Assembly (NCBI RefSeq): GCF_024494595.1
Contig: NZ_JANHDI010000002.1
Coordinates: forward strand, 124,001-188,000
Direction of reading: 5' to 3'
DNA: 64,000 nt
From: Halobellus rarus
Lineage (GTDB): Archaea; Halobacteriota; Halobacteria; Halobacteriales; Haloferacaceae
In this document: positions 1 through 64,000 of the stretch, piece after piece
Numbering within the stretch: the first letter of the stretch is position 1
Layout of the letters: each line of letters starts with the position of its first letter
The notes under the pieces: model-generated
Told to the model about the DNA's origin: nothing
Database searches by the model: none
What the model saw: only the letters and a program-made list of their open reading frames with translations
Program-made: the position numbers and the translations under genes

Positions 1-324
1 GCGAGCGCACCTCTAGGATTCGTGCGTAACGCTCGGCGATTTCTGTGTCTTCGCGCACCCGCCCGGCAACCGCGTGCGGTGGCTGAGCAATCAGTTGTAG
101 ACACCGCGTAATCTGTCGACGATGAACGGCGGGAGACGCGTTCTGTTGAAGGCGCGCTGACGAAGCTGAGGTTCTTGTTTTCGATTATGTGTCCGCGGTC
201 GGAGGGCACGCTATGTTTTCAAGCGTGAGGCGAGTTCGTTCGACAGGGAGTCTCCGAGTACGACACTCTGCCCATCGGTGAGGGAGGAATCAGTGACTGG
301 CGTAACAGACAGTACCGAACGCCG
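1..324. other. Gene-poor left edge, possible decayed coding sequence on the minus strand
   Basis: No convincing gene. On the minus strand a frame is open from position 184 to the window edge (61 codons, stop at 185-187) and reads like protein (segments such as RRQITRCLQLIAQPP and EDTEIAERYARILEVR). It contains no ATG, and its first GTG is at position 58. It could be the decayed 5' end of a gene continuing to the left, or chance. I recognise no family. Confidence 0.25.
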
Positions 325-708
325 TTACGGGGCCGCCTCGGCATCGATGCTCCGCGAAATCACCGCATCGAATAGCGGGTGGAGTGGCTCTGCTCTCACC
401 AATTCGTTTTCGCGGTCGTACGCGATGAGCTCCGCATCCGCGAGCAACGGGAGGTCCGAATGTACCAACTTGATTCGTACCTTCTTATGATCGTCTGGGG
501 ATGGATTCCCGTTCGCGTCTTCCCACTCGGTTAGGATATCTGCGAGATGGTCGACGGTGCACTCCGTTTCTTCGCGAAGTACATATAGAAGCCGCCGTCG
601 GCGCGTCGACGCGAGTCCCTGGTAGATCTTATCGTTGGACAATTGCTGTGGCTTTTCGAGTCGCGTGCTTCGATCGAAGGGGACCGATTCGTCCCGATTG
701 TCTCCCAT
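325..708 (-). CDS. Small haloarchaeal winged-helix protein (DUF7344-like)
   Basis: A 127-residue acidic protein. After a polar N-terminus (about residues 1-30) comes a segment typical of haloarchaeal winged-helix regulators: IYQGLASTRRRRLLYVL, then a 'hydrophobic-x-x-LADIL' recognition-like helix near residue 55 and a wing ending in LIAYDRENELV. The architecture (helix, ARRR-type helix, 'H-x-DLPLLADAELI') matches small single-domain proteins annotated DUF7344, thought to bind DNA; the exact role is unknown. No ligand-binding domain is present. A TATA-like AT-rich box lies about 27 bp before the ATG, so the message is probably leaderless. It stands alone, transcribed toward the gene-poor left edge. 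The family assignment is from memory of the pattern and moderately sure. Confidence 0.7.
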   Translation of the reverse strand: MGDNRDESVPFDRSTRLEKPQQLSNDKIYQGLASTRRRRLLYVLREETECTVDHLADILTEWEDANGNPSPDDHKKVRIKLVHSDLPLLADAELIAYDRENELVRAEPLHPLFDAVISRSIDAEAAP

Positions 709-732
709 TCCGTCTTGTCAGATGAGTATGAA

Positions 733-742
733 GAATAATAAG
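733..742 (-). promoter_or_regulatory. TATA-like box of the winged-helix gene
   Basis: Read on the minus strand the AT-rich run is TTATTATT-like, centred about 28 bp before the ATG at 708. That is the spacing for a leaderless haloarchaeal transcript. Confidence 0.5.
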
Positions 743-885
743 TATTACTTCCATTCGATTGTCACCCGACCCATCTGGAGGTCGTTTACCTCCGAATTGC
801 TAGAACAGGCCGGCGGCGTAATCGGTTCGTTCAGTAAAACTGGTGGTTCCACACAGACACGTATATCTTATATCGCTATATGGAC

Positions 886-2373
886 CTAGTCGTCCCCGGT
901 TATCGTCTCGGCCCCCGGTCGGCCCGGATCGACGACGCCGTCGGTCCACGTTCCGCGCAAGAAGTACGCCCCGGAGAGCACCACGATCAGTACGTTGGCC
1001 GCGGCGATCCCGTACCAGATCCCCGTCGCACCCAGATCGAACCACGTCAGGAGTGCGTACGCGGGCGGGATACGGAGCAAAATGAGGCCCAGGATTCCGA
1101 AGATCATCGCCAGTCTGGTGCTCCCGCTTCCGCGGTAGGCCCCCTGGATGACGTAGAACACGCCGAGGAAGACGTAGGTCGCACCGACGATTCGGAGGTA
1201 CTCGGCCCCGATCGCGACGACGGACGCTGCATCCGTTCCAGTGATGAAGACACCGACGATAGCGGCCGCATTGAGATAGATGACGGCCGAGACGCCGACG
1301 AGAACGGCTGCAACGATGCCTGCACTCGCCAGGACGGCGCGTTTCGCACGTTCGGGTTGTCTGGCACCGAGATTCTGGCCGACTACCGTCTCGGTCCCGC
1401 GGGCGAGCCCGAGCGCCGGCAGAACGACAAGCGAGGTGACGCGTGTTCCGATTCCGTACGCGGCGACCGACTCCGCGCCCGCGAGTGCGACGAGGGCCGT
1501 AATGACTGTCACCCCCAGTGACTGGGTGCTCATCTCGACGCTGGCCGGCGCCCCGATCCGGAAGATTTTCTCGACAGTCTCTCGCGTCGGCAGGAAGTCT
1601 CGCGGGGCGAGGTGGATGCCGACCCGTCCGGAGAGGAGGAGACCGAACGCGATTATCGCGCCGACGCCCCGAGAAGCGATCGTCGCGATCGCGGCACCCT
1701 GTACTCCGAATCCGCCGAACCCCGTCGACGCGTAGAGCTTCGCTTGGAGCGCCGCGAGGCCCGACACCTCGAACAGGAGGTTGTCCTGAAATCCCAATAT
1801 GAGGAACGGGTCGATGACGACGTTGAGGACGACGCCGAGCAGCATCAGATACAGCGGTGTCCTCGTGTCGCCCCAGCCCTGGAGTAACGACTGAAAGATG
1901 AAGAAGCCGAACACGAAGGGGATGCCCAGAAACATCGTTCGGGTATAGGTCACGGAGAGGTCGAAAACGACAGTTTCGGGAGTCGCACCGATCAATTGGA
2001 GTAGCCACGGCGACAGCGCGTAGCCGAGAACCGAAAAGAGGACCGAGAGTCCGATAACGAACGCGATGGTCTGTCCCGCGACCGCGTTGATGCGATCGAG
2101 GTTGCCGGCTCCCTTGTTCTGGGCGACGAGCACCGTGCCGGCGACGGTGAAGCCGGCCGCCAGCGTGATGACGAGAAAGACGATCGCCCACGAGAAGGAG
2201 ATGGCGCTGACGGCCTCCTGTCCGAGCCGACCGACCCAGAACGTATCCGCCAGGTTGTACGCCACCTGCAGCATATTGGTGAGAACGATCGGTATCGAGA
2301 GGACGAAGAGCGGTTTCAGCAGCGCGCCGTCCGTGAGGTTCACCGCGCGTCTCGAACCGGGGCCGCCGCTCAT
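886..2373 (-). CDS. MATE family efflux transporter
   Basis: A 495-residue polytopic membrane protein with about twelve hydrophobic segments arranged as two homologous halves, as in the MATE (NorM/DinF) family. The N-terminal half carries ADTFWVGRLGQEAVSAIS and the second half GIGTRVTSLVVLPALGLARGTETVVGQNLGA, both typical MATE signatures. Members export cationic drugs or metabolites against Na+ or H+; the substrate here cannot be read from sequence. The ATG overlaps by ATGA the stop of a 29-codon leaderless ORF (2370-2459), and a GGAGG sits just upstream inside that ORF, so translation is probably coupled to it. Length is normal for the family. Confidence 0.93.
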   Translation of the reverse strand: MSGGPGSRRAVNLTDGALLKPLFVLSIPIVLTNMLQVAYNLADTFWVGRLGQEAVSAISFSWAIVFLVITLAAGFTVAGTVLVAQNKGAGNLDRINAVAGQTIAFVIGLSVLFSVLGYALSPWLLQLIGATPETVVFDLSVTYTRTMFLGIPFVFGFFIFQSLLQGWGDTRTPLYLMLLGVVLNVVIDPFLILGFQDNLLFEVSGLAALQAKLYASTGFGGFGVQGAAIATIASRGVGAIIAFGLLLSGRVGIHLAPRDFLPTRETVEKIFRIGAPASVEMSTQSLGVTVITALVALAGAESVAAYGIGTRVTSLVVLPALGLARGTETVVGQNLGARQPERAKRAVLASAGIVAAVLVGVSAVIYLNAAAIVGVFITGTDAASVVAIGAEYLRIVGATYVFLGVFYVIQGAYRGSGSTRLAMIFGILGLILLRIPPAYALLTWFDLGATGIWYGIAAANVLIVVLSGAYFLRGTWTDGVVDPGRPGAETITGDD

Positions 2374-2459
2374 CGTCCCTCCGCGAGTATGGTCTCGACG
2401 TCGGTGACGGGGTCACAGAGACTCCCGGGCGAATCGAGAATGTAGATCGCCTTTGACAC
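2370..2459 (-). CDS. Leaderless 29-residue ORF translationally coupled to the MATE gene
   Basis: A GTG-started ORF of 29 codons plus stop, encoding a peptide beginning MSKAIYILDSPGSLCDP. A TATA-like GATATAC lies about 28 bp upstream, which puts the transcription start at or next to the GTG. Its TGA overlaps the MATE ATG (ATGA), and the codons before the stop supply a GGAGG Shine-Dalgarno for MATE. A longer version starting at 2564 would run back into the upstream permease gene and is less likely. No homologue is recognised. It may be a real small protein or a leader that lets ribosomes reach the MATE start. Existence is inferred from signals, not from similarity. Confidence 0.5.
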   Translation of the reverse strand: MSKAIYILDSPGSLCDPVTDVETILAEGR

Positions 2460-2483
2460 TGGTGGATAGATAGTCAGTTGGCC

Positions 2484-2493
2484 CGTATATCGA
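2484..2493 (-). promoter_or_regulatory. TATA-like box for the small ORF and MATE gene
   Basis: Minus-strand TCGATATACG centred about 28 bp before the GTG at 2459; no comparable box lies near the MATE ATG itself. Confidence 0.5.
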
Positions 2494-2517
2494 TTCCGTT
2501 CACCCGGTGAAGCGCCC

Positions 2518-3654
2518 CTATCCAGCCCTCTGATCGGGTTCCGATCCGAGCCACAGACGGACACGCTGGACGGCGACGCCCACGACGAACGCGGCCCCGA
2601 CGTTCGTCAGGACGCCCAGAATCCCGATACCGACGGTGAGCGGTAGATCGGCGGTGTCGAGGCCGGCGCGTCCGAGCTCGACGGCGATGACGGCGAGAAC
2701 GACACCGAGCATCGCGAGCGGGAACGCGGCCACGACGCCGACCGCCAGCACCGCCGCCAGCGCGTAGAGGACGCCGAGAATCAGGTTCGCGCCCGCCGTT
2801 CGCGCGCCGAAGGCGTACTTGCCGGCGACGCCGCCGCTGCCGTGGCACATCGGCATCGCCCCAAGGGGGACCGCGAGGAGGTTCATCGCGCCCATACTGG
2901 TCGCGAGTTCGTCGGGAGAGACGTCGGCGTCGAAGTAGTCCGAGAGGAGCAACGAGGTCGCGACTGCCGCGTTTCCGACGGTCATCGCCAACTGACCGAC
3001 GGTCGCGCCGAGGGACGCCGACGACGCGTCCGCCGCCGTCGGAAGCGTCACACCGATCGAGGGGAGTCGCGGATCGGGGAGCCCCGTCTGTGTAACCGCG
3101 ACGACGACGCCGAGTGCGACGACGAGGAGCGTACTCGCCCGGGGACGGCCGACGGCGACGCTGACTGCGACGGCCGCGAGTGCGAGAAGGGCGTAGCCGA
3201 CGCCGTCGAGACTCAACTGAATTCCCGTCTCCAGCAGCACGAGGCCGACCGCGAGTTGGACGCCGCGGATCACCGGCTGGCCGACGTGGCGTTCGATCCG
3301 GGCCAGTGCGCCAGTGGTACCGACGAGCAACAGAACGAGGCCGGCGAGAAGTCCCGCGACGACGAGTCCGCCGGTCGTCAGGGTACCCGCAATGACCAGC
3401 GCGGCGAGCGCCTTCATCGGCTCCACCGAGATCGGCAGTCCGTAGTGAACGCCCCAAACGATCTGAAACGCTGCGAACCCCAAGAGCAGATGCGCCAGCG
3501 ACAGCTCCGTGAGGGCGGCGACGGCGACGACGATCGGCAGGACTGTAACCGAATCCCCTAACGCTCCCGTGAGCTCGGTACGGGACAGAGAGATTCGATT
3601 CCCTGCGACGATACCGGTCGATGAGACCACAGTACAACACCATCTCGGAGCCAT
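2518..3654 (-). CDS. MOT1/SulP-like molybdate (sulfate) transporter
   Basis: A 378-residue membrane protein with about ten hydrophobic segments. It carries the hallmark of the MOT1 branch of the SulP family, FQIVWGVHYGLPISVEPMKA (about residues 72-91), and a second block with PMCHGSGGVAGKYAFGAR near residue 270. MOT1 proteins take up molybdate with high affinity, and bacterial and archaeal members are annotated putative sulfate/molybdate transporters. It is divergent from tupABC, a tungstate ABC importer with a ModE-type regulator, so molybdate or tungstate is favoured over sulfate. The first few codons are not family-like, and an in-frame GTG at 3630 could be the true start. Confidence 0.85.
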   Translation of the reverse strand: MAPRWCCTVVSSTGIVAGNRISLSRTELTGALGDSVTVLPIVVAVAALTELSLAHLLLGFAAFQIVWGVHYGLPISVEPMKALAALVIAGTLTTGGLVVAGLLAGLVLLLVGTTGALARIERHVGQPVIRGVQLAVGLVLLETGIQLSLDGVGYALLALAAVAVSVAVGRPRASTLLVVALGVVVAVTQTGLPDPRLPSIGVTLPTAADASSASLGATVGQLAMTVGNAAVATSLLLSDYFDADVSPDELATSMGAMNLLAVPLGAMPMCHGSGGVAGKYAFGARTAGANLILGVLYALAAVLAVGVVAAFPLAMLGVVLAVIAVELGRAGLDTADLPLTVGIGILGVLTNVGAAFVVGVAVQRVRLWLGSEPDQRAG

Positions 3655-3712
3655 TTAATCCCTTTGTGACGGCGGAACAGCGTCGAAGAGGTGGTTCCCT
3701 CGCCAGCCCTGA

Positions 3713-3730
3713 GTAACCATTTATAGTTAC
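3713..3730. promoter_or_regulatory. Inverted repeat between MOT1-like gene and tupA, candidate oxyanion-regulator operator
   Basis: GTAAC and GTTAC form inverted arms around an 8-bp AT-rich core that itself resembles a TATA box in both directions. It lies in the 127-bp space between the divergent permease gene and tupA. The HTH-TOBE regulator encoded at the end of the tup operon is the obvious candidate to bind it. Binding is inferred. Confidence 0.4.
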
Positions 3731-3781
3731 AGCCCGATCAGAACCTTTTTGCGACGTCCGACAGTCGTTGTATCTATATTG

Positions 3782-4819
3782 ATGCAACGACGGCAGTTCA
3801 TCCGGGCGGGGGGAGTCGGCGGCCTCGTCGCACTTGCCGGCTGTACGAGCCAGGCGGATCGTACCGGTTCGGAGACCGGCGGGACGGTCGGACAGACCGC
3901 GGACGGAACGTCGGCCCGCGCGTCCGGAACCGGACAGGTCGGCGACGGCGAACTCGTGCTGGCGACGACGACGAGCACCTACGATACGGGTCTGCTCGGC
4001 CACCTCAACCCGACGTTCGAGGAGAGCTTCGGGATCACGATGAAGACGATCCCGAAGGGGACCGGTGCGAGTCTCCGGACCGCCCGCGACGGCGACGCTG
4101 ACGTCATCCTCGTCCACGCGCGGACCGCCGAGGACGAGTTTATGCGGGACGGGTTCGGCGTCAACCGGCGCGACGTGATGTTCAACGACTTCGTCGTCGT
4201 CGGTCCCGAGGACGATCCGGCCGGAATCGACGGGATAGAGAGCGCGACCGGAGCGTTCCGGACGATTTCGGATACCGAATCGACGTTCGTCTCCCGCGGC
4301 GACGACTCGGGCACGAACAAGAAAGAACTCCTCGTCTGGGATGAGGCGGGCGTCGACCCGAGCGGCCAGTGGTACCGCGAGATCGGGAAGGGAATGGGCG
4401 ACACGCTCGTCCAGGCGAGCCAGACCGGCGCGTACACGCTCGCGGACCGCGGGACGTTTCTCTCGATGAGAGACGAAATCGATCTCGGGATTCGGGTCCA
4501 GGGACCGCTCGAAGGCGGTCCGGTCATCCTGAAGAACCCCTACGGCGTGATGGCGGTGAACCCGGCCACGTACGACGACGTGAACTACCAGGCCGCGATG
4601 GCGTACATCGGCTTTCTGACCGGCCCACGGGGCCAGACGATGATCGAGAACTACACCTCGAACGGATCGCAGTTGTTCTTCCCGAACGCGATCGCCGGAG
4701 AGCCGAACTTCGATCAGTACGTGCCGCAGGGATACACGGCCCGAGAAGCACAGCGTCTGTCGCGACCGGACAGAGAATACGTATCGTGGGTAGAGTCCGA
4801 AGTGCCTGACGACTACTGA
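3782..4819 (+). CDS. tupA: Tungstate ABC transporter substrate-binding lipoprotein TupA
   Basis: A 345-residue periplasmic-type binding protein. The chosen ATG gives a twin-arginine signal ([13 protein letters not shown]) and a lipobox LAGC near residue 21, so it is exported folded and lipid-anchored outside the membrane. An upstream in-frame ATG at 3749 would bury the signal. The mature part carries TupA signatures: [14 protein letters not shown], the oxyanion-binding TTTS loop, and later [26 protein letters not shown]. TupA binds tungstate very tightly for tungsten enzymes such as aldehyde ferredoxin oxidoreductases. It is the first gene of tupABC; tupB follows after 6 bp. Confidence 0.93.
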
Positions 4820-4825
4820 AAACAG

Positions 4826-5581
4826 ATGTCACCGACGGAACTCCTCGTCGCCACCGCAACGTCGTCGGCCGCGGCTCCGCCGGCCGCGCTGCAGTTTCAG
4901 CTCCCGGACGGCGGCTGGTCGTACGTCGTGAGCATCGTTCTCGTCTCTCTCCAAGTGAGCCTGACCGCGATCGCCCTGAGCACGCTCGTTAGCCTCCCTG
5001 TCGCGCTCTTCGTCGGCTTCACCGACTTCCCCGGCAAGCGAGTCGTGACGGCGATCATCAACACCGGGATGGGATTTCCGAGCGTGGTCGTCGGGCTCGC
5101 CGTGCTCATCGCGCTCTCGAACAGCGGTCCGCTCGGCTCGCTGGACCTCGCGTTCACCCCGGAGGCGATGATCGCCTCGCAGTTCGTCCTCGCGACGCCC
5201 GTCCTCACGAGCGTCAGCCTCTCGGCGGTCGAGGGAGTGGAAAAGCCCGTCCGGGACGCCGCGTTCGCGCTCGGCGGAACGAGAGTCGACGTCGCGCTCG
5301 TCGTGATCAAAGAGGCGAGATACGGGATCGTGACCGCGATCCTCGCGGGGTTCGGCCGCGCGATCAGCGAGGTCGGCTCGATCCTGATCGTCGGCGGCAA
5401 CATCGTCTTCAGCGACGGGCAGTCCTACACCAGAACGCTGACCACCGCCATTACGGTCGAGGCGCGGCAGGGGCGCTACGAGATCGGTCTCGTCCTCGGG
5501 GCCATTCTCCTCGCCCTCGTCTTCGCTGTCAACGGTCTCGGCTCGTGGATCAGAGGCAAAGGCCGGGGGGGATCGGGATGA
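4826..5581 (+). CDS. tupB: Tungstate ABC transporter permease TupB
   Basis: A 251-residue inner-membrane permease of the CysTW/ModB-like family with five to six hydrophobic segments. The EAA loop that contacts the ATPase is visible as [20 protein letters not shown] followed by [15 protein letters not shown] (about residues 146-190). The protein pairs with TupA and TupC for tungstate import. The start is 6 bp after the tupA stop and the end is about 35 bp before the tupC ATG, so the genes form one transcript. Family length is normal. Confidence 0.92.
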
Positions 5582-5615
5582 CCGTCGAGACGGGATCTGG
5601 GAGGTGTCGCGTCCG

Positions 5616-6452
5616 ATGACGTTGTCTGGTGACGGCCTCTCGATGGGGTTCGACGGGGAACTCGTCTTGGAGGGCGTCTCGATCGACGTCGACGCCGGCG
5701 AAGTGCTCACCGTCGTCGGTCCCTCGGGGACCGGCAAGACCACACTGCTGCGTCTCCTCGCCGGGTTCCACCCGCCGGACGCGGGAACGATCGCCTGGGA
5801 CGGGACCGACGTGTGGGCCCTCTCGGAATCCGAACGGCTGTCGATCCGTCGGGGGATCAGTATGGTGTTTCAGGAACCGAGCCTGTTCAACGCGACCGTC
5901 GCCCGGAACGTCACGTACGGGAGCCGCATCCGGCGCTCCTGGAGGGATCGGATCCGGGCCCAACTCGACGGACTCGTCGGCGACTCGTCGCTCTCGGAAG
6001 GCGCGCGAAGCGCGCTCGAAGTGGTCGGATTGACGGGGAAAGCCGACCAGAACGCGCTCTCGCTGTCCGGCGGGGAGGGCCAGCGCGTCGCGTTCGCCCG
6101 GGCGATGGCGGTCGACCCCTCGGTGCTGTTGCTCGACGAACCGACGTCGAACCTCGATCCGCGGAACACGGCCGTCTTGGAGGAGGCCGTCCTCCGTGCG
6201 CGAGACCGGGGGGTCGGCGTCGTGGTCGCGACGCACGATATGCATCAGGCCGAGCGGATTTCCGACCGCGTGGCCGTCCTCCTCGCCGGCGAACTCGTCG
6301 AGCGGGGACCGGCGGCGCAGATTTTCGAGGAGCCCGAGGACCGGCGAACGAAGCGCTTCGTCGACGGTGAATTGATGTACGACGTCGAGGAAACCGGAGA
6401 ACGGGACGAATCGAGCGAGAGTCACGACGCGTACTCGACAGCGCCGAGGTGA
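5616..6452 (+). CDS. tupC: Tungstate ABC transporter ATPase TupC
   Basis: A 278-residue ABC ATPase. Visible motifs are Walker A GPSGTGKTTLL (near residue 40), Q-loop VFQEPSLF, signature LSGGEGQRVAFARA, Walker B VLLLDEPT and switch His in VVATHDMHQAE. It powers TupB. The ATG at 5616 is used; a GTG 12 bases earlier (5604) is an alternative. There is a short acidic C-terminal tail and no TOBE domain; the TOBE repeats are on the separate regulator protein encoded next, 3 bp downstream. Confidence 0.92.
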   Translation: MTLSGDGLSMGFDGELVLEGVSIDVDAGEVLTVVGPSGTGKTTLLRLLAGFHPPDAGTIAWDGTDVWALSESERLSIRRGISMVFQEPSLFNATVARNVTYGSRIRRSWRDRIRAQLDGLVGDSSLSEGARSALEVVGLTGKADQNALSLSGGEGQRVAFARAMAVDPSVLLLDEPTSNLDPRNTAVLEEAVLRARDRGVGVVVATHDMHQAERISDRVAVLLAGELVERGPAAQIFEEPEDRRTKRFVDGELMYDVEETGERDESSESHDAYSTAPR

Positions 6453-6455
6453 CAG

Positions 6456-7304
6456 ATGGGATCGATACAACCGCAGGGGGAACCGTTCATCGAGGCCGAC
6501 GGCGTCCGCGTCGACGCGCGGGACGTCGAAGCGCTCCGCGGGGTCGACGAGTACGGCTCGATGTACCGGGCGGCCGAGGAACTCGGGCGTTCCTACGCCC
6601 GGATCCAGCGGCGCGTCTCCGAACTCGAGGAGACGTTCGGGCCGCTCTTGACCCGTCAGCGAGGCGGAACGGGAGGCGGCGGGAGCACGCTCACGGCGAA
6701 CGCCCGCGACCTCCTCGGGCGATTCGACCGTTTGCGCGCGGAGTTCTCGGGGCTGGCGCGGACCGAGGAGTCGGTGTTCTCGGGGACGCTCGTCGACCGC
6801 GACGGCCTCCTCGGTACCGTCGAAACGCCCGCAGGGACGATCAGAGCGATCGTCGCCGGGGCGGGTTCCGAGGGGGACGCTACTGCGGAGGCGGGAGACG
6901 ATACCGAATCTCCCGACGATACGAACGAGATCGTTCAGGTCAGCGTTCGCTCCGACGCCGTGGTGCTCACGACGCCCGAGGAAGCCCCCAAACCGTCGGA
7001 GACGAGCGTCCGAAACCGGTTCGCGGGAACCGTCGAGAGCGTCGAGTCGGAGGGCGGTATCGCGCGAGTGACCGTCGACGTCGGCGTCGACGCTCCGCTT
7101 CGGGCGCTCCTGACGGAAACCAGCCGCGAGACGCTCGCTCTCGAGCCGGGAGAGACGGTCGTCGCATCGTTCAAGGCGACCGCGGCACGGGGAGTGCTCG
7201 CTCCCGAACACGGCGGCTCCGTTGGATCCGAGTCCGCCGAGGTCGACACGACGGAGAAGGGCACGAGTGAGGATACGACGGGAAACGACACGAGTGAGGA
7301 GTGA
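6456..7304 (+). CDS. ModE-type regulator: LysR-like HTH plus two TOBE/Mop domains
   Basis: A 282-residue protein. Residues about 18-95 form the ModE N-terminal winged helix (DEYGSMYRAAEELGRSYARIQRRVSELE is the HTH region). Two Mop/TOBE-type oxyanion-binding repeats follow, roughly residues 108-175 and 187-245 (NRFAGTVESVESEGGIARVTVDV, in the second). The first repeat is interrupted by an acidic linker rich in Asp/Glu, and the C-terminus is a low-complexity Thr/Glu/Asp tail. ModE proteins bind molybdate or tungstate and then control uptake genes. It is the last gene of the tup operon, 3 bp after tupC, so it likely regulates its own operon and perhaps the divergent MOT1-like gene. Confidence 0.88.
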   Translation: MGSIQPQGEPFIEADGVRVDARDVEALRGVDEYGSMYRAAEELGRSYARIQRRVSELEETFGPLLTRQRGGTGGGGSTLTANARDLLGRFDRLRAEFSGLARTEESVFSGTLVDRDGLLGTVETPAGTIRAIVAGAGSEGDATAEAGDDTESPDDTNEIVQVSVRSDAVVLTTPEEAPKPSETSVRNRFAGTVESVESEGGIARVTVDVGVDAPLRALLTETSRETLALEPGETVVASFKATAARGVLAPEHGGSVGSESAEVDTTEKGTSEDTTGNDTSEE

Positions 7305-7307
7305 GCG

Positions 7308-8036
7308 CTATCGGGCCTCGACCGGCTCGATCAGGTCCGGCGCGTCGTTCGCGGGGCTGTTCACGCGCGTCGAAACCGGGTACGTCCGCCAGTCGTCGCC
7401 GGCGTGCGGTTCGAGCAGGTCCGCGACGTCCGCTCCGTCACCGTGGAGCCAGGTGGACTCCTCGTCGGGGTCGAGGACGACCGCCATCCGGTGGTGGAGG
7501 TCAGAGACGACGTCGTTCGGTTCGGTGGTGACGATGGCGAACGACTCGACGACGGTCGATTCGCCCTCACTTTCGTCGCCGCTCTCGTCGCCGACGCCAC
7601 CGCCGAAGTCACCGAGCCCCGTCTGCGTGTGCGTCGGCTCCCAGCGCTCCCAGAGGCCGGCCATCGCGAAGGGGCGATCGTCGTCGAACGCGACCCGGTA
7701 CGGCCGTTTCGTCTCCCCGTCTCGGACCCACTCGTAGAACCCGTCGGCGGGGACCAGACACCGCCGTCGCTCGTAGGCCTCGCGAAAGCTCGCCCTCTCG
7801 TCGACCGTCTCCGCGCGGGCGTTGATGCGGTCGTTCCCCGCCGACTCGTCGTCGGCCCACGACGGGATCAAGCCCCACTTGAGCCGACGGAACGTGTCGG
7901 GGTCGTCGTTCGCGATCACCGGCAGCGACTGCCCCGGCGCGCAGTTGTACCGCGGCTCCGGCGGCTCCGCGAAGGTGGCGTCGAACCGGGACTCCAGTTC
8001 GTCGGCGGGGGTGAAGAGCGTGTAACGGCCGCACAT
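7308..8036 (-). CDS. SRAP (YedK/HMCES-type) abasic-site protein
   Basis: A 242-residue protein beginning MCGRY, so Cys2 becomes the N-terminal catalytic nucleophile that crosslinks to abasic sites in single-stranded DNA. The other family residues are visible: Asn72 (INARAET), Glu102 (DGFYEW) and His182 (HHRM). The start was set at this Met because the family always begins with MCGR; a longer open frame extends upstream but is not coding. It shields abasic sites during replication. Residues 141-160 form a Gly/Asp/Glu insertion absent from bacterial YedK. It is convergent with the tup operon, with stops 4 bp apart. Confidence 0.95.
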   Translation of the reverse strand: MCGRYTLFTPADELESRFDATFAEPPEPRYNCAPGQSLPVIANDDPDTFRRLKWGLIPSWADDESAGNDRINARAETVDERASFREAYERRRCLVPADGFYEWVRDGETKRPYRVAFDDDRPFAMAGLWERWEPTHTQTGLGDFGGGVGDESGDESEGESTVVESFAIVTTEPNDVVSDLHHRMAVVLDPDEESTWLHGDGADVADLLEPHAGDDWRTYPVSTRVNSPANDAPDLIEPVEAR

Positions 8037-8156
8037 ACTCCCGCGGTGGTGCCGGAGACGCAAAACGACCCCGGCCGCAGGGGCCGGTAGGAGTCGGGGC
8101 CTCGGCGGCGGCTTCGCCTCGAAGGGTTTAGGCCCGCTCCGCTCTCCTACTCGGAT

Positions 8157-8942
8157 ATGCGCATCGAGAACAGTTTCGTCCCGGCCGAGGGCGTCGGCGA
8201 GGGCCGCGAGCGCTCGCTGTGGGAGGCGGGCATCCTCACCTGGGAGGAGTTCGACCCCGGACGCGCGCCGCTGGGGCCGAAGACCGGCGAGCGGGTGGAA
8301 TCGTTCGTCGCGGAGGCGCTGGAACGCCTCGACGACGGCGACACCCGGTACTTCGGCGAGCGGTTCCCTTCGGGTGAGACCTGGCGCTTCTACGAGAACT
8401 TCCGGGACGAGGCCCTCTTTTTCGACATCGAGACGACCGGCCTCGACTCGGATCGGGAGAACGTCACGACGGTCTCGTTCACGCGGGACGGCGAGACGAC
8501 GACGCTGATCCGCGGCGAGGACCTGACCGACGAGGCGCTCCGCGAACAGTTCCGCGACGCGCCGCTCGTCGTCTCGTTCAACGGCAAGCAGTTCGACGTC
8601 CCGTTCCTCGAGGACAACTTCGACATCTCCGTCGACGCGCCGCACCTCGACCTGATGTACCCGTGCCGGCGGACCGATCTGACGGGCGGACTGAAGTCGA
8701 TCGAGAAGCAGGTCGGGATCGATCGGGACCGCCCGGACCTCTCGGGACGGGACGCCGTGCGACTCTGGTACCGCTACGCCCGCGACGGCGACGAGGACGC
8801 CCTCGACACGCTGGTCTCGTACAACCGCGACGACACCGAGAACTTGCAGAACCTCGCCGACGTCGTCGCCCGACGGCTTCACGAGGACTCGTTGGGATCC
8901 GTCGCCGGCGCGTCTCCGGGAATCCCGGATCCGCTTTCGTAG
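8157..8942 (+). CDS. Ribonuclease H-like exonuclease domain protein (YprB-like DEDDy)
   Basis: A 261-residue protein with an RNase H-fold 3'-5' exonuclease domain after an approximately 85-residue N-terminal region. Metal ligands are visible: Asp90/Glu92 in FFDIETTGL, Asp147 in NGKQFDVPFLE, and the Y222-x3-D226 motif in YNRDDTENL, which makes it DEDDy type. It resembles the YprB/RNase_H_2 group; the substrate (DNA or RNA) is not known. It is divergent from the SRAP gene with about 120 bp between them, so a shared role in DNA repair is possible but only inferred from position. Confidence 0.85.
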   Translation: MRIENSFVPAEGVGEGRERSLWEAGILTWEEFDPGRAPLGPKTGERVESFVAEALERLDDGDTRYFGERFPSGETWRFYENFRDEALFFDIETTGLDSDRENVTTVSFTRDGETTTLIRGEDLTDEALREQFRDAPLVVSFNGKQFDVPFLEDNFDISVDAPHLDLMYPCRRTDLTGGLKSIEKQVGIDRDRPDLSGRDAVRLWYRYARDGDEDALDTLVSYNRDDTENLQNLADVVARRLHEDSLGSVAGASPGIPDPLS

Positions 8943-9018
8943 CCGGCGTTACTCCGCGTCTGCCGCTACTTTTGGTGAACCTAAAAACACAAGTACCCCC
9001 CGGCGGAAACGACAGGTG

Positions 9019-9702
9019 ATGACCGAGTACACCTTCGACGACCTCGCGGTCGTGATGGGCACCTACAACGAGGCGGCCGCCATCGAGACGGTGCTGTCCG
9101 ACATCGACGACGCGACCGACGGCCGCGCGGAGGTCGTCTGCGTCGACAGTTCGAACGATCGAACGCCGGAGATCGCCCGCGAACACGGAGCGACCGTGAT
9201 CGAACAGCCGCCGATGGGCTACGGCTACGCCGTTCGGGAGGCCGTTCTCGCGCCCGACCGCCCGGTCGTCGTCACGACCGACTGCGACGACACGTACCCG
9301 ATGGAGAGGCTCCCGCAGTTCCTCGAACTGATCAACGAGGGCTACGACGTCGTCTCCGGCGACCGGCTCTACCACGGTGCCGAGGCGATGCCGACGCTGA
9401 ACCGACTGGGCAACGCCGCCTTCGCGCTGCTGGCGTCCGGACTGATGGGCGAGCGCGTCCACGACACGACGACCGGAATGCGGGCGTACCGGCGGGAACT
9501 CCTCCACGATATCGAGTGGACCGAGAACACGGGGCTGTCCGCGGAACTCCTGATCCGGCCGCTGATGCGCGGCTACGAGATCCGCGAGGAGCCGATCCCC
9601 TACCGGGAGCGCGCCGGCGAGACCAAACTCGATCCGTTCGAGGGCGGAGCGGCGATCGCGAAGTCGATCGTGAAGGTGTGTCTCGAAGAGCGGTTCGGGT
9701 AG
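9019..9702 (+). CDS. Dolichyl-phosphate hexose synthase-like family 2 glycosyltransferase
   Basis: A 227-residue GT-A fold glycosyltransferase. It shows the N-terminal nucleotide-binding motif VVMGTYNEAAAIETVL, the DxD-type metal site TTDCDDTYPME and a C-terminal block IPYRERAGETKL shared with DPM1-like synthases. Haloarchaeal members transfer a hexose from a nucleotide sugar to dolichyl phosphate on the cytoplasmic face for N-glycosylation (AglJ-like enzymes). There are no membrane helices. The ATG at 9019 is preferred over the GTG one codon earlier. It stands apart from other agl genes here; aglM is 20 kb away. Confidence 0.85.
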   Translation: MTEYTFDDLAVVMGTYNEAAAIETVLSDIDDATDGRAEVVCVDSSNDRTPEIAREHGATVIEQPPMGYGYAVREAVLAPDRPVVVTTDCDDTYPMERLPQFLELINEGYDVVSGDRLYHGAEAMPTLNRLGNAAFALLASGLMGERVHDTTTGMRAYRRELLHDIEWTENTGLSAELLIRPLMRGYEIREEPIPYRERAGETKLDPFEGGAAIAKSIVKVCLEERFG

Positions 9703-9754
9703 GCCGTGTAGCGTGCGGTTCAGGGAGTCGAGCGAGGGAGGTCGCTCCCGGCCG

Positions 9755-9952
9755 CTAGCGGAGGATGTCCGCGATCCGACGCGGCTCGCCGCTCAGCGAT
9801 GGGTCCTCCTCGACGATTTTCAGCACCTCGTGGTCGGTGACGTCCGGGTAGGACTTCTCGGTGGCCTCCTCGATGAGCGACTTCTCGAGTCTGAATTCGG
9901 TTCCCTCGTAGACGACGTCGACGCCGTCCTCGTCGAACGAAAGCGCAGTCAT
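9755..9952 (-). CDS. DUF5800 family small protein
   Basis: A 65-residue acidic protein (MTALSFDEDGVDVVYEGTEF at the start, DHEVLKIVEEDPSL later). The pattern corresponds to the haloarchaeal DUF5800 family, of unknown function. No transmembrane segment or metal-binding cysteines are seen. It is convergent with the glycosyltransferase gene. There is no operon partner. Confidence 0.75.
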   Translation of the reverse strand: MTALSFDEDGVDVVYEGTEFRLEKSLIEEATEKSYPDVTDHEVLKIVEEDPSLSGEPRRIADILR

Positions 9953-10426
9953 ACGCAGCCGTAATCGATCACGGAGTAAAAACGCATCAGTATCGGCTTT
10001 CGATCTGAAGAGACGTAGACCGGCGGGCGAACGCCCCGAAACTTCGACTCATCCACCGGCGAATCGAACGTCGGTATCTCCTACGAGCGAATCAAACGGG
10101 CGTATCAACAGTTTCGCCCCACGGTAGAATTGCCGATAGCCGTGACTACCGGAACGACGGATCGAGTGGTTAGAAACCGTCACCTCCGGGTCCGAAACGT
10201 GTGCGAGCCGTTACTGCGACCGGCTCCTCGCCGGCGACGACCGCGTCAAGGTCCAGGTATCCCGACCGTCGGGCGTCACGGACCTCGGAAATTCCTGTCG
10301 TGAGGAACAGGGGGAATTATCCGGGGGATAGACGGTCTACGTACCCGAATCAATGAGACTCTCGCCCCTTCACTCCGGCCGAGGAACAGACGAACGCGAC
10401 CGCGGAAGCGAGGATCCCGACCGACG
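9953..10426. other. Intergenic region before the TRAP operon
   Basis: 474 bp without a supportable gene. Near its right end an inverted pair, AATTCC (10290-10295) and GGAATT (10313-10318), overlaps the best TATA-like sequence (AATTATCC, to about 10322), which would give a 5' untranslated leader of roughly 80 bases for the TRAP operon. Nothing else stands out. Confidence 0.35.
10290..10322 (+). promoter_or_regulatory. Candidate promoter/operator of the TRAP operon
   Basis: The inverted arms AATTCC and GGAATT are 17 bp apart, the second overlapping a TATA-like AATTATCC. This arrangement would let a regulator occlude TBP binding. It is inferred only. Confidence 0.3.
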
Positions 10427-11692
10427 ATGACGTCCGAACGCGACTCGAACGCCGACGCGTCGACAGCCAGGAGCCGGCGGGCGGTGCTCGGGCTGACGGC
10501 CGGTACGGCCCTCGGCGGCCTGACGGGCTGTCTCGGCGGCGGCGCGTCCGCCTCCGAGGGCGGCGACGGCGGCACGACGACGATCCGGTGGGCTGGCACG
10601 CAGAACCCGGACACGTCGTGCTGGGACTACGAGGACGCGTCCGACGAGTGCGGGCTGGTGTATCCCGTCTTCGAGCTCGAACGACGTCTCGAAGAGCGGT
10701 CGTCGGGGCTCGAGCTGTCGTTGATCGACAGCAAGGAGCTGTGCAGCGAGCAGTCCTGTATGACGAAGATGGATTCGGAGGTCATCCACCTCGGCAGCAG
10801 TTCCGTGGCGAACTCGGCGAAGATCTGGCCGGAGAACGAGATCTGGAGCGTCCCGTACACGATCCCGGCGCACAGTCGGGCGTCGATCGGGTACTCGTTC
10901 ACGCATCCGACCGTCTGGGAGGAGTACTGGGTGCCCTTCGGACGCAAGTACAACGCGATTCCGATCGGGTTCGATCCGCCGGGGTACCGAGCCCACTTCG
11001 TCGGCGTCGGGAACGACCCGGACGAGGCGTTGACGTCGCCGGAGGACTTCGCGGGGCTGAAGATCAGAACCACCCAGAGCGACGTGATATCCGTCGCCTT
11101 CGACGAGCTCGGGATGAACCCGACGACGGTCTCGTTCGCGGACACGCTTCAGGGGATGCAATCGGGCGTGGTCGACGGGATGGAGATCATCCCGCAGTAC
11201 GCCGTCTCCGCGCAGATCACGGACGTGACCGCGCAGGCGACGCTGACGCAGTGGGCGCCCGGGATCGATCCGATCTGGTGTCGCGTGGACTTCCTGAAGA
11301 GCCTCTCGGAGGCGGAGCGCGAGACGTTCGCGTCGGTGACGGCCGAACTCGCCGAGGAGAGCATCCGCCGCTCGGACGACGTCTACGAGACGTTCCAGGG
11401 ACTGAGCCCGGAGGCACCCGTTGAGGGGTCGAACTACTACACCCAGGGCCCCGACGGGGAGCCGGTCCGCGTGAACTGGCTGGACGACGACCAGCTCGCG
11501 GCGTGGCGAGAGCCGATCGATCCGGCGTCCAACCGGGACCTCTACCGGGACGCGATCGACAGGGTCCACGAGGAGTTCACCGACGGGTTCTACGACCACC
11601 TGTACGAGGTCGCCCGCGAACCGGGCGTTCCGAGCCGGTCCGCGGACTTCTCGCTCGACGCGTGGTGGGACGACTACCTGGAGCGGATGTGA
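10427..11692 (+). CDS. TRAP transporter substrate-binding protein (DctP-type), Cys-rich lipoprotein
   Basis: A 421-residue secreted solute receptor. The N-terminus has a twin-arginine signal (SRRAVLGLTAGTALGG) and lipobox LTGC, so it is exported folded and anchored outside. The mature part is a DctP/TAXI-like fold: the substrate-clamp region is FAGLKIRTTQSDVISVAFDELGMNP and the hallmark SGVVDGMEI follows near residue 245. Unusually it has five further cysteines after the lipobox (TSCW, DECG, ELCSEQSCM, IWCR), rare in salt-exposed haloarchaeal proteins and suggestive of disulfides. Substrate is unknown. It is the first gene of a TRAP operon; the small permease overlaps its stop. Confidence 0.9.
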   Translation: MTSERDSNADASTARSRRAVLGLTAGTALGGLTGCLGGGASASEGGDGGTTTIRWAGTQNPDTSCWDYEDASDECGLVYPVFELERRLEERSSGLELSLIDSKELCSEQSCMTKMDSEVIHLGSSSVANSAKIWPENEIWSVPYTIPAHSRASIGYSFTHPTVWEEYWVPFGRKYNAIPIGFDPPGYRAHFVGVGNDPDEALTSPEDFAGLKIRTTQSDVISVAFDELGMNPTTVSFADTLQGMQSGVVDGMEIIPQYAVSAQITDVTAQATLTQWAPGIDPIWCRVDFLKSLSEAERETFASVTAELAEESIRRSDDVYETFQGLSPEAPVEGSNYYTQGPDGEPVRVNWLDDDQLAAWREPIDPASNRDLYRDAIDRVHEEFTDGFYDHLYEVAREPGVPSRSADFSLDAWWDDYLERM

Positions 11693-12282
11693 TCTCGTCG
11701 GTGCCGATGGTTCCGAAACTCCTGCGAACGGCGCGTGTCGCCCTGGATCCGGATCGAGAGCCGGAGACGCGGCTCGGACGGATCGAGCGTGACCTCGAGC
11801 TCTACGTCGGGGGGTCACTCCTCGTGATATACGGGCTGCTCATCGGTCTCTCCGTGATCCAGCGGACGCTGACCGGAGAGCAGGCCCTCTGGGTCCAAGA
11901 GATCACGATCGGGATGTTCGTCTGGGTCGCGTGGCTCTCTGTGGCCTACGTGATCCGCAACGAGGACCACCTGCGGTTCACGCTCGTCCTCTCGCGGCTC
12001 TCGAATCGCGGTCGCTACCTCCTCTACTGGGTCGAATGGGCGCTCTGGGTCGGCTTCGCCGGGACCGTGTTCGTCTACTCCGTCCCGGTGCTCGGCGACT
12101 TTATCGCACGGCAGGCGACGATCACCGGGACGTCGATCCCGGACGCGGTCACGTATCTGGCAATCACGGTCGGCTTCGGGCTCGTGCTCCTGCGGGTCGC
12201 ACAGCAGGCGGTCTCGGTGACGCTGGCGTTCCGCCGCGGGGACGACGTCACGCACTCCGAGGGGGAGGTGGTCGCGGAATGA
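11689..12282 (+). CDS. TRAP transporter small permease (DctQ-type)
   Basis: About 197 residues with four hydrophobic segments, the topology of DctQ subunits (LELYVGGSLLVIYGLLIGLSV, then QALWVQEITIGMFVWVAWL). It bridges the receptor and large permease. The start chosen is the GTG at 11689, which overlaps the receptor stop and has a GGAG about 5 bases upstream; an ATG at 11707 is the alternative. Its stop overlaps the large-permease ATG (ATGA), so the three genes are translationally coupled. Confidence 0.85.
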   Translation: MISSVPMVPKLLRTARVALDPDREPETRLGRIERDLELYVGGSLLVIYGLLIGLSVIQRTLTGEQALWVQEITIGMFVWVAWLSVAYVIRNEDHLRFTLVLSRLSNRGRYLLYWVEWALWVGFAGTVFVYSVPVLGDFIARQATITGTSIPDAVTYLAITVGFGLVLLRVAQQAVSVTLAFRRGDDVTHSEGEVVAE

Positions 12283-13592
12283 CGGGCGCGACCGTTCTCG
12301 CGAGCGCGCTCGGCTTCGCCCCCGGGACGGCGCTCGCGTTGCTCACGCTCGCCGTCGGCGTCCTGTTCGTCCTCGGAGTTCCGATACTACTCGTCTTCTC
12401 GACGTGGGTGCTCGGCTTCGCCGTGCTCTTCCCCGCGTTCGGACTGCAGAACACGTCCGTCGCGGCGTACTATCAGCTCTGGACGTTCCCGCTGACGGCG
12501 GTCCCGCTCTTCATCCTCGTGGGAGCGCTCATCAACCAGCTGCAGATCGCCCGCGACATCATCGGTCTCTCGCGGTCGCTGGCGGGCTGGCTGCCGGGGA
12601 GCGCGGCGAACACCGCCCTCCTCACCTCCGGCGTGTTCTCCGCGATCACGGGATCGAACGCCGCGACGACGGCCTCCGTCGGGGAGGCGTTCACCGACGA
12701 GCTCCGCGAGGAGGGCTACGATCCGGTGTTCAGCGCGGCGACGATCGCTGCCGGGGGAACGCTCGGGATCGTCATCCCGCCGAGCGTCCTCTTCATCCTC
12801 TACGGGGTGACGTTCAACCTCCCGGTCTCAGATCTGTTCGTCGCCGGCACGCTCCCCGGGCTGTTGATGTTGATCGGACTGATCACGACCGCGACGGTCA
12901 TCTCCTATCGCAACGACTACGGGACCGACGAGTACGCGTTCGACGTCCGGGAGGTCCTCCGGTCGGTCCTCAAAGCACGGAACTCCCTCCTGGCCATCGT
13001 CGTCCTCCTGGGCGGCATCTTCACCGGCGTGTTCACCCCGTCGGAGTCGGCCTCAATCGCGATCCTGTTCGTCGTCACCGCCGAGTTCCTGTCGGGGAAC
13101 ATCCGCGGGACGGCGTTCCTCGTCGAATCGGTCCGGCTGACGATCTACCTCGTGGGCATCATCATCCCCGTGTTGGTCACGTCGATCATGATCCAGCAGA
13201 GCCTGTCGTTCCTCGATCTCCAGGATCTCCTCTCGAACGCCATCCTGGCGCTCGACGCCCCGATTCTGATCGGGTCGGTGCTGATCGTCGTGATGCTCCT
13301 GAGCGGCTCGGTCCTCGCCTCGATTCCGAACATGATCTTGGTCGCGCCGCTCTTGGCCCCCGCCGCGTTCGCGCTGGGGATCTCGCCGCTGATGTGGGGC
13401 GTGATCTTCATGATCAGCGACGCGATCGGGTTCATCACGCCGCCCTACGGGCTGAACCTCTACATCATCAGCAGCATCACCGACATCGACTATATGCGGA
13501 TCGCGTGGGGCGCACTCCCGTACTTCTTCGTGTTGACCTCGATACTCGTCCTGTTCTTCGTCTTCCCCGAACTGAACGTCCTGGCAGCCTAA
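12279..13592 (+). CDS. TRAP transporter large permease (DctM-type)
   Basis: A 437-residue membrane protein with about a dozen hydrophobic segments. DctM family motifs are visible: LWTFPLTAVPLFILVGALIN, the discontinuous-helix region TGSNAATTASVGE (about residues 125-137), and IPPSVLFILYGV; a matching second half contains FITPPYGLNLYII. It forms the Na+-coupled channel of the TRAP importer. The ATG was chosen because it overlaps the DctQ stop by ATGA; a longer frame upstream is inside dctQ. A 129-bp gap separates it from the DsrE-like gene on the same strand. Confidence 0.93.
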   Translation: MTGATVLASALGFAPGTALALLTLAVGVLFVLGVPILLVFSTWVLGFAVLFPAFGLQNTSVAAYYQLWTFPLTAVPLFILVGALINQLQIARDIIGLSRSLAGWLPGSAANTALLTSGVFSAITGSNAATTASVGEAFTDELREEGYDPVFSAATIAAGGTLGIVIPPSVLFILYGVTFNLPVSDLFVAGTLPGLLMLIGLITTATVISYRNDYGTDEYAFDVREVLRSVLKARNSLLAIVVLLGGIFTGVFTPSESASIAILFVVTAEFLSGNIRGTAFLVESVRLTIYLVGIIIPVLVTSIMIQQSLSFLDLQDLLSNAILALDAPILIGSVLIVVMLLSGSVLASIPNMILVAPLLAPAAFALGISPLMWGVIFMISDAIGFITPPYGLNLYIISSITDIDYMRIAWGALPYFFVLTSILVLFFVFPELNVLAA

Positions 13593-13721
13593 CCACCACA
13601 GACCGATGATCACGACACTCGCGACTCACGAGAGACGACCGGCTCGAAACGAGAGACGATCGGTACAGCAAGAGAGGCGACCGACCCGGCACCAGACCCG
13701 ACCGACCCGGAGGTGCGAGAG

Positions 13722-14078
13722 ATGTTTCTCCTGATAACGGACGGTCCCGACGATTCGGCGGCCCCGCTTCCCTTCGTCGCCGCGAAGGGGGCGATGGAGG
13801 ACGGGGACGAGGTCTCGATCGTAACGATGGCCGACGGCGTCTCGCTGCTGCGGCGGGACGTCGATCTCCACGCGCTGGAAGCGTCGGGACTGCCGACCGT
13901 CGCGGCGGCGGTCGAGGCGCTCCGGGACCGCGGAGCGCTCGCGGACGCCGTCGCCTTGCGACCCTGTTGTGAATCCCGCGGTATCGACGAAGCTGACCTC
14001 CGCGAGTGGGCCTCGATGGACGGGCCGAGCGCGATTTCTAGACTCGCCGGGGAACACGAGACGACGCTCTCGTTCTGA
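13722..14078 (+). CDS. DsrE family protein downstream of the TRAP genes
   Basis: A 118-residue protein with a DsrE/DsrF-like Rossmann-type fold (MFLLITDGPDDSAAPLPFVA, then VSIVTMADGVSLLRR). Members handle sulfane sulfur or transfer persulfides via a conserved cysteine; here a Cys-Cys pair lies in RPCCESRGID (about residues 88-97), close to the position of catalytic cysteines in the family. The ATG is preferred over an in-frame GTG at 13713 because a strong GGAGGTG lies 6 bases before it. It follows the TRAP permease on the same strand, which suggests sulfur metabolism linked to the imported solute. Confidence 0.7.
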   Translation: MFLLITDGPDDSAAPLPFVAAKGAMEDGDEVSIVTMADGVSLLRRDVDLHALEASGLPTVAAAVEALRDRGALADAVALRPCCESRGIDEADLREWASMDGPSAISRLAGEHETTLSF

Positions 14079-14178
14079 TAGACACGAGACGACGCCCCGG
14101 TGCCGATAGCGTCGACTGCGCGCCGAGAGCGCGACCGCAGCGGACCACCGGCGCGTCCGACGATCGTCTGACGCGTCG

Positions 14179-14185
14179 TTTATTA
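14179..14185 (+). promoter_or_regulatory. TATA-like box of the bactofilin-like gene
   Basis: TTTATTA lies about 27 bp before the GTG at 14209, which supports a leaderless start there rather than at the earlier in-frame GTG (14194). Confidence 0.5.
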
Positions 14186-14208
14186 GGCCCCACGTGTTGC
14201 TCGGGAGT

Positions 14209-15060
14209 GTGGCACTCGGTCAGGACCGACTGGATACTTTAGAAATCCCCGACGGGACGACCGCCGAGGAGCACGACCTCGTGACCGACGGGGACATCGT
14301 CGTCGGCGGGCAGAGCACCGTCGAGTTCGGCGTCCGCGGGCGGAACGTCCTCGCCGGCGAGCGCGTCACCTTCGGCGGCGACATCGAGGCCGAGGGGGAC
14401 TGCCGCCTCGACGTCTGGTGCGACGTCGCCGGCAACGTCCTCGTGGGCGAGGACGCCTACCTCGGCGAGCGCGTCCACATCGGCGGTCGGCTGATGGTCT
14501 CCGGCGATCTGGACATCGGCGACGACGTCGACATCGAGGAGGGCTTCGAGGCCAACGGCTGGATCGTCATCCGGAACCCGGTGCCGACGCTCGTCTTCTA
14601 CTTCGTCGTCCTCTCGCAACTCCTCCACATCGGCGAGAACGAGAGCGCCGAGGAACTCGCGAACGCGCTCTCCGGCGAGAGCGAGGACGCCCCGCTCGTG
14701 ATCCCGCGCGGGTCGACCGTCTCCGACGACGCCTGGCAGGCCTCGACGCCCGCGACGATCGGCGACGAGTGTCGACTTCACGGCAACGTCCGCGCCGAGA
14801 CGATCACCGTCGGCCGGGACAACAACATCTTCGGGAGCCTCCGCGCCCGCGGCGACATCGAGGTCGGCGAGGGGACGCGCGTCCACGGCGACGTGACGAC
14901 CCGCGACGGCACCGTCACCATCGCCGACGGGGCGGAGGTCCTCGGCGACGTCTCCTGTGCGGACCTCGAACTCCACGACGACGCCGACGTCGAGGGGACG
15001 ATCCGCGCCTCTGGCGATATGCGACTCGTCCGTTCGAAGGCGAGTCGAGACGCGGAGTGA
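14209..15060 (+). CDS. Bactofilin-like polymer-forming protein with a central hydrophobic segment
   Basis: About 283 residues made of two runs of short beta-helix turns rich in Gly/Asp/Val (for example VEFGVRGRNVLAGERVTFGG and later RLHGNVRAETITVGRDNNIF), the pattern of bactofilins and 'polymer-forming cytoskeletal' proteins. Between the two runs is a hydrophobic stretch VPTLVFYFVVLSQLLHIG that could anchor it in the membrane. Bactofilin homologues in haloarchaea (halofilins) influence cell shape. The start is set at the GTG 27 bp after a TATA-like box; the earlier GTG at 14194 would lie too close to that box. It stands alone. Confidence 0.75.
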   Translation: MALGQDRLDTLEIPDGTTAEEHDLVTDGDIVVGGQSTVEFGVRGRNVLAGERVTFGGDIEAEGDCRLDVWCDVAGNVLVGEDAYLGERVHIGGRLMVSGDLDIGDDVDIEEGFEANGWIVIRNPVPTLVFYFVVLSQLLHIGENESAEELANALSGESEDAPLVIPRGSTVSDDAWQASTPATIGDECRLHGNVRAETITVGRDNNIFGSLRARGDIEVGEGTRVHGDVTTRDGTVTIADGAEVLGDVSCADLELHDDADVEGTIRASGDMRLVRSKASRDAE

Positions 15061-15181
15061 ACTCCGGATGAGCAGCGAATGAGCACCAAATGACGGCTTT
15101 CGCGTTGCGTCCGCTGTAACTCAAATACCCCTTTGTGTCACCGGCGCGTCTTTCCGTCCGTCTCGTGTAGTCGGAGACGAA

Positions 15182-16123
15182 ATGGTATCGAGACGCACAC
15201 TCGGACTCCTCGCGGTCGCTGCGCTCGTCACGCTCGCCGGCTGCGGAGCCACCGGGAGCGGCGGCGACGGCGGTGCCGCGGGCGGGTACGAGCAGGCGAC
15301 CGGCGTCGAGGCCGACCGCGCCCAGGAGGCGACACCGGCACCGACGGGTGAACCGCGCGAACAGGCCAGCGACGGCGGCTCCGGAGGTGCGGGCGACGCG
15401 TCAGGCGACGTCGTCAACACGGACGAACGCGCGATCATTCGAACCGGCACCGTCGCCGTCGAGGTCGACGACTACGAGTCGGCGCAGTCGGCGCTCACCT
15501 CGACCGTCGAGGGCTACGGCGGCTACGTCAGCGACAGCCGACAGGACCGCAGACAGATCGGCAACGATACCTGGGTCCGGGGCGAGTTGGTGCTGCGGGT
15601 CCCGAGCGAGCACTTCGACGCGCTCGTCAACGACACCCGGGGCCTCGGCGAGGTCCAGACCGTCGAGGTGAACTCCCGCGACGTGACCGATCAGCTCGTC
15701 GACATCGAGGCGCGCCTGGAGAACCTCCGCGCCGAGCGAGACCGTCTGCGAGAACTCTACGACCAGGCGAACACCACCGAAGACGTCCTGGCCGTCCAGC
15801 GCGAACTCTCTGACGTGCAGGGGGAAATCGAGCGGCTGGAGGCCAGACAGCAGTCGCTGGAGAATCAGGTCGCCTACTCGACGCTGACGGTTCGGTTGGA
15901 GGAGCCCCGACCGACGCCGAATCGCGTCGCTCCGGACCGCTGGTACGACACGCCGGTCCTCTTGGCGTTCATGCAGTCGGTCGACGGCGTCGTCGTCGTC
16001 GCCCGAGCGTTCGTCGTCGGCTTCGCGTACGCGCTGCCGTACCTCCTCGCGTTCGCGCTGCCGGTCGTCGTCGTGGGTGCCGTCCTCTGGCGGGTCGCAC
16101 GGCGGTTCAGAGCCAGCGAGTAA
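15182..16123 (+). CDS. DUF4349 lipoprotein with coiled coil and C-terminal membrane helix
   Basis: A 313-residue protein. The N-terminus SRRTLGLLAVAALVTLAGCG has a twin-arginine-like signal and lipobox. A Gly/Ala/Glu-rich linker (about residues 22-80) precedes the DUF4349 domain, which starts around ERAIIRTGTVAVEVDDYESA and includes the diagnostic GGYVSDSRQDRR. A long heptad-rich helix (ARLENLRAERDRLRELYDQA, near residue 180) is a predicted coiled coil, and a transmembrane segment follows near residues 270-300. DUF4349 proteins are envelope proteins of unknown function. The gene is monocistronic. Confidence 0.85.
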   Translation: MVSRRTLGLLAVAALVTLAGCGATGSGGDGGAAGGYEQATGVEADRAQEATPAPTGEPREQASDGGSGGAGDASGDVVNTDERAIIRTGTVAVEVDDYESAQSALTSTVEGYGGYVSDSRQDRRQIGNDTWVRGELVLRVPSEHFDALVNDTRGLGEVQTVEVNSRDVTDQLVDIEARLENLRAERDRLRELYDQANTTEDVLAVQRELSDVQGEIERLEARQQSLENQVAYSTLTVRLEEPRPTPNRVAPDRWYDTPVLLAFMQSVDGVVVVARAFVVGFAYALPYLLAFALPVVVVGAVLWRVARRFRASE

Positions 16124-16162
16124 TCGGAGCCGAAATTCGGGTCGTCGACGCTACGCTTCGTC

Positions 16163-16897
16163 TTACTCGTCTCCGTCCGCACCCTCGCCGGTGCTGACGG
16201 TCACCTGCGCCTCGCGGAGCACCGAACCGGCCATCTCGTATCCCGGCCGGTAGACGTCGACGACCGTGCCCGCCGGTTTCTCGTCGTCGACGCGCATCAG
16301 GACCTCGTGACGCGTCGGGTCGACGTCCGTCCCCGGCTCGGGATCGATCGGATCGACGTTCTCCTCCGCTAAGACGCGGTCGAACTCTTCGAGCGTCGAC
16401 TCGACGCCCGGGCGGATGTCGGCGTCCTCGTCCTGATCGAGCGCGCGCACGAGGTTGTCGCGGACGCTGACGACGCGCTCGACGAAGTCCTCGGTCGCGC
16501 GCTCTCGGATCTCGTCCTGTCGCTTCTTCGCGCGCTTCTTGTAGTTCTTGAAGTCCGCCTTCGAGCGCTTCAGCGCGGCGTCGAGCTCTTCGATCCGCTC
16601 GTCTCTGGCGTCGAGTTCCGACTCCGCGGTTTCGACCCGCGACTCGAGTTCCGACACCTCGGCGGCGAGCTCCTCGTCGTACTCGGCGACGCGGTCGGCG
16701 ACGTCCGGAACGTCCGCTTTCGCGGACGCGTCGTCGCTCTCGGCGTCGACGGTGTCTCCCTCGGCGTTCTTCGCGTCGCTCTCGGCGTCCGCGACGCCGT
16801 TTTCGACGGCTGCGCCGCTCTCACCGTTCTCGACGTCTTCGACGTCCGCGTCGGCGGACGCGGCCGCCGCGGTGCTCTCGGGGGACTCCTCGCTCAT
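16163..16897 (-). CDS. grpE: GrpE nucleotide exchange factor
   Basis: A 244-residue protein. An Ala/Asp/Glu-rich N-terminal tail (about residues 1-65) precedes a long coiled coil (about 70-130) and the C-terminal beta-wing. The GrpE signature region is visible as DNLVRALDQDEDADIRPGVE and the wing as HEVLMRVDDEKPAGTVVDVYRPGYEMAGSVLREAQV. It releases ADP from DnaK in the Hsp70 cycle. The start follows the MSEESPES acidic beginning; upstream frame is repeat-containing and non-coding. No dnaK or dnaJ lies next to it here, unlike the usual haloarchaeal cluster. A tandem repeat array lies just upstream. Confidence 0.93.
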   Translation of the reverse strand: MSEESPESTAAAASADADVEDVENGESGAAVENGVADAESDAKNAEGDTVDAESDDASAKADVPDVADRVAEYDEELAAEVSELESRVETAESELDARDERIEELDAALKRSKADFKNYKKRAKKRQDEIRERATEDFVERVVSVRDNLVRALDQDEDADIRPGVESTLEEFDRVLAEENVDPIDPEPGTDVDPTRHEVLMRVDDEKPAGTVVDVYRPGYEMAGSVLREAQVTVSTGEGADGDE

Positions 16898-16973
16898 ACC
16901 TGCAGGGAGTGGGCGACGAGCCTTAAGGGTGTAGAAACGACCCGGACGGTTTCGGCCTCCGGGCGGGTCGAAC

Positions 16974-17078
16974 GGGCGTTCGATCGGTGGGGCGAGAAGC
17001 AACGGCTGGTCGACGGGGAGAGAAGTAGAGACGGTTGGTCGACGGGGAGGGGAGAGGCAGCGGCTGATCGACGGGGAC
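16974..17078. repeat. Tandem repeat, 29-bp period, about 3.5 copies, upstream of grpE
   Basis: Three clear copies carry the core CGGCTGGTCGACGGGGAG with one or two substitutions (at 17003, 17032 and 17061), exactly 29 bp apart; a worn fourth copy begins near 16974. It occupies the space between the PAC2 gene stop and grpE. No gene function is implied. Confidence 0.85.
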
Positions 17079-17096
17079 AAGAACGCCGAGCCGGGC

Positions 17097-17840
17097 CTAC
17101 TGATACATCCCGATCGGCCGGGCCTGCGTGCTCTCTTCCTGGCTGGCCTCTTGCATCCGCTTCGCGAGGCGTTCCTTCGCCTCGCGGATCTGTTCGGCGC
17201 GGTCGACCAGGTCGTCGACCGAGACCTCGACGTCCGCGAGGGGCTCGATCCCCCGCTTGATCAGGACCCGGGCGGCCTCGGGGTCGGGGAACCGCGGGTC
17301 GGATTCGACGACGAGACCGACGGCCGTGCGGTCGGCTTCCACGGCGGCGTTCAGCAGGACGCCGGTCGGCCCGGAGACGAGCCCGGTCTCGCTGGGCGCG
17401 TCGATGCCGACGTCGGCGACGAGGTCGACGCCCCCGGCGACGCCGAGGCCGTACAGCGACGGCGCGTCGTCGCTCTTCTCCGTGGGAATCCCCGAGAGGT
17501 AGATCGGCGTCACCGCGTTGTCGTCGAACCAGCCGGCGAGGCAGTCCGCCAACTCCGAGGCGGCCTTCGGCTGGACCGGAACGTCGCTCTGGAGCACGAG
17601 GAGATCGCGCTCCCCGTCGGCGTACAGCCGAACGGGCGGCTGGAGTGCGGTGTCGTTCTCCTGGTACACCGCGACCTTGGGGAGGCTGTCGCAGTGGACG
17701 TTGCCGTAGTGGGTCATCTCGAACTCCTCGACCAGGTGGTCGGCGGCGATCTTGCCGACGAGTCCGATGCCGGGGAACCCCTCTACGAGCGACGGATTCG
17801 AGAGCGATACATCGTCGGCGAGTACGGAGATTCGCGCCAT
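17097..17840 (-). CDS. PAC2 family protein (proteasome assembly chaperone 2-like)
   Basis: A 247-residue protein matching the archaeal PAC2 family. The conserved start is NPSLVEGFPGIGLVGKIAADHLVEEF and later AVYQENDTALQPPVRLYAD and LYGLGVAGGVDLVADVGIDAP. Eukaryotic PAC2 is a proteasome-assembly chaperone, and archaeal members are related in fold with unproven function. The C-terminus is a charged helix (residues about 205-240). A TATA-like TTTTACC lies about 27 bp before the ATG, so it is probably leaderless. It is transcribed toward grpE with about 200 bp between, so co-transcription is unclear. Confidence 0.88.
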   Translation of the reverse strand: MARISVLADDVSLSNPSLVEGFPGIGLVGKIAADHLVEEFEMTHYGNVHCDSLPKVAVYQENDTALQPPVRLYADGERDLLVLQSDVPVQPKAASELADCLAGWFDDNAVTPIYLSGIPTEKSDDAPSLYGLGVAGGVDLVADVGIDAPSETGLVSGPTGVLLNAAVEADRTAVGLVVESDPRFPDPEAARVLIKRGIEPLADVEVSVDDLVDRAEQIREAKERLAKRMQEASQEESTQARPIGMYQ

Positions 17841-18027
17841 AGACCGCGGTACGAGCGGACCAGTGGTAAAACTGCGGGCGATGCCGTGTTTCGGTAACGC
17901 GACGAAGGACCGCAGTGATGGAGATCGCAGTTATGGAGAGCGCGGAAATGAGCAACCAGTGACAGCAGAGGCGCGTCAAACGTCCGGAACCGACACCCAC
18001 AAGCGGGCGCGGCGAATCTCTCACCCT

Positions 18028-18966
18028 ATGCAACCACTGGAGCGGTACGCGTCGCTCCTCGCGGACTACGACGCGTTCCAGGCGGCGTGCGAGCGGCCGC
18101 TGCCGTCGGTCGTGCGCGTCAACACGCTGAAGGCGTCGATCGAACGCGCCCGCGACGCGCTCGACGCGGCGAGCGTCGCCTACGAGGCGACGGACTGGCA
18201 CCCCGGCGTGCTCCGTCTCGAGGAGCGAGGCCCCGGAACCTCCTGGCCGTACTTCCACGGCTGGCTCCACGGCCAGGAGGAGGTCTCCGCGCTTCCCGCG
18301 CTGGCGCTCGACCCCCAACCCGGCGAGGTCGTCTGGGACGCCTGCGCCGCCCCGGGGAGCAAGACGACCCAGATCGCGGACCTGATGGACGACGAGGGGC
18401 TCCTCGTCGGCAACGACAACAACCTCGGACGGCTCTCGGCGCTGCGGCACAACGCCGAGCGACTGGGCATCACGAACCTCGCGGTGACGAACCAGGACGC
18501 CCGCAACTTCTCCTTCAAGCCGTTCGGCGATCGGTCCGAAGACGAGAAACGGATCGAGGCGTTCGACCGCGCGCTCGTCGATGCACCCTGTTCCTGCGAG
18601 GGGACGATCCGGAAGAACCCCGACGCCTTAGAGCGGTGGTCGATGGACCACATCAAAGGGATCGTGGGCATCCAGAAGGGAATCCTCCGGCGCGCGATCC
18701 AGGCGACGCGCCCCGGCGGGACCGTCGTCTACTCCACCTGCACGTTCGCGCCCGAGGAGAACGAGGCCGTCCTCGATCACGCGCTCGAGGAGGCGGACTG
18801 CGAGATCCGCGAGTGGGACGCCCCGGAGGGCTTCGAGACCGATCCGGGAGTCACCGAGTGGAACGGCGAGGAGTACGATCCCGCTGTCGAACTGGCACAC
18901 CGGGTGTACCCGCACCGCAACGACACGGGCGGGTTCTTCTGCGCCAAACTGGAGGTGACGGCATGA
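18028..18966 (+). CDS. NOL1/NOP2/Sun-type RNA (cytosine-5) methyltransferase
   Basis: A 312-residue methyltransferase. It has the SAM motif DACAAPGSKTTQ (residues 104-115), motif IV PCSC with Cys188 and motif VI STCT with Cys238, the two cysteines used for m5C chemistry in RNA (RsmB/RsmF/NSUN group). Archaeal homologues modify tRNA or rRNA; the target is not fixed here. The start at MQPLERYASL was chosen because upstream sequence is Arg-rich and not family-like. The stop overlaps the start of the next gene by ATGA, and that gene appears to encode the PUA-like RNA-binding part missing from this protein. Confidence 0.93.
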   Translation: MQPLERYASLLADYDAFQAACERPLPSVVRVNTLKASIERARDALDAASVAYEATDWHPGVLRLEERGPGTSWPYFHGWLHGQEEVSALPALALDPQPGEVVWDACAAPGSKTTQIADLMDDEGLLVGNDNNLGRLSALRHNAERLGITNLAVTNQDARNFSFKPFGDRSEDEKRIEAFDRALVDAPCSCEGTIRKNPDALERWSMDHIKGIVGIQKGILRRAIQATRPGGTVVYSTCTFAPEENEAVLDHALEEADCEIREWDAPEGFETDPGVTEWNGEEYDPAVELAHRVYPHRNDTGGFFCAKLEVTA

Positions 18967-19610
18967 GCGACGGGGACGCGAGCGACGACCTGACCGACGC
19001 TGAGGCTGTCGACGGCGTTTCCGACGCAGACGCGGGAACCGGCGATACCGCCGATCCGCCGGAGAACGACGGCCAGCGGTTCGATCGCCTGCCGGCGACC
19101 GCCGACGAGCGCGTCGTTCCCGGCCGACCCACCCGCGAGGAACTCCTCGAGTGGTGGGAACAGCGCTACGGGATCCCCCCGGAGACGTGGGACGGCCACA
19201 CGTTCTGGGAGAAAGGAAACGGGAAGCTGTGGGCGTTCGCCGCCGACGTGGTCTCGCCGATCCCCGTCGAGGGGCTCGGCCTCCGGATCCTGCGCGCCCG
19301 CCAGGAGCACTGGAAACCCTCGACGAACGCCGTCCAGCGCTTCGGGACGGACGCGACGAGGAACGTCGTCGTGCTCGATAGCGAGGAAGCGACGCGGTTC
19401 GCGAAGGGCGAGGACCAGGAGCTTCCGCGCTGGGACGGCGACTGGGGGTACGTCATCGCCGCTCACGAGATCGCCGGTGACAGCGAGGCGTCAGAGACGC
19501 CTCGGGCAACCGGCGAAGCCGGTGACGTCGAACCGATCGGCGTCGGCCTCTACCTCCACGGCGAACTGCGATCGACCGTTCCGAAGGGGCGTCGCGAGGA
19601 CCTGTCGTAG
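18963..19610 (+). CDS. PUA-like (RsmF C-terminal-type) protein coupled to the NSUN methyltransferase
   Basis: A 215-residue acidic protein. After an Asp/Ala-rich N-terminus (about residues 1-55) comes a region with FWEKGNGKLWAFAAD and GLGLRILRARQEHWKPSTNA, which resembles the PUA-like RNA-binding domain fused to the C-terminus of RsmF-type m5C methyltransferases (pattern 'G-L-x-I-x-R-x-x-x-W-x-P-S-x-A'). Its ATG overlaps the methyltransferase stop (ATGA), so the two are made in fixed ratio and may form one enzyme. It is a conserved haloarchaeal protein otherwise called hypothetical. The functional reading is inference from position and motif. Confidence 0.7.
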   Translation: MSDGDASDDLTDAEAVDGVSDADAGTGDTADPPENDGQRFDRLPATADERVVPGRPTREELLEWWEQRYGIPPETWDGHTFWEKGNGKLWAFAADVVSPIPVEGLGLRILRARQEHWKPSTNAVQRFGTDATRNVVVLDSEEATRFAKGEDQELPRWDGDWGYVIAAHEIAGDSEASETPRATGEAGDVEPIGVGLYLHGELRSTVPKGRREDLS

Positions 19611-19655
19611 GACGATGCGGGTCGCAGTCGGACCCGCCTGTCGTCACCTCGCCGC

Positions 19656-21245
19656 TCACTTCTCCTCGACGGTCCCGCCGGAGAGCCCCTCCCACGCGAC
19701 GCGATAGCCGAGCCGCGAAAGTGCCGCTGAAGCGTCGTCGACGCCGTACTCTTCGAGAACCGCCTCGGCGTCCGACAGCGACATCCCGGCGTCGATCTCC
19801 GCATCCAGCGCGTCGAGGGTCGCGGGACGGATCAGCGTCCCGCCGACGCGCTCGTGCTCGGGGAACGCCACTGCGTCGAGCGCGTCGATGCCCACGCCCC
19901 ACTCGGCCGCGAGCGCCTCGGGCTCGATCACGTCGGAATCGGGAACGTACTCCGCCGGCAGCGACGCGGCCGCAGCGTCGACCAGTCCCTCCTCGTACCT
20001 CCGGAGCGCGTCGACGACGTCTTTCACGCGCACGCGCCCCGAGTACGTGACGACCCGGTGATCCAGCGACTCGATCTCCTCGCCGACGCCGAGGGACTCG
20101 TCGACGGCGACGAGCAGTTCCACGTCGTCGTCGACGCTGCCGAACTGGTCGAGCTTCTTCTCGACGTACTCGGGCGTCCAAAAGCCCATCACCTCGAAGT
20201 AGACGCGGAACGCGGGTGCGCTCGTGTCGTCCGCGTCGCGTTCCCCCGACTCCCGCGATCCGGCCGGCCGGTAGTCGAACGCGAAATCGGGGATCATCGC
20301 CCGCGCGCCGGCCGCGAGCGGTTCGGGCTCTCTGGACAGTTCCCAGTCCAGATCGAGGTTCGAAAAGCGCGCGGCGAAGTCGGCCTCGACGCCGCTGTCG
20401 TAGGTCGGTTCGGCGACCGGTTCGACGTCCGGAACCGAGACGTCGTCGGGACCGAGGTGCAGCTCGCGATCGGTCCCGCGGTCGTCGATCGTCGCCGACA
20501 GCGACCACTCGGCGGTGGCCGCGACGCTGCGGAGCAGGCGGGCGAAGGCGGTTCCGTAGCGTCGCGTCCGCCGGAACAGCGCGTCGGGACCGGTGACGAC
20601 GAGGACTCGCTCTTCGCTCGGACCGGCGCTTTTTCCGTCGTCCTCACCGCTGCCACGCCGCCGAATCTCGTAGAGGAGCCCCAGTCGCTTGACCGCCGAG
20701 ACGAGCCGCTTCGGATCCGAACTCCGAATTCGGACCTCGGTCGCGTCGAACAGCGCCGTCTGGGCCAGCGAGAGGTTGTACTGCTCGACGAGTCCGTCGG
20801 GACCCCAGCGCGGCTCGAACGACGAGAGCACCGCGTTGACGTCGCGGTCGGCGTACAGCGACTGTTCGATCGCCCCGGCTTCGGTTCCGAGCCGATCGGC
20901 CGCGGAGGCGATCGCCGCCCGTCGATCCCCGCCGTCGACGACGCCGCCGATCGCCTCGGCCGACTCGAAGGCGGCGCGACGGACGCGTTCGGGCGGGAGG
21001 GGCGCGCGCGTCTCGAAGACCGCCTCCCGTTCGAGTAACGCGGCGAACCCCCGGACGAGTTTGAAGTCGTCGGCCTCCCGCTCTAACTCGTCGAGCGCGT
21101 CGTCGAGGCGGTGTCGCGGCTCCCCGAGGTGTCCCTGGAAAACGCCGATGACTCGGGCGGCGAGCGGCCGGTCCGCTCGCCCCGCGAACTGGGGGTGGTA
21201 GCCGCCGCCCGCTCGGGAGACCCGGAGGAGGTCCTTCCTCAGCAC
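19656..21245 (-). CDS. DUF790 / Bax1-type nuclease (XPB partner)
   Basis: A 529-residue protein of the DUF790 family. The start at GTG 21245 gives MLRKDLLRVSRAGGGYHPQF, matching the family N-terminus; a TTG at 21272 is the alternative. In other archaea Bax1 binds the XPB helicase and forms a helicase-nuclease for DNA repair; a nuclease-like region is visible as RVYFEVMGFWTPEYVEKKLDQ (about residues 355-375). A C-terminal helical extension (residues about 440-529) resembles HTH-type repeats. The XPB gene lies upstream on the same strand but is separated by an oppositely oriented lipoprotein gene, so it is not in the usual direct operon. Confidence 0.88.
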   Translation of the reverse strand: MLRKDLLRVSRAGGGYHPQFAGRADRPLAARVIGVFQGHLGEPRHRLDDALDELEREADDFKLVRGFAALLEREAVFETRAPLPPERVRRAAFESAEAIGGVVDGGDRRAAIASAADRLGTEAGAIEQSLYADRDVNAVLSSFEPRWGPDGLVEQYNLSLAQTALFDATEVRIRSSDPKRLVSAVKRLGLLYEIRRRGSGEDDGKSAGPSEERVLVVTGPDALFRRTRRYGTAFARLLRSVAATAEWSLSATIDDRGTDRELHLGPDDVSVPDVEPVAEPTYDSGVEADFAARFSNLDLDWELSREPEPLAAGARAMIPDFAFDYRPAGSRESGERDADDTSAPAFRVYFEVMGFWTPEYVEKKLDQFGSVDDDVELLVAVDESLGVGEEIESLDHRVVTYSGRVRVKDVVDALRRYEEGLVDAAAASLPAEYVPDSDVIEPEALAAEWGVGIDALDAVAFPEHERVGGTLIRPATLDALDAEIDAGMSLSDAEAVLEEYGVDDASAALSRLGYRVAWEGLSGGTVEEK

Positions 21246-21345
21246 GGCGACGGCTTCGGGACGGCGGGTCAAGAGACTGCCGCCCTCGAACGGGGATCCG
21301 GTTCCACCGAAAGACCGATACTCGCGGCCGGTCGTAGACCGGACG

Positions 21346-21747
21346 ATGGAACGGCGAACCGTCCTCGGAGGGGCCGGTGTCTCGATTACGGCGCTCCTCG
21401 GCGGCTGTCTGGGCGCGTTTCCGAGCGCGACGGGGCCCCGGAACCCGCCCGACGCGCCGGCCGATCAGCCGCGGCGGACGCCCGAACAGTCGGATCTCGT
21501 CGTCGGAACGTTCGACTTCGAGGCCGGCGAGGAGGGAGCACTCCGCGTGTTCGGTACGGTCGAGAACCGCGGCGACGCTCAGCGCACGGCGACGGTGACC
21601 GTCACCGCGCGGATCGACGGGGAGCCGTTCGTCCGAGAGACGTCTCTCGCTGCCGACCCCGGCGAGACCGCCGAGTGGTCGGTCACCTTCGACCTCCCCT
21701 ACGAGGAGTTCGCGAGCGGCGGCACCCTCAGCGTCGACGTCGGGTGA
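21346..21747 (+). CDS. Small secreted lipoprotein, FxLYD-like
   Basis: A 133-residue lipoprotein. MERRTVLGGAGVSITALLGG plus Cys gives a twin-arginine signal with lipobox. A Pro-rich linker is followed by a beta-sandwich-like domain (about residues 50-133) containing GTVENRGDAQRTATVTVTAR and AADPGETAEWSVTFDLPY, the pattern of FxLYD-type domains common in haloarchaeal surface proteins. Function unknown. It lies on the plus strand between the Bax1 and XPB genes, facing away from Bax1 and toward XPB's end. Confidence 0.7.
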   Translation: MERRTVLGGAGVSITALLGGCLGAFPSATGPRNPPDAPADQPRRTPEQSDLVVGTFDFEAGEEGALRVFGTVENRGDAQRTATVTVTARIDGEPFVRETSLAADPGETAEWSVTFDLPYEEFASGGTLSVDVG

Positions 21748-21772
21748 CCGGCGGGACGCGGCCCGTCCCGGA

Positions 21773-23122
21773 TCACCGCCGCCTGTCCGCCACTCGCTCC
21801 TCCGCGGTCTCCTCGCTCACGACCTCGTAGAGCAGGGCCCGTCCGCCGTCGGCCTTCGGGCGGAGGACCCGGCCGAGCCGCTGGGTGAACTCCCGCTCTG
21901 AGCCCGACCCGGCGAGGACGACCGCGACGTTGGCGTCGGGAACGTCGACGCCCTCGTCGAGGACGTTCGCGGTCACGACCCGCGAGTACGTGCCCTCGCG
22001 GAAGCGATCGAGGATCTCCCGTCGCTCCGCCGCTCCGGTCTCGCTCGTGATCGCCGGCAGCAGGTACCGCTCGGAGAGTCGGTACACGAGGTCGGTGTGG
22101 GCGGTGAAGACGATGACGCGGTCCTCGCGGTGGCGGTCGAGCAGCCTCCCCAGGGTGTCGACCTTCGCGTCCGCGTTCATCATAATCCGCCGCGCGCGCT
22201 GCTTCGCCAGCAGCGCCTCCCGCGCCTTCGGGTCGGTCCCAGAACGCATCACGAGCTTTCGGTAGTCCGAACCGCTCCGCAACGAGAGGTCCGAGCGCTT
22301 CAGGTAGTCGACGAACGTGCCCTGGGCCTCCTCGTATGCCTCCCGCTCCGCGGGGCCGAGCGCGACCTCGACTCTCCGCACCTCGTAGTCGGCGAGGTGT
22401 TCGCCCGCGAGGTCGTCGACGTCCGCCTCGTACACCTTCGGTCCCACGAGATCGGCGATGGCCTCGTGCGCGCCGTCGGGGCGCTCGAACGTCGCCGTCA
22501 GTCCGAGCCGGGCGGGCGCGGCGAGCAGGCGCGCGGCGTCGCGGTAGCCCTCGCCGCCGAGGTGATGCACCTCGTCGAAGACGACGAGGCCGAAGTCGCC
22601 GCCGACGTCCTCCGCGCGCAGGTACGCCGAATCGTACGTCGACACCGTGATCGACTCCTGGACCTGCTCGCCCCCGCCGAACTGGCCCACCGGGACGTCG
22701 AACTCCGTTTCGAGTTCGCGTCGCCACTGTTCGAGGAGGTCGATCGTCGGCACGACCACCAGCGTCGGGACGCCGAGCGCGGCGATGGCGTCGATCGCGA
22801 GGACGGTCTTCCCGGCCCCGGTCGGCAGTTCCACGACGCCCCGGTCGCCGTTCGCGCGCCACGCGTCGAGCGCCTCGCGCTGATACGGGCGGAGGTCGTA
22901 GGCGTGCGACAGCGACAGCCGTTCCTCGGGGAGGACGCGGTCCTCGAACCGGACGTCGGTCTCGTCGAGCGCCGCTCGCAACTCGGCGTACCGGTGGGCT
23001 GGCGCGCGTGCGACGAGGCCCCGGTCGTCCCACGTCACTCCCGGCAGCGACTCGACCGCCGGATCCGACTCGTCGAGGCCGCCGACGCGGATCGTGCCGT
23101 CCTCGAACCGCAGCGTGATCAC
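21773..23122 (-). CDS. Archaeal XPB-type DEAD/DEAH helicase
   Basis: A 449-residue superfamily 2 helicase. Walker A LPTGAGKTV (residues 99-107), motif II DEVHH (183-187), motif III LTATFER and motif VI QRLGRVLRPK are all visible, and the N-terminal beta region before residue 70 resembles the damage-recognition domain of XPB. It unwinds or opens DNA in repair together with Bax1. The GTG at 23122 was chosen because a TATATATA box lies about 27 bp upstream; an in-frame upstream ATG at 23182 lies before that box. It is transcribed toward the Bax1 gene, with a small lipoprotein gene between on the other strand. Confidence 0.92.
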   Translation of the reverse strand: MITLRFEDGTIRVGGLDESDPAVESLPGVTWDDRGLVARAPAHRYAELRAALDETDVRFEDRVLPEERLSLSHAYDLRPYQREALDAWRANGDRGVVELPTGAGKTVLAIDAIAALGVPTLVVVPTIDLLEQWRRELETEFDVPVGQFGGGEQVQESITVSTYDSAYLRAEDVGGDFGLVVFDEVHHLGGEGYRDAARLLAAPARLGLTATFERPDGAHEAIADLVGPKVYEADVDDLAGEHLADYEVRRVEVALGPAEREAYEEAQGTFVDYLKRSDLSLRSGSDYRKLVMRSGTDPKAREALLAKQRARRIMMNADAKVDTLGRLLDRHREDRVIVFTAHTDLVYRLSERYLLPAITSETGAAERREILDRFREGTYSRVVTANVLDEGVDVPDANVAVVLAGSGSEREFTQRLGRVLRPKADGGRALLYEVVSEETAEERVADRRR

Positions 23123-23144
23123 ACACGGTCCTGCGTCGCGATCG

Positions 23145-23154
23145 TATATATACT
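23145..23154 (-). promoter_or_regulatory. TATA box of the XPB helicase gene
   Basis: GTATATATAC is a near-ideal archaeal TATA box, centred about 27 bp before the GTG at 23122. It indicates a leaderless message and decides that start over the longer ATG version. Confidence 0.6.
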
Positions 23155-23334
23155 GTCGGCCGCGGTCCGCGGGCAGTCTCACCGCAGGTCGCGTCGTGCC
23201 GCGGATCGCGGCGTCCCCCGCCCGCGGCCCTATCGTCCGATCGCCCCGTCGCCCGCCGCCCAGTTGCCCCGACGTTTAATCGCCCCGCGTTCCGTGACGC
23301 GCCGCTTTTGTCCGTCGGCGCGCGAGAACGAGGT

Positions 23335-23547
23335 ATGACCGACGAATCCGATGCGGCGACAGGGGGCTCGATGGACGGGGACGACGCGACGGCGGGCGAT
23401 CTGGACGAGACCGTCGCACAGTTCCTCCGCGACGTCGACGCGGCCCACGACGACTACGACCGGGGCTACGTCGACGCCGACGCGACGCTCTCGGTGGTTA
23501 TGACGCACGTCGAGGAACTGCGGGCGGCACGCGAACAGCGAGAGTGA
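23335..23547 (+). CDS. Small acidic hypothetical protein
   Basis: A 70-residue protein with a low-complexity Asp/Ala/Gly N-terminus and a helical core FLRDVDAAHDDYDRGYVDAD followed by LSVVMTHVEELRAAREQ. No family is recognised; similar short acidic helical proteins are common in haloarchaea. The ATG at 23335 is preferred over an upstream in-frame GTG at 23308. It is divergent from XPB and convergent with the ABC transporter genes. Confidence 0.6.
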   Translation: MTDESDAATGGSMDGDDATAGDLDETVAQFLRDVDAAHDDYDRGYVDADATLSVVMTHVEELRAAREQRE

Positions 23548-23576
23548 ACTCGGCGGGAGTGAGCTCGCGGGGGCAG

Positions 23577-24368
23577 TCACTCCCCGATGAGCGAGCGGAC
23601 CCGATCGACGTACTCGCCGAAGGCCGGGTCCGTCCGATCCCGCGGCCGGTCGATGTCGACCGTGACGACCTCGCGGACGCGCCCCGGATCGGCGGCCATC
23701 ACGACGACGCGGTCGGAGAGCTTCACCGCCTCCTCGACGTCGTGGGTGACGAAGAGCACCGTCTTTCCCGTCTCCGCCCAGATCCGCAGCAGTTCCTCGT
23801 GGAGCATATCCCGCGTCTGGGCGTCGACGCTCCCGAACGGCTCGTCCGCGAGGAGGATCTCCGGATCGACCGCCAGCGCGCGGGCGATGCCGACGCGCTG
23901 TTTCATCCCGCCGGAGAGCTCCTTCGGGTAGGCGTCGGCGAACTCCCCGAGCCCGACTAGGTCGAGCATCTCGCCGACACGTCGGCTCCGCTCGGGTTCT
24001 TTGACGCCCTGTTCTTCGAGACCGAAGGCGACGTTGTCGCGGACGGTGCGCCAGGGGAACAGCCCGTACTCCTGAAAGACCATCCCGCGGTCCGTGCCCG
24101 GCCCCGTGACCGGCTCGCCGTCGAGTCGGATCTCGCCGCCGGTCGGGACCTCCAGCCCGGCGATCGTGCGGAAGAGCGTCGTCTTCCCGCAGCCGGAGGG
24201 GCCGACCAGGCAGACGAACTCCCCGTCCGACACGGAGAAGTTGACGTCCGAGAGCGCCTCGACCCGCTGGCGCTCGGACTCGTAGACCTTGCTCACGCCG
24301 TCGACGACGACCTTGGAGTTCCGGTCGAGATTTGACCCGTCCCCGGGGGAGTCGCTCAGTCCCGCCAC
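23577..24368 (-). CDS. ABC transporter ATPase, nitrate/sulfonate/taurine (SsuB/TauB-like)
   Basis: A 263-residue ABC ATPase. Walker A GPSGCGKTTLFRTIAGLEVP, Q-loop MVFQEYGLFPWRTV, signature LSGGMKQRVGIARAL, Walker B ILLADEPFG and switch His in FVTHDVEEA are clear and are of the NrtD/SsuB/TauB type. It drives the permease encoded just upstream. The GTG start at 24368 overlaps the permease stop by 13 bp; a longer upstream frame lies within the permease gene and is a shadow. Ordered receptor, permease, ATPase from 26319 down. Confidence 0.9.
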   Translation of the reverse strand: MAGLSDSPGDGSNLDRNSKVVVDGVSKVYESERQRVEALSDVNFSVSDGEFVCLVGPSGCGKTTLFRTIAGLEVPTGGEIRLDGEPVTGPGTDRGMVFQEYGLFPWRTVRDNVAFGLEEQGVKEPERSRRVGEMLDLVGLGEFADAYPKELSGGMKQRVGIARALAVDPEILLADEPFGSVDAQTRDMLHEELLRIWAETGKTVLFVTHDVEEAVKLSDRVVVMAADPGRVREVVTVDIDRPRDRTDPAFGEYVDRVRSLIGE

Positions 24369-25249
24369 GCCAGTGCCCTCCGTTCGACCCGCCGGAACGC
24401 CCCGTCGCTCACGAGGAAGACGAGGCTGATGACGGCCATGTACGCCACGCTCACGTCGGTCGCGAGGTTCTGTGCCGCGTTGATGATCTGGAAGCCGACG
24501 CCGGGCGCGCCGAACAGTTCGGCGGCCACGACGATCATCCAACACTGACCGATGCTCGTCCGGACCCCGGTCGCGATCGACGGCGTCGCCGCCGGGAGGA
24601 TCACCTTGCGGATCATCGTCAGATCGTCGTCGACGCCGAGCGTCTCCGCGACTTCACGGAGGTGCGTCGAGACGCCCTCGACGCCCGCGTACGCGTTGTA
24701 GAAGTTGATCCAGAACGCGCCGATCCCGACGATGAACGCCGCGCCGCCGTGGCCGATGCCGATCCAGACGATGGCGAAGACGATCCACGCCAGCGGCGGG
24801 ATCGGGCGGAGAAAGCGCGTGACCGGCGTGAGCGCGTCGTCGAGGCGACCGCTCCAGCCCATCGCGACGCCCAGCGAGATGCCGAGAACGCTTCCGACCG
24901 CCAGGCCCGGCAGGTAGTGCAACAGGCTCTGGAGCAGGTTCGCGACGAGGCGCGTGGCCGGGATCGAAACCTCCGCGAACGGGACCGTGAACGTCGTCGG
25001 TGCGGTGAGTTCGACGACGAACGCGGTCGCGACCTCGACCGGAGACGGGAGCAGATACGTCCGTCCGACCGCCATCGCGGCGGCCTGCCAGACCGCGAGG
25101 AAGATCCCCGTCCCGGCCGCGCCGTACGCGAGACCGGCCGTGTCGAGGTCCGAGAGCGATCCGATCGACGAATCGCCGGGGCTCTCGTGGGTGGATCCGG
25201 GGTCCGTCGTCGCGCCCGTCTCGGATTCGGTCCCGGTCTCGACGCTCAT
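24356..25249 (-). CDS. ABC transporter permease (SsuC/TauC-like)
   Basis: A 297-residue permease. After an acidic 30-residue head there are about six membrane segments, and the EAA-type coupling loop is visible as LREVAETLGVDDDLTMIRKVILPAATPSI (quoted in part here as its positions, about residues 196-224). The C-terminal segment SIGQCWMIVVAAELFGAPGV is typical of the BPD_transp_1 family in sulfonate/nitrate systems. It overlaps the receptor stop by 4 bp and the ATPase start by 13 bp, so the three genes are one coupled operon. Confidence 0.9.
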   Translation of the reverse strand: MSVETGTESETGATTDPGSTHESPGDSSIGSLSDLDTAGLAYGAAGTGIFLAVWQAAAMAVGRTYLLPSPVEVATAFVVELTAPTTFTVPFAEVSIPATRLVANLLQSLLHYLPGLAVGSVLGISLGVAMGWSGRLDDALTPVTRFLRPIPPLAWIVFAIVWIGIGHGGAAFIVGIGAFWINFYNAYAGVEGVSTHLREVAETLGVDDDLTMIRKVILPAATPSIATGVRTSIGQCWMIVVAAELFGAPGVGFQIINAAQNLATDVSVAYMAVISLVFLVSDGAFRRVERRALAWRD

Positions 25250-26319
25250 AGGGAGTCGTACACCCCGAAGTCGAACAGATCGTCGTTCGAGAGCACCTCG
25301 TCGATCCGTCCCGCGTTCGCCGCGTACTCCGAGAAGATCTGCGCGCCGTCCTCGATCTTGTGCGGGTCGGTGATGAAGTCCGAGGCTGGCGAGTCCATCG
25401 CCCGCCGGGCCGTTTCGACCGGCAGCGACGACTCGCCGATGACGGTGCTGGCGTGTTGGGCGGCCCCGTCGGGGTTGTCGTTGGCGAACGTCGTCGCGCG
25501 CTGGTGCTGCTCGACGAAGGCCGCCGCCTGCTCGGGGTTGTCCTCGCGGAGTCGGTCGTGCATCAGCGCGACAGCCGCGGGCTGACCGGGCATAAAGTCG
25601 CCCGCCCAGGCGATCGGCTGGTAGGGGGCACCGCGCATCTCGATGACCGTCGGCACCGGCTCCATAATCGACGTGCCATCGATCTCACCGGCCAGGAGGG
25701 CCTGCCGAACCGGCCCTGCACCGCCGAGCGAGGTGATGTTCACGTCGGATTCGGGGTCGACGCCGACGACCTCCGACAGCCAGTAGCGAAGGAGGATGTC
25801 CGGCACCGACCCGGGCGGGAACGTCCCGAAGGTGAACTTCCGACCCTGTTCCTCCTCGAACCGGTCGAAGGCGTCCGCGCCCGATTCGGCGTCCGCCCAG
25901 ACCGCCGCGAAGTCGTCGTGCGCCAGGACCTGCATCGCGTTCTGGATGTTCGCGGCGGTGATCTTCGCGGGGATGTCCTTGTCCATCACGATCATCGCGG
26001 GAACGATGCCGAACAGCATCACGTCGAAGTCGCCCGTCGCGGAGGCCTGGACGATACTCGGGCCGTCTGAGAACACCTCTCCGGAAACCGTCGCCGAAAG
26101 CTCGTCGAAGTACCCCTCCTCCTGCATAATGAAGTACTGCATATCCGGGTAGATGGGCATATACGCGACGCGGATCTCGTCGAGGCCGCCGTTCGACCCG
26201 CCGGTCCCGCCGAGGCATCCGGCGGCGCCCCCGAGTCCGGCTGCCGAAGTCGCGGCGGTCGCCTGAAGGAACCGCCGTCGCGAAATGCCCGATCGGTCGT
26301 GTGTCGAGTCTCTCTTCAT
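25246..26319 (-). CDS. ABC transporter substrate-binding lipoprotein (SsuA/TauA/NrtA-like)
   Basis: A 357-residue receptor. The signal has SRRRFLQATAATSAAGLGG and lipobox GAAGC, a Tat-lipoprotein. The domain starts IRVAYMPIYPDMQYFIMQEE, the NMT1/SsuA-type fold, and includes the hinge region LLAGEIDGTSIMEPVP. The solute may be an alkanesulfonate, taurine, nitrate or a thiamine precursor; sequence does not decide. A TATA-like TAAATAC lies about 27 bp before the ATG, so it is the leaderless first gene of the operon. Confidence 0.88.
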   Translation of the reverse strand: MKRDSTHDRSGISRRRFLQATAATSAAGLGGAAGCLGGTGGSNGGLDEIRVAYMPIYPDMQYFIMQEEGYFDELSATVSGEVFSDGPSIVQASATGDFDVMLFGIVPAMIVMDKDIPAKITAANIQNAMQVLAHDDFAAVWADAESGADAFDRFEEEQGRKFTFGTFPPGSVPDILLRYWLSEVVGVDPESDVNITSLGGAGPVRQALLAGEIDGTSIMEPVPTVIEMRGAPYQPIAWAGDFMPGQPAAVALMHDRLREDNPEQAAAFVEQHQRATTFANDNPDGAAQHASTVIGESSLPVETARRAMDSPASDFITDPHKIEDGAQIFSEYAANAGRIDEVLSNDDLFDFGVYDSL

Positions 26320-26342
26320 TTGACCGGCTTTAGCGCCCTACA

Positions 26343-26350
26343 CGTATTTA
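26343..26350 (-). promoter_or_regulatory. TATA-like box of the SsuABC-like operon
   Basis: Minus-strand TAAATACG centred about 27 bp before the ATG at 26319. Confidence 0.5.
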
Positions 26351-26574
26351 CAGCGTGCACGCGGCGAACGTCGCTCCGACGCTCGACGCCTCTGAAACCC
26401 GATATCGGAAGAGTTAGTGGACGTAGCCTCCCGCACAGTCTGGTCTCGGTGGATCCGGATCGCGTCAGAGATACCAGATAGTATTGCTCGTACCCGGATT
26501 GCTGATTGTCCCGATGTCGCGAAAGCTCGACGGAGGAAGGAAAACCTAACTCGGTGGCCCTCCCGTCCCAGTGT

Positions 26575-27699
26575 ATGACGCACTTTTCGGAGCGAGTCGA
26601 GCAGGTGTCGATCAGCGGGATCCGCGAGGTCTTCGAGGCCGCGGGCGAGGACGCGATCAACCTCGGACTGGGACAGCCGGACTTCTCGGCTCCCACCCAC
26701 GCCCGCGAGGCCGCCGCCGACGCGATTCGCGAGGGACGCGCCGACGGCTACACCGAAAACAAGGGGCTGAACTCGCTCCGCGAGGCGATCGCGGACAAAC
26801 ACGCCCGCGATCAGGGGGTCGACGTCGATCCGAGTGACGTGATCGCCACCGCCGGCGGGTCGGAGGCGCTGCACATCGCCCTGGAGGCCCACGTCGACGC
26901 CGGCGACGAGGTCGTCATCCCGGATCCGGGGTTCGTCTCCTACGACGCCCTCACCCGACTCACGGGCGGGACCCCCGTTCCCGTCCCGCTCCGCGACGAT
27001 CTGACGATCGACCCCGACGCGATCGAGGCGGCGATCACCGACGACACCGCCGCGTTCGTCGTCAACAGCCCCGGCAATCCCACGGGCGCCGTCTCGCCGC
27101 CAGAAGATGTCAGAGAATTCGCCCGCATCGCCGACGAGCACGACGTCCTCTGCATCTCCGACGAGGTCTACGAGTACACCGTCTTCGACGGCGAGTTCCG
27201 CTCGCCGCTGGAGTTCGCCGACAGCGACAACGTCGTCGTCGTCAACTCGGCCTCCAAGCTCTACTCGATGACCGGGTGGCGACTCGGCTGGGTCGTCTCC
27301 TCGACGCGCCGGATCGAGCGGATGCTCCGCGTCCATCAGTACGCCCAGGCGTGCGCCGCCGCCCCCTCGCAGTTCGCCGCCGAGGCGGCGCTCACCGGCC
27401 CGCAGGACCAGGTCGACGAGATGACCGAGTCCTTCGAACGCCGCCGCGACATCGTCGTCGACGGCCTCACGGACATCGGCCTCGACGTCCCGACGCCCGG
27501 GGGCGCGTTCTACTGTATGCCGGAGATCCCGGAGGGCTTCGTCGACGAGTGCCTGGACCGTGGAGTCATCGTCGTCCCGGGCGAGGCGTTCGGCGAGCAC
27601 GGGCGAGGCTACGCGCGGCTGTCGTATGCGACCGACGAGGAGTCGCTGCACGAGGCGCTCGATATAATGGGCGAGGCGTACGACGCGGTGACGCGGTGA
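26575..27699 (+). CDS. Class I/II aminotransferase (aspartate aminotransferase-like)
   Basis: A 374-residue PLP enzyme. Family motifs include INLGLGQPDFSAPTH, NSPGNPTGAV and the catalytic Lys in NSASKLYSMTGWRLGW. It belongs to the class I fold-type I aminotransferases that use aspartate or other amino acids with 2-oxoglutarate; specificity is not determined here. The ATG at 26575 was chosen because upstream in-frame codons are not family-like and the family begins 'F-S-x-R-V-x-x-V'. It is divergent from the ABC importer and stands alone. Confidence 0.93.
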   Translation: MTHFSERVEQVSISGIREVFEAAGEDAINLGLGQPDFSAPTHAREAAADAIREGRADGYTENKGLNSLREAIADKHARDQGVDVDPSDVIATAGGSEALHIALEAHVDAGDEVVIPDPGFVSYDALTRLTGGTPVPVPLRDDLTIDPDAIEAAITDDTAAFVVNSPGNPTGAVSPPEDVREFARIADEHDVLCISDEVYEYTVFDGEFRSPLEFADSDNVVVVNSASKLYSMTGWRLGWVVSSTRRIERMLRVHQYAQACAAAPSQFAAEAALTGPQDQVDEMTESFERRRDIVVDGLTDIGLDVPTPGGAFYCMPEIPEGFVDECLDRGVIVVPGEAFGEHGRGYARLSYATDEESLHEALDIMGEAYDAVTR

Positions 27700-27747
27700 T
27701 GTGGTGACGCGGTGATCCGCTGACGGCGCGTTAAGCGCCGGGGCGCG

Positions 27748-28923
27748 TCAGGACGCCGTACTCACGATCTTGATCACGTCGCCCTCCTCCAGTTCGTAAT
27801 CCTCGGCGATTCGACGCTTCGACCGCGCGTCGACCGCGTGGAGGTAGCCCTCGCCGATGTCCGAGTGAACGGCGTACGCGAGGTCCTTCGGGGTCGACCC
27901 GCGGGGCAGGAGGAACGCGTCGGGGAGCGTCTCCCCCGTGCCGTCGGTCCACCTCGTCTCGTTCTGGACGGGGTAGGCCGTCACCATATCGAGGACGTCG
28001 TAGACGGCGGTGTCGATGGCCCGCTGGACGCCGGTCCCGCCGTGGTCGGCCATCACCTCGCGGATCGTCTCCAGGCCCTCCCGCTGCGCGTCGGAGACGT
28101 CGCCGACGACGTCGAAGTCCTCGTCGCCCGGGAGGTACTCGACGACGCCCGCCTCCGCGGCCGTCCGCAGCGCGAGTTCGCCGTCGGCGGTCGACGACAC
28201 GACGGGCTTGTCGGACTCCGCGAGTCGGTCGAGGTTCTCCGGCGGGGCGACGTCGGCCTTGTTGGCGACGAGTACGATCGGCTTCGTCCGCTCGCGGACG
28301 TCCCGCGCCAGCCGTTCGCGGTCGCCGTCGCTCCACTGCTGGGGGTCGTCGGGGTACTCGACCGCCCGCAGCGACGCCGCCACGTCGTACTCGGTCGCGC
28401 CGAACCCCGTCAGCATCTCTGTCAGGGCCTCGTCGATGTCGAAATCGGGCGAGCGCGACTTCCGGACGATCGACTCCCAGTTCCGCTCGATGATCCCCGC
28501 GAGCCACTGTTCGAGCTCCGCCTCGACGAAGTCGGCCTCCTCGACGGGATCGTACGTTCCGATCTCGACGGGTTCCCCCTCCGCGTCGGTGCCGCCGGCG
28601 GCGTCGAGGACCGCGAGGATGGCGTCGGAATCGGTGAGCGCGTCGAGGAACTGATTTCCGAGACCGCGCCCCTCGTGTGCCCCGGGAACGAGGCCGGCCA
28701 CGTCGAGCAGTTCGACGGGGACGTAGCGGACGCCGCCCTCGCAGTTGCCGCAGCGCTCCTCGCGGTCGAGACAGGGACAGCGCGTCCGGGCGTGGGTCAC
28801 GCCGCGGTTCGGATCGATCGTCGTGAACGGGTAGTTGCCGACGTCGACGTCGGCCATCGTCGCGGCCTTGTAGAAGGTAGACTTGCCGGCGTTGGGCTTG
28901 CCGGCGAGCGCGAGCGAGAGCAT
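27748..28923 (-). CDS. ychF: YchF/Obg-like ATPase
   Basis: A 391-residue P-loop protein. It shows G1 GKPNAGKSTFYKA, G3-region DVAGLVPGAHEGRGLGNQFLD and G4 region NKAD (VANKADVAPP). A TGS domain lies at the C-terminus (DLAYAVHSDIGEGYLHAVDA). Cysteines in RCPCLDREERCGNCEGG (about residues 48-64) are typical of archaeal members. YchF/OLA1 proteins hydrolyse ATP and associate with ribosomes. The ATG at the start gives MLSLALAGKPNAGKS, matching the family. Confidence 0.95.
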   Translation of the reverse strand: MLSLALAGKPNAGKSTFYKAATMADVDVGNYPFTTIDPNRGVTHARTRCPCLDREERCGNCEGGVRYVPVELLDVAGLVPGAHEGRGLGNQFLDALTDSDAILAVLDAAGGTDAEGEPVEIGTYDPVEEADFVEAELEQWLAGIIERNWESIVRKSRSPDFDIDEALTEMLTGFGATEYDVAASLRAVEYPDDPQQWSDGDRERLARDVRERTKPIVLVANKADVAPPENLDRLAESDKPVVSSTADGELALRTAAEAGVVEYLPGDEDFDVVGDVSDAQREGLETIREVMADHGGTGVQRAIDTAVYDVLDMVTAYPVQNETRWTDGTGETLPDAFLLPRGSTPKDLAYAVHSDIGEGYLHAVDARSKRRIAEDYELEEGDVIKIVSTAS

Positions 28924-28973
28924 ACCTGCGAGACGAACGACGGCCGGAAGTAGGTTTCCGTGTACAGTTGCAC

Positions 28974-29363
28974 CTACAGAACGTCGCCTGGATGCGCTGC
29001 GCCGTGTTCGACGAGTTCGTTGTCGAACGAGACGAGTGTCGCGTCCACGGCATCAGCGGCTGCGAGAATAAGGGCGTCCATTGGATACAGAAGCGTCTCG
29101 GACTGGAGCCGGTTGGCCGCCATCATATCGGACGCGTCGGGAAACGTAATCGTCGCGCGTGACGTGATCCGATTCTCGATTTGGTCGATACGATCTCGCT
29201 CGAACTGCTTCTTTTTTGTGAGAACGCTCCGAAGTTCCATCAGGCTCAGGACAGAGACGTACGTATTGTCGGCTTCGTTGAGTAGTTCGATCGCGTCATC
29301 GGATCGTTCAGTATCGTGAGTAACAGCGGCGACGAGAATATTCGTGTCGAGGAGCAGATTCAT
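28974..29363 (-). CDS. PIN-domain toxin (VapC-type)
   Basis: A 129-residue PIN-domain protein. The first acidic residue is Asp6 in LLLDTNILVAA; further conserved acids are Glu43 in SLMELRSVL and the C-terminal aspartates in PMDALILAAADAVDATLVSFD. VapC toxins are Mg2+-dependent RNases that cut tRNA or rRNA. Its ATG overlaps the stop of a 50-codon ORF (ATGA), the expected position of an antitoxin. GC is slightly lower than its neighbours, with more AT-rich codons (TTTTTTGTG stretch at 29212-29220), consistent with acquisition. Confidence 0.85.
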   Translation of the reverse strand: MNLLLDTNILVAAVTHDTERSDDAIELLNEADNTYVSVLSLMELRSVLTKKKQFERDRIDQIENRITSRATITFPDASDMMAANRLQSETLLYPMDALILAAADAVDATLVSFDNELVEHGAAHPGDVL

Positions 29364-29512
29364 ATCCGCTCTCGGACGTCACGAACGGCCTCGACGGAGT
29401 CGACTTCCACGTCGACGGCTAACTCCGAAAGCGCATCACCGAGCGGAACGGTGTCGTCATCCTCGGGGTCCGGATCGAGGAAATCCCTGAAATCATCCGT
29501 CGTGAGGCTCAT
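29360..29512 (-). CDS. 50-residue acidic protein upstream of VapC, probable antitoxin
   Basis: A 50-codon ORF read directly from the sequence: it starts MSLTTDDFRDFLDPDPEDDD and ends VEAVRDVRERI. It overlaps the vapC ATG by four bases (ATGA), the classical antitoxin-toxin arrangement. It lacks an evident ribbon-helix-helix or AbrB DNA-binding domain, so it is unlike most VapB proteins; the acidic C-terminus could neutralise the toxin directly. Family unknown. The call rests on position and coupling. Confidence 0.65.
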   Translation of the reverse strand: MSLTTDDFRDFLDPDPEDDDTVPLGDALSELAVDVEVDSVEAVRDVRERI

Positions 29513-29554
29513 AAACGAGAATTGAATGGCAATCTGGAAAAGCCTGCTGGTGAA

Positions 29555-30847
29555 TCACACCAGCGACTCGTAGACGATGCCATCGCGCCGCGTCACGATC
29601 CGGCGACCGTCGACGACGACCGGTGTGGCCATCGCGTCGAACTCGGTGTCGAGATCGGCGAACTCCGGCCAGTCGGTGACGACGAGCGCCGCGTCCGCCC
29701 CGTCGAGTGCCTCGCCCGCGGAGTCGGCGTACTCGATGTCCGGGAACTCGTCTCGAAAGTTCTCCGTCGCGACCGGATCGTAGCCGACGACGTCCGCGTT
29801 CGCGTCGAGCAGCGCCTCCACGAGCGGGATGGCCCGGGAGTTGCGGACGTCGTCGGTGCCGGGCTTGAACGCGAGGCCGAGCACCGCCACGCGCGCACCG
29901 TCGGGATCGACGTGCTCGCGGAGGCGGCCCAGCAGGCGGACGGGTTGTCTGTCGTTCACCTCGACGGCGGCTTCGAGCATCGCGGGGTCGTAGCCGACGT
30001 CGCGAGCGGCCGCGATGATCGCGGCGACGTCCTTCGGGAAGCAGCTGCCGCCCCAGCCGACGCCCGCGCCGAGGAACGCCGAGCCGATCCGGTGGTCGAG
30101 GCCGATGGCCGAGAGGACTTCCTCGGAGTCGATGTCGTACTCCTTGCAGATGTTCGCGATGTCGTTCGCCAGCGAGATCTTCGCCGCCAGGAAGCCGTTG
30201 TTGGCGTACTTGATCATCTCGGCCTCGGCGACGCCCGTCTCGACGACCGGCGGGTCCTCGGCCCGCGCGACGAGGGGATCGAACACCGCCCGAAGCGTTC
30301 CGGCCGCGCGCTCGGTCTCCGAGCCGAGGACGACCTTGTCGGGTGAGAGGAAGTCCTCGACGGCGCTGCCCTCGCGCAGGAACTCGGGATTCATCCCGAT
30401 GTCGAGGTCCTCGCCGAGCGTCTTGCCCGACTCTTCTTCGAGGATCGGCGCGATGACCTCCTCGGTCGTGGTCGGCACGACCGTGCTCTTCGTCACGACG
30501 AGGTGGGGTTCGTCCTTCTCGGCGAGCGTCGCGCCGAGCGAACGCGCCCCCGCCTTCATAATCGAGAGGTCGATGTGCCCGTCGTCCTCGGAGGGCGTCG
30601 GGAGCGCGAGGAACGTGACGTCGGTGTCGCGGACGGCCGCGTAGTCGGTCGTCGCGCGGAGCCGGTCCCCCGCGTGCTCGGCGACGAGGTCGTCGAGGCC
30701 GGGTTCGTGGATCGGCGCGTCGCCGTCGTTGAGCGTCGCGACGGTCTCCTCGTCGATATCGACGTTGACCACGTCGTGGCCGACCTCGGCGAAACAGGCT
30801 GCGATCGTCGTCCCGACGTAGCCGCTGCCGACGATGCTCAGTTGCAT
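29555..30847 (-). CDS. aglM: UDP-glucose 6-dehydrogenase (AglM-type)
   Basis: A 430-residue sugar-nucleotide dehydrogenase. NAD-binding GSGYVGTTIAACFAEVGHDV is at the N-terminus, the catalytic Cys is in VGWGGSCFPKDVAA (near residue 258) and a C-terminal UDP-binding domain follows (VLGLAFKPGTDDVRNSRAIP). It oxidises UDP-glucose to UDP-glucuronate for S-layer N-glycans in haloarchaea. The ATG gives MQLSIVGSGYVG; earlier in-frame codons are untranslated. A TATA-like AATTTGAAAC lies about 27 bp upstream. No other agl gene is adjacent. Confidence 0.9.
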   Translation of the reverse strand: MQLSIVGSGYVGTTIAACFAEVGHDVVNVDIDEETVATLNDGDAPIHEPGLDDLVAEHAGDRLRATTDYAAVRDTDVTFLALPTPSEDDGHIDLSIMKAGARSLGATLAEKDEPHLVVTKSTVVPTTTEEVIAPILEEESGKTLGEDLDIGMNPEFLREGSAVEDFLSPDKVVLGSETERAAGTLRAVFDPLVARAEDPPVVETGVAEAEMIKYANNGFLAAKISLANDIANICKEYDIDSEEVLSAIGLDHRIGSAFLGAGVGWGGSCFPKDVAAIIAAARDVGYDPAMLEAAVEVNDRQPVRLLGRLREHVDPDGARVAVLGLAFKPGTDDVRNSRAIPLVEALLDANADVVGYDPVATENFRDEFPDIEYADSAGEALDGADAALVVTDWPEFADLDTEFDAMATPVVVDGRRIVTRRDGIVYESLV

Positions 30848-30963
30848 ACCCGAATCGACGCTGCCCGACCGTTTCAAATTTCGCGTTCGACCCCCCTCAC
30901 GAGTATCCGAACGCAACGGACGGAAGCGAAAGCCCGGAGTAGGGTGGGAGAGAACGGACGGGT

Positions 30964-31992
30964 ATGCCGAAAGACCGAGACGGCTCACGCGGGACGGCGG
31001 AGGCGTCCCGGGACGCCGCGGCGACCCGATCGGGAACACCCGGCACGTCGTGGCTGATCGTCTATCTGAAGGGGATCTGTATGGGCGCGGCCGACGCCGT
31101 TCCGGGCGTCTCGGGCGGAACGATCGCGCTCGTGACCGGGATCTACGAGCGGTTGATCGCCGCGATCACGGCCGTCTCGCCCGCGCGGATCCGCGCCGTG
31201 CTCCTCGGATTACTCCCCGGTCGGCGAGAGGACGCCGTCGACGCGCTCCGCGCGGTCGACGCCGGCTTTCTGCTGGTGCTCGGCACGGGGATTCTCACCG
31301 CGATCGTGACGATCACCCGCGTCGTCCACGCCGGCATCCAGAATCTCCCCGTCCTCACGTTCGGGTTCTTCTTCGGCCTCATCGCCGCCTCGGCGTGGGT
31401 GCTGTTCTCGGAGGTCGCCGTCGACACGCCGCCGCGAGCGGTCGCCGCAGTCGCCGGCTTCGTCCTCGCGTTCGTCGTCTCCGGGCAAGCGGCCGCGACG
31501 CTCGGCGACGGGCTTCCCGTCACCGTCGCCGCCGGCGCGATCGCGGTCAGCGCGATGATCCTCCCGGGGATCTCCGGGTCGCTGCTGCTCATCATTCTGG
31601 GCCAGTACGAGTACATGACGGGGACGCTGTCGGCGTTCGTGGACGCGTCGCTGGCGCTCGCGACCGGCGGCCCGATCGGACCGCTGCGGGAGCACGGCGT
31701 CGTCGTCGTCGCGTTCGTCGCCGGAGCGGTAGTCGGCCTGTTCACGATCGCTCACGCCGTTCGAGCGGCGCTCGAACGCGCCCGCACGGCGACGCTCGCG
31801 TTCCTCGTCGCGCTGATCGTCGGAGCGCTGCGCGCGCCGGTCGTCCGGACCGGCGACCAGCTGGCCGAACTCGGCCGTTCCTGGACCCCGACGGCGATCG
31901 CAACGTTTGCGGCCGCCGCCGTCGTCGGGGCGGTGCTCGTGGTACTCCTGGATCACTACACCGGCATCGGCGAGATCGACGGCGACGAGTAG
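30964..31992 (+). CDS. DUF368 polyprenyl-phosphate transporter (PopT-like)
   Basis: A 342-residue membrane protein with about eight hydrophobic segments. The diagnostic GAADAVPGVSGGTIALVTGIY is at residues about 41-61 and a related motif VSAMILPGISGSLLLIILGQ near residue 198. DUF368 proteins recycle undecaprenyl phosphate across the bacterial membrane (PopT); in archaea the lipid would be dolichyl phosphate, which fits its placement divergent from aglM. The N-terminal 30 residues are polar and low-complexity. Substrate in archaea is inference. Confidence 0.88.
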   Translation: MPKDRDGSRGTAEASRDAAATRSGTPGTSWLIVYLKGICMGAADAVPGVSGGTIALVTGIYERLIAAITAVSPARIRAVLLGLLPGRREDAVDALRAVDAGFLLVLGTGILTAIVTITRVVHAGIQNLPVLTFGFFFGLIAASAWVLFSEVAVDTPPRAVAAVAGFVLAFVVSGQAAATLGDGLPVTVAAGAIAVSAMILPGISGSLLLIILGQYEYMTGTLSAFVDASLALATGGPIGPLREHGVVVVAFVAGAVVGLFTIAHAVRAALERARTATLAFLVALIVGALRAPVVRTGDQLAELGRSWTPTAIATFAAAAVVGAVLVVLLDHYTGIGEIDGDE

Positions 31993-32285
31993 GGGACTGC
32001 TGTCGGCACTGTCGGCGGCGATTCGACAGGACGTGGGAGACGAAAAGCGAACGGCGGGGCCGGATCAGAACTGGCGACGGCCGGCCGCAACGACGGGTCC
32101 CGACCGCGACGGCGGTCGAACGCAGGTGTCGGCCCGGAGTCCGGCCGCCTCGGGCCTCCGCACGGTCGGGGAATGGTATCTTCGAGATCGTGGATGGTCG
32201 GCGATTCGGCGGCATACGGCGTCTCTCGACCGACGACGTGACGCCACCACCGGCTTCGCCGACCTCGTTGTGTTCGCCTGACGTC

Positions 32286-32435
32286 TCACTCCCGTGGGAC
32301 CGAAATGTTGATCAGCGACTCGCTGCCACACGCCTCGCAGACGCCGCCGCTGTCGGTGCGGGTGCCACAGGCGCGACACTCGTACCGGCTCCTTTCCGGA
32401 TGGTATGGATCGACATCGCCGTTGTATATCACCAT
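32286..32435 (-). CDS. 49-residue zinc-ribbon protein (rubrerythrin-like domain)
   Basis: Read from sequence: a 49-residue protein with two CxxC pairs, YECRACGTRT and GVCEACGSES, a zinc ribbon seen in small haloarchaeal 'rubrerythrin-like domain' proteins. The ATG (MVIYNGDVDP) is followed without gaps to a TGA. Its function is unknown; such short zinc ribbons often bind nucleic acid or protein. It lies in a locally AT-rich region before the methyltransferase, on the same strand. Confidence 0.75.
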   Translation of the reverse strand: MVIYNGDVDPYHPERSRYECRACGTRTDSGGVCEACGSESLINISVPRE

Positions 32436-32544
32436 ACTCGTGTGGGACACTCACACACGGATAACGGTTGTCCTGATACAAGGAAATAGAGGATAAAGAT
32501 GTATAATCAAATTATATTGTACGGTTATACGAAATAATAGCTGG

Positions 32545-33099
32545 CTATCTGGTGCATATATGGACGAACGTTTCTCCACGACTCCTCGCTTCAACAGTCG
32601 TAAATCCAGCGTCCTCGAACGCCCCCACCGCGTCGCCGAGACCGAAGCGCTCGTCCATCGGCGGCCCGTCGGAGCCCGCTCCCGCACTCGACCAGTCCAG
32701 CGTGACCACGCGACCGCCGGGACGGACTACCCGCGCGAGTTCGGCGAGTGACGCGTCCTCGGCGAACTCGTGGTACGTCATCGTCGAGAAGGCCGCGTCG
32801 AGTTCGTCGTCGTCGAACGGCAGCGACGACGCCTCTGCGGTCACGAACTCGACGGTGTCCGGCGCACCCTTCTCCCGGTAGTGCTCGTGCATCTCGGACT
32901 GCACGTCGACGGCGTAGAGATGGCCGACGAACGGCGCGATCTCGTCGGTGTAAAACCCGGTCCCGCTGCCGATGTCGGCGACGACGGCGTCGGGGGCCGG
33001 ATCGACCGCGGCCAGCAGTTCCTCGCGGGAGCAGAAGCGATACCGCTCGGCGTCTTCGAGCGCGTCGGCCCGTTCGGCGTCGAACGTGTGAAATCCCAT
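32545..33099 (-). CDS. Class I SAM-dependent methyltransferase
   Basis: A 184-residue protein of the Methyltransf_11/25 type. The SAM-binding motif is VVADIGSGTGFYTDEIAP (residues about 38-55), with the acidic ligand in LYAVDVQSEM and motif IV in DAAFSTMTYHEFA. Acceptor unknown. The start MGFHTFDAER fits homologues. TATA-like CTTTAGG lies about 27 bp before the ATG. The short C-terminus suggests a small-molecule target. It stands alone. Confidence 0.85.
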   Translation of the reverse strand: MGFHTFDAERADALEDAERYRFCSREELLAAVDPAPDAVVADIGSGTGFYTDEIAPFVGHLYAVDVQSEMHEHYREKGAPDTVEFVTAEASSLPFDDDELDAAFSTMTYHEFAEDASLAELARVVRPGGRVVTLDWSSAGAGSDGPPMDERFGLGDAVGAFEDAGFTTVEARSRGETFVHICTR

Positions 33100-33250
33100 A
33101 CGCGTGGTAGGGACGATACGGACCTAAAGGTGTGTTCGTCGGCAGCCCGCTCGGGACCGCGGAGGCAGAGGGGCAACGACCGAGAGCCACTGGGCCGCCG
33201 ACGCTGCCGCAGCAGACAACGTTAACAGGGGCGCCGGCGAGTTTCGAACG

Positions 33251-33454
33251 ATGGCACCGACACTCCGAACTCCGAGCGAACGGACCTGTGAGCGTTGCGG
33301 CCGCATCGAGGTCTGGGCGGAGGGCATTGGAACGTGGCGTCTCGCGGTCGACGAAGCGGGAGATCCGCACGCGGTGGGCAGTCCGTACTGTATTCACGAG
33401 TGGGACATCAACGGCACGTTCGCGCCCTTCGAGAGCGACGCCGCCGAGGCCTGA
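33251..33454 (+). CDS. HEWD family small protein
   Basis: A 67-residue protein with a CERCGR zinc-binding pair near the N-terminus and the conserved CIHEWDINGTFAPFE near residue 47, the signature that names the haloarchaeal HEWD family. Function unknown. A GTTAAC AT-rich element lies about 27 bp before the ATG. It is divergent from the methyltransferase gene. Confidence 0.85.
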   Translation: MAPTLRTPSERTCERCGRIEVWAEGIGTWRLAVDEAGDPHAVGSPYCIHEWDINGTFAPFESDAAEA

Positions 33455-33507
33455 GACGGGCAGTCGCCGTCGCTCGACGGTGACTGACACTTCTCGACGA
33501 AGACGTC

Positions 33508-34188
33508 CTATTCCCCGGCGAGCGACTCCAGTACGGCGGCCGTCCCGTCGAAGTACGACCCCTCGACGACGACGTCCGCCGCCTCCTTGGCAGCGGCGTC
33601 GGCGTTCGCGACGGCGAAGGAGCGGCCGGCGACGTCGAAGGTGGAGACGTCGTTCTCGCTGTCGCCGATGGCGACGAAGTCGCGGGGGTCGCGACCGAGC
33701 GTCTCGGCGACGGCTTTCAGTCCCGTTCCCTTCTCGACGCCCGGCGTCTTCACGTGATACGCGTAGCCCGTGTCGAACACTTCGAGGTCGAACTCGGCGG
33801 CGACCGACCGGAGGAGTTCCTCGTCGGCCGATCGGTTCACCGCGATCTCGGTCCGTCGCCACTCGTTGATGGCGTCGAACGACCCCCACCCGATGTCGCC
33901 GCCGCGGTCGACGAACGCGTCGGCGGCGGCCTGGGCGCGCTCGCGGTCGCCCTGATACGAGACCGTGTCGTCGGCGAGGACGACCCCGCCGTTCTCGGCG
34001 ATCACGGTCAGTTCGAGGCCGAGGTAGTGCGAGAGACTCACCGGGTAGGGGAACGCCTTGCCCGTCGCGAGGACGACGGTCGCGTCCCACGCCTGCAGGT
34101 ATTCGAACGCGCGGGGGTCGAGCCGGCCCATCCCGTCCGTGAGCGTCCCGTCGATGTCGAGTGCGAGCGGCGGCGTCTCGGTGGTCAT
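33508..34188 (-). CDS. Archaeal phosphoglycolate phosphatase (HAD-IIB)
   Basis: A 226-residue HAD hydrolase. Motif I LALDIDGTLTDGMGRLD carries the nucleophile and acid-base aspartates; motif III Lys is in VEKGTGLKAV and motif IV is IGDSENDVSTF. It matches the archaeal phosphoglycolate phosphatase group (type IIB cap between residues about 80 and 150). The enzyme clears 2-phosphoglycolate. The ATG gives MTTETPPLALDID; an upstream in-frame ATG (34215) adds non-conserved residues. A 20-bp tandem repeat lies just upstream. Confidence 0.88.
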   Translation of the reverse strand: MTTETPPLALDIDGTLTDGMGRLDPRAFEYLQAWDATVVLATGKAFPYPVSLSHYLGLELTVIAENGGVVLADDTVSYQGDRERAQAAADAFVDRGGDIGWGSFDAINEWRRTEIAVNRSADEELLRSVAAEFDLEVFDTGYAYHVKTPGVEKGTGLKAVAETLGRDPRDFVAIGDSENDVSTFDVAGRSFAVANADAAAKEAADVVVEGSYFDGTAAVLESLAGE

Positions 34189-34260
34189 CGGCGCGGCTTG
34201 GAAGCGAGGCGTCATAAGAACTGTTGTACGCCCCCGCCGTCGATCGCGATTTCGGGGGGT

Positions 34261-34310
34261 CGTGACGACCAGAACGGAATCGTGACGACCAGAACGGAAT
34301 CGTGACGACC
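34261..34310. repeat. 20-bp tandem repeat, 2.5 copies
   Basis: Unit CGTGACGACCAGAACGGAAT repeated exactly at 34261 and 34281, with half a unit at 34301. It lies between the divergent phosphatase and glpA genes, in the likely upstream region of glpA. Confidence 0.85.
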
Positions 34311-34393
34311 GGTGGACAGCCGTCCCGACCGATCGTGATTGACACTCCCAGACGCTACAATAAAGTACGTGCTGGCCAACCTACTACTGTGAA

Positions 34394-36199
34394 ATGAGTA
34401 AAACGCCGAGCGCTCTCGTCCTCGGCGGGGGATCGACCGGCTGCGGCATCGCGCGGGACCTCGCGATGCGCGGCGTCGACGTCACCCTCGTCGAGAAGGG
34501 GAACCTGACCCACGGGACGACCGGGCGGATGCACGGCCTCCTCCACAGCGGCGGTCGCTACGCCGTCTCCGATCAGAAGTCGGCGACGGAGTGCATCGAG
34601 GAGAACCGCGTCCTCCGGCGGATCGCGAGCCACTGCGTCGAGATGACGGGGGGGCTGTTCGTCCAGCGCCCCGAGGACGACGACGAGTACTTCGAGGAGA
34701 AGCTCCAGGGCTGTCGCGAGTGCGGCATCCCCGCGGAGGCCCTCTCCGCCGAAGAGGCCCGCGAGATGGAACCGTACCTCGCGGAAGACATCGAGCGCGC
34801 CATCCGGGTGCCCGACGGGGCCGTCGATCCGTTCCGGCTCTGCGTCGCCAACGCGGCCGACGCGATCGAACACGGCGCGCGCGTGGAGACGCACGCGGAG
34901 GTGACGGACGTCCTCGTCGAGGACGGCGAGGTCGTCGGCGTCGAGGTCGAACACGCTTCAGACGGCGGCTCCGCGGACGGTCTCGATTCGTTCGTCCACG
35001 GTGAGCCGGGGACGACCGAGGAGCTGTACGCCGACTACGTCGTCAACGCCACCGGCGCGTGGGCCGGCCAGATCGGCGAGATGGCCGACGTCGAGGTCGC
35101 CGTCCGCCCCTCGAAGGGCGTGATGACGATTATGAACGTCCGCCAGGTCGACACCGTCATCAACCGCTGCCGGCCGAAGGGCGACGCCGACATCGTCGTC
35201 CCTCACGAGACGACCTGCATCCTCGGGACGACCGACGAGGAGGTCGAAGACCCCGAGGACTACCCCGAGGAGGGGTGGGAGGTCGATCTGATGATCGACA
35301 CCCTCTCGGAACTCGTCCCGATGCTTTCCGAAGCCAGGACGATTCGGTCGTTCTGGGGAGTCCGGCCGCTCTACGAGCCCCCGGAGGTCGGCAGCGAGGA
35401 CCCGACCGACATCACGCGGGACTTCTTCCTGCTCGATCACGACGAGCGCGACGGCCTGCCCGGGATGGCCTCGATCGTCGGCGGGAAGCTCACGACGTAC
35501 CGAATGATGGCCGAGGACATCGCCGACCACGTCTGCGAGAGACTCGGCGTCGACGCCGAGTGCCGCACGGCGGAAGAGCCGCTGCCCGGATCGGAGGACT
35601 TCTCGGTCCTGCGCGACTGGATGGACGAGTTCGGCCTCCGGTCGCCCGTGGGGCTCAGAAGTGCGGAACGGCTCGGTTCCCGCATAGACGAGGTGCTCGG
35701 CGAGTGGGACGGCCCGAATCCGACGGTCTGCGAGTGCGAGGCCGTCACGCGCGCGGAGATCCAGGACGCGATCTCGCAGTCCGGAACGGAACTCAACGCC
35801 GTTCGCATCCGTACCCGCGCCTCGATGGGGAACTGTCAGGGCGCGTTCTGCTGTCACCGAATGGCGAACGAGTTGGTTCCGGAATACGACGAACCCACCG
35901 CCCGCGACGCGCTCGACGACCTCTACCAGGAGCGCTGGAAGGGCGAGCGCCACGCGTTGTGGGGCGAACAGCTCTCCCAGGCGATGCTGAAGCACCACCT
36001 ACACGCGACGACGATGAACCGCGACGGCGACCCCGCGGCTACGGGGGAGGAGATCGACTTCGGGGCGTTCGACGCCGGCGAATCAGAAGGCGAACTCTCC
36101 GACACCAGCGGCGGTGACCGCTCGGGCGACGCCGTCGCCGACGGCGGCCGTCGGACCCGAACCGACGAAACCGAGGGGGACGCAGATGGCGATTCGTGA
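34394..36199 (+). CDS. glpA: Anaerobic glycerol-3-phosphate dehydrogenase subunit A
   Basis: A 601-residue FAD-dependent dehydrogenase. It shows FAD-binding [20 protein letters not shown] at the N-terminus, the DAO fold, and a C-terminal BFD-like [2Fe-2S] domain with VCECEAV and [10 protein letters not shown]. It oxidises sn-glycerol-3-phosphate to DHAP at the membrane, feeding electrons through GlpB/C. In haloarchaea this is the main glycerol catabolic enzyme. The C-terminus is acidic, low-complexity (about residues 560-601). A TATA-like ACAATAAAG lies about 35 bp before the ATG. Its stop overlaps glpB by 14 bp. Confidence 0.95.
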
Positions 36200-37514
36200 G
36201 GACGTCCTCGTCGTCGGCGGCGGCATCGCCGGCGCGACGGCGGCGCTCGCCGCGGCCGAGTCGGATGCGAAAGTCCGACTGCTCTCGCACAAGAAGAGCA
36301 CGCTCCGGCAGGCCAGCGGTCTCGTCGACGTGCTCGGTGCGATCCCCCGCGGCGGATCTACCGACGGTAGCGGCGCCGTTTCAGACGGCGCCGCACCGGC
36401 CGACGAGGGCTCGACCGATCAGTCCGAACTGGTCGCCGACCCGCTTGCGGCCATCGAGCGGCTGCCGGAGGATCATCCGTACCGGGTCGTCGGCGCGGAC
36501 GGGATTCGAAACGGACTGGAAATCTTCGACGACGTCGTCGGCGACGCCTACGAGGGGGGCCACACCGACCGCAACGCGCTCGTGCTCACCCACGGCGGGA
36601 CGGTCAAACCGACCGCGCGGTATCCGCAGTCGGTCGCGCCGGGGCTGGCGAGCGCCGAAAAGAAGACGCTGCTCGTCGGCTTCGCGGGGCTGACGGACTT
36701 CGACGCGCCCGCGGCCGCGGCGCACCTCGACGCGGCGGGCGTCCCGTTCGACGTCGACGGCGCGACCGTCACGTTCCCGATCCAGTTCCGCGACGACGCG
36801 CTGACAACGCGCTTCGCGAAGGCGCTCGACAAAGACCAGTCGGGAGTCAGAAAGCGACTCGCCGACGTCGTTTCGGAGCAACTCGACGACCACGAGCGGG
36901 TCGGCTTCCCGGCGATGCTCGGCGACGACGCGGGGGAAGAAGTCCGCGCGGACCTCGAAGACCGACTCGGTGCAGCCGTCTTTCAGATCCCGACCGGGCC
37001 GCCGAGCCTGCTCGGGATGCAACTCGAGGACCTGCTGTTCGACGCGTTGGATGCCGCGGGCGTCCGCATCTCTTCAGGTAACCTCGCCGTCGGGTACGAG
37101 GCGAACGACGGCCGGATCGAGTCGGTTCTCGTCGACCAACGGGGGAACGAGGTCCCCTACGCGGCCGAGGAGTTCGTCCTCGCGACGGGAGGTCTCGTCG
37201 GCAAGGGGATCGACTCCGACCGCGAGTCGGTCACGGAGCCGGTGTTCGGGTGTCACGTTCCCCACCCAGAGGACCGGTACGACTGGTCCGAACCGGCGGC
37301 GTTCGGCGCGCACGCCTTCGCGCGGTTCGGCGTCGTCCCCGACGGCGACCTGCGCCCGACGGACGGGTCCGGGAGCGAGGAATTCGAAAATCTCCGCGCG
37401 GCCGGCGGCGTCCTCGGCGGAGCCGATACGGCCCGCGAGAAGTCCGCGGCCGGCGTCTCGCTCGCGACCGGCGCGCACGCGGGCCGGCGAGCGGGCGAGG
37501 AGGCGACGCGATGA
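36186..37514 (+). CDS. glpB: Anaerobic glycerol-3-phosphate dehydrogenase subunit B
   Basis: A 442-residue flavoprotein with N-terminal Rossmann motif [20 protein letters not shown] and the GlpB signature [18 protein letters not shown]. It is the second subunit of the glycerol-3-phosphate dehydrogenase complex and relays electrons to GlpC. The ATG at 36186, 14 bp inside the end of glpA, was chosen because it aligns with the family; the frame upstream belongs to glpA. Its stop overlaps a 25-codon ORF (ATGA). Confidence 0.93.
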
Positions 37515-37588
37515 GCGGAGGAGACGAGCGTAACATGACCAGAAACGACACGACCACGACGAGCACACAGGAGCGAGTTACCAGATGA
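37511..37588 (+). CDS. 25-residue ORF bridging glpB and glpC
   Basis: A 25-codon ORF ([20 protein letters not shown] and five more residues). Its ATG overlaps the glpB TGA (37511-37514) and its TGA overlaps the glpC ATG (37585-37588), both as ATGA. Composition is polar and Thr-rich with no fold expected. The simplest role is to carry terminating ribosomes from glpB to the glpC start; it may have no function as a protein. It could also be chance, but overlaps at both ends are unlikely. Confidence 0.45.
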   Translation: MSGGDERNMTRNDTTTTSTQERVTR

Positions 37589-38961
37589 GCGACGCGGAGA
37601 ACTCCCCACCGACAGAACCGATCGATTCCCCGTCACAGGGCGGTCCCGAACCCGGCTCGGACTTCGAGCCGGTCTCGGTGTTCGGGGACAGCGAAACGAC
37701 GATGGACCTCCGCCCCGGCGCGGACAACTGCTACAAGTGCTCGGTCTGTGATACCTCCTGCCCGGTCGCGGAGGTCGACGACGACTTCCCCGGCCCGAAG
37801 TTCCAGGGCCCCGAGCAGTGGCGGCTCAAGCGCAAGGAGGGCTCGGAGATCGACGACTCGATCATGTCCTGCTCGAACTGTATGCGCTGCGACGACGCCT
37901 GTCCGTCGAGCGTGCCGCTCTCGCAGATGCACAACACCGCGAGAGGCGAGTACGTCGACGAGCAGATGGACAAGCTGTCGGTCGAGTACGTCAGAAACCG
38001 GATCCTCGCGAACTACCGCACCTCCGCGTGGTTCGCCAGCAAGGTCCCGCGGCTCGCGAACGCCGTGATGAGTTTCGGACCGACGCGTTGGGTGATGGAA
38101 AAGGCGATGGGCGTCACGAGCGAGCGCGAGTTCCCCGCCTTCGCGACCCAGACGTTCCGGGAGTGGTGGCGAAAGCGGGGCGGCGCGGACGCCTCCCGGC
38201 GGAACGCGCGCGAGGCCCGCGAGCGCCGCGGCGACCCCGCCGACGCCGACAAGAAGATCGCGTACTTCCACGGCTGTTACTCGAACTACAACACCCCCGA
38301 GGTGGGGAAGGCGCTCGTCCACGTGTTCGAGTCGTTCGGCTACGAGATCGTCGCCCCGGAGCAGCGCTGCTCGGGGACGCCGATGTTCGCCAACGGGATG
38401 CTCGCAGACGCCGAGCGCGCGGCGGAAGTGAACGTCTCCTCCTTCGCCGACCTCGTCGAGGAGGGCTACGACGCCGTCGCCTCCTGCACCTCCTGTTCGA
38501 TGGCGCTCAAACAGGAGTACCCCGAACTGTTCGACATCGACGGCATCGATGACGTCGCCGAGAACACCTTCGAGGCGCTCGAATACCTCCGTATTCAGGA
38601 GGACCTGGAGGGGGCGATCGCCGACGCGAGCGTCGAGGAACAGGCGTTCGCCTACCACGCACCGTGTCACGCTCGCAACCAGGGTCTCGACAGACAGGCG
38701 CTCGAACTGTTCCGCGAGCTCGACGGCGTCGCAATGGAGGACGTCGGCGACTCCTGTTCGGGGATCTCGGGCACCTACGGCTGGAAGGAGGAGAAATACG
38801 AGAACTCGATGAAGATCGGCGAGGATATGTTCGAGCATATGCACGACGCCGCCGGCGACGTCGGGATGACCGAGTGTCCCACCTGCGCGATGCAGATGGA
38901 GCACGGCACGGGCTACGAGATCAAGCACCCGCTGCAACTGCTCGAAGAGGCCCTCTGTTAG
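37585..38961 (+). CDS. glpC: Anaerobic glycerol-3-phosphate dehydrogenase subunit C
   Basis: A 458-residue iron-sulfur protein. Two 4Fe-4S sites are visible near residues 49-60 (CYKCSVCDTSCPV) and about 96-107 (CSNCMRCDDACPS). Two CCG-type cysteine-rich domains follow: HGCYSNYNTPEVG with EQRCSGTPMF, and YHAPCHARNQGLD with GDSCSGISGTYG. It passes electrons from GlpAB to the quinone pool at the membrane. The acidic, Pro/Ser-rich first 35 residues are a haloarchaeal extension. It completes the glpABC operon; glpK is not in the window. Confidence 0.94.
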   Translation: MSDAENSPPTEPIDSPSQGGPEPGSDFEPVSVFGDSETTMDLRPGADNCYKCSVCDTSCPVAEVDDDFPGPKFQGPEQWRLKRKEGSEIDDSIMSCSNCMRCDDACPSSVPLSQMHNTARGEYVDEQMDKLSVEYVRNRILANYRTSAWFASKVPRLANAVMSFGPTRWVMEKAMGVTSEREFPAFATQTFREWWRKRGGADASRRNAREARERRGDPADADKKIAYFHGCYSNYNTPEVGKALVHVFESFGYEIVAPEQRCSGTPMFANGMLADAERAAEVNVSSFADLVEEGYDAVASCTSCSMALKQEYPELFDIDGIDDVAENTFEALEYLRIQEDLEGAIADASVEEQAFAYHAPCHARNQGLDRQALELFRELDGVAMEDVGDSCSGISGTYGWKEEKYENSMKIGEDMFEHMHDAAGDVGMTECPTCAMQMEHGTGYEIKHPLQLLEEALC

Positions 38962-38998
38962 AAGACCCGAGCCGGAATCCGCGACCGCGCTCCGTCCG

Positions 38999-41900
38999 CT
39001 ACTCCCCGACCGGTTCGACGCCGATCGTGACGGTCACGCCCTCGACGTCCCACTCCTCGACCAACGCCCACTCGCCTTCTGTGGCGAGTTCGTCGCCGGC
39101 GACGAACTCGCGGGTCCGCGTCTCCTCGGCGACGACATCGCGGTGGCGGTCGACGAACGCTTCGACCCTCGCGTCGGCGACGTCGACGTACGTGTCGATC
39201 TCCGCGTCGACGTCGAGATCGAGACGCTTGCGCATCTCCTGGATCCGTCGAATCACGTCGCGGGCGTAGCCCTCGGCCTCGATTTCCTCGGTCAGTTCGG
39301 TGTCGACGTAGACGGTGCCGCCCTCGAAGTGAGTTCCATAGATGTGCTCCGGCGGCTCGGCCTCGTAGCTCACCATCTCGTCGTCGAGGTCGTACGTCTC
39401 GCCGTCGACCTCGACGCCGCCCTCGACTTCGGCGCGCGTCTTGCCTTTGACGGTCTCCATCACTTTCTGGGCTTCGCCGCCGAACGCCGGCCCGATGACG
39501 CCCATCTCCGGGTTCGCGCGCTCGATCAGTTCGTCGAACTCCTCGACGACCTCGATCGAGCGGGCGTTGACGCGTTCACCCAAGAGATCCGAGAGCGACT
39601 CGACCGCGTCGGCGACGCCGTCGTCCTCGGTGGCGACGACGACGCGCTGGACGGGCCAGCGGAGCTTTCGGCCGCCCTGCTGGCGCGCGTTCGCGGCCGC
39701 CTCCTCGACGTCGCGGAGGACCGCCATCTCCCGTTCGAGTTCCTCGTCGCGGAGGTCCTCGTTGGCAGCGGGGTACGACAGCGCGTGCACCGTCGTCTCG
39801 CTCCCGTCGAGGTGCTGGTACATCTGCTCTGCGAGGTACGGCGTGACGGGCGCGAGGAGCCTGATCGTCTCCTCGAGCACCGTCGCGAGCGTCGCGTACG
39901 CACCGCGCTTTGACGCCGAATCCTCTTCCTCCCACATCCGCTCTCGGATCGCCTTCACGTAGAAGCGCGAGACGTCCTCGGTGAGAAAGCCCAGCACCGT
40001 GTTCAGCGCGGTACTGACCTCGTAGCTCTCCCAGGCCTCGACCGCCTCGGCCTCGACGGTCTGCAGGCGCGAGAGCACCCACTCGTCGACGACCGTGAGC
40101 TCGCCGTCGGCCAGGTCGGCCTCGGCGGGGTCGTAGCCGTCCAGTTCCATATACGAAAGCGGGAACCGGAAGACGTTCCAGAAGATGTTGAGCGTCGACT
40201 GCATCTCTCCCAGTCCGTCCCACTCGAAGGAGAGGTCGACGCCCTGCTGGTCGTGGCTGAGGAGATAGGCTCGAAGCGGGTCGCGACCGGCGCGGTCGAT
40301 CGCCTCCTCGGGCGTGACGATGTTGCCCAGCGACTTCGACATCTTTCGCCCGTCCTCGTCGTTGACGAAGCCGTGCATCATCACCTGTTCGTAGGGGGCC
40401 TGTCCGACCGCGGCGGTCCCCATCCCGAGCTGGGACCAGAACCAGCCCCGCGTCTGGTCGTGCGCCTCGACGATCCAGTCGGCGGGCCACAGTTCCTCGT
40501 GGGCGTCGGTCTCGCTCGGGTAGTCGATCGTCCCCCACGTCGCGACCGAGGAGTCGATCCAGACGTCGAAGACGTCCGGGACGCGCTCGTAGGTCTTGCC
40601 GTCCTCGGTGATCGTCAGCGGGTCGACCGACGGCCGGTGGAGGTCGATCTCCTCTGGGTCGACGTCCTGGTCGACGCGCTCTGCGAGTCCCTCGCGCGTG
40701 CCGACGACGATCCACTCGCCGTCCTCGGCCTGCCAGATCGGGAGCGGGATGCCCCAGTAGCGCTGTCGGGAGATGTTCCAGTCGGGCGCATCGGAGACGA
40801 AGTCGCGGAAGCGGTTGTCGCGGGCCCACTGGGGGAACCACTCGGTCTCGTCGATGTTGTCGAGCAGTTCCTGCTTGATGTCGGTGACCGTGATGAACCA
40901 CTGGTCCGTCGCGAGGAAGATGATATCGGTGTCGCAGCGCCAGCAGTGGCCGTACCGGTGCTCGTGGGTTCCCGACGCGAGCAGTGCACCCGACGCGTCG
41001 AGGTCCTCGATGATCGGATCGTTGGCGTCGCGGACGAAGGTGCCGGCGTAGTCGCCGGCCGCTTCAGTGAACTCGCCGCGGCCGTCGACCGGCACGTACA
41101 CGTCGAGTCCGAGTTCCTCCCCGCGGGCGAAGTCCTCCTGCCCGTGTCCGGGCGCGGAGTGGACCAGCCCCGTGCGGTCGGCCTCGACGTAGTCGGCGGT
41201 GTAGACCTCGCCCGCGCCCTCGAAGTCGGCGACCTCGTTCAGGTGGGACTCGAGCGGGTGGTCGTACGACCAGCCGACGAGGTCCTCGCCCGCGAGTTCC
41301 CCGACGACCTTGTAGTCCTCGTAGCGGCCCTTCTTCAGGACGTCCTCGACGCACGGTTCAGCGATGTAGAGGACTTCTTCCTCACCACCCTTCTCCGCGC
41401 GAACGGCCTGATAGGTCATCTCGCCGTCGACGGCGACGAAGGTGTTCGCCGGGATGGTCCACGGCGTCGTCGTCCAGATGACGAGGCTGCCCTCTCTCTC
41501 TTCGAGCGGGAACTTCACGTAGATCGAGGGCGAGGTGATCTCGTCGTACTCGACCTCGTTGGCGGCGATGGCGGTCTGACACCGCGGGCAGTAGTTGACC
41601 GAGCGCTTGCCCTGCTCGACGAGGCCGCGCTCGTCGACCTGCTGGAAGGCCCACCACGCGGCCTCCATGTACTCGGGCGAGATGGTCTCGTAGGGGTCGT
41701 CCCAGTCCATCCAGACGCCGATCGACTGGAAGTCCTCGTCCATCGCCTCGCGGTTCCGCTCGGCGAACTCCTTGCACTCGTCGATGAACGCCTCCATCCC
41801 GTACTCCTCGATGTCGCGCTTCGACTCGAACCCGAGTTCCTCCTCGACTTTCACCTCGATCGGGAGGCCGTGCATGTCGTACCCCGGCCGGTCGGTGACC

Positions 41901-42130
41901 CGGTGGCCGGACATCCGCTTGTACCGGATGACGGCGTCCTTCAGCGTCTTGTTCCACGCCGTTCCGAGGTGCATCTGCCCGGAGGTGTACGGCGGCCCGT
42001 CGACGAAGAAGAAGGCGGGATCGTCGGCGTGCGCCTCCTTCGTCGCCTCGTAGGCGTCGGTATCGTCCCAGTACGATTCGACCGCGGACTCGACGTCCGC
42101 GGGCGTGTACTGGTCGTCGACTTCGTCCAT
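38999..42130 (-). CDS. ileS: Isoleucyl-tRNA synthetase
   Basis: A 1043-residue class I synthetase. The HIGH-type motif is PPYTSGQMHLGTAWN (residues about 46-60), KMSKS is intact (KMSKSLGNIVTP, near residue 603) and the CP1 editing domain lies between. CWRCDTDI and other zinc-type cysteines are visible in the insert. The C-terminal region includes the archaeal/eukaryotic-type extension. Length is normal. A TATA-like TTCATATACG box lies 23-30 bp before the ATG, so it is probably leaderless. Long open frames on the opposite strand are shadows. Confidence 0.97.
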   Translation of the reverse strand: MDEVDDQYTPADVESAVESYWDDTDAYEATKEAHADDPAFFFVDGPPYTSGQMHLGTAWNKTLKDAVIRYKRMSGHRVTDRPGYDMHGLPIEVKVEEELGFESKRDIEEYGMEAFIDECKEFAERNREAMDEDFQSIGVWMDWDDPYETISPEYMEAAWWAFQQVDERGLVEQGKRSVNYCPRCQTAIAANEVEYDEITSPSIYVKFPLEEREGSLVIWTTTPWTIPANTFVAVDGEMTYQAVRAEKGGEEEVLYIAEPCVEDVLKKGRYEDYKVVGELAGEDLVGWSYDHPLESHLNEVADFEGAGEVYTADYVEADRTGLVHSAPGHGQEDFARGEELGLDVYVPVDGRGEFTEAAGDYAGTFVRDANDPIIEDLDASGALLASGTHEHRYGHCWRCDTDIIFLATDQWFITVTDIKQELLDNIDETEWFPQWARDNRFRDFVSDAPDWNISRQRYWGIPLPIWQAEDGEWIVVGTREGLAERVDQDVDPEEIDLHRPSVDPLTITEDGKTYERVPDVFDVWIDSSVATWGTIDYPSETDAHEELWPADWIVEAHDQTRGWFWSQLGMGTAAVGQAPYEQVMMHGFVNDEDGRKMSKSLGNIVTPEEAIDRAGRDPLRAYLLSHDQQGVDLSFEWDGLGEMQSTLNIFWNVFRFPLSYMELDGYDPAEADLADGELTVVDEWVLSRLQTVEAEAVEAWESYEVSTALNTVLGFLTEDVSRFYVKAIRERMWEEEDSASKRGAYATLATVLEETIRLLAPVTPYLAEQMYQHLDGSETTVHALSYPAANEDLRDEELEREMAVLRDVEEAAANARQQGGRKLRWPVQRVVVATEDDGVADAVESLSDLLGERVNARSIEVVEEFDELIERANPEMGVIGPAFGGEAQKVMETVKGKTRAEVEGGVEVDGETYDLDDEMVSYEAEPPEHIYGTHFEGGTVYVDTELTEEIEAEGYARDVIRRIQEMRKRLDLDVDAEIDTYVDVADARVEAFVDRHRDVVAEETRTREFVAGDELATEGEWALVEEWDVEGVTVTIGVEPVGE

Positions 42131-42152
42131 ACCCGTGGAGTACCAGCGAACG

Positions 42153-42160
42153 TATATGAA
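42153..42160 (-). promoter_or_regulatory. TATA-like box of ileS
   Basis: Minus-strand TTCATATA, centred about 27 bp before the ileS ATG at 42130. Confidence 0.5.
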
Positions 42161-42298
42161 ATCCGTGGAAGCGCCGCGTGCGCGTCGTCGCGACTAGGGG
42201 GACGGGCGGTGACAGAGTGAAGCGGTCGCGGTGGCGGCGTGGAGCAGTCGAAGTGGTTGGGCTGTTGCGGCCGCGGTGCGGGTCGGCGAGCGATTGTA

Positions 42299-42391
42299 CC
42301 GCGAGGCGAGCAGAGCGAGCCTCGCGGGATGTTTTTCCCTCCAGGTTTTTGTCGGGGGTTCGAGGCCGCGCTTCGCGCGGCCGAGGACCCT
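42299..42391. other. Paired hairpins between ileS and the upstream gene
   Basis: First hairpin: CCGCGAGGC (42299-42307) pairs with GCCTCGCGG (42319-42327), loop 11. Second: GGCCGCGC (42364-42371) pairs with GCGCGGCC (42375-42382), loop TTC, closed further out by GGGTT/GACCC. Between them are two T-rich tracts (GTTTTTCC and GTTTTTG), and AATAAAAAGG follows. On the minus strand the region is the leader before ileS and follows the end of the 42411 gene, so it could be a terminator, a leader structure or a dispersed intergenic element. Confidence 0.5.
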
Positions 42392-42410
42392 CGAATAAAA
42401 AGGTGGATGT

Positions 42411-42869
42411 TTAGAAGTCGGGCAGGTCCTCGGGGGCCTCGTACTCGGACTCCCAGGCGATGTAGTCGTCTTTCAGCACCTCACAGGCGGTCTGTCCGAG
42501 TTCGGTCAGGCCGGCGTTGATACTCGAAACCGTCTTCCAGGACTCGACGTCCGGATGGATCTTCCGCTCTTTCCAGTCTTCGGGGATCCCCGGCGCGTGG
42601 TAGCCGACCCGGTCGGCGAAGTCGTCCCAGAAGAAGTCGAACTGGGCGAGCAGATCCAGTTCGAGGACGATCTGCCACTCCTCGGCCGTCACGTCCGTCG
42701 TCGCTCGCCACTGCTCGAAGGCGTCTTCCCACGCGCCGTCGCGGAGGAGTCCCTCGAGTTGATCGCGCCGGTAGTCGGTGTCGCCGATGACCTCGGCGTC
42801 GTCGTACTCGTTGGGATCGACCACGTCTTCCAGTTCGGGAACCGGCGGCGTCTCGACGTCCAGAGTCAT
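42411..42869 (-). CDS. Conserved haloarchaeal hypothetical protein
   Basis: A 152-residue, strongly acidic, Trp-rich soluble protein (DAFEQWRATTDVTAEEWQIV, later FDFFWDDFADRVGYHAPGI). There are no cysteine ligand pairs or membrane segments. The Trp/Asp/Phe-rich helical pattern is one I have seen only in haloarchaeal hypotheticals and the function is unknown. It is transcribed toward ileS and separated by the hairpin region. Confidence 0.75.
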   Translation of the reverse strand: MTLDVETPPVPELEDVVDPNEYDDAEVIGDTDYRRDQLEGLLRDGAWEDAFEQWRATTDVTAEEWQIVLELDLLAQFDFFWDDFADRVGYHAPGIPEDWKERKIHPDVESWKTVSSINAGLTELGQTACEVLKDDYIAWESEYEAPEDLPDF

Positions 42870-42950
42870 ATCCGTACCGTTCGGGTGCCGCGGGTATAAG
42901 CGATGTGCGGTCGCGGACGTCGGCAGTCGGCGACGGCCGACGCTGTCGGG

Positions 42951-43457
42951 TTACCTCTCGTCGCCGAACTCCCCGAAGTCGTCGAGGTCCCCCGGGGGCT
43001 CGCTCCCGTCGGAGCCGGGGTCGTCGCCGAAGTCGAATCGCTCCGGCGGTTGCCCCGCCGTATCGAGGACGACGTCGGACACCTCGATCGGGCAGTCGAC
43101 GCGGACCGCCAGCGCGATGGCGTCACTCGGGCGGGCGTCGAAGACGAACCGCTGTGGTTCGCCGTTCTCGTACCGCTCGGCGTCGATCTTCGCGTAGAAG
43201 GTGCCGTCGGCGACGTCGTCGATTCGGACCTTGTCGATCGCGCCGCCGAACTCGGTGAGCATCTCCACGAGGAGGTCGTGCGTCAGCGGCCGCTCGAAGG
43301 CCTCGCCGGTGATCGCGAGTTGGATCGCCCGGGCCTGATCGGTCGTGACGACGATCGGGAGCAGTTCCGACCGCGCCGCGACCACGACCGCGGGGATGTT
43401 CTCGCCGTCCGCGTCGACGCCGACGGCGATGCCCTCGACCTCGCCCGGGTGATTCAT
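42951..43457 (-). CDS. BFN-domain (DUF151) bifunctional nuclease-family protein
   Basis: A 168-residue protein. The BFN/DUF151 core is visible: ELLPIVVTTDQARAIQLAIT, then LTHDLLVEMLTEFGGAIDKV, FYAKIDAERY and the ARPSDAIALAVRVDCPIEVS signature. Family members have nuclease or protein-binding activity; the role in archaea is unclear. The C-terminus is an Asp/Gly/Pro-rich tail. The ATG is taken at MNHPGEVEGI, with a TATA-like GTAAGTATTC about 30 bp upstream. A longer upstream frame is Arg-rich and covers the repeats, so it was rejected. Confidence 0.9.
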   Translation of the reverse strand: MNHPGEVEGIAVGVDADGENIPAVVVAARSELLPIVVTTDQARAIQLAITGEAFERPLTHDLLVEMLTEFGGAIDKVRIDDVADGTFYAKIDAERYENGEPQRFVFDARPSDAIALAVRVDCPIEVSDVVLDTAGQPPERFDFGDDPGSDGSEPPGDLDDFGEFGDER

Positions 43458-43820
43458 ATCGCACTCTACTCCGCCCGGGTACGAATACTTACGGGACGAG
43501 CGATCGCGACGGATCGAGTGATCGCACCGGTAGCGTCTTCCGGAATCCCCCGCTCGACTCCCCCGATCCGTGTTGGCGAACAGTCGGCACCCGCCGGCGA
43601 CGACGTCCTCGCCGGCGCCGCCGTCACTTCCCACGCCGATGTGCCGAGCAACCGCGGAGCGGCGCGGGATATCACCTACGTCACGGGGGGCCTGGCCGCC
43701 CGTTCGGAGATAAACCATCGGGTGTCGCGACGCGGGAAAACCATCGGGTGTCGCGACGCGGGAAAACCATCGGGTGTCGCGACGCGGGATGACGTTCGGG
43801 CACGCGGATGTGTGGGGCGA
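43458..43820. other. Intergenic region with tandem repeat
   Basis: 363 bp between two minus-strand genes. It holds the BFN-gene TATA-like box (43483-43492) and three 26-bp tandem repeats (43712-43789). No gene is supported. Confidence 0.6.
43712..43789. repeat. 26-bp tandem repeat, three copies
   Basis: Unit AACCATCGGGTGTCGCGACG plus CGGGAA, three copies 26 bp apart, nearly identical (the third ends in GAT instead of GAA). It lies just after the stop of the ArsR-like gene on the minus strand. There are no spacers, so it is not a CRISPR. Confidence 0.9.
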
Positions 43821-44441
43821 CTACCGCTGCCGGACGAACCAGACCCCGAACCACAGGAGGAGGACGGTCAGTCCGCCGAGGAACACCAGCAGTCCCGGCG
43901 GCGGTCCCGACGCGGCGGTCGTGGCGGCCGTGTCGGCGGCGACCTGTACGGACTCCGTCTGTGTTTCGTAGCCGCCGTCAGCGCCGCCGGTCTGCCCGAC
44001 GAACGGGAGTCCCTCGATCGCGAACTGCGCCAGCAGGCTCACGAGGCCGACGACGCCGACGCCGGCGAGGAGTCGCTTGAGCGCGTCCGAGAGCCCCGTC
44101 GTCTCGTCGTCGGCGGTGGCGACGACGACCAGCGGGCGATCCGCGGGGGCGTACACCTTCATCTCGCGGCCCTTCTCGGAGTAAACCGTGTCGACTACTT
44201 CGACAGCACCGGCGGACTCCAGGCGTTCGAGGTGGTACTGGACGTTCTGTAACGACGTGTCGACGGAGTCGGCGAGGGCGGCCGGGTTCGCGGGTTCGTC
44301 GTGGAGCGTTGCGAGGACGCGGCGGGCGGTCGACGACGACAGCGCCGACAGCAGGTCGTCGGCGTCCTCGTCCTCGAGGCCGACGACGCGCGGCGAGGCG
44401 TCGACGTCGGGCTCGGACTGGGAGGGCAAGAGGCGAGCCAT
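43821..44441 (-). CDS. ArsR-like HTH regulator with two C-terminal membrane helices
   Basis: A 206-residue protein. Residues about 25-100 form a winged helix (LLSALSSSTARRVLATLHDEP, then the recognition helix VDTSLQNVQYHLERLESAGAV). A first hydrophobic segment around LLAGVGVVGLVSLLAQFAI (about 125-143) and a second near the C-terminus (PGLLVFLGGLTVLLLWFGVW) would place the DNA-binding domain in the cytoplasm, tethered to the membrane. Such membrane-bound one-component regulators are common in haloarchaea and the signal is unknown. The ATG at 44441 has a TATA-like TTTGTAT about 27 bp upstream. Confidence 0.85.
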   Translation of the reverse strand: MARLLPSQSEPDVDASPRVVGLEDEDADDLLSALSSSTARRVLATLHDEPANPAALADSVDTSLQNVQYHLERLESAGAVEVVDTVYSEKGREMKVYAPADRPLVVVATADDETTGLSDALKRLLAGVGVVGLVSLLAQFAIEGLPFVGQTGGADGGYETQTESVQVAADTAATTAASGPPPGLLVFLGGLTVLLLWFGVWFVRQR

Positions 44442-44589
44442 CGTCGAGCCGTAGGACACAGACCGATACAAACCTGTTGTTCGGAGTCCCGCTTCGTCGA
44501 GCGCGTTCGACCGACGGACCTCAGAAAGACGTCGCGTCCCGACCGACGGCTCCGCAATACACTTGCGTCCCGGTTTCGTACGGTACCGT

Positions 44590-45177
44590 ATGTACGTCCG
44601 GGACGCCAAAAACCGCGACGAGGTCTGGTTACTCGACAGGATCGAGGAGGCGGACATCGACGACCCCGCGTTCCGGTCTCGCGACTACGTCATCGCCCTC
44701 GACGAGGAGACGTCGAGAAAGGCCGGGTTCGGCCGGATCCGGGTTCACAAGACCGAGGCGGGAAACTTCTGTGAACTCGCGTTCGTCTACACGCTCCCGC
44801 CGTGGCGACAGCAGGGCGTCGGCGCGCACGTCATCGAGCGCCTCGTCGCGGAGGCGAGCGACGAGGGGTACGAGACGGTGTACACGTTCACGCGACAGCC
44901 CTCGTATTTCACGCCCTTCGGGTTCGAGCCGCGGGAGACCGGCGAGTTACCCGAGCCCGTGCGAAACCGCCTCGAAACGGTCCGCGAGGAGCGCGGCGAC
45001 GAGGTCATCGCGATGAGCGTTCACGGCGACGACTTCGCGGTCCCGGAGTCGTTCCGCGAGCGGTTCAAGGAGGCCTCGCCGGCGGACAACCCCGAGGGCG
45101 GCGGCGTCGAGGAGACGCCCGAGGACTTCGGAATCGACCCCTCGGAGGCGACGTACAAGTACGACACCGGGAACTAG
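44590..45177 (+). CDS. GNAT family N-acetyltransferase
   Basis: A 195-residue acetyltransferase. The acetyl-CoA site is LAFVYTLPPWRQQGVGAHVI (the R-x-x-G-x-G pattern as RQQGVG) and a later strand reads GYETVYTFTRQPSYFTPFGF. The acceptor is unknown. The ATG at 44590 gives MYVRDAKNRDEV; an in-frame start 27 bases earlier is weaker. The C-terminal 40 residues are acidic and probably disordered. It is divergent from the ArsR-like gene. Confidence 0.88.
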   Translation: MYVRDAKNRDEVWLLDRIEEADIDDPAFRSRDYVIALDEETSRKAGFGRIRVHKTEAGNFCELAFVYTLPPWRQQGVGAHVIERLVAEASDEGYETVYTFTRQPSYFTPFGFEPRETGELPEPVRNRLETVREERGDEVIAMSVHGDDFAVPESFRERFKEASPADNPEGGGVEETPEDFGIDPSEATYKYDTGN

Positions 45178-45218
45178 GCGTCGGTCTCGATGGCTCTCGA
45201 ATCTAAGGCCCGTGCCGC

Positions 45219-45500
45219 CTACGTTCGGTCTTCGAGGAAGTCCGTACTGAAGACGATGTAGGCGAGGACGCTACAGAAGAGGATCGGTGGGAGGAGCGCG
45301 AACGCCCAGAGCGGTTCGATTCCCCAACCGAGCAGCAAGACGACGTTTGCGAGACCGATCACGAGGAACGGAGCGACCGCCAGCGCCGCCCGCTTTCGGT
45401 TCTTGCCCCCCGTTCCGGACTCCAGCGGGTCGTTCGGATCGAACTCGTCGGCGGTCGACGCGGGGTCCGCGCGGTCGTCGGCCGACGTGGACGAGGCCAT
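45219..45500 (-). CDS. Small two-helix membrane protein
   Basis: A 93-residue protein: acidic N-terminus (about 40 residues), Lys/Arg turn GGKNRKRAALAVA, then two hydrophobic segments (APFLVIGLANVVLLLGWGI and FALLPPILFCSVLAYIVFS). Function unknown; such short proteins often sit with transporters, but none is beside it here. It is convergent with the GNAT gene. Confidence 0.7.
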   Translation of the reverse strand: MASSTSADDRADPASTADEFDPNDPLESGTGGKNRKRAALAVAPFLVIGLANVVLLLGWGIEPLWAFALLPPILFCSVLAYIVFSTDFLEDRT

Positions 45501-45581
45501 AGGCGGCCTTCGAAGCGGAGCGATAAAAGCGCCGCGCTGTCGTTTCTCTCGGGATACTGCCGAGTGACTACGGCCGCTGAT

Positions 45582-45878
45582 TCACCGCCCCGCGTTCGAG
45601 TTCCCGCCGTCGCCTTCCAGCCGCGAGGCGAGTTCGACGAGGGCGAAGAGGAGCCCCAAGAGCAGCGTCGAGACGGCGATCCCGTACAGCGCGACCGCCG
45701 CGGGCGTCACCGGAACCGTCACCTCGGTGCCGAGGACCGCCGCCTCGGAGAGTTCGACCGCGCCGTTGCTCCCGACGAGCCACCCGATCCCGCCGGACAG
45801 GAGCACGACCGTCGCACCGACTCCCAGCATAATCTTCCGTCCCAGACCCGCGCGGCCCGCTTCGGCGTCGGAGTGCAC
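45582..45878 (-). CDS. Small membrane protein, possible DUF7520-like
   Basis: About 98 residues from a GTG start (MHSDAEAGRAGLGRKI), with two membrane segments: LGVGATVVLLSGGIGWLVG and VALYGIAVSTLLLGLLFAL. A shorter ATG start at 45830 would remove the Lys/Arg-containing head, which makes it less likely as a full protein. No function is recognised; a DUF7520-like label is a weak recollection. It is divergent from cdd, 150 bp away. Confidence 0.6.
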   Translation of the reverse strand: MHSDAEAGRAGLGRKIMLGVGATVVLLSGGIGWLVGSNGAVELSEAAVLGTEVTVPVTPAAVALYGIAVSTLLLGLLFALVELASRLEGDGGNSNAGR

Positions 45879-46027
45879 AGGGGGAGTACGGGGGCGAGCG
45901 GCTTTGCACTTACCCTTCCGATCGGAGAGCGTTCGAGGGTCAGCAGCGGGAACGGAGCGGACCTCGGCGGTAACGAGGCAACTCGTCGACGACAACGTAC
46001 AAACCGCCGCCGGCCGAATCGCGAGTG

Positions 46028-46507
46028 ATGACAGAGGATGACTCGCGCTCGACGACCGGAAGTCTCGTCGAGCGCGCCCGCGACGCGCTCGGGGACGCCT
46101 ACGTTCCGTACTCGGAGTACCGCGTCGGCGCGGCACTCCGAACCGCGGACGGCACAGTGTACACCGGTTGCAACATCGAGAACGCGAACTACTCGAACAG
46201 CCTCCACGCCGAGGAGGTCGCCATCGCATCGGCGGTGCGGGACGGGCATCGCGAGTTCGACAGTATCGCGGTCTCTTCCGGGGCGAAAGACGGCGTGACG
46301 CCCTGCGGGATGTGCCGCCAGACCCTCGCGGAGTTCGCGGGAGCGGCCCTGACGGTCGTCTGCGACGAGGGCGACGGGGAGACGACGACCTACACGCTCG
46401 GCGAACTCCTGCCGAACACGATCTCGCTGGAGACGCTCTCGGCGGCCGAGAAGCAGCGCGACTCCGAGGCCGAGTCCGACGGCGACGCGGTGGAGTCGGA
46501 CCGGTAG
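46028..46507 (+). CDS. cdd: Cytidine deaminase
   Basis: A 159-residue CDA-fold enzyme. Zinc ligands are in LHAEEVAIASA (the Glu is the proton shuttle) and TPCGMCRQTL; the substrate segment NIENANYSN is intact. It converts cytidine or deoxycytidine to the uridine form. The acidic tail after residue 140 is a halophilic addition. ATG 46028 is used over a GTG one codon before. It is followed 76 bp later by udp, so the two act in sequence in pyrimidine salvage. Confidence 0.94.
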   Translation: MTEDDSRSTTGSLVERARDALGDAYVPYSEYRVGAALRTADGTVYTGCNIENANYSNSLHAEEVAIASAVRDGHREFDSIAVSSGAKDGVTPCGMCRQTLAEFAGAALTVVCDEGDGETTTYTLGELLPNTISLETLSAAEKQRDSEAESDGDAVESDR

Positions 46508-46583
46508 GTCGAGGACAGACCGGCAGGCGGCGAACGGTCCGTCCAGCCGACAGTGTATTTTCGCTGCGTGCGCGAGGAGAGGT

Positions 46584-47402
46584 ATGAGCGACAGCGAAGA
46601 CCCCAACGACGACGTGCAGTACCACATCGGTGTCGGTCCCGAGGACGTCGCCGACAGCGTCCTCCTGCCGGGCAACCCCGAGCGCGTCGACAAGATCACC
46701 GCGCTCTGGGACGAGCACGACGAGCAGGCGCACCACCGCGAGTACCGGACCGCGACCGGGTCTTACGAGGGAACGCCCATTTCGGTCACCTCGACGGGGA
46801 TCGGGAGCCCGTCGGCCGCCATCGCGATCGAGGAACTCGCTCGCGTCGACGCCGACACGTTCATCAGAGTCGGCTCCTGCGGCGCGATCCAGCCCGAGAT
46901 GGACGTCGGCGACCTGGTGATCACCTCGGGGGCCGTCCGCCAGGAGGGCACCTCGAAGGAGTACGTCCGCGAGGACTACCCGGCCGTCGCGGACCACGAG
47001 GTCGTCGCTGCACTGGTCGCGGCGGCCGAGCGACTCGATCACGACTACCACGTCGGACTGACGATGAGCGCCGATTCGTTCTACGCCGGCCAGGGCCGCC
47101 CGGGCTTCGGGGACTTCCGCGCGGCCGGCTCGGAGTCGCTCGTCGACGAGTTGCGCGAGGCCAACGTGAAGAACATCGAGATGGAGGCGGCCGCACTGTT
47201 GACAGTCGCGAACGTGTACGGACTGCGCGCCGGCGCGGTCTGTTCGGTCTACGCGAACCGGACCACCGGCGAGTTCCGGACGGAGGGCGAGTCCCGCGCG
47301 GCAGAGACGGCGAGTCTGGCCGTGCATCTGCTCGCGAAGATGGACGAGGTGAAACGCGAGGCCGGGGTCGACCACTGGCATCCGGGACTCTCGATCGACT
47401 GA
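46584..47402 (+). CDS. udp: Uridine phosphorylase (nucleoside phosphorylase family)
   Basis: A 272-residue phosphorylase. Family motifs are VLLPGNPERVDKI, the phosphate-binding TGIGSPSAAI, RVGSCGAIQPEMDVGDLVI, and the base/ribose site IEMEAAALLTVANVYGLRAG with Glu-Met-Glu. It splits uridine to uracil and ribose-1-phosphate, the step after Cdd. A TATA-like TGTATTTTC lies about 28 bp before the ATG, and a GAGG Shine-Dalgarno is present, so udp may also be transcribed alone. Other purine-type specificity in this family cannot be excluded. Confidence 0.9.
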   Translation: MSDSEDPNDDVQYHIGVGPEDVADSVLLPGNPERVDKITALWDEHDEQAHHREYRTATGSYEGTPISVTSTGIGSPSAAIAIEELARVDADTFIRVGSCGAIQPEMDVGDLVITSGAVRQEGTSKEYVREDYPAVADHEVVAALVAAAERLDHDYHVGLTMSADSFYAGQGRPGFGDFRAAGSESLVDELREANVKNIEMEAAALLTVANVYGLRAGAVCSVYANRTTGEFRTEGESRAAETASLAVHLLAKMDEVKREAGVDHWHPGLSID

Positions 47403-47474
47403 CGGCGTCGACCGCGTCTGCTCGGGAGCGTCCGATCGGGAAACGAGGACGCGTCAGTGACGTTTCGCAGTTCC

Positions 47475-47481
47475 TTTATCC
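47475..47481 (+). promoter_or_regulatory. TATA-like box of the NDH-like gene
   Basis: TTTATCC, centred about 25 bp before the ATG at 47503, supports that start over an upstream in-frame ATG at 47488. Confidence 0.5.
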
Positions 47482-47502
47482 GATGCGGTGGCAGATACAC
47501 GT

Positions 47503-48687
47503 ATGAGTACACAGATCGTCGTCGTCGGCTCCGGCTACGCGGGTGCCGGCGCCGTCAACCGGCTCGAAGAGGAACTCGATGCGGGTATGGAACTCACCTG
47601 GATCTCCGAGAACGACTACCACCTGGTTCTCCACGAGGTCCACCGCTGTATCCGCGACCCGAGCGTCGAGTCGAAGATCACGATTCCGATCGACGACATC
47701 AAATCCGACGCCACGGAGTTCATCAAAGGCCACGTCACCGACGTCGACGTCGACGAGCGGGTCGTCGAACTCGAAGACGACGACGTCGAGTACGATTACC
47801 TCCTCCTGGCGATCGGCTCGGGTACGGCCTTCTTCGGCATCGAGGGCCTCCGGGAGTACGCCCACGAACTGAAGGGTCTCGACGACGCCCGCGCGATCCA
47901 CGCGGACGTCAAGGAAGCCGCCGAGGCGGCCTCCCGCGACGACCCGGCGCAAGTCATCATCGGCGGAGCGGGCCTCTCGGGTATTCAGACCGCCGGCGAG
48001 ATCGCCGAGTACCGCGACGAACACCGCGCGCCGATCGACGTGACGCTCGTCGAGGGTCTCGACGAGGTCTTCCCGAACAACGACCCCGAACTGCAGGGGG
48101 CGCTCCGCAAGCGGCTCGAGGCGCTCGATATCGAGATTCTCACCGGCGACTTCATCTCGAAGGTCGACGAGGAGACGGTGTACCTCGGGGACGACGAGGA
48201 CGACGCGGAGCTCGCATACGACACGCTCGTCTGGACCGGCGGCATCACCGGTCACGAGGAGGTCCACGGGATGGACCTCGACCAGGACGACCGCTCGCAC
48301 CGCGTCTTCGCCGACGCCGACTTCCAGACGTCCGACGAGCGCGTGTTCACCCTCGGCGACACCGCGCTGGTCGAGCAGGGCCCGGACTCGGTCGCGCCGC
48401 CGACGGCCCAGGCCGCTTGGCAGGCCGCGGACGTCGCCGGAGAGAACCTCGCTCGCGCGGCCGCGGGCAAGCCGCTGAAGACGTGGCGGCACGACGACAA
48501 GGGGACGGTCGTCTCCGTCGGTGACGACGCCGTCGCTCACGACGTCAAACTGCCCGTCTTCGGATCCTTCCCGATGAACGTCTTCGGCGGCCCGGCCGCG
48601 CGCAATCTGAAGAAGGCGATCGCCGCGCGCTGGATCGCCGACGTGGCGTCGCCGAAAGACGCCCTCGACGCGTGGGAAAGCCTGTAG
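47503..48687 (+). CDS. FAD/NAD(P)-dependent oxidoreductase (type II NADH dehydrogenase-like)
   Basis: A 394-residue two-dinucleotide-binding flavoprotein. FAD motif VVVGSGYAGAGAVNRLEEEL and NAD motif VIIGGAGLSGIQTAGEIAEY (near residue 155) are intact; the C-terminal FAD region shows RVFTLGDTALVEQGPDSVAPPTAQ. It resembles NDH-2 and sulfide:quinone-type enzymes, but the pairs of cysteines needed by SQR are absent. It likely passes electrons from NAD(P)H to menaquinone at the membrane. ATG 47503 was chosen from the promoter spacing. Confidence 0.85.
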   Translation: MSTQIVVVGSGYAGAGAVNRLEEELDAGMELTWISENDYHLVLHEVHRCIRDPSVESKITIPIDDIKSDATEFIKGHVTDVDVDERVVELEDDDVEYDYLLLAIGSGTAFFGIEGLREYAHELKGLDDARAIHADVKEAAEAASRDDPAQVIIGGAGLSGIQTAGEIAEYRDEHRAPIDVTLVEGLDEVFPNNDPELQGALRKRLEALDIEILTGDFISKVDEETVYLGDDEDDAELAYDTLVWTGGITGHEEVHGMDLDQDDRSHRVFADADFQTSDERVFTLGDTALVEQGPDSVAPPTAQAAWQAADVAGENLARAAAGKPLKTWRHDDKGTVVSVGDDAVAHDVKLPVFGSFPMNVFGGPAARNLKKAIAARWIADVASPKDALDAWESL

Positions 48688-48916
48688 CGGTCCGGAAGAC
48701 GCCGTCTAATCGGCGAACCTGGCCTGGCCCCTAGAAGTACGGAATCGATCCGGAGACGCGGAAAGACAGACGAGTTCGGGAGTGGAGGAAACCGGGTCGG
48801 GCCGGGAACGTAGGAAACGGTACGGATCGACCGAGGTGACTCAGTGCGGACTCCGTTCTAGCGATTCGAAGCCGACGAGAGCGCGAGAAGAAACCGAGTA
48901 GTAGTCGACCCGCGGA

Positions 48917-49450
48917 TCAGTGCGACGCGTCGCCGACGGGCGCGCGCATGTCCTTGATCCGGAGGATGAGAATGTTGCCCGTGTCGTCTTTGCCGTCGAC
49001 GGTGCCCTCGATGACGAGTTTCGAGAGGGGTGTCGGCCCGACCGTCACGTCGTCGCCCTCGTGGAAGTCGCGGACGGACCCCTGGATGTGGATCTCCGCG
49101 CGGCACAGCTCTGGGTGGTGCACCGACGAGAGGTCGATCTCGTCGACGTTGACGTTCTCGACTTCCTCGCCGTCGTGGAACAGGGGAACGAACGCCGGTT
49201 CGTCCATCTGGTTCACGTCGAGAGCCTCGTAGGCGTTGGCCGTCGGCTTGTAGCCGCCCTTCGGGCCGGGGACGCCCTCGACGAGCTGGAGCGCTTTCAG
49301 GCTCTGCATCTGGTTTCGGATCGTCCCGGGGTTCCGATCGACTTCCGCGGCGATGTCCTCGCCCTTTACCGCGTCTTCGCTCTCGCGGTGGAGATTGATC
49401 AGCGCAGTCAAGATAGTTTTCTGACTGGACGTCAGCTCGATGGATGACAT
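48917..49450 (-). CDS. HTH regulator with winged helix and C-terminal beta domain (Rrf2/TrmB-like)
   Basis: A 177-residue protein. Residues 1-75 form a winged helix (SSQKTILTALINLHRESEDA, then IAAEVDRNPGTIRNQMQSLK as the HTH and VEGVPGPKGGYKPT as the wing). Residues about 85-177 are a beta-rich domain with ELCRAEIHIQGSVRDFHEGD that could bind a ligand; a single Cys (position 116) is seen, so no Fe-S site is evident. It is a global-looking haloarchaeal regulator with no recognised target. ATG 49450 is the family-like start. Confidence 0.8.
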   Translation of the reverse strand: MSSIELTSSQKTILTALINLHRESEDAVKGEDIAAEVDRNPGTIRNQMQSLKALQLVEGVPGPKGGYKPTANAYEALDVNQMDEPAFVPLFHDGEEVENVNVDEIDLSSVHHPELCRAEIHIQGSVRDFHEGDDVTVGPTPLSKLVIEGTVDGKDDTGNILILRIKDMRAPVGDASH

Positions 49451-49744
49451 AGCGAGTCGTTCGCCGCATACGGCCTTAAATCCGGTGGATGGATACACAC
49501 ACTGTGAAAGACTGTCCCGATTTTTTGGAGATCTGACGACGTTCGTTTCCTTTCTTTCAGAAGCAGCGGGAATGAGTGTTATCGGATACCATCCGTGAGA
49601 TCGGCTATCGCCGTCCGGTTCGCGATCGAAAGTCGCGCGCACTCGCTGGGGTCGGCACCGGTCCGGGCCCGCACGCCGGATCGCTCGCGGCGGGCGTCGA
49701 TCGCATCCGGTACCGCTTAGTGAGTCCTCGTTCGTGTACATTGT

Positions 49745-50662
49745 ATGAAGAATCGACGAGTCCTCGTCACTGGCGGCGCGGGATTCATCGGATCGAACCT
49801 CGCGAACCACCTCGCGGCGGACAACGACGTCGTCGCCGTCGACGACCTCCACCTCGGAACCCCCGAGAACCTCGCTGACGACGTCGAGTTCGTCGACGCG
49901 AGCGTCCTCGACGACGATCTCCCGACCGAGGGCGTCGACGTACTGTTTCACCTCGCGGCGTACTCCTCTTACACGATGGCCGAGGAGCACAAGCGCGAGG
50001 CCACGCGCGTGAACGTCGAGGGGTTCGTCAACGCGGTCGAACAGGCCCGCGAGGACGGCTGCGAGACGGTCGTCTACGCGTCGACCTCCTCGATCTACGG
50101 CTCCAGAACCGAGCCCTCCCCCGAGGACCTCCCGGTCGAGGCGCGAACGTGCTATGAGGCCTCGAAACTCGCCAGAGAGCAGTACGGCGAGTACTTCCAT
50201 CACCACTACGAGATGACGCTCGCCGGCCTCCGCTTCTTCTCGGTGTACCAGGGCTACGGCGGCGCGGAGGGGCACAAGGGCGAGTACGCCAACACGATCG
50301 CGCAGTTCACCCACAAGATCGCCAACGGCGAGCGACCGAAGGTGTTCGGCGACGGCTCGCAGACGCGGGATTTCACGCACGTCGACGACATCGTCCGCGG
50401 GATCGAACTCGCCGCCGACCACCGGTTACAGGGCGTCTACAACCTCGGCACCGGCGAGAGCTACACGTTCAACGAGATGATCGGGATGATCAACGAGGAG
50501 TTGGGAACCGACGTCGAACCCGAGTACGTCGAGAACCCCCTGGAGGTGTACGTCCACGACACGATGGCCGACAGCACGAAGATGCGGGAGGCGACCGGCT
50601 GGGAGCCGGAGATCTCCTTCGAAGAGGGCGTCGAGCGCGTCTGTGCGCCGTACGAGGAGTGA
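49745..50662 (+). CDS. NAD-dependent sugar epimerase/dehydratase
   Basis: A 305-residue extended SDR. It shows GGAGFIGSNLANHL at the N-terminus, the catalytic Thr/Ser and Tyr-x3-Lys (CYEASKLAREQYG near residue 140), and RFFSVYQGYG. It most resembles UDP-glucose 4-epimerases used for nucleotide-sugar supply to glycans, but the substrate is not fixed. A TACCGCTTAG element lies about 27 bp before the ATG. The arginase gene starts 4 bp after its stop, an odd but co-transcribed pair. Confidence 0.88.
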   Translation: MKNRRVLVTGGAGFIGSNLANHLAADNDVVAVDDLHLGTPENLADDVEFVDASVLDDDLPTEGVDVLFHLAAYSSYTMAEEHKREATRVNVEGFVNAVEQAREDGCETVVYASTSSIYGSRTEPSPEDLPVEARTCYEASKLAREQYGEYFHHHYEMTLAGLRFFSVYQGYGGAEGHKGEYANTIAQFTHKIANGERPKVFGDGSQTRDFTHVDDIVRGIELAADHRLQGVYNLGTGESYTFNEMIGMINEELGTDVEPEYVENPLEVYVHDTMADSTKMREATGWEPEISFEEGVERVCAPYEE

Positions 50663-50666
50663 AGCG

Positions 50667-51575
50667 ATGACTCCGACGGTTCGCGTCGTCGGCGCGCCGA
50701 CCGACTACGGGGCGAACCGCCGCGGCGTCGATATGGGGCCGTCGGCCATCCGCTACGCCGGGCTCGCCCAAGAACTCGAGCGTGCGGACATAGACGTCGT
50801 CGACGACGGCGACGTGCGCGCCCCTCGCGCAGAGGAGCGCGACCCCGAGGCAGAACGTCCCGCATCGGGCCGAGCCAAGTTCCTCCGCGAGACGCGGGAG
50901 GTCGCGACGCGACTCGCCGACCGCGTCGCCGGCGCGCTCGTCGGCGACGAACTTCCGCTCGTCCTCGGCGGCGACCACTCGGTCGCCATCGGATCGGTCA
51001 CCGGATCGGCGCGGAACGCCGACATCGGCGCGATCTGGTTCGACGCCCACGGCGACTTCAACACGCCCGAGACGTCGCCCTCCGGCAACGTTCACGGGAT
51101 GCCGCTGGCGGCCGTCCTCGGCGTCGGCGACTTCGCGGACGTCGAGTGGGCGAACGCCGCCGGGCTCCGCGCGGAGAACGTCGCGATCGTCGGCCTCCGG
51201 TCGGTCGACCCCAGCGAACGCCCCGCGATCGCGGACAGCGACGTGACGACCTTCACGATGTCCGACATCGACGAGCAGGGGATCACAAGCGTCGCCGAGG
51301 ACGCTCTCGACGTGGCAACCGCCGGAACCGAGGGAGTCCACGTCAGCCTCGACCTCGACTGGTTGGACCCCCGGGAAGCCCCGGGCGTCGGGACGCCCGT
51401 TCGCGGCGGTGCCACCTACCGGGAGGCCCATTCGGCGATGGAAGCCGTCGCCGAACGCGGCTGTCTCCGCTCCCTGGAACTGGTCGAGGTCAACCCGATC
51501 CTCGACGACCGGAACGAAACCGCCTCACTCGCGACGGAACTGGCTGCGAGCGCGCTGGGAAAACAGATCCTGTAG
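50667..51575 (+). CDS. rocF: Arginase
   Basis: A 302-residue ureohydrolase. It starts like RocF arginases (PTDYGANRRGVDMGPSAIRY). Mn ligands are visible in GGDHSVAIG, WFDAHGDFNTPE and SLDLDWLDP, and ERGCLRSLELVEVNPI is the C-terminal signature. It hydrolyses arginine to ornithine and urea. The start is 4 bp after the epimerase stop (ATG at 50667; an upstream GTG lies inside the epimerase). Agmatinase or formimidoylglutamase activity is possible but the RocF-type N-terminus favours arginase. Confidence 0.88.
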   Translation: MTPTVRVVGAPTDYGANRRGVDMGPSAIRYAGLAQELERADIDVVDDGDVRAPRAEERDPEAERPASGRAKFLRETREVATRLADRVAGALVGDELPLVLGGDHSVAIGSVTGSARNADIGAIWFDAHGDFNTPETSPSGNVHGMPLAAVLGVGDFADVEWANAAGLRAENVAIVGLRSVDPSERPAIADSDVTTFTMSDIDEQGITSVAEDALDVATAGTEGVHVSLDLDWLDPREAPGVGTPVRGGATYREAHSAMEAVAERGCLRSLELVEVNPILDDRNETASLATELAASALGKQIL

Positions 51576-51688
51576 CGGCCATAGCGAACGTCCGGGTGCG
51601 AGAGCCCTCAGAACGATCGAAATGCGGCGCGTGCGACGCCGCCGCACACCACGTTTCCGGTGAAACTCGCCAGTTCGATCTGCCAGTC

Positions 51689-54319
51689 TTACTCGGCGTC
51701 GCCGGTGCCGTCCACGTCGCTGTCGGCGGCGTCGGCGTCGTCCGTGTCCCCGTCAGTGACGTCCACGTCCCCGTCGACGTCCGTGTCCCCGTCGGTCTCC
51801 TCTCCGTCAGCGGGGTCCGCTCCGTCGTCGTCGGACGGGAAGTGGACGTCGACGCTGGCGACGCTGTCGCCCGCGTCCAGTTCCATCACGATGACGCCCA
51901 TCGTGTTGCGCCCGACCGTCGAGAGGTCCTCGACCGGCGTTCGAAGGATCTGTCCCGCGCCGCTCATCACGAACAGGTGATCGCCGGGACCGACGGTCTC
52001 CAGTTCGCAGACGCGACCGTTGCGCTCGTTCGTCTTGATGTCGATGAGCCCCTTGCCGTTCCGGGACTGGCGGCGGTACTGGTCGATGTCGGTCCGCTTG
52101 CCGTAGCCGTTCTCCGTGACGGTCAACACCCACTGGTGTCTGTCGGGATCGACGGCGGCGACGGCGGCCACCTCGTCGTCGGCTTCGAGGTCGATACCGC
52201 GGACGCCGCGGGCGGAGCGGCCCATCGCGCGGACCTCGTCCTCCGCGAAGCGGATCGCCATGCCGCCGCGACTCGCGAGGAGCAGATCCCGGGTCCCGTC
52301 TGTGACTTCGACGTCGGCGAGCGCGTCGCCCTCGTCGAGTTTCGTCGCGATGATCCCCGTCGATCGGATGTTCTGGAACCTCTCGACGCTCGTGCGCTTG
52401 ATATACCCGTGGCGGGTCGTCATCGTGAGGAACTGCTCCTCCTCGGACTCCATCTCCGCGGTGTTGACCACGGCGGTGATCTCCTCGCCGTCGTCGAGGT
52501 CGAGCAGGTTGACCGCCGACTTCCCGCGGGCGGTCCGGGACATCTCCGGCACCTGGTAGGTCTTCAGCTGATAGACCTGTCCGTGGTTGGTGAAATACAG
52601 CAAGTAGTCGTGCGTGCTCGCGACGTAGACGGAGGAGACGCGATCGCCCTCCTTTAATTCTGTACCGATGATCCCCTTCCCGCCGCGGTGTTGCGCGCGG
52701 AATCGGTCCAGCGGCATCCGCTTGATGTAGTCGTCCTCGGTGACGACGACGACGACGTCCTCCTCGGCGATGAGGTCCTCGTGGGTGACCGTCCCGGTGT
52801 CCTCGATGATCGACGTCCGGCGGTCGTCGTCGTACTCGTCTTTGATCTCCAGCAGTTCGTCTTCGACGACCGCGTCGAGTTCGTCGGGATCGTCCAGAAT
52901 CGCCCCTAACCTCCGGATTCGAGCCTGGACGTCCTCGTACTCGTCTTTGATCTCGCCGGCCTCCATCGCGGTGAGCGAGCCGAGCTGCATCGCGACGATG
53001 TGGTCGGCCTGGGCCTCGGAGAAGTCGAACGACGGCAGCGTCTCGCCGTCGGCCTCGACGACGTGCTCGCCGCGCAGCGCGGCCTTCGCGTCGTCACGAC
53101 TCTCGGAGTTCCGAATGACCTCGACGACGTCGTCGACGTGCTCTAAGGCCGTCAGCCGGCCTTCGAGGATGTGGGCTCGATCCTCCTTCTCTTCGAGTTC
53201 GGACTGCGAGCGCCGTCGGACGACCTCCCGTCGGTGTTCGAGGTACTCGACGAGCGTCTCCTTCAGCGTGAGCACTCGCGGCTGACCGTCCACGAGGGCC
53301 AGGTTGATAACGCCGAACGTCGATTCGAGGTGATGTTCGAGCAGTTGGTTCTTCACCACCTCGGCGTTCGCGCCGCGCTTGAGTTCGACGACGACCCGGA
53401 TGCCGTCGCGGTCGGACTCGTCGCGAAGGTCGCGGATGCCCTCGATCTTCCCCTCGTTGACGTCGTCGGCGATGCGCTCGACGAGCCGCGCCTTGTTCTG
53501 CTGGAAGGGGAGTTCGGTGATGACGATCCGGTCGTCGTCTTCGACTTCGAACTCCGCGCGGACGCGGATCCGCCCGCGCCCCGTCTTGTACGCCTTGTGG
53601 ATGGCGTTGCGGCCGACGATGTTCGCGCCCGTCGGGAAGTCCGGTCCCTTGACGTGCTCCATCAGGTCTTCGATCGTCGCCTCGGGATCCTCGATGAGGT
53701 GGACCGTCGCGTCGATCACCTCTCCCAAATTGTGCGGCGGGATGTTCGTCGACATCCCGACGGCGATGCCGGAGGAGCCGTTGACCAGGAGGTTCGGGAA
53801 CGCCGACGGCAGCACTTCGGGCTCTTCGAGACGGTCGTCGTAGTTCGCCTGGAAGTCGACGGTGTCCATCTCGATGTCGTCGAGCAGTTCCTCGGCGATG
53901 GGGGCCATTCGGGCCTCCGTGTAGCGCATCGCGGCCGGCGGGTCGCCGTCGACGGAGCCGAAGTTGCCCTGCCCGTCGACGAGCGGGTACCGCATCGAGA
54001 AGTCCTGGGCCATCCGCGCGAGCGTGTCGTAGATCGCGCTGTCACCGTGCGGGTGGTAATCACCCATCGTCTCCCCGACGATCGAGGAGGACTTCCGGTG
54101 GGAGGAGCGGGCGGTGACGCCCGCCTCGTGCATCGCATAGAGGATGCGCCGGTGGACCGGCTTGAGGCCGTCGCGGACGTCCGGCAGCGCCCGACCCGCG
54201 ATGACGGACATCGCGTAGTCGATGTAGGACTGCTCCATCTCCTGTTCGATGCGTGCGGTCTCTACCTCCGCGGCGATGCCCGTCCCGGGATCGAAGACGT
54301 CTGGTGCGTCAGAACTCAT
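51689..54319 (-). CDS. gyrA: DNA gyrase subunit A
   Basis: An 876-residue topoisomerase subunit. The catalytic Tyr is in [10 protein letters not shown] and the quinolone-region reads [17 protein letters not shown], with the usual Ser retained. A C-terminal six-bladed DNA-wrapping domain follows (repeats such as [13 protein letters not shown]), then an Asp-rich tail of about 45 residues. With GyrB it introduces negative supercoils. It lies 31 bp after gyrB on the same strand. The ATG gives [10 protein letters not shown], an acidic head typical of the group. Confidence 0.97.
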
Positions 54320-54350
54320 CTATCGGCCACCTCGTGTGCGTCGAAACTCA

Positions 54351-56854
<2,504 letters not shown>

Positions 56855-56910
56855 TCGGCCGTCTCCGAAAACGAAACCACTAACCGGGCGTCCGAGGAAC
56901 TGTGGCCTGC

Positions 56911-56995
56911 GCGGGGGTGGCTGAGCCAGGCCAAAGGCGGCGGACTTAAGATCCGCTCCCGTAGGGGTTCGTGGGTTCAAATCCCATCCCCCGCA
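56911..56995 (+). tRNA. tRNA-Leu (anticodon UAA)
   Basis: An 85-base tRNA. Acceptor GCGGGGG pairs with CCCCCGC at the 3' end, anticodon stem GCGGA/TCCGC encloses the loop CTTAAGA with anticodon TAA, and a variable arm (TCCCGTAGGGGTT region) is long as in class II leucine tRNAs. The T-arm has GGTTCAAATCC. CCA is not encoded. It reads UUA codons. Its 3' end is duplicated downstream, marking an integration site. Confidence 0.95.
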
Positions 56996-57021
56996 CTCGA
57001 TGTCCGAGCGACAGCGAGGAC
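56981..57021 (+). repeat. Direct repeat copy A: tRNA-Leu 3' end and flank (att-like)
   Basis: 41 bp beginning ATCCCATCCCCCGCACTCGA and ending in GACAGCGAGGAC. The first 15 bases are the tRNA T-stem and acceptor end. An identical copy occurs 120 bp downstream. Confidence 0.9.
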
Positions 57022-57036
57022 TCGAAAGATACAGAT

Positions 57037-57048
57037 GGATTTGAACCC
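57037..57048 (-). repeat. Inverted 12-bp copy of the tRNA-Leu T-arm
   Basis: GGATTTGAACCC is the exact reverse complement of GGGTTCAAATCC at 56973-56984 in the tRNA T-arm. It sits between the two direct repeats, consistent with repeated integration or recombination at this tRNA. Confidence 0.6.
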
Positions 57049-57100
57049 TACCAGTCGCGCGCAGCGAGGAACGAGCGAGCACGTCTGGTTTCGGTTCAAC

Positions 57101-57141
57101 ATCCCATCCCCCGCACTCGATGTCCGAGCGACAGCGAGGAC
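57101..57141 (+). repeat. Direct repeat copy B: second tRNA 3' end (att-like)
   Basis: Exact 41-bp match to copy A, offset by 120 bp. It is preceded by GGTTCAAC instead of the full T-arm, so only the tRNA 3' end and its flank were copied, as happens when an element integrates at a tRNA. Confidence 0.9.
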
Positions 57142-57142
57142 A

Positions 57143-57334
57143 CGGTCGACGGCGTGAAGCGAGTACATCCGCGCTGTGCTCCGTGATGCGCTCAAGCACC
57201 CGGACTTCAATCGCGCCGATCTGAAAGCGACGCTTACCGGCGAGGTGGAGATCCAGGAAGGACGCACGCACTCCAGTGACGAGATCGAGGCGTCGCTCGA
57301 CACCGACGATTCGGACTCGGCTGGTGACGAGTGA
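57143..57334 (+). pseudogene. Remnant of an RHH-type antitoxin
   Basis: The frame 57158-57331 (stop TGA at 57332) encodes SEYIRAVLRDALKHPDFNRA and continues as an acidic tail, resembling the C-terminal half of haloarchaeal ribbon-helix-helix antitoxins. Just upstream the codons for DGVKR are in a different frame, one base out, and a TGA at 57155 blocks the frame. No start or N-terminal beta strand is left. It borders copy B of the att-like repeat, so it was probably truncated by the same events. Confidence 0.5.
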
Positions 57335-57473
57335 ACGGGACCGGGAACTCACCGGCACGGCACGACGCGATTTCGAGCAGCTCGACGAGCACACCCGTGA
57401 TCGGATCGTCACCAATCTCGAGGAGATCATCACCGACGAACGGCGGGATCCGTACCGGAGCGACGACGGCTGA
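57324..57473 (+). pseudogene. Truncated RelE/ParE-like toxin
   Basis: A GTG-started frame of 49 residues overlapping the antitoxin end by 11 bp. It reads LTGTARRDFEQLDEHTRDRI then IVTNLEEIITDERRDPYR, the first half of a RelE/ParE-fold toxin (normal length about 85-95), and stops before the catalytic C-terminal strands. It is thus probably dead. Together with the preceding remnant it is a decayed toxin-antitoxin pair. Confidence 0.55.
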
Positions 57474-57496
57474 TCGTACCCCTCTCGAGCAAAGCG

Positions 57497-57526
57497 GTTA
57501 TATCCATTCCCACTCTAGGTGGGAAT
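57497..57526 (+). promoter_or_regulatory. TATA box and palindromic operator of the AbrB/PIN pair
   Basis: GTTATATCC about 27 bp before the ATG, then a perfect inverted repeat ATTCCCAC (57506-57513) and GTGGGAAT (57519-57526) with a 5-bp centre, ending directly at the ATG (57527). The palindrome covers the transcription start of a leaderless message, the position for autorepression by the AbrB-type antitoxin. Confidence 0.65.
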
Positions 57527-57811
57527 ATGGCTACAGTCGATTCGAAGGGGCGGATCGTCCTCCCGAAGCGCGTTCGGGAACGTCTCGGGATCGAGCCCGG
57601 TACCGAGGTGGAGGTACACGAAGAAGACGGGAAGGCCGTTGTCGAGCCGGAAGACGACCCGGAAGCGATCATCGAACGAATGGAAGCGCTCATCGACGAG
57701 ACGTCACCGGCGAGCGGAGAGATGAAGCCACTAGACGCCGACGTCGATCCAATCGCCTGGAAGCATCGAGAGGCTGTTCGAGACGGAGCGGAGCAGGAAT
57801 CCGATGCGTGA
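57527..57811 (+). CDS. vapB: AbrB/SpoVT-type antitoxin
   Basis: A 94-residue protein. Residues 1-45 form the swapped-hairpin AbrB domain (VDSKGRIVLPKRVRERLGIE then GTEVEVHEEDGKAVVEP). The acidic C-terminal region (about 50-94) would block the toxin. It binds DNA as a dimer, and the palindrome ending at its own ATG is the natural operator. It overlaps the toxin start by 8 bp. The gene is leaderless and lies in the tRNA-Leu scar region. Confidence 0.88.
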   Translation: MATVDSKGRIVLPKRVRERLGIEPGTEVEVHEEDGKAVVEPEDDPEAIIERMEALIDETSPASGEMKPLDADVDPIAWKHREAVRDGAEQESDA

Positions 57812-58271
57812 GACTGGTGGATCGTATCTGTTCGACGTCGGGGTGATCGCACTCGCTCACACCGATGCGCCCGTCCGCGACGCTGCACTCGAATACGTGA
57901 AAGCCGGAATCACTGGCGAGATCGACGCTACCGTTCCATACCCTGCCGTGATCGGGGCGCACAACGTCCTGACGACGTACTACGGCCGTTCGACTGCGGA
58001 AGCGTCTCGGCTGCTACAGAACTTCTTGGACGCCAAGCGAATCCACTGGTGCGACGACGTCTCCCAGGATCTCGTTCGGGACGGGTTTTCCCAGGCGAGC
58101 GACGTCAACGTCGATGGGTGGGACGGCTACTACGCACAGATAGCGATCAACGAGGGAGTGAACACGATAGTGACGATCGACGACGACTTCGAGCGATTCG
58201 ATGCGTTCGACACCGAGATCATTCTCTCGCCCGAGCAGTTCCAGGAACTGAACGAGTTCCTGAGTGACTGA
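57804..58271 (+). CDS. vapC: PIN-domain toxin (VapC-type)
   Basis: A 155-residue PIN protein, longer than usual (about 130). Candidate acidic residues: Asp11 in LFDVGVIALAH, Asp in WDGYYAQIAINEGV and ITIDDDFERFD-like (VTIDDDFERF) near residue 128. The position where most PIN domains have Glu reads AVIGAHNVL, so one metal ligand may be replaced. It would cut RNA when free of the antitoxin. Its ATG lies 8 bp inside vapB, so translation is coupled. It lies inside the att-flanked segment. Confidence 0.85.
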   Translation: MRETGGSYLFDVGVIALAHTDAPVRDAALEYVKAGITGEIDATVPYPAVIGAHNVLTTYYGRSTAEASRLLQNFLDAKRIHWCDDVSQDLVRDGFSQASDVNVDGWDGYYAQIAINEGVNTIVTIDDDFERFDAFDTEIILSPEQFQELNEFLSD

Positions 58272-58677
58272 ATCGAGCTATTCTGAGACGTTGCTCAACT
58301 CTTCTCGTACGCTCGCACCTCACCACCGAGCGCCGTCAACGAGAGTGGTGCTCGGCGGTACCAAGTGAGTGTAATCAGTATCAATCGCACGCTGTCGTGC
58401 GGTCGGATGCGTAAGGAGTGGCAAACGCCACGATCGGAGACGCTGTCGGACAATCCACTAGATGCGGTACTCATCACCTCCGAAGGTGGTTTACCCGGAA
58501 TACAGTGAAGTGGGAAATCCGCCTTACGACCTCGTTTCGACGTCCCATCCCTCACATCCGAATCCGTGAGCGACAGCGAACGGTTCGATTCTCGAACGAG
58601 CCGCAGATCGAGCAGCCGCGTGCGACGCAGAACCGGCGGTAGCGACGCCGAACACGCGATGCACCGACCGCCCGTGT
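58272..58677. other. Intergenic region with degenerate att-like copy
   Basis: 406 bp without a supported gene. Near 58545-58583 it carries a decayed third copy of the tRNA-3'-end repeat. The sequence is less GC-rich than the neighbours, as expected for an accessory boundary. Confidence 0.6.
58545..58583 (+). repeat. Degenerate att-like copy C
   Basis: TCCCATCCC (9/9) and GAGCGACAGCGA (12/12) match copy A, with changes and a one-base shift between. This could be the distal end of the element that integrated at tRNA-Leu. Confidence 0.6.
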
Positions 58678-59493
58678 TCAGATGATCACCTTCGCCGAGG
58701 GGAGGTACTCGTCCTCCGTTCGCTTAGCTTCCTCGCCTGCTGGTACCAACGTCGACTCGGAGACCGGTTCCGAGAACCGGTCCGGATCCGGCGAGACAGC
58801 GGTGAGCATCTCCGTGAACATCGACTCGTAGCGCCCGCCGGCGGAGACGATCCCGCCGTATTTCCGCTCGTCGAAGGGAACGTCGTCGGGGTGGGGGAAT
58901 TGCTCGCGGATGATCCCGGCGGTCTCGCGGAGGTACGCCGCCGCCCGCTCTTGCTCGTACTGGCTCTCGTCGAAGTACTGCTGGGTGTGCGGCCCCTCGG
59001 AGTCGGCCGCTCCGTGCTGCGGCGACTCGAAGGGGACCGACTCCGTCGTCGTGTGCTCGCCGGCGAACCGGAGGTTCACAGTGAAGCTGTCGGGATACCT
59101 GAGGATGAGCGGGAAGAACAGCATCTCTGAGATCGTCGATCGTTGCTGGATCCGCCAGAGCCCCTCGATGTAGTACGCCGCCAGTTCCCCCGCTCGGTCC
59201 TCACGCTCCCCGCGGAGGTAGGCCCGCGCGACCGCTTCGTAGTCGTCGCCGGCGATGCGACGTAACCGCCGCTCGAACGTCTCGGCGACGCGTTCGAACT
59301 CCGTCTCGTACGCCTTCGCCACCGAGACGGACGGATCCCCAAGCAACTCCGCTTTCCGCTCGCGTCCGTCCGCGATGGCCGTCATATTCTCGTGGAAGAG
59401 CCGCTCGGCCCGTCGATCCGGCAGCGGCGTTCTGACCGCGTTCCCGTACAGCACGTTCGCCCCTCCGTCCGGACGCGCCGCGTTCCCTCCCAT
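58678..59493 (-). CDS. Unrecognised protein beside the tRNA-Leu scar
   Basis: A 271-residue mostly helical acidic protein (FERVAETFERRLRRIAGDDY, later YYIEGLWRIQQRSTISEMLF). I recognise no family. A TATA-like ACTATTA lies about 27 bp before the ATG at MGGNAARPDG, which supports a leaderless start there; a longer frame upstream has no such support. It might belong to the acquired island or be the first core gene after it. It is divergent from the TraB-like operon. Confidence 0.65.
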   Translation of the reverse strand: MGGNAARPDGGANVLYGNAVRTPLPDRRAERLFHENMTAIADGRERKAELLGDPSVSVAKAYETEFERVAETFERRLRRIAGDDYEAVARAYLRGEREDRAGELAAYYIEGLWRIQQRSTISEMLFFPLILRYPDSFTVNLRFAGEHTTTESVPFESPQHGAADSEGPHTQQYFDESQYEQERAAAYLRETAGIIREQFPHPDDVPFDERKYGGIVSAGGRYESMFTEMLTAVSPDPDRFSEPVSESTLVPAGEEAKRTEDEYLPSAKVII

Positions 59494-59620
59494 ACACACC
59501 ACACACGTCGGCTGGGTAATAGTTTCAGCGGTCGTAGGGGTCGCCCCGAGCACTGGACCGACTGAGGAGGGCAACGAATCCTCCGACAGGGGTAAAAACC
59601 ACCGTGCGATATGGAAGACA

Positions 59621-61285
59621 ATGAGTCAGGAAGCGGCCGAATCGGGTCGCGTCCGGGTCGTCGGCACGGCGCACGTCTCCGAGGAGAGCGTCCGGGAGGT
59701 CGAAGCGACCATCGCGGACGAGCGCCCCGACGTCGTCGCCGTCGAGCTCGACGAGGGACGATACCGGCAGCTGAAGGGCGGCGAACCGGACGACATCGAG
59801 CCCGGGGACCTGCTCCGCGGCAACACGGTGTTTCAGTTCATCGCCTACTGGATGCTCTCGTACGTGCAGGCGCGCCTCGGCGACGAGTTCGACGTGACCC
59901 CCGGCGCGGATATGCTCGCGGCCGTCGAGACCGCGGAGGAGCACGGCATCGACGTCGCGCTCGTCGACCGCGACATCAACGAGACGATGCGGCGGTTCTG
60001 GTCGCAGATGGGGATCGTCGAGAAGTTCCGGATGGTCGGCGGCCTCGCGTTCGGCGTCGCGGACAGCCGCGGCGTCGGCCTCGCGGCCGGCGCGGTGCTC
60101 GGGCTGCTTTTCGGCCCGCTCGTCGCGATATTCGGCGGCAGCGTCGGAATCGGACTCCCGGTTCTCGGGCGGATCACGGGCGGTGTCGTCCTCGCTATCG
60201 GCGTCGCGGCCGCGATCTGGATCTTCGGCGCGTCCCTGCTCTCGACGGAGGACCGCCTCGTCGCGGCGGCCGCGGCGGGTATCGCCGTCGGCGGCGTCGC
60301 GGGCGTCGGCCTCGGACTCGCCGCGCCGATCGTCGAGCGACTCGGCGACTTCGCGGTTCGCGTGGTCGGGAGTATGACGCTCGGACTCGTCGGCGGCGTG
60401 CTCGTCGGCGGGGTCCTCGGACAGTTCGGATCGATGTTCGGCTACGGCGAGGTCGAGGACGTCGAGGAGTTCGATATGTCGCAGATGACCGACACCGACG
60501 TCGTGAGCGCGATGATGGAGGAGTTCCGGCAGTTCTCCCCCGGCGGTGCCGCAGCGCTCATCGACGAGCGCGACGCGTTCATCGCGCACAAACTGGTCGC
60601 GCTCCGGCAGAGCGGCGCGGACGTCGTCGCCGTGGTCGGCGCGGGCCACCGCGAGGGGATCGAACGCTACCTCGCCCACCCCGAGGAACTCCCGCCGATG
60701 GAGTCGCTGACGGGGACGGACAGCGGCGGGCTCCCGTGGGCGAAGATCGTCGGCACGGGGATCTCGCTCGTCGTGATCGGCTTCTTCGTCCTCCTGGCGC
60801 TCTCCTCGGCCGGCGACGACACGCTCCTGCGACTGTTCGGCGCGTGGTTCCTCGTCAACGGCCTGTTCGCGGCGGGGCTGGCGAAGGCGGCGGGCGCGCG
60901 GTGGACCTCCTCCCTCGTCGGCGGCGCGGTCGCGTGGATGACCTCGATCAACCCGTTCCTCGCGCCGGGGTGGTTCACGGGCTACGTCGAACTGCAGTAC
61001 GATCCGGTGAACGTCTCCGACATCGGCACGCTGAACGAGCTGTTGGCCGACGAGGAGAAGCCGATCGGAGACCTGGTAAACGAGATGTTCGCGGTACCGC
61101 TGTTCCGTCTCATCGTCGTCGTGGCCGCGACGAACATCGGGAGCGTGATCGCATCGGCGCTGTTCGTGGCGTACCTGCTCCCGCTGTTCGCACTGGACCT
61201 CGGCGGCGCGGCGGGCGTCACCCGACTGCTCTTCGAGGGCGCCGAAAACGGCTGGGAGATCCTCTGGGGGGCGGTGGCGGGATGA
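59621..61285 (+). CDS. TraB/PrgY-like protein with membrane segments
   Basis: A 554-residue protein. The N-terminus is a TraB/GumN-type domain: VVGTAHVSEESVREVEATIA, then PDVVAVELDEGRYRQLKGG, a conserved pair of motifs. Long membrane regions follow (about residues 145-260, and 380-550). The second TraB motif DVVAVVGAGHREGIERYL is near residue 330, so membrane segments are inserted within and after the domain. PrgY/TraB proteins shut down pheromone peptides in bacteria; the archaeal role is unknown. Its ATG follows a TAAAAACC box about 26 bp upstream. Its stop overlaps the M50 protease gene (ATGA). Confidence 0.85.
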   Translation: MSQEAAESGRVRVVGTAHVSEESVREVEATIADERPDVVAVELDEGRYRQLKGGEPDDIEPGDLLRGNTVFQFIAYWMLSYVQARLGDEFDVTPGADMLAAVETAEEHGIDVALVDRDINETMRRFWSQMGIVEKFRMVGGLAFGVADSRGVGLAAGAVLGLLFGPLVAIFGGSVGIGLPVLGRITGGVVLAIGVAAAIWIFGASLLSTEDRLVAAAAAGIAVGGVAGVGLGLAAPIVERLGDFAVRVVGSMTLGLVGGVLVGGVLGQFGSMFGYGEVEDVEEFDMSQMTDTDVVSAMMEEFRQFSPGGAAALIDERDAFIAHKLVALRQSGADVVAVVGAGHREGIERYLAHPEELPPMESLTGTDSGGLPWAKIVGTGISLVVIGFFVLLALSSAGDDTLLRLFGAWFLVNGLFAAGLAKAAGARWTSSLVGGAVAWMTSINPFLAPGWFTGYVELQYDPVNVSDIGTLNELLADEEKPIGDLVNEMFAVPLFRLIVVVAATNIGSVIASALFVAYLLPLFALDLGGAAGVTRLLFEGAENGWEILWGAVAG

Positions 61286-61917
61286 GCGTCTCGCGGCTCT
61301 CGTTCAGCTCGAAGGAGCTCCAGGACCTCGCCGTCGCGTGGGTCGCGCTCGGCGTCGCGTTCGCCATCTTCTTCGCCGGCGGCGGCCAGCGCGCCGTCGT
61401 CGGAATCCTCGAAGGCGGCGTCTTCGGTCCCGTTCTGCTCAGCCTGCTGACCGCGGGCGTCGGGTTCCTCCTCCACGAGGTCGCACACAAGGTCGTCGCG
61501 GTCCGATACGGGCAGGTCGCGGAGTTCCGCGCCGACTACGGGATGCTGTTTCTGGCCGTGGTGAGTTCGCTCGCGGGGTTCATCTTCGCGGCCCCCGGCG
61601 CGGTCTACCACCGCGGACGACTGACCCGACGAGAACACGGTCTCATCGCGCTCGCCGGCCCCGCGACGAACGTCGCGCTCGCGGTGGTGTTCGTCCCGGT
61701 GTTCGTCGTCGGCTCTCTCCTCGGATCCGACTTCGTCGCGCTCGCCGGCTCCCGCGGCCTGATGATCAACCTCTTCCTGGCGGCGTTCAATATGCTCCCG
61801 TTCGGTCCCCTCGACGGCAAGACCGTCCTGGGGTGGAGCAAGACGGTCTTCGTGGCGTTCTTCGTTCCCGCACTGCTGCTGACGGTCGGCGCGTTCGTCC
61901 TCGGGCTCGGATTCTGA
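61282..61917 (+). CDS. M50 site-2 protease family protein
   Basis: A 211-residue membrane metalloprotease. The zinc motif HEVAHKVVAVRYGQ is near residue 65, and the third ligand Asp is in NMLPFGPLDGKTVLGW (near residue 175). Five to six hydrophobic segments surround them. Site-2 proteases cut transmembrane substrates. The ATG overlaps the TraB-like gene stop (ATGA), so the two are made together and probably act on the same membrane process. Substrate unknown. Confidence 0.9.
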   Translation: MSVSRLSFSSKELQDLAVAWVALGVAFAIFFAGGGQRAVVGILEGGVFGPVLLSLLTAGVGFLLHEVAHKVVAVRYGQVAEFRADYGMLFLAVVSSLAGFIFAAPGAVYHRGRLTRREHGLIALAGPATNVALAVVFVPVFVVGSLLGSDFVALAGSRGLMINLFLAAFNMLPFGPLDGKTVLGWSKTVFVAFFVPALLLTVGAFVLGLGF

Positions 61918-62082
61918 ACGTCGGCGGCGGCGGACCGGCTATCGCCTCCGTTCGCGTTATGCCCCGGCTACTGCGCCGAATCGAGTAGACCAGGGAACGA
62001 TGTCGCCGTTCGCGCTTCTCGCGACATCGAGACAGAAGCCGCCGTAGCTCGGGGAGGGGCGGGCCACGGCGTAGTGGAGGAC

Positions 62083-62349
62083 TTACGCCTCCGCGGGCTC
62101 GTAGCCGTGACCGACGACGAACGCGAGCGCGTTGGCGGCGACGAGCGCGGCGAAGAGGAGGGGTTCTCCGCCGGTCAGGCCGCCGGTCAACAGCGGCAGG
62201 TAGGTGAACGGGAGGACGATCGCGGCCCAGAAGCTCGCGGCCCGCAGGTTGTGAAGGGCCGAGCGGGCCGCGGCGCTTGCGACGCCGAGTCCGCGACGGA
62301 GGGAGTCGCGTTCGAGAGGGAGATCGGGGGTGTGGGGGACACTTGACAT
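62083..62349 (-). CDS. Small membrane protein
   Basis: An 88-residue protein: basic/polar head (SVPHTPDLPLERDSLRRGL), then two hydrophobic stretches (ASFWAAIVLPFTYLPLLTGG and PLLFAALVAANALAFVVGHG). Function unknown. The ATG at 62349 is preferred over one at 62388 that adds a Cys/Lys-rich unlikely head. It is divergent from purM. Confidence 0.65.
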   Translation of the reverse strand: MSSVPHTPDLPLERDSLRRGLGVASAAARSALHNLRAASFWAAIVLPFTYLPLLTGGLTGGEPLLFAALVAANALAFVVGHGYEPAEA

Positions 62350-62422
62350 CTGTTTCGCCTCACACGTTCGTAGGGGGTCCACCCCCATATAACGCGACGA
62401 GCGTTCAGTCGTTTCGCGACGC

Positions 62423-62463
62423 TTTACGGATCACGCGGACGTTTCATCGACGTTTTACGGATC
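62423..62463. repeat. Pair of TTTACGGATC direct repeats upstream of purM
   Basis: TTTACGGATC occurs at 62423-62432 and 62454-62463, each preceded by CGACG and one variable base (15 of 16 bases match). They lie between the divergent 88-residue gene and purM and could be regulator sites. Confidence 0.4.
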
Positions 62464-62570
62464 GTTTAGAAGCCCGTAGAAAGTTCAAAAAAGATTTTGA
62501 GGACATTTCGTGAATAAGCGGAGAATATCTCTGGTTCGGTAGGTCCGATGGGCCAGCCGGAGACCGGACG

Positions 62571-62577
62571 TATTTTC
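62571..62577 (+). promoter_or_regulatory. TATA-like box of purM
   Basis: TATTTTC centred about 28 bp before the ATG at 62602; supports the leaderless start at that ATG rather than the in-frame ATG at 62548. Confidence 0.55.
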
Positions 62578-62601
62578 TCCCCCCGAAACGGGCATTCGCG
62601 T

Positions 62602-63621
62602 ATGACTGACGACGCGGGCGCAGACGGGGAACCGAACGCGGAGGGGGAAGCCGACGAGTCGGCCGACGAACTGACGTACGCCGAGGCAGGCGTCGACATC
62701 GGCGCGAGCGAGGCCGCGACCGCCGCGCTGATCGGCGCGGTCGGCGAGAGCGAGGGCGACTACGCGGGACTGCTCGACATCGGCGATCGCTACCTCGCGC
62801 TGGCGACGGACGGCGTCGGGACGAAACTCCTCGTCGCGGAGGCGCTCTCGGACTACTCGACGGTCGGCATCGACTGCATCGCGATGAACGCGAACGACCT
62901 CGTCGCCGCCGGCGTCCGCCCGGTCGCGTTCGTCGACTACCTCGCGGTCGAGGAACCGGACGAGACGTTCGCCGAGCAGGTCGGCGAGGGGCTCAGCGCG
63001 GGAGCCGAGGAGGCGGATCTGGAACTGGTCGGCGGCGAGACGGCGGTGATGCCCGAGGTGATCCGCGGGCTCGACCTCGCGGGCACCTGCGCCGGACTCG
63101 CCGCCAAGGACGCCATCTTCCCCGGGGAGGCGGAACCCGGCGACGCTCTGGTCGGCTTCCCGTCGTCGGGTATCCACTCGAACGGGCTGACGCTCGCCCG
63201 GACCGCGGTCACGCGCGAACGCGAGTACACCGATCCCTGCCCGTTCGGCGACTACGAGACCCTCGGCGACGCCCTCCTCGAACCGACGCGTCTCTACACG
63301 CACCTGCTCGATCCGATGCGCGAGCACGGCGTCCGGGCGGCGGCCCACGTCACGGGCGGGGGCTGGACGAACCTCGAACGGCTCGGAGACCACCGCTACG
63401 TCGTCGAGAACGCGTTCGAGCCCCAACCCGTCTTCGAGTTCGTCCAGGCGGCGGGGAACGTCGCAGACGAGGAGATGCACCGGACGTTCAATATGGGGAC
63501 GGGATTCGTCTGCGCGCTCGCGCCCGAGGACGCCGAGGCGCTCGCGGACGCGACCGACGGGCGCGTGATCGGCCGCGTCGAGCCGGGCGAAGGCGTCGCT
63601 ATCAGGGGCCTGGAACTCTGA
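62602..63621 (+). CDS. purM: Phosphoribosylformylglycinamidine cyclo-ligase
   Basis: A 339-residue AIR synthetase. Conserved segments are LALATDGVGTKLLVAEALSD, CIAMNANDLVAAGVRPVAFV, GGETAVMPEVIRGLDLAG and FNMGTGFVCALAPEDAE. It makes aminoimidazole ribonucleotide in purine synthesis with ATP. An acidic head (about residues 1-25) precedes the usual start. It is leaderless from 62602. The P450 gene starts 11 bp after its stop on the same strand. Confidence 0.96.
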   Translation: MTDDAGADGEPNAEGEADESADELTYAEAGVDIGASEAATAALIGAVGESEGDYAGLLDIGDRYLALATDGVGTKLLVAEALSDYSTVGIDCIAMNANDLVAAGVRPVAFVDYLAVEEPDETFAEQVGEGLSAGAEEADLELVGGETAVMPEVIRGLDLAGTCAGLAAKDAIFPGEAEPGDALVGFPSSGIHSNGLTLARTAVTREREYTDPCPFGDYETLGDALLEPTRLYTHLLDPMREHGVRAAAHVTGGGWTNLERLGDHRYVVENAFEPQPVFEFVQAAGNVADEEMHRTFNMGTGFVCALAPEDAEALADATDGRVIGRVEPGEGVAIRGLEL

Positions 63622-63632
63622 GGAGTCGACGG

Positions 63633-64000
63633 ATGGCAGACGCACACCCGCCGGCGCCCGACGGACTTCCCCTGCTCGGAAACGCGATCGGCTTCGGTCG
63701 CGACCCACTGACGTTCACCACCGACGCCGTCGACGGCGTCGGCGACGTGTTCCGGATCGATCTCCCCGTCGGCGACCGGTACGTCGTCGCCCACCCGGAG
63801 TACGCCGAGCGCGTTCTCGTCTCCGAGCGCGACGCCTTCGTGAAGACCGACGACTTCGCGCTCGCGTTCGGCAACAGCGTCGTCGCCGTCGACGGCGATG
63901 ACTGGCGCGAACAGCGGGAGTTCCTCGACCCGTTCTTTTTCGCCTCGCGGATCCGGTCGTTCCTCCCGGCGATGCGCGAGCAGGTCGTCGACCGAGCCGA
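63633..64000 (+). CDS. Cytochrome P450, N-terminal part (cut by the window edge)
   Basis: The open frame runs past the window, 122 codons visible. It reads APDGLPLLGNAIGFGRDPLT, the P450 proline-rich start, and WREQREFLDPFFF, the C-helix W-R-x-x-R that holds a heme propionate. The I-helix and heme Cys lie beyond the edge. P450s hydroxylate or epoxidise small molecules using ferredoxin electrons; the 3Fe-4S ferredoxin at 56504 is a candidate donor. The ATG lies 11 bp after purM. Confidence 0.85.
   Translation, partial: MADAHPPAPDGLPLLGNAIGFGRDPLTFTTDAVDGVGDVFRIDLPVGDRYVVAHPEYAERVLVSERDAFVKTDDFALAFGNSVVAVDGDDWREQREFLDPFFFASRIRSFLPAMREQVVDRA

Follow-up and report, generated by a model that had tools for sequence, protein, structure and literature searches.

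A TRAP system is commonly taken to consist of P, Q and M alone. In the 64,000-nucleotide stretch of Halobellus rarus DNA that we analyzed (hereafter the window), a receptor gene and two permease genes are followed by a gene for a DsrE-family protein, which raises two questions: is this protein a true partner of the importer, and which solute is taken up? The initial annotation had read the five cysteines of the receptor and the Cys-Cys pair of the DsrE protein as signs of a possible sulfur solute, such as thiosulfate or an organosulfur acid.

Organization of the locus

All four genes of the annotated operon were found in place, contiguous and in the order P-Q-M-DsrE on the + strand (10427-14078). 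The features of the locus, including those shared with related cassettes described below, are as follows:

10275..10300, + strand: conserved upstream cis-element GTCAYNNNNNTCGGAARNNNNTGWCG, aligned in 7/7 cassettes; probably the cassette promoter/operator
10427..11692, + strand: TRAP receptor (DctP, PF03480, E 3.7e-24) with a Tat-type lipoprotein signal and lipobox Cys35
11707..12282, + strand: TRAP small permease DctQ (PF04290, E 6.5e-18)
12279..13592, + strand: TRAP large permease DctM (PF06808, E 2.1e-70)
13709..13713, + strand: GGAGG, ribosome-binding-site-like in sequence, of the DsrE gene; GGAGG also occurs in the Halobellus rufus intergenic stretch
13722..14078, + strand: DsrE/DsrF-family protein of 118 aa (PF02635, E 1.4e-7), kept in 7/7 cassettes

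The matches to PF03480, PF04290 and PF06808 all lie above the curated cut-offs. The receptor and both permeases are encoded together, and the stop codon of DctQ overlaps the start codon of DctM (ATGA). Scores against TIGR00787 dctP (68.4 bits for the receptor) and TIGR00786 dctM (253.9 bits for DctM) were below the cut-offs of 175.05 and 268.45, respectively. The DsrE protein reached 32.1 bits against PF02635 (cut-off 22.7) and covered profile positions 3-115 of 116. For its start, we preferred the ATG at 13722 over the listed GTG at 13713, because the GGAGG (13709-13713) sits 8 bases 5′ of this ATG. An Rfam scan gave only two matches, both at chance level and far under the gathering scores. 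The locus shares with DctPQM systems the P, Q and M components, their order, the separate DctQ and DctM genes and the lipoprotein receptor, but differs by its conserved fourth gene and by the cysteine pairs of the receptor. As the annotation had supposed, a limited literature search found no described TRAP system of such composition.

Conservation of the TRAP-DsrE cassette

The proposal of a TRAP-DsrE pair had been staked beforehand on the DsrE gene being conserved next to TRAP genes, and on this point it survived. In an exhaustive family search covering 170 genomes, the receptor subfamily occurred in 13, and 7 of these, from 4 genera, encode a receptor of at least 68% identity; Halobellus rufus CBA1103 and Halorubrum aidingense JCM 13560 are among the carriers with a named genome. 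All seven close relatives lie in the order P-Q-M-DsrE, in which DsrE immediately follows the TRAP genes in the same orientation, with flanking genes that mostly differ, whereas a cassette-type DsrE was found at 0/19 inspected loci of more distant receptor relatives. The pairwise identity of DsrE tracks that of P, Q and M (r 0.955, 0.949 and 0.963, respectively; 21 pairs), and the DsrE-linked receptors form one clade with a support of 100 in a tree that took in six of the seven. No enzyme or exporter is conserved alongside in the neighborhoods of the seven cassettes, and no relative was found on viral contigs. The cassette may have moved between, or been retained by, several haloarchaeal genera.

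The 26-base element GTCAYNNNNNTCGGAARNNNNTGWCG gave exactly one perfect match per genome in 7/7 cassette genomes, the reversed-pattern control giving 0 matches. It occurs once in the window, within a conserved block at about 10274-10322, can be aligned in all seven cassettes despite their mostly different flanks, and is probably the promoter/operator of the cassette. A search for a regulon returned no second perfect site in the seven genomes and one stray site with one mismatch in genome G145. Given the P-Q-M-DsrE order in 7/7 and one perfect upstream element per genome, the four genes and their own control element are therefore an autonomous cassette.

The DsrE protein

Numbered from the ATG at 13722, the Cys-Cys pair of DsrE is Cys82-Cys83. 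Both residues are invariant in 7/7 cassette DsrE proteins and stand out in a lineage whose proteins are cysteine-poor. The pair lies 3-4 residues beyond the usual active-site position, which is occupied by Leu79 in all seven (TusD Cys78, matched by eye via the C-x6-R motif, the MAFFT and hhalign alignments of TusD being unreliable). A cysteine is present at this position in this genome's other DsrE and in three unlinked relatives. These relatives (from Haladaptatus halobius, G401 and G041) are 30-42% identical to the cassette protein over the whole length and have Cys82 and Arg86 in common with it, but carry CxPC, that is, the first cysteine too, and were not seen adjoining TRAP genes.

Like the DsrE/TusD sulfur carriers, which include DsrE3A of Metallosphaera cuprina, the cassette DsrE matches the DsrE/DsrF model full-length. 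DsrE3A takes thiosulfate from tetrathionate (PMC4175335). The cassette protein instead has Leu79 and Cys82-Cys83, and no TusA, Hdr, Dsr or rhodanese neighbors were recognized at the seven cassettes, as judged from protein starts and shared clusters. The annotated role in moving sulfane sulfur is weakened: the family assignment and the conserved Cys-Cys pair held, but the usual active-site cysteine is missing. PDB sequence searches that started from DsrE yielded no relative, and a structure predicted from the 7-sequence alignment had a pLDDT of 45.8. Outside cassettes, a search of 148 family and 391 class genomes turned up no DsrE of the cassette type. Compared with that of Halobellus rufus, the gene has a dN/dS of 0.119/0.437 = 0.27 and, on sequence grounds, is under purifying selection. 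A TusA-DsrE-DsrE2-like set is encoded elsewhere in the same genome.

The receptor and its cysteines

The lipobox of the receptor (L-T-G-Cys35) follows a twin-arginine stretch (SRRAVLG), and five cysteines lie past it: Cys65, Cys75, Cys106, Cys111 and Cys285. By comparison, none of the four other lipobox proteins detected in the window carries a cysteine past its lipobox. As a sign of a sulfur ligand, the receptor cysteines are weakened, and that reading was rejected because Cys106 and Cys111 occur in all 24 aligned receptors, 17 of which are without DsrE. Cys65 and Cys75 are gained or lost jointly, in a disulfide-like manner, and are both missing, as a pair, from one DsrE-linked receptor, which leaves Cys285 as the sole receptor cysteine special to the DsrE-linked group. 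The cysteines may be mostly structural, with a Cys65-Cys75 disulfide and probably a Cys106-Cys111 disulfide, and Cys285 would be a lone, cassette-special cysteine.

Arg188 and Arg214 are invariant in a 23-receptor alignment, and we take them to be the arginines that TRAP receptors for carboxylates typically have, with a putative role in ligand binding. A structure predicted from the 7-sequence alignment had a pLDDT of 29.0. Among solved structures, the receptor profile came closest to 2vpn (E 2.3e-23), presumably the ectoine receptor TeaA, and also matched the isethionate and DHPS receptors (1.9e-20 and 1.9e-19, respectively); because TeaA is closest, these matches do not favor sulfonates. The sulfonate TRAP systems (isethionate DctPQM and the DHPS system, which we take to be HpsKLM) have receptors of the same family, but the cassette is without adjacent sulfonate-degrading enzymes, and ectoine and other receptors match equally or better.

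Genes near the cassette and its relatives

Sulfite/sulfate-type genes (YeiH, TauE or sulfite-oxidase-type) were present at 4/19 loci of relatives, and sugar-acid-type enzymes (enolase superfamily, Zn-alcohol dehydrogenase) also at 4/19. At the locus of the nearest receptor relative without DsrE, in G068, there is a YeiH-type "putative sulfate exporter"; YeiH is also near the receptor in G290. On a plasmid of Halorientalis marina, TauE/SafE lies 3′ of the TRAP genes, and G297 has a sulfite-oxidase-type enzyme near TRAP. A distant haloarchaeal TRAP is accompanied by YeiH, SuyA/SuyB-like and HisD-like genes. Some related receptors are near an enolase-superfamily dehydratase, alcohol and aldehyde dehydrogenases and IclR regulators, and the genome's other TRAP sits, as judged by eye, among glycerate/hydroxy-acid-type genes. 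The organosulfur acid of the annotation thus gains from a few relatives' loci but is offset by the sugar-acid genes at others, and thiosulfate found no specific support.

No sulfonate-catabolic or sulfite-export gene was seen in the cassette neighborhoods, and no Suy-like or HpsN-like genes were found around the YeiH of five cassette genomes. YeiH was discarded as a substrate clue, being present in 29/35 genomes searched without following the cassette. Amidohydro_2 was dropped as a carrier-shared gene, the distribution of its nearest relatives being independent of the cassette, and the Amidohydro_2-Rieske-small-protein module of the G068, G297 and Halorientalis marina loci was dropped as the missing pathway, being absent at cassette loci. 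A link to 4-sulfomuconolactone hydrolase, which is also an amidohydrolase, was considered and not retained.

Discussion

Overall, the TRAP-DsrE partnership is likely real, and we regard the cassette DsrE, judging by its sequence, as a putative dedicated and derived partner of the importer. We tentatively prefer, at somewhat less than even odds, an autonomous TRAP cassette with a dedicated DsrE partner and an organosulfur anion as its favored but unproven solute. The lipid-anchored receptor, with its invariant Arg188 and Arg214, would pick up a small anionic solute on the extracellular side and pass it on to DctQM (in characterized TRAP systems, this permease is ion-driven). Once imported, the solute, or the first product made from it, would be acted on by cytoplasmic DsrE. 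The solute may be a sulfonate or sulfo-carboxylate, whose sulfur DsrE would handle via the relocated vicinal Cys82-Cys83 and not via the standard DsrE cysteine. In favor of a sulfur solute, we counted the DsrE family, the invariant Cys82 and Cys83, the sulfite/sulfate-type genes at relatives' loci and the isethionate/DHPS receptor matches; against it, we counted the absent canonical cysteine, TeaA as the closest receptor, the equal number of sugar-acid loci and the near-universal YeiH. The fuller proposal of an archaeal organosulfur uptake system, in which TRAP, a cytoplasmic sulfur-handling DsrE with a moved reactive site and a private control element form a mobile cassette, is rather doubtful.

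An ordinary carboxylate importer, for a hydroxy or sugar acid, is about equally probable; DsrE would then transfer no sulfur and would bind the solute or sense thiol or redox state via Cys-Cys. The kept Arg188 and Arg214, the loss of the canonical DsrE cysteine, the dehydratase, dehydrogenase and IclR genes beside related receptors and the by-eye setting of the genome's other TRAP all fit such an importer, which nevertheless leaves unexplained the presence of DsrE in 7/7 cassettes versus 0/19 relatives' loci, as well as two invariant adjacent cysteines in a cysteine-poor lineage.

It is improbable that DsrE is a passenger, in the cassette by history and serving an unrelated cell function. A TATA-like ATATATGT lies just 5′ of DsrE in 4/7 cassettes, and DsrE may therefore also be transcribed alone; however, order and strand are identical in 7/7 amid mostly different surroundings, DsrE co-diverges with the TRAP genes (r about 0.95-0.96) under purifying selection, and its type was absent elsewhere in the family and class genomes searched. 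The import of inorganic sulfur (thiosulfate or tetrathionate), with DsrE carrying sulfur to a relay, is very improbable: DsrE3A and the TusA-DsrE-DsrE2-like set speak for it, but the cassette DsrE has no cysteine where DsrE and TusD have their working one, TusA, Hdr or rhodanese genes were not recognized adjoining the cassette, and, to our knowledge, DctP-type receptors of known ligand bind organic anions.

The function of the preferred TRAP-DsrE cassette is approachable by simple deletion and binding work, because the cassette is self-contained and its carriers include named genomes. In our judgment, the novelty lies in a TRAP importer variant with a dedicated, derived DsrE partner. Such a cytoplasmic partner, if true, would couple the uptake of a solute directly to the chemistry of sulfur or thiols, and the DsrE-TRAP link would offer a way into the little-studied use of organosulfur compounds in brines.

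The TRAP and DsrE genes form a conserved unit

In this 3.66-Mb haloarchaeal genome, a TRAP receptor (DctP), its two membrane components and a DsrE-family protein, all above Pfam cut-offs, make up a cassette with the following surroundings.

9016-9702, dolichyl-phosphate hexose transferase, upstream
upstream, opposite strand to the cassette, DUF5800 gene
10427-11692, +, DctP receptor
11707-12282, +, DctQ
12279-13592, +, DctM, overlapping DctQ at ATGA
13722-14078, +, DsrE-family protein, with GGAGG 8 bases 5' of its ATG (13722)
14194-15060, +, bactofilin-domain (PF04519) protein, adjoining downstream

Neither of the upstream genes nor the bactofilin-domain gene belongs to the unit. The bactofilin-domain protein, here archaeal, is also kept beside the cassette in Halobellus rufus CBA1103, the nearest cassette-bearing relative and a member of the same genus by kinship label.

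We conclude that the TRAP-DsrE link is real. The initial annotation had paired the DsrE gene with the TRAP genes, and the gene-neighbourhood comparison bore this out: the order P-Q-M-DsrE on a single strand recurs in all seven cassettes, from four genera, and the flanks vary except that they are shared by the two Halobellus genomes and, in part, by two genomes of one genus-level group (g24). Gene calls in the fetched loci were made within this analysis, and many neighbour genes were named by eye. Among 148 family genomes, the receptor subfamily occurs in 12 and DsrE in 8; the seven strong DsrE matches fall in exactly the seven genomes whose receptor is at least 68% identical, and the eighth, in genome G041, is a weak match with no TRAP genes found nearby. 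An exhaustive family search (170 genomes) added one more distant receptor, in G469, at a locus without DsrE, and among the loci inspected for more distant receptors, 19 in all and two of them on plasmids, none carries cassette-type DsrE. Pairwise DsrE identity follows that of P, Q and M (r = 0.955, 0.949 and 0.963; 21 pairs). The DsrE-linked receptors form one clade with 100% SH-aLRT support in a tree that took in six of the seven, and their nearest relative is the receptor of another Halobellus genome, G068. Literature on TRAP transporters with DsrE, DsrE with haloarchaea and TRAP transporters with haloarchaea yielded no description of the pairing in the titles and abstract openings searched, most subscription journals lying outside that search.

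Putative control elements

The stretch 5' of the receptor is conserved in every cassette. Each cassette genome (7/7) contains a single perfect match to GTCAYNNNNNTCGGAARNNNNTGWCG, always at this position, and the reversed pattern has none; with one mismatch permitted, the only further hit is a stray site in G145. Because the element matches once per genome, at the receptor, the cassette carries its own putative control element, with no sign of a wider regulon from this search of the seven genomes. The DctM-DsrE spacers (13593-13721 in the window) vary: GGAGG precedes DsrE in Halobellus, and in four of the other cassettes a TATA-like ATATATGT lies some 28 bases 5' of the DsrE ATG, which suggests a second promoter there.

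Cysteines of the DsrE protein and the receptor

The motif C-x-P-C is found in unlinked haloarchaeal DsrE relatives (G401, Haladaptatus halobius and G041; 30-42% identical). Of its two cysteines the cassette DsrE retains just the second, C82, and has gained C83; the position of the lost one is Leu79 in all seven, aligning with the cysteine of the other DsrE encoded in the genome studied here. TusD differs in having Cys78 at this site, a correspondence matched by eye through the C-x6-R motif, since TusD was not reliably aligned by program. Because Leu79 occupies the usual cysteine position, the cassette protein does not appear to fit the classic DsrE relay role; an altered Cys-Cys site is possible. 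Elsewhere in the genome, genes for TusA-like, DsrE and DsrE2-like proteins lie together (locus L069, G000:C24, about 1244-2477) and probably constitute the general sulfur relay.

The cysteine-rich receptor, also singled out initially, is indeed unusual among exported proteins here, because none of the four other lipobox proteins picked up in the window carries a cysteine beyond its lipobox; the richness belongs to the receptor subfamily and is not tied to the DsrE link. C106 and C111 are present in all 24 aligned receptors, 17 of which lack DsrE. C65 and C75 are jointly present or jointly absent in each, and the DsrE-linked receptor of Haloferacaceae XH8 lacks both. C285 occurs in 7/7 DsrE-linked receptors and 0/17 others, a distribution that, being that of a single clade, may reflect one event. 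From these patterns we infer that four of the cysteines form two structural disulfides and that the fifth is free and lineage-specific.

Other loci of interest

At 3782-7304 (+) in the window, a TupA/TupB (tungstate)-like ABC transporter with an ATPase, together with a separate gene that fuses TOBE/Mop domains to a ModE/LysR-type HTH, probably serves tungstate or molybdate uptake and its regulation. About 10 kb from the cassette, at 23577-26319 (-), lies an ABC importer, possibly for sulfonates or related compounds, whose binding protein is of SsuA/NMT1 type, whose permease is TauC/SaoP-like and whose ATPase is SaoA/TauB-like, all scoring under curated cut-offs. The haloarchaeal locus L107 (G373:C2:425000-441000), at 3501-10947, combines a TRAP system with YeiH, with SuyA/SuyB-like genes (SAF-domain and galactarate/altronate-dehydratase-like) and with an HpsN-like gene resembling histidinol dehydrogenase; it looks like a DHPS/sulfolactate degradation operon. 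In three haloarchaeal lineages (L029 5734-8893, L058 8878-10700 and L073 1606-3398), TRAP genes are accompanied by a module of an Amidohydro_2 protein, a Rieske ferredoxin and a ~107-aa protein that is conserved but has no Pfam match; the TRAP receptors of these lineages are not sister to one another.

What the importer may carry

The receptor profile matches the ectoine receptor (2vpn, 2.3e-23) and the isethionate (1.9e-20) and DHPS (1.9e-19) receptors alike. The 19 relatives' loci point both ways. Four hold sulfite/sulfate-type genes: YeiH in G068 and G290, TauE/SafE in Halorientalis marina and a sulfite-oxidase-type enzyme in G297. Four others hold sugar-acid-type enzymes (G037, G083, G033 and, by eye, G469); the remainder show no consistent partner gene. 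The presence of YeiH alone is uninformative, because YeiH was present in 29 of the 35 genomes searched, at about one copy each; its position in the locus of G068, the nearest relative without DsrE, is more telling. Around YeiH in five cassette genomes (six stretches), tblastn found no Suy-like or HpsN-like genes. We regard an organosulfur anion and an ordinary carboxylate as about equally likely. We retain the former as the leading mechanism because it accounts for DsrE: the solute imported by the cassette would then be an organosulfur anion.
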